From an uncultured Boseongicola sp. (lineage in GTDB: Bacteria > Pseudomonadota > Alphaproteobacteria > Rhodobacterales > Rhodobacteraceae): DNA of 36,049 bases. A program made the position numbers and the translations under genes. Positions 1 to 36,049 of the stretch are shown in pieces; the stretch's first letter is position 1; the number at the start of each line of letters is the position of its first letter. The notes under the pieces were generated by a model. The model was not told where the DNA came from. It did no database searches and worked only from the letters and a program-made list of their open reading frames with translations. The stretch is from assembly GCA_905479635.1 (NCBI GenBank), contig CAJQNG010000040.1, positions 1 to 36,049 of the forward strand. The letters run 5' to 3'.

Positions 1-64
1 ATGCACAATCAAGTGGCATGACGCGTCTATCGCTAAGGGACGGCGCGCCGCCATCCCCACCGCC

Positions 65-204
65 GGCGTTGTCACATTAACTTTTCCAAGTCAAAATATC
101 GAAGTTTTTCAAAATGCGTGTTGCTGGGTTTCAATGACTTACGAGATTTCAAGTTCTGTCAAAAAGACGAAATCTGCCGATTACTGCGTTAATGTGACAA
201 CGCC
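65..204. mobile_element. Putative 140-bp MITE-like element or internally deleted IS, bounded by 17-bp perfect terminal inverted repeats
   Basis: GGCGTTGTCACATTAAC at 65-81 is the exact reverse complement of GTTAATGTGACAACGCC at 188-204. The interior is AT-richer than the flanks and has no ORF. No obvious target-site duplication. Confidence 0.5.
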
Positions 205-241
205 GATGCGAGGCCGATCTGACGGTCGCTGGACGGCCTGA

Positions 242-627
242 GTGCAGAACGACGGAGCTGGCGCAGTGAAGTTCGGTGTGCTGGCAGATCTATTTGAGGG
301 CGCCGGGGCGAAGGTGCTGACCGAGGTTGAGATTAACCGACAGAGGTCAAACCAGCACGAGTTTCAGGGCGTCAGTGGGTTCCGGGAGTTTCTGGGTACA
401 CCTGCAGAAAAACAGACGTTTCCTGCGACCTTTTACTGGCTGGGGGATGACGAAGACACCGAACCGGTAAAGGTCGGTTCGCTCTGCGCCTTGAGTGATG
501 TCCGTCGTGAACAGCCCGGGCGCAGCCCCGAGTGTCATTTGTACTACGCGGCTGGCTCTGAGCCAGTCGTCCATCGAGCCCGTGCGGGGGATCAGGTTGT
601 TATTGCTCGCGGTAAGGACGGCCCTGT
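242..627 (+). pseudogene. Truncated type II restriction endonuclease, N-terminal EcoRII-like (effector-binding) domain only; catalytic domain missing
   Basis: ADLFEGAGAKVLTEVEINRQRSNQHEFQGVSGFREFLG...FPATFYWLGDDED...RSPECHLYYAAGSEPVVHRARAGDQVVIARGKDGPVAQ resembles the recalled N-terminal pattern of EcoRII-family nucleases (SNQHEFQGV, RSEYRLYY, AGDLLVIARRPDG). Similarity stops about 10 bp before the stop codon of the convergent enolase-superfamily gene. GTG starts at 242 or 266. Confidence 0.5.
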
Positions 628-635
628 AGCTCAAT

Positions 636-1745
636 TCAAACACTCCACTCAACTCGATCAGAGGCAATACACAGTCCAAAACCTGATTTTCGCGCGAGAG
701 AATAACGATCTGGATTCAGAATGCCTGATCTGCCAAAGGTCAGTGGTGACAGCGTAAGATCTTGCTTTAGCAGAATCTTACCGAAAGCGCCTTCTCGGGC
801 TAGCGGGCTCTTGCCTAGTGCGTGCCCGACAGTCATCGCCGCTCGGGTTAGCAGACTGGTTTCACCCACGTGCGCCCCAAGAATCACGCTCATACCTCGA
901 GCGTGTGCAGCTTGCGCAAGCTCAATTGAGCGTAGAAGGCCACCGCATTTAGATACGCGGACATTTGCAACCCAGCTGTCTGGCTGCCCCGAATACTGAT
1001 CAAGTTGAGAGGCATTGATGAGGCTTTCATCAAGAATAATAGCGACACCCAGTTCTTGGGATATCCTTTGCATTCCAGAGACATCACCTACGGAAAGTGG
1101 CTCCTCAATAGCCCAGACATTGCGGTCAATTGCGTTGATGTGCTCTATGCATACCTCTGGTTCTTTCCACAGATTATTCGCATCGACACGAATTGTCGCG
1201 TGTTGGGGTAACCGGGCGAGCTTTTGCTTGTCACGCTCGAGGTTGGTGTTCAGCTTGATCTTGAAATCGGACAGCCCCACAACTGAGTATGCAAATGCCA
1301 CGATGCCGGTTTTTAGAGGTGAGCTGTCACCAAGCACAGCGCTGTAGCGCATCGGGGCACGCAAAGGCGGATACCCAAGATATTCCTCGATCGACAACCC
1401 ATCACGCCGCGCAAGAAAATCCAATAGCGCCATCTCGACGGCGGCGAAAGCCGCTGGATTCTGAGATACTTGAGTTTCATGAGATTCGATCCACTCCCGA
1501 ATTGTCGATTGATCCGCGCAAGACTCAACAAGGTTGGGCCCGTACTTAGAGACAAATACCTGAGCGGTTTCTTCAGTTTCTCCGGTAACATAACTTCGCG
1601 GGCAACCTTCACCAAATCCGCTGATCCCACTTCGATCGGAAACCTCCACAATAATATTAGATGTTGCTGCACGAGAAGCAGACGCATGAGAAAATCGGAA
1701 TCGAAATTTGCTGGGAAAATGCCCCCATCTCAGGACCGGCGACAT
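636..1745 (-). CDS. Enolase-superfamily enzyme (mandelate racemase/muconate lactonizing subgroup; dipeptide epimerase or N-acylamino acid racemase-like)
   Basis: 369 aa with ordered catalytic motifs: KxK (DFKIKLN), RVDANN, AIEEPL, IILDESL, VSKCGG. Start codon overlaps the upstream GH3 stop (TGATG). Confidence 0.85.
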   Translation of the reverse strand: MSPVLRWGHFPSKFRFRFSHASASRAATSNIIVEVSDRSGISGFGEGCPRSYVTGETEETAQVFVSKYGPNLVESCADQSTIREWIESHETQVSQNPAAFAAVEMALLDFLARRDGLSIEEYLGYPPLRAPMRYSAVLGDSSPLKTGIVAFAYSVVGLSDFKIKLNTNLERDKQKLARLPQHATIRVDANNLWKEPEVCIEHINAIDRNVWAIEEPLSVGDVSGMQRISQELGVAIILDESLINASQLDQYSGQPDSWVANVRVSKCGGLLRSIELAQAAHARGMSVILGAHVGETSLLTRAAMTVGHALGKSPLAREGAFGKILLKQDLTLSPLTFGRSGILNPDRYSLARKSGFGLCIASDRVEWSV

Positions 1746-3433
1746 CAGCGTGACCCGTCAGGAGATGTTGCATCTTCCAAGACTACCCAGGGGGCAAGCT
1801 TTGCTGACCAGTCTCGCTGATAGCCTAGGATGACGGGTTTGTATTGCGCTTCTCGCACTCCTGCTGCCACGCTTTGGTCTCGCAATGCGCTCATTGTTCC
1901 CGGCTTTAGTCGTCGCCCAATCAAGGGATAAATTCGATCGCTTGCACGTTTGTCTGCGTATTCGCTGTTCACTACTTGAAGCTGCTGGTCCACGAATGCA
2001 GCAAAGGCATTTGGGTCAGCTCCACCATCAGTTTCGATCAGAAATTCATACCTTGCTGCCGTCTCGTCAGCGAGAAACATGTAACCACTGACAGAGAGCC
2101 CCAAAGAGGAGATCAACGTGGACGCAGCCGTAATTACTTGATGCTCGCTGAGCTTCTCGCCCGTAATATTTGTAACGCCGCGTCCCTTCTGCAGAAAGCT
2201 CAGGCTTGGACAGGCTCCGATGCCGGTTTTGGCGCGCAAAAGATCATTGATATTATAGCGATAGAGGCCTGACTGAGTTGTAACAAAGACATAATATTCT
2301 TTGCCGTGTACTAGCTCATGGATTCCCATGAAGTGTTGTCTGTTTTCATCCCAGTCTTCACGCAAAACGAATTCGTACACGTGCTCGGTAATCAAGGGCA
2401 TACAAATATTTGAAAGGGCATCGAAATTGAATGTGCCCATGAATTCGCTTGCGGCGTATCCGTATTCCACAACCTTCACTGAGGCGGGTAGATTGTGGCG
2501 AAGTTTTGAAAGAGCGACGCCGCAACTTCCGCCAGTCCAAGTTGCAATCGCCGCGAGTCTTGGCCACACGATTTCCGGCGACAATCGAGAGTCAGTCTCA
2601 AGCGCCTGACGCAGACTTAGCAATCTCCCAGGCTCTATTTTCTGAAAGATTTCGCCGACTACCGAAACAACGGATGGATGAAGGTTTTTGGCCGAGCGGG
2701 TTTCAAGCGCATCAAGAAGTAGTTCCTGATCAGCCTCAATAATCTCGCAGACTTTTAAAATAGAAGAAGGGTTCGCCGTTCCAATGCCGCTGATATCGGA
2801 GCGTGACAAAGCTGCTAGTGCGTAGACCTGATACTTCGCCGCGACGTCGCAAATCTCAAAGGTTTGAGCGGGAATAGCGAACTTTGCGGCGAGAAGGCGC
2901 GGGAGCGATTTATAGGCACTTCCCGAACTGGATCCGTAAGCGACACCGTTTTCCAGGCGCCCTTCGATCGGTGGGCTGGCCATTCCTAGAATTGCCCCCG
3001 AGAAGAACCCGGTGCTTTGCCATGTAGACAAAGACAATAGTCGTTGAGTTAAACGCATCTGACGCAGCCCGTTTTGGGTCACTGGTATAAACTTGCTTCT
3101 TCCAGTCGTTCCGCTGGTCTTGGCGCAATATACAGTTGGCTCGATGGTGAGAGCAGACTCACCTGATATTTGTCGTTCGATATACGGTTGCAGAGTATCA
3201 AATGTCTGCACCGGCACATTTTCACGAAACGATTTCATGTCGTGGATGGCTGCAAAGTTATGCCGTCTTCCAAAATCTGTTTCGGCATTTGCAGCGACAA
3301 TTTTCAACAATAGTTTTTCCTGCACTTTCGCAGGGTCAGCGAAGGCTTTTTCGATCGGACCGCGATACACAGACAAAATCCAATACATCCCGAGACCTAT
3401 CAGTCGGTTTGTGATCGCGCCGGAGGCAATCAT
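1745..3433 (-). CDS. GH3 auxin-responsive-promoter family protein (acyl-acid-amido synthetase-like, ANL adenylating fold)
   Basis: 562 aa; phosphate-binding motif TSGTTGRSKFIPVT, YGYAASEFMG, YRYNINDLLR, ITGEKLSEHQV typical of the GH3 family; overlaps the upstream gene by ATGA. Confidence 0.85.
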   Translation of the reverse strand: MIASGAITNRLIGLGMYWILSVYRGPIEKAFADPAKVQEKLLLKIVAANAETDFGRRHNFAAIHDMKSFRENVPVQTFDTLQPYIERQISGESALTIEPTVYCAKTSGTTGRSKFIPVTQNGLRQMRLTQRLLSLSTWQSTGFFSGAILGMASPPIEGRLENGVAYGSSSGSAYKSLPRLLAAKFAIPAQTFEICDVAAKYQVYALAALSRSDISGIGTANPSSILKVCEIIEADQELLLDALETRSAKNLHPSVVSVVGEIFQKIEPGRLLSLRQALETDSRLSPEIVWPRLAAIATWTGGSCGVALSKLRHNLPASVKVVEYGYAASEFMGTFNFDALSNICMPLITEHVYEFVLREDWDENRQHFMGIHELVHGKEYYVFVTTQSGLYRYNINDLLRAKTGIGACPSLSFLQKGRGVTNITGEKLSEHQVITAASTLISSLGLSVSGYMFLADETAARYEFLIETDGGADPNAFAAFVDQQLQVVNSEYADKRASDRIYPLIGRRLKPGTMSALRDQSVAAGVREAQYKPVILGYQRDWSAKLAPWVVLEDATSPDGSR

Positions 3434-4809
3434 TTGTCTGTCGCGTCCGTTGGCGTTGTAAACGGCGCCATGAGTTGGGCGCGAAAACTGTTGGGCCAGT
3501 TTCGATTTTCAATTCCGACGCGCCCAACTTCACGGTCCGCCGGTAGATACCGGGTTCCAAAAATCGTATCCCATATAATAAGGTTGTTGCCATAGTTCGA
3601 ATTTGCTTCTGATATCTTCGCTGAATGATGCCATCTGTGTAGCTCAGGGCCGGCAATGATATAGTTGAGCGGCCCGAGCTTAACCTCAGCGTTTGAGTGT
3701 TGATAAAAGCCATTGATGGCATAAAGGACAAAATACGTTCCGAACACTTCAGGGCTTACGCCCAGCAATAAGAAAGGCGCTGTGTCTCCAAGGAACTGTA
3801 TTGCTTTGTCAAATGGATGAAATCGACCAACATTGATCGTGTAAAGTTTGTCAGATGCGTGGTGTACCGCATGAAGACGCCAAAGTGGGCCATAGACATG
3901 AAGCGCCCGGTGTATCCAGTAGCGAAAGAACTCCGCCACCACCAACATTAGCATGATTTGAACCAGTATAGGCGCCTCGTGTGGCCAAAAGCCAGTTATC
4001 GCAACCACTTCGCTTTGGGAGACGCCCACAAGAATTGCCAAAGTCAGCGCTTTCAATGTGACCGGGACACCTATCTGAACAAAAGCAACGAAAAGCCCGT
4101 CCTGAACTACTTCCTTAAGAAGAGGGCGCCAGTCCTTGCGTGCAGGCGCAAGAGTCTCGTGCAGGATAATTCCAACCAACCCTAGAAGCGCGCTCAGATA
4201 AGATGAGAAGAGAAGTGGTGCGCCGGTGTCTCGCAGCCAGACGTACATTGTAAATCCGCTTATGATCAGGATCGGATAGGCAGCTACAGCCGCAATCTTG
4301 CGGGCCAAATGCTCCCAGAATGTGGAAGGTTCTTCGGCCGTTAGAAGCGTGCCCAATGTCAGCAGAAAAGCAGCCAATATGAAGTGAAATGCGGATGATA
4401 CCGCTCCATCAAACCACGACGATGAAGACAACTCGAGAAAGCCGACAACCATTCGCAAAAACATGACTAGTGCATAAACGAACGCTGCAATCTTGAGTGC
4501 GCGGCCAAGGCGAGGTCTCCGAGTATTTGGGCTAACCGCCCAAGTAACGGTGAGCATTGTCAAAAATATCAGTATCTGGAGGCCTAATAAAACCGGATAG
4601 GGCATGGTGTCGGTATGCCATAGATCAAAGCGCGGCAATCCGTCCAAATCGCGGTTGAGTTGCAGGTACTGCGCGATGATCCGGAGAGAAAATATGAAAC
4701 TGAGTGCTACCAGTATTGGCCGCAGAAGTTGTGAACAGTCGCCGTTTTGTGTCTCGTTCATCAAGGAAGCATCCCTTTGTTTTTGTTCGGGAACGGCACG
4801 TAGTTTCAT
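3430..4809 (-). CDS. Fatty acid hydroxylase/sterol desaturase family membrane protein with N-terminal multi-TM extension
   Basis: 459 aa; His clusters WIHRALH, HAVHHAS, QHSN...LHRWHHS; several hydrophobic segments in the first about 190 aa. Confidence 0.85.
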   Translation of the reverse strand: MKLRAVPEQKQRDASLMNETQNGDCSQLLRPILVALSFIFSLRIIAQYLQLNRDLDGLPRFDLWHTDTMPYPVLLGLQILIFLTMLTVTWAVSPNTRRPRLGRALKIAAFVYALVMFLRMVVGFLELSSSSWFDGAVSSAFHFILAAFLLTLGTLLTAEEPSTFWEHLARKIAAVAAYPILIISGFTMYVWLRDTGAPLLFSSYLSALLGLVGIILHETLAPARKDWRPLLKEVVQDGLFVAFVQIGVPVTLKALTLAILVGVSQSEVVAITGFWPHEAPILVQIMLMLVVAEFFRYWIHRALHVYGPLWRLHAVHHASDKLYTINVGRFHPFDKAIQFLGDTAPFLLLGVSPEVFGTYFVLYAINGFYQHSNAEVKLGPLNYIIAGPELHRWHHSAKISEANSNYGNNLIIWDTIFGTRYLPADREVGRVGIENRNWPNSFRAQLMAPFTTPTDATDK

Positions 4810-4887
4810 GGCTCAAAGCCACGAACTATGGGCATTACTCAGTTTCCGTTGTGTTTGTGTCTCGAAGCAAGAGAGCTGATTGTCATT

Positions 4888-5199
4888 TCAACGAAATCTG
4901 CATTCCGCCGCCTGTCCGGCATATGCAGAGCTGCGGGTATCGTTGAAGCCGGGCAGAAGGCAGGCTGCGAAGGTGCTGAAAAGCGCGTCGCGGGTGGGCT
5001 TCATAAACTTAGTTGATGAAGCGCCGGGCAAGGGATTGTCTGCAGCGCACCCGGAAAGAGCGACTGCGGCTCCAAGCGCCGCCACGGCAAGGAAGCCTCT
5101 GAATGAGCCCCGGCGATCGGCGCAATCAAGATCAGCGGATCCATCAAGTGTATCTGAACCCGTGGTTCCGACTGGCTTTGTGGAGTAAATTACATTCAT
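4888..5199 (-). CDS. Small putative lipoprotein (103 aa)
   Basis: GGAGG RBS upstream of ATG at 5199; MNVIYSTKP...RRGSFRGFLAVAALGAAVALSGCAADNP has a signal peptide plus lipobox-like LSGC. The 3' part is of unknown identity. Confidence 0.5.
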   Translation of the reverse strand: MNVIYSTKPVGTTGSDTLDGSADLDCADRRGSFRGFLAVAALGAAVALSGCAADNPLPGASSTKFMKPTRDALFSTFAACLLPGFNDTRSSAYAGQAAECRFR

Positions 5200-5220
5200 C
5201 TCGACCTCCAGGTACTTATA

Positions 5221-5233
5221 TGAACACCGTTCA
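5221..5233. promoter_or_regulatory. Palindrome TGAACACCGTTCA, putative TetR-type operator 1
   Basis: TGAAC-N3-GTTCA, 22 bp upstream of the lipoprotein start codon. Confidence 0.5.
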
Positions 5234-5273
5234 AATAAATTGTTACGCGCGCGGCGATCGCGAGTCAACAAAT

Positions 5274-5292
5274 AAATGAACGACGTTCATTT
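5274..5292. promoter_or_regulatory. Palindrome AAATGAACG-A-CGTTCATTT, putative TetR-type operator 2
   Basis: Perfect 9-bp arms with a 1-nt centre; same TGAAC-N3-GTTCA core as operator 1. Confidence 0.55.
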
Positions 5293-5696
5293 TTGTAGCC
5301 AAGCCAACCCTATCAGGAATCGAAGAATTGAGGAGAAAGTCAGTCAAACTTCTTTACTTCAGGATATTCGCTCCGCTGCTTCACAACCAAAACGCGAATA
5401 TTGAAGCTCGTGATCACTTCCTCAGAGCCAGATACCTTCTAAGAAGGGTGGCGTGTGCGTTGGCGGCGCGGTTTAGCTTGAAGGCACCTCCGTTGGAAAG
5501 GCTGCACTCGTGGTTAAACACGGCGCCATAACACCCGCCATGAAACTGAAAATGGCCGCCGGAATTCCACGGCTGAGCCCCATTAAAAATGGGGGGATTA
5601 CCGAGTGATTGTTGATCTCGAACACATTTTAATCAGAAACTCTTGTGTCACCCAATACAATCTGGGCTGACTTCTTCCCTGCTCAGCGCCAACTGG

Positions 5697-5726
5697 CCGA
5701 GCCGCGAGGACGGCTCGGTCTCTTTT
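5697..5726 (+). terminator. Rho-independent terminator-like hairpin (plus orientation)
   Basis: CCGAGCCG-CGAGGA-CGGCTCGG followed by TCTCTTTT. Confidence 0.5.
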
Positions 5727-5736
5727 CGTGATGGAG

Positions 5737-6612
5737 CTAGGGCTTCGGCGAAACCACCTTTTTGGGCGCGTTAATCATGTCGATTGCTGTTCGAAATAGA
5801 CGTGTTTCAGGGTCTGCAAGATCAGCGATGACATCGAAGTGGTTGCGGTTGGGCACTTCAAATTCAATGACCGAGCCTCCGGCTTGGGAAACTTTGGCGG
5901 TGAAGTCCTGACTCTGGCGTTTGAACTCGGCGGTTTCGGTTTCACCCCAGACAACGACAAGAGGTACGTCGACGGGGGCCGGTAGTTGCATCGGGCTATT
6001 TAAGCGCGCCAAGGCTTTTGTCAGGGACAGCCAATCGTTCGGCTTGCAGAAGCGCAGGGGCTCCAAATCATACAGACCGCTTGCAAGAAGCGCGCCTTTG
6101 ACCGGGCTTCCTAATTCACGGGTGTCGGGCTGGAGTGCCATTGCTGCGAGATGAGCGCCCGCAGACGAGCCGCCGAGGTAGACACGAGCGGCGTCAAAGC
6201 TCAGACGTTGCGTATTTTGAGTGAGGTGCGAGACGGCGCGCCGGACTTGATCGACAATTTGGCCCAGAGACGCGGCCGGTGCCAGCGAATATTCGACAAC
6301 TGCAACACCGACACCCATCGAAACGAACGATTTCGCCATAAAGGCTGAGTCGGATCTGCCCAGAGCGCGCCAATAGCCTCCGTGGATGAAGACAAACAGC
6401 GGGCTGTTGGGCGCCTTGGCGGGAAAGAAATCTATGCGCTCGTCGTCGCCAGGGCCGTAGGCAATATCGCAGATGACCGAGAGGTTGGAATAGGCGCTAT
6501 TGCTGAGGCTGCGATAAGCGCGCATCTCGGCGTCGAAGTCGCTTACCGTGCCGCGGGCATCGTATTGTGTTTCGAGGTCGGCCATTGTCATGCAGCGATA
6601 GGGGTGTTCCAA
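5737..6612 (-). CDS. Alpha/beta hydrolase (kynurenine formamidase/esterase-like)
   Basis: 291 aa; HGGYW oxyanion motif, GGSSAGAH nucleophile elbow, C-terminal HFD. Confidence 0.8.
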   Translation of the reverse strand: MEHPYRCMTMADLETQYDARGTVSDFDAEMRAYRSLSNSAYSNLSVICDIAYGPGDDERIDFFPAKAPNSPLFVFIHGGYWRALGRSDSAFMAKSFVSMGVGVAVVEYSLAPAASLGQIVDQVRRAVSHLTQNTQRLSFDAARVYLGGSSAGAHLAAMALQPDTRELGSPVKGALLASGLYDLEPLRFCKPNDWLSLTKALARLNSPMQLPAPVDVPLVVVWGETETAEFKRQSQDFTAKVSQAGGSVIEFEVPNRNHFDVIADLADPETRLFRTAIDMINAPKKVVSPKP

Positions 6613-6615
6613 ACC

Positions 6616-7317
6616 TCAGACTCCCAAATATTTTTCAGCAAAGTTGTCTTCAGCGCGCATGGCGGCGACGTCTCCGTGCCAAGCGACCTGGCCTTTGACG
6701 AGAACGTAATTGTCATCAGCAAGGCGAGCCATATCGTCGAGGTTTTTGTCGATCACGAGGGTCGTTTGTCCTTCAGCTTTCAGTTCACTTAGGACGGACC
6801 AGATTTCCTGGCGGATAAGGGGGGCGAGGCCCTCGGTGGCTTCGTCAAGGATCAACAGTATGGGGTTGGTCATCAGAGCGCGTCCAATGGCCAGCATTTG
6901 TTGTTCGCCGCCGGACAATGAATTTCCAAGCTGGTTCACTCGATCCCTGAGGCGTGGAAAGCGCGCGAATACTTTGTCGAGATCCCATGGGCCGGGTCGG
7001 TTAGATCGGTTGGCAGCCGTCGCAACGAGGTTTTCGCGGACGCTGAGTGTTGGGAAAATCTGACGGCCTTCCGGGACAAGCGCTATCCCGGCGCGGCCGA
7101 TTTGATATGGGCGCTGTTGGGTGATGGTGTCGCCGTTGAATCGAATGGTTCCCGCTTTAGCGGGTGTCAGGCCAGTAATTGTGCGGACTGTTGTTGTCTT
7201 ACCCATGCCATTGCGACCCATGAGCATGACAAGATCGCCTTCCTTGAGTGTCAGGCTAATTCCGAAGAGAACTTGGGACGAGCCGTAGCTGGTTTCGACG
7301 TTTTCAAGGGTCAGCAT
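6616..7317 (-). CDS. Branched-chain amino acid/amide-type ABC transporter ATP-binding protein (LivF-like)
   Basis: Walker A GRNGMGKTT, signature LSGGEQQ, Walker B LLILDEATEGLAP. Confidence 0.9.
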   Translation of the reverse strand: MLTLENVETSYGSSQVLFGISLTLKEGDLVMLMGRNGMGKTTTVRTITGLTPAKAGTIRFNGDTITQQRPYQIGRAGIALVPEGRQIFPTLSVRENLVATAANRSNRPGPWDLDKVFARFPRLRDRVNQLGNSLSGGEQQMLAIGRALMTNPILLILDEATEGLAPLIRQEIWSVLSELKAEGQTTLVIDKNLDDMARLADDNYVLVKGQVAWHGDVAAMRAEDNFAEKYLGV

Positions 7318-8087
7318 CAGGCGGAGTCCTCCTGGTGGAGTTCATGCGTTCCAAGGTAGGCTTCTTGCACGTCGCGGTTGGCTCGGATCGCTTGGGGTGT
7401 GTCTGTTGCGATGATTTTGCCGTAGACGAGAACGGAAATCCTGTCTGCGAGCGAGAAGACAACGTCCATATCGTGTTCGACGAGCAGCATTGTCGTGGTG
7501 CCGCGAAGGCTAGTCAGAAGGGTCGTGAGATTGCGACTTTCCTCGACGCCCATACCCGCCATTGGTTCATCAAGGAGGAGAAGTTTCGGGTCGGCGGCGA
7601 GGGCCATTGCGATTTCAAGTTGGCGTTTCTGGCCGTGCGCCAAATTTTCGGCGCGGCTGTCAGCTTCGTCCGCAAGGCCTGTGCGTTCAAGAATGGCGTC
7701 AGCTTTGGCGCGTTCGGCCTGATCTGAGCCTGCTTTGGCGAAAACCTGGAAGACCTGGTTGTCCAGAGATTGCAAAACAAGACCCACGTTGTCGCGAACG
7801 GTGAATTCAGGAATGACCGAGGTAATCTGGAAACTGCGGACCAGTCCGGCATGGGGGCGTTTGTGGGCCGGAAGCGCCAGGAGGTCCTGTCCGTCAAACG
7901 TGATCGAGCCGCTATCGGGCGTAAGATAACCGGAGATTTGGCTGATGAGGGTGGTTTTGCCTGCTCCGTTGGGACCGATCAGAGCGTGAATTGTGCCCTC
8001 ATTGACAGTGAGAGAGACGTTCTCGGTTGCTTGCAAAGCACCGAATGACTTGGAGAGATTCTTGATGTCCAGCATAGGGCGGCTCAC
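7317..8087 (-). CDS. ABC transporter ATP-binding protein (LivG-like)
   Basis: Walker A GPNGAGKTT, AHGQKRQLEIAMALA, LLLLDEPMAGMG. Confidence 0.9.
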   Translation of the reverse strand: MSRPMLDIKNLSKSFGALQATENVSLTVNEGTIHALIGPNGAGKTTLISQISGYLTPDSGSITFDGQDLLALPAHKRPHAGLVRSFQITSVIPEFTVRDNVGLVLQSLDNQVFQVFAKAGSDQAERAKADAILERTGLADEADSRAENLAHGQKRQLEIAMALAADPKLLLLDEPMAGMGVEESRNLTTLLTSLRGTTTMLLVEHDMDVVFSLADRISVLVYGKIIATDTPQAIRANRDVQEAYLGTHELHQEDSA

Positions 8088-9085
8088 CCGTTTTTCCTGA
8101 AGATGAGACCGTAGAGACCGGTTTTAGCAAAGAGGACGATGAGGATCAGAATTGGCCCGAATACAACGCGCCAATGTTCCTTGAGAAGGTCCATACCAAG
8201 TTCGTGGAAGATGATCGGCAGAAATTCTTCGAGAAGGAGAAATACGAATGCGCCCATGACGGGGCCGATGAGCGTTCCAATACCGCCAAGGATGACGACG
8301 ATCATCAGGTCTCCGGATTTGGTCCAGTGGGTTAGTCCGGGGCTGACGAATTCGGTGTGGTTTGCCATCAACGCTCCTGCGAGGCCCGCGCCCGCGCCCG
8401 CGATAACGTAGATCAGGAGCTTTGCGCTGTAAGGGCGGATGCCGATAGATGTCATGCGGTCTTCATTTTGGCGAATCGCAGCAAGGACGCGGCCGAATTT
8501 TGATCGGACGAGACGGTGGCAGAAAGCGAAGAACGCGGCGAAGATTGCGAGGCAGAAATAGTAGAACGTGATGCGATCGTTGAGGTCGATGACCGGCAGG
8601 ACGTTGCGGCCTTCGAACATCATCATGCCATCGTCTCCGCCGTAAGCTTCGAGGGAAACGAAGAGGAAGAACAGCATTTGGCCAAAGGATAGCGTGATCA
8701 TGATGAAGTAAACGCCCTTTGTTCGTAAAGCGAGTGCCCCGATTATGAGAGCGAAAAGGGCGGAGATCACAATGGCGAGGGGCAGCACGATGAGGCCTGT
8801 GAGAGTGCCGTCGAAGCCCAAAACCGTTGTGTCTTCGAAGTTGTGGAAGGCGAGGATGCCGACGACGTATGCGCCTACGCCGAAGAAAGCGGCGTGGCCG
8901 AAGGAGACGAGGCCAGTGTAGCCAATGAGGAGGTCGAGACTGACGGCTCCGATAGCGAAGATGACGAGGCGCGTGGCAGTTGAGATGAGGTAGGACGAAT
9001 TGGCTGCGGTGAGGATCCATGGCAGAACAACGAGGAGCAGCGCCCCGAGGGCGTAGAATGCTGGGAGGTGCTTTTCGCTGAGCAT
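8084..9085 (-). CDS. Branched-chain-type ABC transporter permease (LivM-like)
   Basis: 333 aa hydrophobic; GYTGLVSFGHAAFFGVGAY; overlaps livG-like gene. Confidence 0.9.
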   Translation of the reverse strand: MLSEKHLPAFYALGALLLVVLPWILTAANSSYLISTATRLVIFAIGAVSLDLLIGYTGLVSFGHAAFFGVGAYVVGILAFHNFEDTTVLGFDGTLTGLIVLPLAIVISALFALIIGALALRTKGVYFIMITLSFGQMLFFLFVSLEAYGGDDGMMMFEGRNVLPVIDLNDRITFYYFCLAIFAAFFAFCHRLVRSKFGRVLAAIRQNEDRMTSIGIRPYSAKLLIYVIAGAGAGLAGALMANHTEFVSPGLTHWTKSGDLMIVVILGGIGTLIGPVMGAFVFLLLEEFLPIIFHELGMDLLKEHWRVVFGPILILIVLFAKTGLYGLIFRKNG

Positions 9086-9086
9086 A

Positions 9087-10010
9087 TCAGACGGCCTTTA
9101 TGACAGGGAAAAGGCCGGTTGGTTTGAAGACCAGTACGATAATCATTAACAAGTAAACCGACATAGAGGAAAGCGCTGCGCCGACCCCGTTTGCTGTGGC
9201 AGGGTCGAGGAATTGTTCGAGGATGTCAGGGAGAAAGGCGCGACCCAACGTATCGACAAGACCAACCGTCAGCGCGCCTAAAAGAGCGCCTCGAATCGAA
9301 CCAATGCCACCGATCACGATACAGACGAAGCTGAGGATCAAAAGGTTCTCGCCCATGCCGACTTCTACCGATGTGAGGGGGGCGGAGAGACCGCCCGCGA
9401 GGCCTGCGAATAGGGCTCCGACGACAAAGATTGTGGTGTTTAGGGCCTGGATGTTGACGCCAAGGGCTCGGATCATTTCGGGGTTGGTTGTTCCGGCCCG
9501 GATACGCATGCCGGTACGGGTTTTTACGATGATGAACCACAAGACCGCGGCAACCATCAGGCCGACCGCGATGATAGTGATGCGGTAAAGCGGATAGGTG
9601 AATGTCTCGGTAATCTGCACCGCGCCAGAGAGCGCTTCAGGGACGTTCAGGAACAAGGGCGTGCGGCCAAAGACGATCGAGACGGCTTCGTTAAAAAATA
9701 AAATGAGGCCAAAGGTGGCCAGCACCTGATCGAGGTGGTCGCGGTGGTAGAGCGGACGGATGATGAGAAGTTCGATGACCAACGCGAAGGCGGCGACCAC
9801 TGGGAATGACAGGAGGAGTCCAAGGAAGAAAGAGCCAGTTAGGTCTGTAAGGACTGCGACGGCGTAGGCTCCGATCATAAAGAGCGAGCCGTGGGCAAGG
9901 TTGATAATGTTCATGAACCCGAAGACCAACGTAAGGCCGGCCGAGACGAGGAACAGGAACATGCCTAGTTGCAGCCCATTCAGCAGTTGCTCGAAGAAAA
10001 GCTGGCTCAT
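9087..10010 (-). CDS. Branched-chain-type ABC transporter permease (LivH-like)
   Basis: 307 aa hydrophobic; NIINLAHGSLFMIGAY; IGGIGSIRGALLGA. Confidence 0.9.
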   Translation of the reverse strand: MSQLFFEQLLNGLQLGMFLFLVSAGLTLVFGFMNIINLAHGSLFMIGAYAVAVLTDLTGSFFLGLLLSFPVVAAFALVIELLIIRPLYHRDHLDQVLATFGLILFFNEAVSIVFGRTPLFLNVPEALSGAVQITETFTYPLYRITIIAVGLMVAAVLWFIIVKTRTGMRIRAGTTNPEMIRALGVNIQALNTTIFVVGALFAGLAGGLSAPLTSVEVGMGENLLILSFVCIVIGGIGSIRGALLGALTVGLVDTLGRAFLPDILEQFLDPATANGVGAALSSMSVYLLMIIVLVFKPTGLFPVIKAV

Positions 10011-10038
10011 TTTTTGGTCCGGGGGTGTTAAAATCGAA

Positions 10039-10060
10039 GGCTGGCCCGGGGAGGCCAGCC
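10039..10060 (-). promoter_or_regulatory. Intercistronic hairpin between binding-protein and permease genes (attenuator-like)
   Basis: GGCTGGCC-N6-GGCCAGCC perfect 8-bp stem in the livK-livH gap. Confidence 0.4.
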
Positions 10061-10086
10061 CTCTTTTGTCCTACGGCGCTTACAGC

Positions 10087-11253
10087 TTACATCGGGCACT
10101 CGGACGCGTAAGCGTCAGAATGGTTTTCGGCGATGATGCCAGTCGTTTTGTTACGGAATTCACCGTCGATTTCGACCACCTCACGCCCGTACCAGTTCTG
10201 GATGGGGTGGTTGTTGGTGTTGAACTTAAAAGGCCCGCGCACCGCTTCAAAGTCGGCAGCTTGCAGAGCGGCTCTGAAGCCATCCATATCAGCAGTGACC
10301 TTGCCGCCGGTGGCGCGCAGCGCGCTCGCGATCAGGCGCGCCGTGTCGTAGCCTTGGCTTGCGTAAACGGTTGGCGAACGATCGTAGGTTGCCTCGAAGC
10401 TTGCTACGAAAGCGATGTTTGCCGCATTGTCGAGGTCGTGGTTCCAATGCGAGGTATTTTGAACGCCCAGCATGGATGCGCCGACTGCGCGCAGGATGTT
10501 GATGTCGGCAGAGGGTGCGGCGAGAACAAGTGGAATTTCGTCACGCAGACCGGCTTGATCGTATTGCTTCATGAAGTTGATGCCCATCCCGCCGGGCAGG
10601 AACTGAAACACCATTTCAGGCTTGGCGGCGCGGATCTTCGCGATCTCGGCGGCGTAGTCGGTTTGACCAAGTTGGGTATAGGTTTCTTCGACGATTTCGC
10701 CTGTGAAGAAGCGTTTAAACCCGGCCAGTGCATCTTTGCCGGCCTGATAGTTCGGCGCGAGGATGTAGGCGTTGTTGTAGCCTAGGTTTGATGCTGCGAT
10801 TCCTGCCGATTCGTGGAGTGTATCGTTCTGCCAGGATGCTACGAAGTAGTTTTCGTGGCAGGCTTTGCCGGCGAATTGCGATGGCCCGGAGTTTGGCGAG
10901 ATGTAGAAGCGACCGGCGCGCAGCGTCAGCGGGGCAACCACAGGTGCGATGTTCGAGAAGATGACACCTGTCATGATCTCGACTTCATCGCGCTCGAGGA
11001 AGCGTTCCGCGATGGCGCGGCCATTTTCCGGCTTCAAGCCGTCGTCTTCCACGATGACTTCAACCGGCACGCCGCCGAGAGTTCCGCCTTCTTCTTCGAT
11101 AGCGAGAAGGAAGCCGTCGCGCACATCTGTTCCGAGATATCCGGCGGGGCCGGAAAGTGTGGTAATCATGCCGATCTTCAGCGCGTCTTGCGCCGTACCA
11201 GCCGTTGCGAGCGCACAAAGCGCTGTGGCGGCAAGAAGAGTTTTCAGTCTCAT
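10087..11253 (-). CDS. Liv-type ABC transporter substrate-binding protein
   Basis: Signal peptide MRLKTLLAATALCALATAGTAQ; LKIGMITTLSGPAGYLGTDVRDGFLLAIEEEGG. Start placed at the internal ATG at 11253. Confidence 0.88.
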   Translation of the reverse strand: MRLKTLLAATALCALATAGTAQDALKIGMITTLSGPAGYLGTDVRDGFLLAIEEEGGTLGGVPVEVIVEDDGLKPENGRAIAERFLERDEVEIMTGVIFSNIAPVVAPLTLRAGRFYISPNSGPSQFAGKACHENYFVASWQNDTLHESAGIAASNLGYNNAYILAPNYQAGKDALAGFKRFFTGEIVEETYTQLGQTDYAAEIAKIRAAKPEMVFQFLPGGMGINFMKQYDQAGLRDEIPLVLAAPSADINILRAVGASMLGVQNTSHWNHDLDNAANIAFVASFEATYDRSPTVYASQGYDTARLIASALRATGGKVTADMDGFRAALQAADFEAVRGPFKFNTNNHPIQNWYGREVVEIDGEFRNKTTGIIAENHSDAYASECPM

Positions 11254-11352
11254 TGTTATCTCCCTAGATATTTGCGCGCGTTTTGGCCGCGCCATTATTC
11301 TGATGAGGGTGCCGTTCCGAAAAACCTATCGTCAACGACTAAATTTCTGATT

Positions 11353-11940
<588 letters not shown>

Positions 11941-12100
11941 TCAATTCAATAAACAATTCGCGTTTTGGTAATCGTCGCGAGATTTCTGGGTGGCGGAAGT
12001 GGCTGTTGGCGCTGCTTTTATTCCGTCATACCGTAAAGTGGGCGAGGGCATATGCGTAAGTGCTTTTGCCATTGACCACAGCAAAAGAGACGGCGTGCGT

Positions 12101-13534
12101 ATGGAATACCCAGAACTCTTCCTTTTTATCGATGGCGCATGGCGCAAGACCGCGAACACCCTGCCAGTCTTCAATCCGGCGACCGAGGCGGTGATTGGTC
12201 AGGTACCGGTCGCCGCTAAGACGGACCTTGATGATGCACTTGATGAAGCGGAGAGGGGATTTCGGATTTGGAGCAAGGTGTCGCCGCGGGAGCGGAGCGA
12301 CGTGATGCTTCGTGCCGCACGGCTCATGCGCGAGCGCATCGAAAAGATCGCATACTCGATCACGTTGGAGCATGGGAAACCCTATAAGCAAGCTCGCCTT
12401 GAAGTCATTCGGGGTGCTGAGTTTTTCGAGTGGGATGCCGGCGAGGCGCAAAGGCTGTACGGGCGGGTGATCCCCGGCGCTCAGGGAGTGTGGCACATGG
12501 TATTGCGACAGCCGGTTGGTCAGGTTGCTGCGTTTTCGCCGTGGAATTTCCCGATGAGCCAACCCGCGCGCAAGATTGCGGGGGCCCTGGCATCAGGGTG
12601 TTCGGTGATTTTGAAGGCCGCTGAGGAAACGCCTGCTGGTGCGCTGCATATCGCGCGCGCATTTCAGGATGCGGGGTTGCCGGACGGCGTGTTGAATTTG
12701 GTTTTTGGAGTTCCGGCCGATATCTCGGCCCACCTGATACCTGACAATAGAATTCGGTTGGTGGCCTTCACTGGGTCGACGGTTGTAGGACGCAAATTGA
12801 CAACTATGGCGTCAGAATACATGACTCCGGTTTTGATGGAGCTTGGTGGTCACGCTCCGGTTATTGTCTGCGACGATGTGGATCCTGCTGTGGTTGCTCC
12901 GATTTGTGCGGATCGAAAGTATCGCAATACAGGGCAGGTGTGTACGTCGCCTACTCGCTTCTATGTCGATGAGGGTTTGTTTGGCAGGTTCTCGGACGCG
13001 TTCACCGCCAAGGCGAACGCCACGATTGTTGGAGATGGCCTGATTGAAGGGATCGAAATGGGCCCCGTTGCGAATGATCGGCGACTTGAGGCAATGGCGC
13101 GGCTTGTTGAGGACGCGGTTGAGCAAGGGGCTGACTTGCTTGCCGGGGGCGCGCGGATTGGGAACAAGGGGTATTTCTTTGAGCCGACTGTTCTCGCGAA
13201 TGTTCCTGATACTGCGCGCATCATGGCGGAAGAGCCGTTTGGCCCGATAGCGATTCTAAATCCGGTTGGGTCATTGGACGAGGGGATTTACCAAGCAAAC
13301 CGGCTTCCCTATGGCCTTGCAGCCTATGGGTTTACACATTCAGCGGCCAACGCAGATCGTATGGCCGAGGGTGTTGAAGCTGGAAATCTGTCTATCAATA
13401 CGCTCGAAGCTTCGTTGCCGGAAACGCCCTTTGGGGGTGTGAAGTGGAGCGGGTACGGACGAGAGGGGGGCGAGGAAGGCTTGCACCACTACACGGTCGT
13501 AAAGAACGTGTCTCACAAGATGTCCATCGACTAA
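12101..13534 (+). CDS. NAD(P)-dependent aldehyde dehydrogenase (succinate/aminomuconate semialdehyde dehydrogenase-like)
   Basis: SPWNFPMSQPARKIAGALASGC, MELGGHAPVIV, NTGQVCTSPTRF catalytic Cys, EEPFGP. Start placed at MEYPELFLFIDG. Confidence 0.88.
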   Translation: MEYPELFLFIDGAWRKTANTLPVFNPATEAVIGQVPVAAKTDLDDALDEAERGFRIWSKVSPRERSDVMLRAARLMRERIEKIAYSITLEHGKPYKQARLEVIRGAEFFEWDAGEAQRLYGRVIPGAQGVWHMVLRQPVGQVAAFSPWNFPMSQPARKIAGALASGCSVILKAAEETPAGALHIARAFQDAGLPDGVLNLVFGVPADISAHLIPDNRIRLVAFTGSTVVGRKLTTMASEYMTPVLMELGGHAPVIVCDDVDPAVVAPICADRKYRNTGQVCTSPTRFYVDEGLFGRFSDAFTAKANATIVGDGLIEGIEMGPVANDRRLEAMARLVEDAVEQGADLLAGGARIGNKGYFFEPTVLANVPDTARIMAEEPFGPIAILNPVGSLDEGIYQANRLPYGLAAYGFTHSAANADRMAEGVEAGNLSINTLEASLPETPFGGVKWSGYGREGGEEGLHHYTVVKNVSHKMSID

Positions 13535-13546
13535 TACGAGTCAGCT

Positions 13547-14320
13547 TTAGAACCTGATCGGTTTGCGATCCTCAAGAATTTTTGCGACCACGCTCATGGC
13601 TGCAAGGGCTGAGCTTCTCGGATTGTCCGGCAGGCTGTTGCCGGAGATTGCGAAGGTCAGGGCGCCGAAATCCCCTGTCGCGTTGACCTCATGGATGTTT
13701 GAGGTCGCAAAGGGGTCAGCGATCAATTCGACAGCTGTATTGTCAAAACCCAGTGACGATAGTGCGACGGCGGCGGCAACGTTTGCGTTCTTGGGGTATG
13801 CGAGCGAGGCCTCTCGGGCGGAACCTGAAAAATGAGTTGCGGCTTCGGACAGGTTGGCGAGATCAAGCTTGTCTTCTGCAGGAGATCCCATCCAGCCTTT
13901 CGGTGGTTTGCGTCCTGTGTAGGTGACCTTATCGAGTGTTCCGGCACGGCCTGCCCGCAAAGCGTCAAGCGCGCCGATTGCGCCGCTTGCCAGATGCAGC
14001 ACAGACCCGCCTTCCTGCGCAGCGTCGCCGAGTTCCGCTTCAAGTTTGGCATCGGCAAGAGCCCCAATGGAGACGGTCACGACATCGATGCCCGCGCGCA
14101 GGGCCTCAACGCCGTGAGTGCGAAGGGCTTCGTGGCCGGCGCAGTCGATCAAAAGTTCAATGCCGCGCGGTAGGTCAGCAACGGTGGAGACATGAGGCGT
14201 TGGGCCATCGCTTTTCTTGCCGGGCCGCACAACAATCGCGGCGATCGGGAGCCCTGCTGAGTTGAGTTGGGCGCGGACGTATGACGCAATGGCGCCGGTG
14301 CCGATAAGTGCGATGGACAT
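13547..14320 (-). CDS. nadX: Aspartate dehydrogenase
   Basis: MSIALIGTGAIASYV Rossmann start; LHLASGAIGALDAL; YTGRKPPKGW; YPKNANVAAAVAL. Start corrected to 14320. Confidence 0.85.
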   Translation of the reverse strand: MSIALIGTGAIASYVRAQLNSAGLPIAAIVVRPGKKSDGPTPHVSTVADLPRGIELLIDCAGHEALRTHGVEALRAGIDVVTVSIGALADAKLEAELGDAAQEGGSVLHLASGAIGALDALRAGRAGTLDKVTYTGRKPPKGWMGSPAEDKLDLANLSEAATHFSGSAREASLAYPKNANVAAAVALSSLGFDNTAVELIADPFATSNIHEVNATGDFGALTFAISGNSLPDNPRSSALAAMSVVAKILEDRKPIRF

Positions 14321-14424
14321 GGGTATCCTGACGTTGTCTTTTGCAGACAAGTGTATGGGGCGGGGTCGTTGCGCGCTATCCATTTCGCCAGAGCGGATCG
14401 GTCGAAGGAGGAGGGAAAACAGCC

Positions 14425-15378
14425 ATGAAGTATTCCAAGGCACAGGCAAAGGAATATGCACGCGACCAAATGCGAGGCATTTGGGCCGCGGCTTTGAACC
14501 CGTTTGACGGTGATGGCGCCCTCAACGAAGAGGGATTACGGGCGAATATCCGGCACTGGGTGGATGATCTGGATATCCAGGGCCTGTTTATTGCGGGCAA
14601 ACAGGGCGAGTTTTTCTCGATGTCCATGGACGAGCGCAAGCGCAATATGACCATTGCCGTGGAAGAGTGCAGCGACCGCGCCGGTACGATCATGTCGATC
14701 TCGGACCAGAATGTGAGCAACGTGCTTGAATTGGGGCTTCATGCCCAAGCCTGCGACGCCGATTTTGTGGTGGTTCATGCGCCGGTCCTGAGCTTTTGTC
14801 ATGATCGTGATGAAGTTCTATTCAACTACTACAAATATCTCTGCGATCGGCTCGATATCGGGATTGCGATGTGGAGTCATCCCGACAGCGGGTACTTGAT
14901 GGAGCCGGAGCAATGCGCTCGGATTGCGGAATTACCGAACATCGTTGCGATCAAATATTCAGTGCCGCGTGAGATGTATGTGCGGTTGAGCCATATGGTC
15001 GGAGACTTGATACAGGTTTCCACGTCGCTTGAAGATGATTGGCTGGACAATATCGAGGAGTTGGGCTGGCAGCTCTATCTCTGTTCGTCGCCGCCCTATC
15101 AGCTACAGACAAAAAACGACAAACGGATGCACGAATATACCGAGCTAGCTTTCTCGGGGCGGTTCGACAAGGCGCGGATGGTGCGCGACAGCCTGGAGCC
15201 TGTGCGGCAGGCCATCCGTTCAACAAGGCCGGGGGGTAAGCCGACAGCGCACGGCAAGTATTGGCAAGAGCTGCTGGGACAGGCAGGCGGCTTTGTGCGT
15301 CATCCGATGTTGGAGTTGAGCGAAGAGGAAAAGAACCGCACGCGCACGGCCTTCGAGGGGTGTGGTTTGAAGCTTTGA
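14425..15378 (+). CDS. Dihydrodipicolinate synthase family (class I aldolase/lyase) protein
   Basis: GGAGG RBS before ATG at 14425; GIWAAALNPFDGDGALNEEGLRANIRHW, NIVAIKYSV Schiff-base Lys context. Confidence 0.82.
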   Translation: MKYSKAQAKEYARDQMRGIWAAALNPFDGDGALNEEGLRANIRHWVDDLDIQGLFIAGKQGEFFSMSMDERKRNMTIAVEECSDRAGTIMSISDQNVSNVLELGLHAQACDADFVVVHAPVLSFCHDRDEVLFNYYKYLCDRLDIGIAMWSHPDSGYLMEPEQCARIAELPNIVAIKYSVPREMYVRLSHMVGDLIQVSTSLEDDWLDNIEELGWQLYLCSSPPYQLQTKNDKRMHEYTELAFSGRFDKARMVRDSLEPVRQAIRSTRPGGKPTAHGKYWQELLGQAGGFVRHPMLELSEEEKNRTRTAFEGCGLKL

Positions 15379-15408
15379 GGGCGGTGATGTTTCGCCCTCA
15401 CGCTTGAT

Positions 15409-17193
15409 TCAGTGATTGTCGCGCGGCGTGCCTTTTGTCCTGGCAATATCGCGGTATTCCGTGGCGCCTCGCAGGACCATGCCTTCGCTGAGAGGGCCGA
15501 CGCGTTCGCGGAAGATCTCTTGCCAAGGTGACTGGCTTTCCGGGGTGAAAGGATGATCTGGAAGTGCGGCGCGACGCGCCTCAAGCTCGGCTTCATCGAC
15601 CAGCATATCCGCAGAACAGGCGGTTAGATCAATGCGCACGCGATCATCTGTCTGAACAAGGGCAAGACCCCCACCAGCTGCGGCTTCGGGCGAAGCATTT
15701 AGGATCGAGGGTGAACCGGATGTGCCGGATTGGCGTCCATCGCCGATGCAAGGCAGCGCCGTCACGCCCCGCCTCAGAAGATAGGAGGGCGCGCGCATGT
15801 TCACGACTTCTGCAGCGCCCGGGTAGCCAATCGGTCCTACGCCACGCATGATGAGAACACAGTATTCGTCGATGCCGAGTGACTCGTCATCGATCCGCCT
15901 GTGGTAATCTTCTGGGCCGTCGAAAACGATAGCACGGCCCTCAAACGCGTTGGGCTGATCGGGGTTCGACAGGTAGCGGTCCCGGAACTCCTTGGAGATC
16001 ACGCTCGTCTTCATGATGGCGCTGTCAAAAAGATTACCCTTGAGATTGATGAAGCCCGCGTCATTCAGCATTGGTGCAGAGGCAGACTTAATGACATCTA
16101 TATTGTCGCTTCTGACGCCCCCACAGTTTTCTCGCATGGTCTTGCCGTTTACCGTCACAGCGTCAGGATGTGGCAGAAGCCCGGCTTCCAGCAATTCACC
16201 GATGACAGCCGGAACTCCACCTGCCCGGTGGTAGTCCTCGCCCAGATACTCGCCAGCCGGCTGCAGATTTACGAGCAGTGGCACCTTGTGCCCAAGCGCC
16301 TGCCAGTCGTCATTGTCGAGCGGCACGCCAAGGTGTCGCGCAATGGCATTGAGGTGGATAGGGGCGTTGGTCGACCCGCCGATTGCTGAATTGACAACCA
16401 CTGCATTTTCGAAGGCTTCACGTGTCATAACGTCGGAGGGCCGGCGGTCTGAATTGACCATCTCGATAATTCGCTGCCCGGTTTGATAGCTGATTTGACC
16501 ACGTTCACGGTATGGGGCAGGGATCGCCGCGGAGCCGGGAAGTTGCATGCCCAGCGCTTCAGCGAGGGAGTTCATCGTGCTCGCGGTACCCATGGTGTTG
16601 CAGTAGCCAACGGACGGGGTGGAAGACGCGACCAGGTCCATAAAGCCATCGTCGTCAATCTCGCCAGCGGCCTGCATTTCGCGAGCTTTCCAGACGATCG
16701 TTCCCGAGCCAGTCCGCTTTCCCTGGAACCACCCGTTCAACATCGGACCGACAGAGAGTGCAATGGCAGGGATGTTGACGGTTGCGGCCGCCATGAGAAG
16801 CGCAGGCGTAGTTTTGTCACAGCCGATGTTTAGGACGACGCCGTCGATCGGGTAACCATAGAGTGTTTCGACAAGGGACAGATAAGCAAGGTTACGGTCA
16901 AGTGACGCGGTCGGGCGTTTTCCGGTCTCTTGTATCGGGTGAACTGGGATTTCGATGACTGTGCCACCCGCAGCGATGACGCCGTCCCGCACACGTTTGG
17001 AAAGCTCGATATGATGGCGGTTACAGGGGCTTAGATCACTACCCGTCTGTGCGATACCGATGATCGGCTTGCCGGACTGAAGTTCTTCTCGGGTAAGGCC
17101 ATAGTTCAGGTAGCGTTCAAGGTAGAGCGCGGTCATCTCCTGATTGTCAGGATTGTTGAACCATTCTTGCGAGCGCAGCTTGGGTTTGGTCAC
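15409..17193 (-). CDS. IlvD/Edd family dehydratase (sugar-acid/dihydroxy-acid dehydratase)
   Basis: [97 protein letters not shown] start at 17193 gives [12 protein letters not shown]. Confidence 0.88.
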
Positions 17194-17438
17194 GGCACCT
17201 ATCCTTTGATAAATTGTTCTTATTGGCGTAATCCAAAGATGAATAGGTTTCCAGAGGGTCAGCAAAAATGTGTCATGTTGGCTTGGACAGCTTTCGGGCG
17301 ATTGACCGCTTGCTCAAGGCTTTGGGATAGATCGATTTCGGGGGCGTACGTGGGGTGGATTATGTCCGCAGTGTCCAATGCGCCGATGATTGTTAGGGAA
17401 AAAAGGGTTATCGCTGCAGGCCACCATGAGTGTGCCTG

Positions 17439-17481
17439 GAAGGATGCCCATGCCGATGCTGTAGGGGCATGGGCATCCTTC
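17439..17481. repeat. Strong hairpin, 16-bp perfect stem, 11-nt loop
   Basis: GAAGGATGCCCATGCC (17439-17454) and GGCATGGGCATCCTTC (17466-17481). Confidence 0.7.
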
Positions 17482-17562
17482 TTTCCGTTGATACGGCTCC
17501 TTGGCGCCACAAAGGAGAAGCAAAGGGTTATCAGTGGCCGAAGAGATTTTTTTACCAGCTAA

Positions 17563-17816
17563 GTTCTTCCCCTGAACGGCGACCTAAGTCTTTGGGGTGG
17601 TATCGGCGCGGATGGGTCTCCGCTTGCAAATGGCGCATATGTTTCCGAGTTAGAAAGCGTGAATAACGGTGAGGTCACGAGTCCGAAATCTTTCGACCAC
17701 TGCGCAATGATCCGCGAAGCCCGGCTTGGCGCTAGCGGTGTTGAAGTTGTTCTATCCGAGGGCGCCACGATCCCATCTTCGGAAGTGCTGGCTTTTAGAG
17801 TGCCCGAATTGTTAGG
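17563..17816 (+). pseudogene. Relic of the flgD (flagellar hook assembly protein) 3' end
   Basis: In-frame translation VLPLNGDLSLWGGIGADGSPLANGAYVSELESVNNGEVTSPKSFDHCAMIREARLGASGVEVVLSEGATIPSSEVLAFRVPE matches the FlgD C-terminal pattern (WDGxDxxGxPxPxGxYxxxxES..., RVTEA, VxLxLEGG). No start codon or N-terminal part; runs into the ubiB 3' end. Confidence 0.5.
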
Positions 17817-19346
17817 CTATAGCGCGAGACCAACCAGTACTCCGACCGCAAGCAAACCGCTTCCTGCAAGAACCAAAGCTCCCTTCTTCAGCCATGAGTT
17901 AGGCTTGATCGTCTTGGGAGTCGCTTGCTGTTGGATAAGAGCTGCCTCAACAATCTGTGGCAACCTAGGACCAAACCTTCCGACGACGCGCAGGGTGCGT
18001 CCCAGATCCCGGATGAGTGCTTTGGGGCCGATGCTCTCGGCGATATAGCTTTCTACGATGGGCTGCGAGACGGTCCAAATGTTAATATTGGGGCTGAGCG
18101 AGCGTGACACGCCTTCGACCACGACCATCGTGCGCTGCAGCAAAATCAGCTCGGTTCGCGTTTCCATGCCAAACCGTTCTGTAACCTCAAACAAGTAGCT
18201 TAACAGGCGCCCCATGGATATCCGGCTTGCATCCATTCCGAATATTGGCTCGCCCACGGCGCGCAGAGCGCGCGCAAACTCATCGACGTCCCTATCCGCG
18301 GGAACATAGCCCGCCTCGAAATGGACTTCGGCGACCCGCCGATAGTCCTTTCGTATGAACCCAAACAAGATCTCGGCGTAGACACGGCGTGTATACTCGT
18401 CGATGCGCCCCATGATCCCGAAATCCAAGGCAACAAGCGTCCCGTCCTCGGCAACTTTTAGATTGCCCTGATGCATGTCGGCATGAAAATAGCCATCTCG
18501 CAGCGCATGGCGCAGGAACATAGTCAAGATGCGCTCACCTAGGGCGCTCGTGTCGTGTCCGGCTGCCTCAATCGCTTTAACGTCCCCGGACGAAAAACCA
18601 CCGACCCACGCCAGCGTCATGACACGACGCGATGATAAAGACCACTTTACCTCAGGAACCGCGAAACCTTCGTCGCCAGCCGTATTTGCTGCGAATTCCG
18701 CAGCAGAGGCGGTTTCGAGACGAAGATCCAACTCACCCATTACCACGCCCTCGAAATGGGTAATGACTTCCGTGGGTCGAAGTCGGCGCGTTGAAGGAGC
18801 CAGCGTTTCGATCATGCGGGCCGCGAGAAAAAACGCATCGATATCGCGACGGAACGCTCTTTCAATCTTTGGTCGTAGAACTTTGACTGCGACCTCCTCG
18901 CCGGTTCCCAAAAGCTTTGCTTTGTGGACCTGCGCAATCGAAGCAGCGGCAACGGGTTCGGAAAACTCGCTAAAGAGCTCTTCTACTGGAAGGCCTAGCT
19001 CCTTTGCGACGGTTGCCTTGGCAATATCTGTTGGGAATGGTGGGAGCTTGTCTTGTAGCACCCTTAGTTGAAGCGCCAATTCGTCGCCGACGACGTCCGG
19101 GCGAGTCGAAAGGAGTTGGCCAAATTTGATATAGGCAGGGCCAAGTGCGGTTAGCGCACGCGTTGCGGGCGGCTGCTCGGGGTCACCTTTGTAGCCAAGC
19201 CATTTGAACGGCCAACCCAGAACACGTGCGGCAATTCGCAGGGAAGCCGGCGCGTTGAATGCTTCAAGAACCACCCCCATTGCGCCGGTTCTCTCGAGAG
19301 TCGCGCCGGTACGGATAAGCCGCAGGATATTGTGGGGACCGCGCAC
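17817..19346 (-). CDS. ubiB: UbiB (ABC1/ADCK-family atypical kinase, ubiquinone biosynthesis)
   Basis: 509 aa; LGPAYIKFGQLLSTRPD, VAVKVLRP, HADMHQGNL, ALDFGIMGR; two C-terminal TM segments. GTG start abuts the ubiE stop. Confidence 0.93.
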   Translation of the reverse strand: MRGPHNILRLIRTGATLERTGAMGVVLEAFNAPASLRIAARVLGWPFKWLGYKGDPEQPPATRALTALGPAYIKFGQLLSTRPDVVGDELALQLRVLQDKLPPFPTDIAKATVAKELGLPVEELFSEFSEPVAAASIAQVHKAKLLGTGEEVAVKVLRPKIERAFRRDIDAFFLAARMIETLAPSTRRLRPTEVITHFEGVVMGELDLRLETASAAEFAANTAGDEGFAVPEVKWSLSSRRVMTLAWVGGFSSGDVKAIEAAGHDTSALGERILTMFLRHALRDGYFHADMHQGNLKVAEDGTLVALDFGIMGRIDEYTRRVYAEILFGFIRKDYRRVAEVHFEAGYVPADRDVDEFARALRAVGEPIFGMDASRISMGRLLSYLFEVTERFGMETRTELILLQRTMVVVEGVSRSLSPNINIWTVSQPIVESYIAESIGPKALIRDLGRTLRVVGRFGPRLPQIVEAALIQQQATPKTIKPNSWLKKGALVLAGSGLLAVGVLVGLAL

Positions 19347-20102
19347 CTAGATTTTCCATCCCGAATGGAGTGCGGCAATTCCCATAGAAAGGTTCCTAAA
19401 TTTAACCTGACCAAAGCCAGCCGCCTCAATCATATCTGCAAATTTAGCCTGGTCCGGGAACTTTCGAATCGATTCTACGAGGTACTGATAGCTGTCTCGA
19501 TCTCTGGCGATCAGTTGGCCCATCCGCGGGATCACGTTGAACGAGTACAGATCATACAACCTTTGCAGGCCGTCTACGGGGAGTTGCGAAAACTCGAGGA
19601 CCATCAGCCTGCCGCCTGGACGCAACACGCGATAGGCTTCGCTGAGCGCGTCCGGAATACGCGTCACATTCCGAATTCCGAAAGAGATTGTGTAAACGTC
19701 AAAAGAATTGTCCGCGAAGGGAAGGGCCATCGCGTCGCCAGTCACCCAGTTTAGCTGCGCTGACATCTCAGAGGCCTCAGCGCGCTTGCGACCCTCTGTT
19801 AACATCGATTCTGTTAAATCGAGAACGACGGCTTGCGAGCCCTTCGCGCGTTTCAGAAACCGGAACGAAATATCCCCTGTTCCTCCTGCCACATCCAAAA
19901 GGCGCTGGCCCGACCGTGGGGCGAGCCAGTCCATCATCGCTTCCTTCCAGAGACGATGAACACCTACCGACATGACATCGTTCATCACATCGTATTTAGA
20001 CGCCACATTTGTGAAGACATCATGCACCAGCCCGGCCTTCTCGTCCTCGCGAACGTCTCGGGCGCCGAAGTGGGTTCTCTTTTCAGTTTCGTTTTCTGTC
20101 AT
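19347..20102 (-). CDS. ubiE: Ubiquinone/menaquinone biosynthesis methyltransferase UbiE
   Basis: [53 protein letters not shown]. Start corrected to 20102. Confidence 0.95.
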
Positions 20103-20326
20103 GGCTATGCGCCCAAGGTTTTCCACACTTCCGATATAGCCTGCCCGCGAAAGACACAAACGTGTTGAATGGACGCGGAGGGAGGGTGAGGCTGCCCTCA
20201 CTGAATTCTCCATATTCTTTCTGTGCAAACTGGAATGTAAACGCTTTGCATTGATCCCCTTATCCAACCCAACAGTAAGCCTCCGAAGAAAGGCGATGTC
20301 CTGATGAAACAGCTGCTTTTTGGACA

Positions 20327-20959
20327 ATGCTGGGTCTTCTGGGGTCCGGAGCCGTCTACGGCGTTGCGATTAACCGTGTAGTCGCGGCGCCGCTCTTGCG
20401 ACAAATCGGTATTGATCCTGACGGATTCTGGACGCGAAGTGTATTGACGGTCATTGCTATTCCTCTTGCCGGACTGCCGGTTGCGGGTCTGATGCGATCT
20501 ATCGCCAGCCTGGGTTTCGATCGGGCGGGTTGTGATGTTCACGGGTCTTCCGCCTTGCAGCCTCGTTAGGGCGCGCGATATTTCTTCACACTTGCGTCAC
20601 TTGCGTCACTTGCATTGACCGACCTGATCATTTTCGTCGGCGCAGACCCGCAAGAGCGCCTGATATTTCGCGGTTTCATGACGGTTTTCGGAGCAGCCGT
20701 TCTCTTCGCAGGCCTTTGGATTTTTGAGGCGCGCGTTCGCTACGATAATTCGACCCTTTTTGCGACCGACTATTCAGGCCGTGAGCCGCGACACGAAGGA
20801 GCGAATTTGGAGGACATTCAGATCAACGCTGACGCAGGGGACTACCATCTTCTGTTTCGCAGGAGGCGAAAAGCGCGTATCTCGTTCTTCTATTCTGGAG
20901 CGAACGACATGATGACACTGGTCTGGCAGAAATTAGAGACAAATGCCCGAGCTTCCTGA
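20327..20959 (+). pseudogene. Membrane protein gene interrupted by an in-frame TAG at 20567-20569
   Basis: ORFs 20327-20569 and 20615-20959 are in the same frame; both are hydrophobic, with a C-terminal PH-like region (ARVRYDNSTLFATDYSG...). No obvious start with RBS. Confidence 0.45.
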
Positions 20960-21794
20960 GGTAGAAACAGTCCGAAAAGGACTTTTGCCGGTGATGGAAG
21001 GGTTGGTGATCCGGCATGCGGACGTGCGTCGACCGGATTTGCGATGGCCGCTACCGGAACGCATGTCAGAACGGCTGTCCGGACAGCGCGTCCTCAGGTT
21101 GCGTCGACGGTCCAAATACATCCTTGTTGATCTTTCAAGCGAAGAAACGCTGATCATACATCTTGGAATGTCGGGACGTATACTTATTTCCGAAAAACCT
21201 CTTGGCGTATTTCATCACACGCTTCCTGCACCTGAAAAGCACGATCACGTTGTTTTCGAGATGGAGACCGGCGCACGTATCGCGTTTAACGATGCTCGTC
21301 GCTTTGGCGCCATGGATCTGGCACCGACAGAGCTTGTCGAGGCGCATTGGTTGCTGAAAGATCTTGGACCAGAGCCCTTGGGGAATGTCTTCAACGAAGA
21401 TTATCTTGAGGCACGGCTTCGCGGTCGGAATATGCCAATGAAAACAGCGCTGTTAGATCAGAAGATTGTCGCTGGCCTTGGCAATATTTATGTGTGCGAG
21501 GCGCTGAACCGTGCCGGCATATCGCCCCGGCGAAAGGCTGGAAACCTGTCGCGCCCTCAGATAGCTCGGCTGGTTCCAATCATCCGGGACGTTTTGAACG
21601 AGGCGATTGCAGCGGGTGGATCGTCTCTTCGGGACTATCGGCAGACAGATGGTGAACTTGGGTACTTCCAGCACGCTTTCCGCGCTTATGACCGCGAGGA
21701 TCAGCCTTGCAGAACGCCCGAGTGCGACGGCACTATTGTGCGGATCGTTCAATCCGGGCGGTCGACGTACTTCTGTCCCGGGTGTCAAAGATAA
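20943..21794 (+). CDS. mutM: Formamidopyrimidine-DNA glycosylase
   Basis: [15 protein letters not shown]-terminus; [11 protein letters not shown]-terminal zinc finger [28 protein letters not shown]. Confidence 0.97.
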
Positions 21795-21857
21795 CTTGAT
21801 CGCAAAAATTTGAGTGCTAAGCCTTTTTGTCTAAAGTAACCGCCAAAGCGGGGTTTC

Positions 21858-22634
21858 ATGGCTTACAATACAATCGTCGTAGACGTTGAAGACCAAATTG
21901 CAACCATTCGGCTAGATCGGCCGGATGCGCTGAACGCGCTGAACGCGGAGCTGCTTTCTGAACTTGCGCAGGCCGTCACCGAGATGGATGCCAACGTTAA
22001 AATCAGATGTATGATCCTGACTGGTTCTGAAAAGGCGTTTGCCGCTGGAGCGGATATCAACGAAATGGCAGACCTCAACTTCGTTGATGTCTTTGCCACC
22101 GACTTTCTCGCAAATGACGCCGAGGCGATTATGCGGTGTCGCAAGCCAATTATCGCGGCGGTCTCAGGGTATGCGCTGGGCGGTGGATGTGAATTGGCCA
22201 TGATGTGCGACTTCATACTTGCGTCGGACACTGCCAAGTTTGGTCAGCCAGAGATAAATCTTGGTGTGGTTGCAGGGCTGGGTGGTTCGCAGCGCCTGAC
22301 GCGTTTCGTTGGCAAGTCAAAGGCCATGGAAATGCATCTGACCGGTCGCTTTATGGACGCCGACGAAGCCGAGCGCTCGGGTTTGGTAAGTCGTGTCGTT
22401 CCGGTCAAGAAATTGATGGAAGAAGCTCAGTCTGCGGCGCACAAAATTGCTGAAAAGTCGGCGATCGCGACTATGGTCGTGAAAGAGGCCGTCAACCGAA
22501 GCTACGAAACGACCCTGCGCGAAGGCCTCCTTTTTGAGCGCCGCGTTTTCCATTCTTTGTTTGCGACCGAAGACCAGTCAGAAGGCATGACCGCCTTCAA
22601 AGAGAAGCGGGAAGCGCAGTTTCGCGACAAGTAA
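21858..22634 (+). CDS. Enoyl-CoA hydratase/isomerase family
   Basis: 258 aa; [51 protein letters not shown]. Confidence 0.93.
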
Positions 22635-22645
22635 GCCTTTTTCGT

Positions 22646-22684
22646 GTTTAGGGGACTTCCATTTGCGGGTCGAATCCCCTAAAC
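22646..22684. repeat. Inverted repeat GTTTAGGGGA...TCCCCTAAAC (10-bp arms, 19-nt loop)
   Basis: Perfect arms 22646-22655 and 22675-22684, immediately 3' of the enoyl-CoA hydratase gene. Confidence 0.6.
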
Positions 22685-22798
22685 GGCCCCGTACATGCGC
22701 GTGAGGCCCGCTTCGGCCAGATGAATCCGGTTGGTAAAACCCGGAGTTGGGCTCTTGCGCAAGAAATTTGATCTAGGCCCGACGAAAGGGAAACCACC

Positions 22799-23062
22799 AT
22801 GGCGAATTCGCCCCAGTCCAAAAAACGCGCACGCCAGAATGAGCGCCGTTTTGCCGTAAATAAAGCACGCCGTTCTCGTATCCGTACGCACCTTCGCAAA
22901 GTAGAGGAAGCAATTGCTTCAGGCGATAAGGATGCGGCAACTGCTGCGCTCCGCACTGCCGAGCCTGAATTGATGCGCGGCGTCACAAAAGGCGTTTACC
23001 ACAAAAATACAGCTGCCCGGAAAATGTCACGGCTGTCTTCCAGGGTCAAATCGCTTAGCTGA
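22799..23062 (+). CDS. rpsT: 30S ribosomal protein S20
   Basis: [55 protein letters not shown]. Confidence 0.97.
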
Positions 23063-23085
23063 ACTCAGCCTAGAAGATTTTTTAA

Positions 23086-23112
23086 GCGCGCCCATTTTGG
23101 GCGCGTTTTTTT
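23086..23112 (+). terminator. Rho-independent terminator of rpsT
   Basis: CGCGCCCA-TTT-TGGGCGCG followed by TTTTTTT. Confidence 0.9.
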
Positions 23113-23276
23113 GTTAACTGATTGACCTGATAAGACTCTCCCTGGAACATTTCTTCCACCCGCTTGAGATTCGCAACGGCAATAAATGAGTCAAGCGTAA
23201 AGGTCTGTTGCGCGCGGCGGGAACACCGTCCTAATTTGATCGAGCGATTCACATCGTCCTTGGGGGGACATGGTCA

Positions 23277-23726
23277 ATGAGCGGGGCATCTGGTGTACTC
23301 GTCGGAGAGGTAAATCCCGACGTAGTTTGGCAGATATTGGAAGGCGATCCTTCTGCTATGCTGATTGACGTCAGGACGCGCGCCGAATGGGGTTTTGTCG
23401 GCGTACCTGATCTTGTGGAAGTTGGCCACACGACGACGTTCGTCGAATGGGCCGTCTTTCCTGACATGTCTGCAAACCCGCAGTTCGTGGCTGAGGTGAT
23501 GGAAGCAATCGGGGATAATATCCCGAGCATGCTTCTGTTCATTTGTCGGTCCGGCGTGCGTTCCCTTCGGGCTGCAACAGCAATCGCCGACCACTTCGCA
23601 ACTGTCGGAGTGTCGGCCGAGTGTCTGAATGTAGCCGAAGGTTTCGAGGGCGATCTGGATCCAAAGGGACACCGGGGCGGCCATAATGGATGGAAGGCCC
23701 GGGGGCTGGCTTGGCGCCAGTCCTAA
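23277..23726 (+). CDS. Rhodanese-like domain protein
   Basis: MLIDVRTRAEWGFVGVPDL; active-site loop CRSGVRS; GFEGDLD. Confidence 0.88.
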   Translation: MSGASGVLVGEVNPDVVWQILEGDPSAMLIDVRTRAEWGFVGVPDLVEVGHTTTFVEWAVFPDMSANPQFVAEVMEAIGDNIPSMLLFICRSGVRSLRAATAIADHFATVGVSAECLNVAEGFEGDLDPKGHRGGHNGWKARGLAWRQS

Positions 23727-23757
23727 ATGAAACGAGAGCACGACGGGTCGTAGGCGC

Positions 23758-25107
23758 ATGATAGAAGAGACTTGGGGTAACATCCGCGGCGAGCTTTTGA
23801 AGTCCGTTGGTAGGAACAACTACGCAAATTGGATCGAGCCCCTTGAATTTTCCGCGCTGACGGATGGCGTCGCGACGTTCCTGGTGCCAACGCAATTCAT
23901 GGGAAATTGGGTTTCGCGCAACTTTGGCGAGCAAATTTTGCAGGAGCTGTCGAATGCCGGGCAAAGCGTGTCGCGGGTAGAGTTTTCTGTCCCAAGGCAA
24001 GCGTTGGCGCCGCGCCGCCAACCCGCCGTGAGGCCGAAGCCGACAGTCATCAACGATGGGGAAGATCTGCCGGGAGCGCCGCTTGATGGACGCTTTACGT
24101 TCGATACCTTTGTCGTCGGGAAGCCAAATGAATTGGCTCATGCGGCGGCGCGCCGTGTGGCCGAAGGCGGTCCGGTCACGTTTAATCCACTGTTTCTCTA
24201 TGGCGGCGTAGGGCTTGGTAAGACGCACCTGATGCATGCTATTGCCTGCGAGCTTCAGCGTCGCGAGCAGGGCTTGCGGATTGTGTATTTGTCGGCCGAG
24301 CAGTTCATGTACCGTTTTGTGCAGGCCTTGCGCGACAAAGATATGATCACGTTTAAGCAGCTATTCCGGTCGGTCGATGTGCTGATGATTGACGACGTGC
24401 AGTTCATTGCTGGCAAGGATGCGACGCAGGAAGAGTTCTTTCATACGTTTAACGCGCTTGTCGATCAGGGAAAGCAAATCGTTATCTCGTCAGACCGTGC
24501 TCCGACAGAGATTACCGGGGTCGAGGACCGTATTCTGAGCCGGCTTCAATCCGGACTGGTCGTCGATCTACACCCGACAAACTACGAGCTTCGGCTTGGA
24601 ATTCTTCAGCAGAAAGTTGAACATTACTCTGAGCAATTCCCGAACCTGGAGATTGCGAACGGTGTGCTTGAGTTCCTTGCCCATCGTATCTCGTCGAATG
24701 TTCGGGTTTTGGAAGGCGCCATGATGCGGTTATTTGCATTTGGCGCGCTTGTCGGGCGTGAGATTACACTCGAGCTGGCTCAGGATTGTTTGTCTGATAT
24801 CCTGCGGCACTCGGATCGAAAGATCACGGTGGAAGAAATTCAGCGCAAAGTGAGCGACCACTATAATATCCGGCTTAGCGATCTTATCGGACCAAAGCGC
24901 GTGCGAACCTTTGCGCGCCCGCGTCAGGTTGCGATGTATCTTGCGAAAACGATGACAAGTCGTTCGCTTCCTGAGATCGGGCGCCGTTTTGGCGGGCGCG
25001 ACCATACGACTATTATGCATGGCGTGCGCAAGATCGAAGAGTTGAAGCAACAAGACAGCCAGATAGCAGACGATCTTGAACTTTTGCGCCGGTCTCTCGA
25101 GGGGTGA
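23758..25107 (+). CDS. dnaA: Chromosomal replication initiator protein DnaA
   Basis: TFDTFVVGKPNELAHAAARRVAE, LYGGVGLGKTHLMHAIA, DDVQFIAGK, C-terminal GGRDHTTIMHGVRKIEEL. Confidence 0.98.
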   Translation: MIEETWGNIRGELLKSVGRNNYANWIEPLEFSALTDGVATFLVPTQFMGNWVSRNFGEQILQELSNAGQSVSRVEFSVPRQALAPRRQPAVRPKPTVINDGEDLPGAPLDGRFTFDTFVVGKPNELAHAAARRVAEGGPVTFNPLFLYGGVGLGKTHLMHAIACELQRREQGLRIVYLSAEQFMYRFVQALRDKDMITFKQLFRSVDVLMIDDVQFIAGKDATQEEFFHTFNALVDQGKQIVISSDRAPTEITGVEDRILSRLQSGLVVDLHPTNYELRLGILQQKVEHYSEQFPNLEIANGVLEFLAHRISSNVRVLEGAMMRLFAFGALVGREITLELAQDCLSDILRHSDRKITVEEIQRKVSDHYNIRLSDLIGPKRVRTFARPRQVAMYLAKTMTSRSLPEIGRRFGGRDHTTIMHGVRKIEELKQQDSQIADDLELLRRSLEG

Positions 25108-25173
25108 CAGGCGGGGGACGCTGTCTCCCGCGCGCTGCTGAGTATTCCAGTTAAAAAGAAAGCCACCGAGGCA

Positions 25174-25193
25174 CTTGACGCTTTGGCGTCAAG
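25174..25193. promoter_or_regulatory. Short hairpin CTTGACGC-TTTG-GCGTCAAG in the dnaA-dnaN gap
   Basis: Perfect 8-bp stem with TTTG loop, no downstream T-run. Confidence 0.45.
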
Positions 25194-25273
25194 GCAGGAA
25201 AGTCCCTCAAATTCCATTGCATGCAGCGGAAAACCGGATAAGTTGTTCGTCCGGCATCTTAGGGAGCGTGGAC

Positions 25274-26392
25274 ATGAAATTTTCTATCGAACGTAGCGCT
25301 TTGCTGAAGGCCGTTGGTCAGGCGCAATCGGTGGTCGAGCGCCGCAATACCATCCCAATCCTTGCGAACGTTTTGATTGAGGCCGAGGGTGATCAAGTCA
25401 GGTTTCGCGCGACCGATCTCGATATCGAGGTCGTTGACGAAGCGGCTGCGAAGATTGAACGTGCCGGCGCCACGACAGTAAGTGCTGTGACACTTCACGA
25501 GATCGTTCGAAAACTTCCTGACGGGTCTTTGGTGACTCTCACGGACGACGGAGCGTCTGGACGCCTGACAGTTGAGGCAGGACGGTCGAATTTTTCGCTT
25601 GCGACGCTGCCGCGCGAGGACTTCCCGGTCATGGCTTCGTCAGAGTACGAAGCAAACTTCGTTTGTCCCGCCCCGGTTTTGCGGCGGTTGTTCGATAAGT
25701 CTAAATTTGCGATTTCGACCGAGGAAACGCGATACTATCTGAACGGTGTCTATATGCATATTGCGGATGCAAATGGCGGGCAGGTTCTGCGTTGTGTAGC
25801 AACCGATGGCCATCGACTGGCGCGGATCGATGCGGATATGCCGGCGGGCGCCGAGGGCCTGCCGGGCGTCATCGTGCCACGCAAAACGGTTGGTGAGTTG
25901 CGCAAGTTGCTGGATGACGACGAAGCTGAGATCGCTGTATCCGTTAGTGAAACGAAGATCCGCTTCGCGGCGCCAGGAATCACGCTGACGTCTAAGGTTA
26001 TCGATGGAACATTCCCCGACTATACGCGCGTCATTCCTACCGGAAACACGCGTCGTCTGGAAGTAGACGCAGCTGAGTTCGCGAAGGCCGTTGACCGGGT
26101 CGCGACAGTTTCATCCGAACGCTCGCGGGCGGTGAAACTCTCGCTGGATGAAGATCGGCTGGTTTTATCTGTAAATGCTCCTGATAGTGGAGCCGCAGAA
26201 GAAGAGCTGGCGGTGGCTTATGGCGACGAAGCTCTCGAGATTGGATTTAATGCGAAGTACTTGCTTGAGATTGCAAGTCAGGTTGATCGAGAAAATGCGG
26301 TATTCTTGTTCAATTCTGCGGGTGACCCCACATTAATGCGTGAAGGCAACGACGAATCTGCAGTTTATGTTGTGATGCCAATGCGTGTCTAA
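25274..26392 (+). CDS. dnaN: DNA polymerase III sliding clamp (beta subunit)
   Basis: MKFSIERSALLKAVGQAQSVVERRNTIPILANVLIEA; DGHRLARID; YVVMPMRV C-terminus. Confidence 0.98.
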   Translation: MKFSIERSALLKAVGQAQSVVERRNTIPILANVLIEAEGDQVRFRATDLDIEVVDEAAAKIERAGATTVSAVTLHEIVRKLPDGSLVTLTDDGASGRLTVEAGRSNFSLATLPREDFPVMASSEYEANFVCPAPVLRRLFDKSKFAISTEETRYYLNGVYMHIADANGGQVLRCVATDGHRLARIDADMPAGAEGLPGVIVPRKTVGELRKLLDDDEAEIAVSVSETKIRFAAPGITLTSKVIDGTFPDYTRVIPTGNTRRLEVDAAEFAKAVDRVATVSSERSRAVKLSLDEDRLVLSVNAPDSGAAEEELAVAYGDEALEIGFNAKYLLEIASQVDRENAVFLFNSAGDPTLMREGNDESAVYVVMPMRV

Positions 26393-26452
26393 GCACCGCT
26401 CGGTACCATCCTCGCAACGAGCGGAAGTGGTATTGCAAAAAGGAAGGGCAGG

Positions 26453-27556
26453 GTGATGCCCGGTTGTTTTGTCACATCATTGACGATTTCTCATTTTCGG
26501 TCTCACAAGGTGACGCGGCTTTCGTTGGATAGCCGTCCTGTTGTCTTTCATGGAGCGAATGGCGCCGGAAAGACCAACGTTCTGGAGGCGGTATCGCTTT
26601 TGTCCCCGGGGCGCGGGTTGAGGCGCGCGGGCGTTGAGGAATTGATCCGAAGACCCGAAGCGCTGGGCTGGAAGATAAGCGCCGAGGTCGAAGCGGATGG
26701 CCGTTTGCATGAACTTGAGACTGGCGCTGAACCGGGGCAGTCTCGAAGCGTTCGGGTTGACGGCAAAGCGCATCCGCAGCTGGCCTTGGGCCGTGTAGCG
26801 CGCGTTATTTGGCTGGTGCCTGCTATGGATCGCCTGTGGCTTGAAGGTGCGGAAGGTCGGAGGCGCTTTCTGGACCGGATGACTATGAGTTTCTTGCCGG
26901 ACCACGCCGAGACTGTATTGGCTTATGACAAGGCAATGCGAGAACGGAACCGATTGTTGAAGGACATGGTCCGCGATGCGCATTGGTATCAGGTTCTGGA
27001 GCGCCAAATGGGCGAGGCCGGTGCGACGATTATGTCGAACCGGCGCGCGACTTTGGAGCGATTGGCGCAAGCACGGGATGGCGCAGAAACCGCATTTCCG
27101 GCAGCGGAGCTTTCGCTGACGCACCCGAACGAAGATTTGCCTGTAACCCCAGGCGAGCTTACGGATGCGCTGCAGACTGGGCGCGTGGCCGATTTGCGGG
27201 CCGGGCGCACCCTTGTCGGGCCGCACCGGATAGATATGCACGCGGTCTTTGCTCAGAAAGCAATTGCAGCAGAACAGTGTTCAACCGGCGAGCAAAAGGC
27301 TCTGCTGATATCACTGGTGCTCGCCAACGCACGGGCCTTGGCTGAAGACACAGGTGCGCCGCCTTTGATCCTGTTGGACGAAGTTGCAGCGCATCTGGAC
27401 GCCAGACGGCGTCAGGCCCTCTATGATGAGATTTGTGCGCTCAGAGCGCAGGCCTGGATGACCGGCACCGGGCCGGAGTTGTTTGACGGACTTGGCGCGC
27501 GCGCACAGATATTCGAGGTCGTTGACGCCAACGATGCGTCACAGGTCCGACCATGA
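26453..27556 (+). CDS. recF: DNA replication/repair protein RecF
   Basis: FVTSLTISHFRSHK, HGANGAGKTNVLEAVSLLSPGRGLR, STGEQKALLISLVLA, LILLDEVAAHLD. Confidence 0.97.
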   Translation: MMPGCFVTSLTISHFRSHKVTRLSLDSRPVVFHGANGAGKTNVLEAVSLLSPGRGLRRAGVEELIRRPEALGWKISAEVEADGRLHELETGAEPGQSRSVRVDGKAHPQLALGRVARVIWLVPAMDRLWLEGAEGRRRFLDRMTMSFLPDHAETVLAYDKAMRERNRLLKDMVRDAHWYQVLERQMGEAGATIMSNRRATLERLAQARDGAETAFPAAELSLTHPNEDLPVTPGELTDALQTGRVADLRAGRTLVGPHRIDMHAVFAQKAIAAEQCSTGEQKALLISLVLANARALAEDTGAPPLILLDEVAAHLDARRRQALYDEICALRAQAWMTGTGPELFDGLGARAQIFEVVDANDASQVRP

Positions 27557-28173
27557 CGATCTCACTTTCGGATGCGGCCCTCTATGCTGGGGCATTGTTC
27601 ATCCTGTTTTTGACGCCGGGGCCCGTCTGGGTGGCCCTTATGGCCCGTGCTATGTCAGGTGGCTTTCGGTCGGCGTGGCCACTTGCGATGGGCGTTGTCG
27701 TGGGGGATGTCATTTGGCCGTTGGTAGCGATCCTGGGCGTGACTTGGATTGTCTCGGTATTCGACGGGTTCATGGTGGTTCTAAAGTGGGTTGCCTGTTT
27801 CACTTTCTTGACCATGGGCTACCTCCTTATTCAAAGTGCCGGAAAAGCCATCGCCAAAGACAGCCGATTGACCCAGCCGGGAATGTGGGCGGGGTTTGTT
27901 GCCGGGCTCGCCGTGATCCTTGGCAATCCAAAGGCAGTCCTTTTCTACATGGGCGTTTTGCCAGGCTTCTTTGATCTTACGCAACTGACTGGCGCGGACA
28001 TTGCGGTGATCTGTGCGTTATCCTTTGCTGTGCCGTTGGCGGGAAACCTAATTCTTGCTGGATTTGTCGACCGAGCGCGTCGGTTGCTGACGTCTCCAAA
28101 GGCGCTGAAACGGATGAATATCGTATCGGGCGCGTTGCTTATTACGGTGGGAATTATCATTCCGTTCACCTGA
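27553..28173 (+). CDS. LysE/RhtB-family translocator
   Basis: 206 aa hydrophobic; FLTPGPVWVALMARAMSGGFRSAWPLAMGVVVGD; GNPKAVLFYMGVLPGF. Overlaps recF by 4 nt (ATGA). Confidence 0.9.
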   Translation: MTISLSDAALYAGALFILFLTPGPVWVALMARAMSGGFRSAWPLAMGVVVGDVIWPLVAILGVTWIVSVFDGFMVVLKWVACFTFLTMGYLLIQSAGKAIAKDSRLTQPGMWAGFVAGLAVILGNPKAVLFYMGVLPGFFDLTQLTGADIAVICALSFAVPLAGNLILAGFVDRARRLLTSPKALKRMNIVSGALLITVGIIIPFT

Positions 28174-28188
28174 GGTTTTGCCAGATAG

Positions 28189-30714
<2,526 letters not shown>

Positions 30715-30721
30715 AAATCTG

Positions 30722-30749
30722 GCGAGCGGGACCTTGTCCCGCTCGCTTT
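30722..30749 (+). terminator. Terminator-like hairpin after gyrB
   Basis: GCGAGCGGGAC-CTT-GTCCCGCTCGC followed by a short TTT. Confidence 0.7.
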
Positions 30750-30804
30750 GCAGACCTGTAACGCTGTCCGCGAAAAGTTAACCGCCGCGCAAAGCTGCGG
30801 TCGA

Positions 30805-31719
30805 TCAGGTTTTAGCCGCGTCCCGAAAATGGGTTTCGCCTCGACTGCGAGCGAGTTCGATCTGTTTTTGACGTTCGCGGAAGCGTTTGCGGTCAGACTC
30901 GGACGTTTCGTTGATGCACTGATGGCATGCGATGCCTTGTTCAAAAGCCGCGTGCGTTTTGTCATCTTCACTTATCGGGCGGCGGCAGGCATGGCAGAGG
31001 TCAAAACTGCCTTTTTCGAGACCGTGGCCTACGGAAACGCGGCCATCGAAGACGAAGCACTCGCCGTTCCACCGGCTTTGGGTCTTTGGCACCTCCTCTA
31101 GGTAGTTCAGGATGCCGTCCTTGAGGTGGAACACTTCGTCCACGCCCTGGCCGAGGAGATAGTTTGTCGCTTTTTCGCAGCGAATTCCGCCTGTGCAAAA
31201 CATCGCGATCTTTTTGCCCTCGAAGCGCAGCGCGTTCTCGGCCCACCACGCGGGGAATTCGCCGAAGGATTTTGTGACAGGGTCCTCGGCCCCCTCAAAA
31301 GTGCCTATGGCCACTTCGTAGTCGTTGCGCGTGTCAATGACGGCAACGTCTTGGGAAGAGATAAGGGTGTTCCAATCCTCGGGCGCGATATAGGTCCCGA
31401 CGCTTGCCGTTGGGTCGATATTTGGTTGACCCATGGTAACGATTTCGCGCTTTAGCCTGACCTTCATGCGGGGGAAAGGCATCGCTTCTGCGGTGCTTTC
31501 TTTCCACGCTATGTCGCCGCAACCGGGAAGGGACTTGATATGTCGTAGCGCGGCGTCGATCCCGTCTCGGCTTCCCGCGATCGTGCCATTTATTCCTTCT
31601 TCGGCAAGAAGCAGCGTTCCTCGCACGCCATTCGCGCAGCAGACTTTTGCCAGAGGGACTTTGAGGAGCTCCGGGCGATCAAATGAGGTGAACTTGTAGA
31701 GAGCGGCAACGATAAACAT
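30805..31719 (-). CDS. trhO: tRNA uridine 5-oxyacetic acid/5-hydroxyuridine pathway rhodanese TrhO (YceA-like)
   Basis: LLLAEEGINGTIAGS, VAVIDTRNDYEVAIGTFEGA, MFCTGGIRCEKAT, C-terminal zinc-binding CHACRRPI...CHQC. Confidence 0.93.
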   Translation of the reverse strand: MFIVAALYKFTSFDRPELLKVPLAKVCCANGVRGTLLLAEEGINGTIAGSRDGIDAALRHIKSLPGCGDIAWKESTAEAMPFPRMKVRLKREIVTMGQPNIDPTASVGTYIAPEDWNTLISSQDVAVIDTRNDYEVAIGTFEGAEDPVTKSFGEFPAWWAENALRFEGKKIAMFCTGGIRCEKATNYLLGQGVDEVFHLKDGILNYLEEVPKTQSRWNGECFVFDGRVSVGHGLEKGSFDLCHACRRPISEDDKTHAAFEQGIACHQCINETSESDRKRFRERQKQIELARSRGETHFRDAAKT

Positions 31720-31816
31720 GGGCGTATCCGCTAGCCCAAATAACCGCCGGGCTCAAGGGTGACAGTTGACGCTGCACACGATGATTTCTAGGCAAGGGTA
31801 AATCAAGGAGATCTGC

Positions 31817-32422
31817 ATGCGCCCTGTCACCGAAGCTATTCTGGTTATCGATGTTCAAAACGATTTTTGCCCGGGAGGCGCGTTGGCCGTCGCGGGAGGC
31901 AATGAGATTGTTGCTCCGATCAACGCGATGGTTCCCCAGTTTGCTGTACGGGTTTTCACGCAGGACTGGCACCCGGCAGGTCACTCGAGCTTTGCGTCAC
32001 AGCACGAAGGCGCAGCACCTTATTCCATGACAGAGATGGCGTACGGGCCGCAGGTTCTTTGGCCAGATCATTGCATTATCGGATCAGAGGGTGCCGGGTT
32101 TCATTCCCAATTGGATACCCGTGGAGCGGATGTGATCATCCGGAAGGGATTTCGGCGCGAGATTGATAGCTATTCAGCGTTCTTTGAGAATGACCAGACA
32201 ACTCCGACAGGGCTCGCGGGCTATCTTCGAACGCGAGGCATTGAGTCTGTCATTTTGGTTGGCCTTGCGACGGACTATTGCGTGAATTTCTCTGCGGTAG
32301 ATGCGGCCAGGCTTGGGTTTCAGGTTACCGTTGTTGAAAGCCTGTGCCGCGCGATTGATCTGGACGGATCGCTGTCCGCGGCCAAGGACGGAATGGCCGC
32401 GGCAGGGGTTCGGTTTGCCTGA
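31817..32422 (+). CDS. pncA: Nicotinamidase
   Basis: LVIDVQNDFCPGGALAV, TQDWHPAGHSSFAS, LWPDHCI, IRKGFRREIDSYSAF, GLATDYCVNFSAVDA. Confidence 0.94.
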   Translation: MRPVTEAILVIDVQNDFCPGGALAVAGGNEIVAPINAMVPQFAVRVFTQDWHPAGHSSFASQHEGAAPYSMTEMAYGPQVLWPDHCIIGSEGAGFHSQLDTRGADVIIRKGFRREIDSYSAFFENDQTTPTGLAGYLRTRGIESVILVGLATDYCVNFSAVDAARLGFQVTVVESLCRAIDLDGSLSAAKDGMAAAGVRFA

Positions 32423-34036
32423 TCAGTGGCCGCCAGCAAGGATACCAGTGCGGATCGAATAGTCAGTTGCAATCTCGTAGTCGGGGTCATCGTCGCTGTC
32501 GACGATGAGTTGACCGGCCTTTGATAGCAGCTGATGGCAGTCGTGGCTGAGATGGCGAAGTTGCAGAGACTTTCCTGCAGCTTCGTACTTCTCCGCGACG
32601 GCTTCGATGGCTGTCAACGCCGATTGATCAACGACGCGGCTATCGGCAAAATCCACGATGACGACAGCAGGGTCGTCCTTTGGCTCAAACAGTTCGGCAA
32701 AGCCTTCGGAGGAGCCGAAAAAGAGCGGGCCCTGGATTTGGTAGACCCGTGCGCCTTCTGGCGTGTCGTAACGTTTGGCGTGGATACGGGTTGCGTTATT
32801 CCACGCGTAAGTGAGGGCCGAGACGATCACGCCCACGACCACTGCCGTGGCGAGGTCGTACATCACGGTGACAATGGTCACCAAGACGATAACGGCCGAG
32901 TCCGAAAGCGGGACGCGGCGCATGATGTTGAATGAGTTCCACGCGAAGGTACCGATCACGACCATGAACATGACGCCGACAAGCGCGGCCAGTGGTATTT
33001 GTTCAATAAGGGGTGCTGCGACGACGATAAACATTAGCAAAAACAATGCTGCTGATATGCCGGAGACGCGGGTGCGACCGCCTGATTTCACGTTGATCAT
33101 CGACTGACCGATCATGGCGCAGCCGCCCATGCCTCCGAAGAAACCGGTGATGGTGTTGGCTGCTCCTTGAGCGATGCACTCGCGGCTGGCTCCGCCGCGC
33201 TTGCCAGTAATTTCGCCGACGAGGTTCAGCGTCAGGAGGCTTTCAATCAGGCCGATGGCCGATAGGATCAGCGCATAAGGCAGGATGATTTCGAAGGTCT
33301 CGAAGGTCAGCGGCACGACTGGCACGTGGAACAGGGGCAGACCGCCTTCGATGGAGGCGAGATCGCCGACGCGCGGCACATCTAAGCCGAAGACGATGAC
33401 GACCAAAGCGACGATTCCGATGCCTGCCAGCGGGGCAGGGATGGCGTTGGTAATCTTGGGCATGACCCAGATGATGCCCATCGTTGCAACAACAAGCATG
33501 AGCATCAGAGAAAGCGGCCAGCCTGTCATCCATTCACCACCGCCGATACCGTGACCGGAGGCTTCGGCTGTGCCTGGGACCTGAAACTGTGTGAGCTGTG
33601 CCAGGAAGATCACAATGGCGAGGCCGTTCACAAAGCCGAGCATGACGGGGTGCGGGACGAGGCGGATGAACTTGCCCCATTTGAGCACACCGACCGCAAT
33701 CTGGATCGCGCCCATAAGGACAACGGTTGCAAAAAGGTATTCCACCCCATGGGTTGCGACGAGGGACACCATGACGACCGCAAGCGCACCGGTTGCGCCC
33801 GAGATCATGCCGGGGCGACCGCCGAAGACGGCTGTGATCAGACCAACGATGAAGGCCGCGTAGAGTCCGACGAGGGGATGGACGCCTGCCACGAAGGCGA
33901 AAGCGACGGCTTCGGGAACGAGCGCGAGCGCAACGGTTAGGCCCGCAAGGAGTTCCGTCGGCAGGTGGCCGGTATCGGCTTTGCGGACGTAGCCGGGCAA
34001 GTCGGAAAAGATCGAGCGGCGGGCCAGAGCGGCCAT
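32423..34036 (-). CDS. SulP-family anion transporter with STAS domain
   Basis: ELLAGLTVALALVPEAVAFAFVAGVHPLVGLYAAF; GGMGGCAMIGQSMINVKSGGRTR; STAS VVIVDFADSRVVDQSALTAI. Start at 34036 or a nearby TTG is uncertain. Confidence 0.9.
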   Translation of the reverse strand: MAALARRSIFSDLPGYVRKADTGHLPTELLAGLTVALALVPEAVAFAFVAGVHPLVGLYAAFIVGLITAVFGGRPGMISGATGALAVVMVSLVATHGVEYLFATVVLMGAIQIAVGVLKWGKFIRLVPHPVMLGFVNGLAIVIFLAQLTQFQVPGTAEASGHGIGGGEWMTGWPLSLMLMLVVATMGIIWVMPKITNAIPAPLAGIGIVALVVIVFGLDVPRVGDLASIEGGLPLFHVPVVPLTFETFEIILPYALILSAIGLIESLLTLNLVGEITGKRGGASRECIAQGAANTITGFFGGMGGCAMIGQSMINVKSGGRTRVSGISAALFLLMFIVVAAPLIEQIPLAALVGVMFMVVIGTFAWNSFNIMRRVPLSDSAVIVLVTIVTVMYDLATAVVVGVIVSALTYAWNNATRIHAKRYDTPEGARVYQIQGPLFFGSSEGFAELFEPKDDPAVVIVDFADSRVVDQSALTAIEAVAEKYEAAGKSLQLRHLSHDCHQLLSKAGQLIVDSDDDPDYEIATDYSIRTGILAGGH

Positions 34037-34401
34037 TGTCAGTTTGGTCAAAACATGTCCTGGAGTTTTATCAAATTTGGTCGGGACGTAACATACTGAG
34101 CCTGAATTGCACGGTCTATCTTGGCATACCAACGTTGCGGTGTGGTAAATGGGGCGCGGCGGCGCAGCCCGTCCGGGTTGTGCGCTGAAGTATTTATCAA
34201 GGGGTGAAATTGGAGTGGTTAACGAGGCCTTGCCGCAACGGGCGTGTGTTGGGTGTTGTTTCTAATAGCCCAAGTCGAAAATGCCATGATTTGCAGAGGA
34301 AACGGGATGAAAGCCGATCTTGGCACCGCGTCGGTGCGTCTCGGTGCGAGCGGCACCGAAAAATAGCGCGTCATTAGGGAGGAGCCGGGTGGCGCTCGGC
34401 T

Positions 34402-35640
34402 CTAAAAGCGCAGGCGGGAGAGCCCGTAGCGGAAGAGACCGACTGATGCCGCTGTCACGACGAAATAGGGCATGCGCATCGCCATTTCTGCTCTCAAAGA
34501 GCATGTGACAATTGAGACGATCCCAGCCCCTGCAAGCACCGCAACTGCCATCAGGACCCAACCGAAGAAACGATAGAGAAAATCCACCCGGCCAGGCAAA
34601 TCGTCGGACTGAGACGTTGGCAATACGATACGGTAACACCGTTCCAAAGCTGAGCTGTGATCATCTCGCTCAAGAGTGCGAACCCCATAACATATGGGTT
34701 TGACGTCAGCGCTATGATCACGAAAGGGACGGCCATCATTGTGGGGGCAAGGAAGACGCTGCTTTGTGCGCCGATCCGTGCGACAAACCCTGGACCGAGA
34801 AGCTGCCAATCACACCACCGGCAGCACCCGGCCTGAGGCGGGTGCCATAACCGATCGTACTCAGCTCGAATATGTCCTGCGAACAAGGCACCAGGATGGT
34901 CATCGCCATCGTCGAGGCCGCGTGGATGAGACCAAGCATGACAGCGAGACGCAGGATCGCAGGGTGCGCGCGCATCCACGTCCAGCCTTCGAAAATTTCG
35001 GGCGAGACCTTGCAACGGAGTGCTGACTTGCGGTGGGGCATCGAGATTGACCAAGCGAGCCATGCCGCCAGAGCGAAGGTTACCGCATCCAATTAAAACG
35101 GCGCTGGTAAAGAGAAAGCCAGCCAGCGATGGGTCAACGAAGGAGCCCATTATGTGCTCAACGCTCACATTTGGCCGTTTGCGACCTCAAGATCGCCTTC
35201 GCCAGCGTGAGGGCAACACCGTTTGCACGGCGTTAACACGCAGCACTTGTGCGGAACCAAGGAGCAGCGCGCGGCCGGGCAGTGGCAGAACCGGCAGGAA
35301 CGGATCACTCGGCGGTGGAAACTCGGGGGGTGTGAGAATCGGGTCGATGACGCCCATGGTGAGGAGGAAACGGAAGATATCGGCTTGCACCATGAGATGG
35401 CGGCGATCGACCAATACTGCGACGAGATTGGATAAGAGGAGCCAGTGTAGTTTCGTCGAATGGGCAACGAGCGCGATCAGGTCAGGGTCACGGGTGATGA
35501 GTGTGGCGAGCCATGGGAAGGCGATCGCGGAGAGCTATCGCCCAGATTTGAGATGGCGGTTGCGGAAAAGAGAAGTTCGTAAGACCGGTTTGTACGCACA
35601 AGTTGTATCGCAAGCCAAAAGGCGGCATCCCCGATGGAAA
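34402..35640 (-). pseudogene. MFS transporter (MFS_3/enterobactin-exporter-like) pseudogene with multiple frameshifts
   Basis: Successive minus-strand fragments in different frames read as one MFS protein: IQLVRTNRSYELLFSATAISNLGD / LSAIAFPWLATLITRDPDLIALVA...DRRHLMVQADIFRFLLTMGV / GDLEVANGQM / SVEHIMGSFVDPSLAGFLF / MDAVTFALAAWLAWSI...EGWTWMRAHPAILRLAVMLGLIHA...GYG / ARIGAQSSVFLAPTMM...TVSYCQRL / YRFFGWVLMAVAVLAG. Confidence 0.85.
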
Positions 35641-35727
35641 CTCATTGGATGCGCCAAATGAAATGGGCGGCAGATTGCTCTGCCGCCCTGAGTTTGCTGA
35701 TCCGCCTTTACGAGAGAACGTGTGGTC

Positions 35728-36048
35728 TTAGTTAAACGAGTAGACCAGCGACACACCGAATGTATTGTCCGTGCTTTTAAAACCGGCTTCGGGATCGGTG
35801 TGGTATTCGGTCAGAATGCTCGTACGGAGCGCCATCGCATCAGTCATGGAAACGTTCAGCGCGAGGTCGTTGAAGACCACGGTGTCGCTGCTCGAAGTGA
35901 TCACGTCCGTGTCGTTGGTCACGAACACGGTGTCGTTCAGCTTGTGTGCATAGTCAGAGGCAAAACCAACCGCGCCTTCGCTAACGTCGGCCGAAGCCAC
36001 GTCGCTGAGTTTGGCGAAGCGGTAACCGGGACCGGCTTGAACTGACCA
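35728..36048 (-). CDS. DUF481/YdiY-like outer membrane protein, C-terminal part (runs off the window edge)
   Basis: Frame stays open to the window edge: WSVQAGPGYRFAKLSDVASADVSEGAVGFASDYAHKLNDTVFVTNDTDVI...NVSMTDAMALRTSILTEYHTDPEAGFKSTDNTFGVSLVYSFN; alternating beta-strand pattern ending in aromatic residues. Confidence 0.75.
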   Translation of the reverse strand, partial: WSVQAGPGYRFAKLSDVASADVSEGAVGFASDYAHKLNDTVFVTNDTDVITSSSDTVVFNDLALNVSMTDAMALRTSILTEYHTDPEAGFKSTDNTFGVSLVYSFN

Positions 36049-36049
36049 C

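What the first reader, a model, noticed from the sequence alone, without database searches (positions are those of the whole stretch)
636..4809. Translationally coupled three-gene operon: fatty-acid-hydroxylase-like membrane protein, GH3 amido synthetase and enolase-superfamily epimerase
Seen: the genes overlap by ATGA (3430-3433) and TGATG (1743-1747), and all catalytic motifs of the enolase-superfamily enzyme and the GH3 adenylation motif are intact. Established: characterised plant GH3 proteins adenylate carboxylic acids and conjugate them to amino acids, and the MR/MLE branch of the enolase superfamily includes dipeptide epimerases and N-acylamino acid racemases. Membrane di-iron hydroxylases of this family oxidise alkyl chains or sterols. 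Inference: the operon may build a hydroxylated acyl-amino-acid conjugate whose amino-acid centre is then epimerised, giving an N-acyl-D-amino acid lipid or signal. I am not aware of this combination as a described pathway. It sits next to a restriction-enzyme relic and looks accessory.
Basis: partly seen in the sequence, partly recalled or inferred. Interest (0 to 1): 0.75.

Follow-up and report, generated by a model that had tools for sequence, protein, structure and literature searches.

The report
Widespread hydroxylase–GH3–epimerase lipid cassette
Three overlapping genes (a membrane hydroxylase, a GH3 amide-forming ligase and an enolase-type epimerase) form a self-contained cassette that recurs in the same order in at least 13 bacterial phyla and probably makes an unknown amino-acid lipid whose amino acid is hydroxylated and flipped towards the D form.

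Summary
Three intact minus-strand genes overlap by ATGA (3433-3430) and TGATG (1747-1743) and encode a FA_hydroxylase protein, a GH3 ligase and an MR/MLE enolase-superfamily enzyme. The adjacency is not strain-specific. A search seeded only on GH3 peptides returned 80 loci: 65 have hydroxylase–GH3–MLE in this order with near-zero spacing, and most of the rest are truncated, frameshifted or interrupted copies, or seven divergent GH3–MLE clusters. The full module spans 13 phyla. In 385 genomes sampled from the class, the same four genomes carry module-type GH3 and module-type MLE, side by side; 41 loci of other GH3s have neither partner. In 18 loci hydroxylase and GH3 are one fused protein, and the three proteins' divergences correlate (r 0.82-0.89). 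The divergent clusters pair GH3 and MLE with a type I PKS plus thioesterase, or with a haem-oxygenase-like domain fused to the MLE. Closest characterised relatives are OlsH (GH3 that makes N-acyl-ornithine) and OlsE (ornithine-lipid hydroxylase); both equivalog cut-offs are missed. Best reading: GH3 makes an N-acyl amino acid, the hydroxylase oxidises it, and the MLE epimerises its alpha-carbon. Chemistry, amino acid and order are inferred. I found no paper describing the trio.

The parts
3430..4809 (-). FAH: 459-aa integral-membrane non-haem di-iron hydroxylase (FA_hydroxylase; nearest curated family OlsE), first gene of the operon
   Evidence: Pfam PF04116 101 bits; NCBIfam OlsE 192 bits, cut-off 475; nine metal-binding-type histidines invariant in 69 homologues; AlphaFold model pLDDT 92
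4315..4809 (-). N-terminal about 165-residue membrane domain of FAH; a separate small gene in many other loci, and present in L155 where the hydroxylase domain is absent
   Evidence: no Pfam hit for the free-standing versions
3553..3954 (-). FA_hydroxylase catalytic domain (residues 286-419)
3430..3433 (-). ATGA overlap of FAH stop and GH3 start
   Evidence: near-zero spacing or gene fusion conserved in homologous loci
1745..3433 (-). GH3: 562-aa acyl-acid amido synthetase with N, M and C domains and all three nucleotide-binding motifs
   Evidence: Pfam PF03321 186.6 bits, PF23571, PF23572; NCBIfam OlsH 87 bits, cut-off 620; plant GH3 structures are the best PDB matches; motif residues invariant
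1743..1747 (-). TGATG overlap of GH3 stop and MLE start
636..1745 (-). MLE: 369-aa enolase-superfamily enzyme (MR_MLE, lysine-lysine active site), last gene of the operon
   Evidence: Pfam PF13378, PF02746; AlphaFold pLDDT 95, top Foldseek hits dipeptide epimerase 3jva and N-succinyl-Arg/Lys racemase 2p88; catalytic and capping-loop residues invariant

Best explanation
The three genes are one biosynthetic cassette for an amino-acid lipid. (1) GH3 adenylates a free fatty acid (or similar acyl acid) with ATP and transfers it to the amino group of an amino acid, giving an N-acyl amino acid, as OlsH does with ornithine. (2) The OlsE-like membrane di-iron enzyme, sometimes fused to GH3, hydroxylates that lipid, most likely on the amino-acid part, less likely on the acyl chain. 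(3) The MLE binds the free carboxylate of the N-acyl amino acid through its metal ion and uses two facing lysines (K164, K266) to remove and replace the alpha-proton, epimerising the L form towards the D form. Supported here: the module is real, conserved, co-evolving and partly fused, and all active sites are intact. Inferred: the substrates, the order of steps, the position of hydroxylation, epimerisation as the MLE reaction, and the biological role (membrane lipid or secreted lipo-amino acid).
For: Order, strand and near-zero spacing conserved in 65 of 80 GH3-seeded loci; none of 41 loci of other GH3s has either partner; module-type GH3 and module-type MLE occur in the same four of 385 class genomes, adjacent; 18 FAH-GH3 gene fusions needing at least 4 changes of state on the GH3 tree, one in an isolate genome, Marinobacterium profundum; distance correlations 0.82-0.89 with 0 of 2000 permutations as high; no other conserved neighbour. 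GH3 precedent: OlsH makes N-acyl-ornithine from free fatty acid, ornithine and ATP (PMC12493201). FAH nearest curated family is OlsE in all 49 members scanned; OlsE hydroxylates C4 of ornithine in ornithine lipid (title of ref. 46 in PMC11631085). MLE fold neighbours act on amide-bearing substrates; N-succinylamino acid racemases use paired lysines (PMC8142540). In divergent clusters GH3 and MLE sit behind a type I PKS and a thioesterase, i.e. a supply of free acid, while the MLE keeps H20, R25, PRxYV, E56, both lysines, the metal ligands and E318.
Against: No substrate is known for any of the three proteins. OlsH and OlsE equivalog cut-offs are missed by wide margins. The same two lysines and metal ligands occur in muconate cycloisomerases, and TIGR02534 (mucon_cyclo) scores marginally above the N-acetyl-D-Glu racemase model. 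The cassette holds no O-acyltransferase, so a finished two-chain aminolipid would need a gene elsewhere. The genome already has an OlsB-like N-acyltransferase, so ordinary ornithine lipid does not need this GH3.
Confidence: 0.45

Rival explanations
1. The MLE is a dehydratase or cyclo-isomerase: the hydroxylase oxygenates the N-acyl amino acid beside the alpha-carbon and the MLE removes the alpha-proton and eliminates water (dehydroamino acid) or closes a lactone or similar ring.
For: Enolase-superfamily dehydratase and cycloisomerase models match nearly all members weakly (cis-3-hydroxyproline dehydratase 51 of 52, mucon_cyclo 52 of 52). In L155 a haem-oxygenase-like oxidase domain is fused to the MLE, coupling oxidation to MLE chemistry. 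N-acyl dehydrotyrosines are known bacterial products (PMC12479983), attributed to other enzymes.
Against: Five PKS- or abhydrolase-type clusters with an MLE of the same active-site signature have no recognised oxygenase. All curated cut-offs for dehydratases and cycloisomerases are missed.
Confidence: 0.2
2. The hydroxylase and MLE act on the acyl acid before conjugation: the hydroxylase makes a 2-hydroxy fatty acid (as FA2H/Scs7-type members of the superfamily do), the MLE racemises its alpha-carbon as mandelate racemase does with mandelate, and GH3 then links the chosen epimer to an amino acid.
For: The FA_hydroxylase superfamily includes 2-hydroxylases (general knowledge); yeast Scs7p appears as a non-significant Foldseek hit. 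Enolase-superfamily mandelate racemase acts on 2-hydroxy acids (PMC8142540). Any order of steps fits the gene order.
Against: The MLE has the lysine-lysine active site of the MLE subgroup; its best PDB matches are dipeptide epimerases, an N-succinyl-amino-acid racemase and cycloisomerases. The hydroxylase's nearest curated family is the head-group hydroxylase OlsE. Seven GH3-MLE clusters lack the hydroxylase.
Confidence: 0.15
3. The GH3 conjugates a non-lipid acyl acid (aromatic or auxin-like, as plant GH3s do) to make or inactivate a small signal, and the MLE changes its stereochemistry.
For: Only plant GH3s have solved structures and align over full length.
Against: Fusion and co-transcription with an integral-membrane hydroxylase whose nearest curated family acts on a lipid; type I PKS and thioesterase partners in related clusters; nearest curated bacterial GH3 is OlsH.
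Confidence: 0.1
4. An ordinary OlsH/OlsE-type ornithine-lipid pathway with an incidental epimerase neighbour.
For: Both first partners have ornithine-lipid enzymes as nearest curated relatives.
Against: The MLE is as conserved as the other two, co-varies with them, and module-type MLE occurs only beside module-type GH3 in the class sample. OlsH is operonic with OlsI in planctomycetes (PMC12493201); no OlsI-type gene recurs beside the module. The genome has its own OlsB-like gene.
Confidence: 0.05

Closest known systems
OlsH/OlsI ornithine-lipid pathway of Singulisphaera acidiphila (PMC12493201)
   Same: Bacterial GH3 with the three nucleotide-binding motifs, in an operon with lipid-modifying genes; OlsH makes N-acyl-ornithine from free fatty acid, ornithine and ATP.
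   Different: Window GH3 scores 87 bits against a cut-off of 620 for OlsH; partners are a hydroxylase and an epimerase-type enzyme, not OlsG/OlsI. No epimerase is part of that described pathway.
OlsE ornithine-lipid hydroxylase
   Same: Same FA_hydroxylase superfamily, near full-length alignment to the OlsE model (4-285 of 293), all histidine boxes.
   Different: 192 bits against a cut-off of 475; extra N-terminal membrane domain; fused to GH3 in 18 loci.
MR/MLE-type epimerases of the enolase superfamily: dipeptide epimerases, N-succinyl-Arg/Lys racemase (2p88), NSAR, DgcA
   Same: Fold (TM about 0.83-0.86), KxK, metal ligands, second-side lysine, TGE motif in the capping loop.
   Different: About 22% identity; dipeptide-epimerase DxD motif not kept (A316-R317-E318); own invariant signature H20/R25/PRxYVTGE/NxRxSK/VGET/E318; curated cut-offs missed.
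NSAR, N-succinyltransferase and deacylase amino-acid racemisation pathway (from general knowledge, not looked up here)
   Same: Logic of acylate, then racemise the N-acyl amino acid.
   Different: Acylation by ATP-dependent GH3 instead of an acyl-CoA transferase; a lipid hydroxylase is present; no deacylase was found among conserved neighbours.

Membership tests
GH3 acyl-acid amido synthetases | PF03321 N-terminal domain plus GH3_M and GH3_C above gathering | tested here: met
   186.6, 56 and 53 bits against 23.6
GH3 acyl-acid amido synthetases | Three nucleotide-binding motifs | tested here: met
   TSGTTGRSK 106-114, YAASE 326-330, GLYRYNIND 389-397; key residues near-invariant in 79 members
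GH3 acyl-acid amido synthetases | ATP-dependent amide ligation | not testable with these tools
   needs biochemistry
OlsH lyso-ornithine lipid synthetase | NCBIfam NF052613 equivalog cut-off 620 bits | tested here: not met
   87 bits
OlsH lyso-ornithine lipid synthetase | Operon with OlsI (as in planctomycetes) | tested here: not met
   no OlsI-type gene among conserved neighbours of the module; alpha/beta hydrolases of the divergent clusters match OlsI at best at 24 bits against 385
OlsE ornithine lipid hydroxylase | NCBIfam NF052566 equivalog cut-off 475 bits | tested here: not met
   192 bits
FA_hydroxylase superfamily | PF04116 and the histidine boxes | tested here: met
   101 bits against 31; H300/H304, H313/H316/H317, H371, H391/H394/H395 invariant in 69
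Enolase superfamily, MLE subgroup | Capping domain plus barrel with KxK, three acidic metal ligands and a facing lysine | tested here: met
Dipeptide epimerases | DxD motif on the last barrel strand (from general knowledge: binds the substrate's alpha-ammonium) | tested here: not met
   first Asp replaced (A316), second position is Glu (E318, invariant), by the alignment to 3rit
N-acyl amino acid racemases (NSAR, DgcA) | Curated cut-off, or shown racemase activity on N-acyl amino acids | tested here: inconclusive
   DgcA model 86 bits against 400; activity not testable here
Muconate cycloisomerases | TIGR02534 cut-off 335 bits | tested here: not met
   88 bits

The most novel reading that the evidence does not exclude
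The cassette is a previously undescribed GH3-dependent aminolipid pathway, spread over at least 13 phyla, that makes a hydroxylated N-acyl amino acid whose alpha-carbon is epimerised to D by a dedicated enolase-superfamily lipid epimerase. It would be a class of D-amino-acid lipids, with variant clusters that swap the oxygenase or draw their acyl chain from a polyketide synthase.
Probability: 0.35. Interest if true: 0.82.

Novelty: new variant of a known kind. Interest (0 to 1): 0.64.

Why it matters
GH3-dependent aminolipid synthesis was shown in bacteria only in 2025 (PMC12493201), and its authors say other bacterial GH3s probably make other N-acyl amino acids. This cassette names a coherent subset of them with two dedicated partners and no other conserved neighbour, so their product can be sought directly. 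If the MLE epimerises the conjugate, it would add stereochemical inversion to the known tailoring of aminolipids (hydroxylation, methylation, taurine transfer). Carriers include Candidatus Nitrospira defluvii, many uncultured marine and freshwater lineages and a cultured Marinobacterium.

Tried and rejected
A single-protein search of GH3 found no relatives in genome contigs; the two-sequence alignment A1 succeeded. Broad Pfam GH3 and protein searches in relatives and the order gave mostly unrelated GH3s; these served as controls. Plasmid origin: no MLE relative and only distant GH3s on plasmids. Foldseek on the hydroxylase model gave nothing significant in the PDB, and no solved structure matches by sequence. 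Stieleriacine/thalassotalic acid clusters use other enzymes. A tRNA remnant at the window's locus was sought and not found. Alpha/beta hydrolases of the divergent clusters as OlsI: at most weak matches. Literature searches for the trio found none.
Full report
OBSERVATION. The window holds three intact minus-strand genes: 3430-4809 (459 aa), 1745-3433 (562 aa) and 636-1745 (369 aa), overlapping as ATGA (3433-3430) and TGATG (1747-1743). Pfam names them FA_hydroxylase, GH3 (all three domains) and MR_MLE. NCBIfam's nearest curated families are OlsE for the hydroxylase (192 bits, cut-off 475), OlsH for the GH3 (87 bits, cut-off 620), and mucon_cyclo (88) and the N-acetyl-D-Glu racemase DgcA (86) for the MLE, all well below cut-off. 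I call them FAH, GH3 and MLE.

CONSERVATION. A first class-level hit (L046) already had a GH3 overlapping an MLE. An alignment of the two GH3s, reduced by the tool to two GH3 peptides, was used to scan one genome per species for 84,980 species and returned 80 loci. Nothing in that seed concerns FAH or MLE. By tblastn, 65 of the 80 have FAH immediately upstream (or fused) and MLE immediately downstream on the same strand, with estimated gaps mostly between -30 and +15 bases. The other 15: L092, L108 and L147 have all or two of the genes in place but broken frames (L147 also starts at a contig edge); L088 has the MLE 1.6 kb on; L122, L142 and L149 end before an MLE; L140 has only an MLE fragment at its contig end; and seven (L145, L150-L153, L155, L156) are divergent clusters. 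The core set spans 14 phyla on the GH3 tree, 13 with the full trio, many from metagenome bins but including a complete Candidatus Nitrospira defluvii chromosome (L135) and the isolate Marinobacterium profundum (L144). No other gene recurs across the loci.

CONTROLS. Of 41 loci carrying other GH3 proteins, none has FAH or MLE nearby, though most of these loci carry only about 1.5 kb of flank. In 385 genomes sampled from the class, module-type GH3 (the next best hits drop from 493 to 62 bits) occurs in four genomes, and module-type MLE (E<=1e-50) in exactly the same four, adjacent. Pairwise distances in 62 complete loci correlate at r=0.894 (FAH-GH3), 0.833 (GH3-MLE) and 0.816 (FAH-MLE), with 0 of 2000 permutations as high. 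Shared organismal descent contributes to these correlations, so they show common history, not contact. In 18 loci FAH and GH3 form one uninterrupted open frame, verified by Pfam for L110; on the quick GH3 tree this needs at least four changes of state. Fusion is strong evidence that these two act in one process.

ACTIVE SITES. Across 71 core MLEs, K162, K164, R186, D188, N190, E214, E215, D239, R263, E295 and E318 are invariant and K266 is lysine in 70. The capping-loop set H20, R25, P49-R50, Y52-V53, E56 is invariant or nearly so. Most of this signature persists in the seven divergent clusters at about 30% identity. The GH3 motif residues and nine hydroxylase histidines are likewise invariant or nearly so. 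The MLE model (pLDDT 95) is closest to dipeptide epimerase 3jva, N-succinyl-Arg/Lys racemase 2p88 and chloromuconate cycloisomerases. The DxD motif of dipeptide epimerases is not kept: the first Asp is replaced and the second is an invariant Glu. From general knowledge DxD holds the free alpha-ammonium of a dipeptide, so its loss fits an acylated nitrogen; this is inference.

VARIANT ARCHITECTURES. L152, L153 and L156 have a type I PKS, a thioesterase (both verified by Pfam in L153, homologous ORFs in the other two), GH3, an alpha/beta hydrolase and MLE; L145 and L150 have GH3, alpha/beta hydrolase and MLE. L155 has an acyl-ACP synthetase/acyltransferase, an MLE fused to a haem-oxygenase-like domain (PF14518), GH3, the free-standing membrane domain otherwise found at the FAH N terminus, and a BioB-like radical SAM protein. 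Thus the GH3-MLE pair is the constant core; the oxygenase and the acyl supply vary.

MECHANISM. OlsH, a bacterial GH3, makes N-acyl-ornithine from free fatty acid, ornithine and ATP, and its authors expect other bacterial GH3s to use other amino acids (PMC12493201). OlsE hydroxylates C4 of ornithine in ornithine lipid (title of reference 46 cited in PMC11631085). N-succinylamino acid racemases and relatives use paired lysines, on substrates with an amide beside the alpha-carbon (PMC8142540). The simplest joint reading is N-acylation by GH3, hydroxylation by FAH, alpha-epimerisation by MLE. My estimates: conserved functional module 0.97; GH3 makes an N-acyl amino acid 0.75; FAH oxidises that lipid or its precursor 0.65; MLE reaction is epimerisation 0.6; all together about 0.45 (the steps are not independent). 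The main rivals are an MLE that eliminates water or cyclises, and action of FAH and MLE on the acyl acid before conjugation.

GENOME CONTEXT. The genome carries one GH3, an OlsB-like N-acyltransferase (144 bits to the OlsB model, cut-off 350) and a second, distant FA_hydroxylase, so the cassette is probably additional to a canonical aminolipid route. Four sampled congeners have no GH3. Two of them keep the neighbouring ABC-transporter and alpha/beta-hydrolase block (window 5812-8938, 77% identity) but not the operon. In one (G003, L174) an intact tRNA-Thr follows that block; in another (G004, L173) a stretch matching the edge of that tRNA lies beside an integrase-like ORF (judged by eye, not by Pfam). 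The window itself has no tRNA there. With the lower G+C (48-51% against about 55-57%) this points to acquisition at a variable locus.

NOVELTY. I found no paper joining GH3, FA_hydroxylase and MLE, but only open-licence papers are searchable. GH3-dependent aminolipid synthesis is known, so I rate this a new variant of a known kind; an epimerase step would be the new element.

Noticed in passing
window 5271-5812; L173 1493-2864; L174 3035-3164: Genus-variable locus: a congener (G003) has an intact tRNA-Thr beyond the alpha/beta-hydrolase gene, another (G004) has an integrase-like ORF and a matching tRNA edge, and the window has the GH3 operon side with no tRNA.
   Followed up: partly
L155 5790-7688: Single ORF fusing a haem-oxygenase-like domain (PF14518) to an MLE enolase-superfamily domain, next to GH3 and a BioB-like radical SAM gene.
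   Followed up: partly
L152, L153, L156: Type I PKS (KS-AT-DH-KR-ACP in L153), thioesterase, GH3, alpha/beta hydrolase and MLE clusters in Pseudoalteromonas, Rheinheimera and an Exilibacterium bin; possibly an undescribed lipo-amino-acid or polyketide-amide product.
   Followed up: partly
window 4315-4809; L110 6560-7027; L140; L155 9344-9832: About 150-residue membrane domain without a Pfam family, with conserved Q78, R119 and H142, either fused to the hydroxylase or a separate gene, and once present without the hydroxylase.
   Followed up: partly
   Followed up: partly
window 4888-5271 -: 127-aa ORF upstream of the operon containing a lipoprotein-like VALSGCAA motif; no family match.
   Followed up: no
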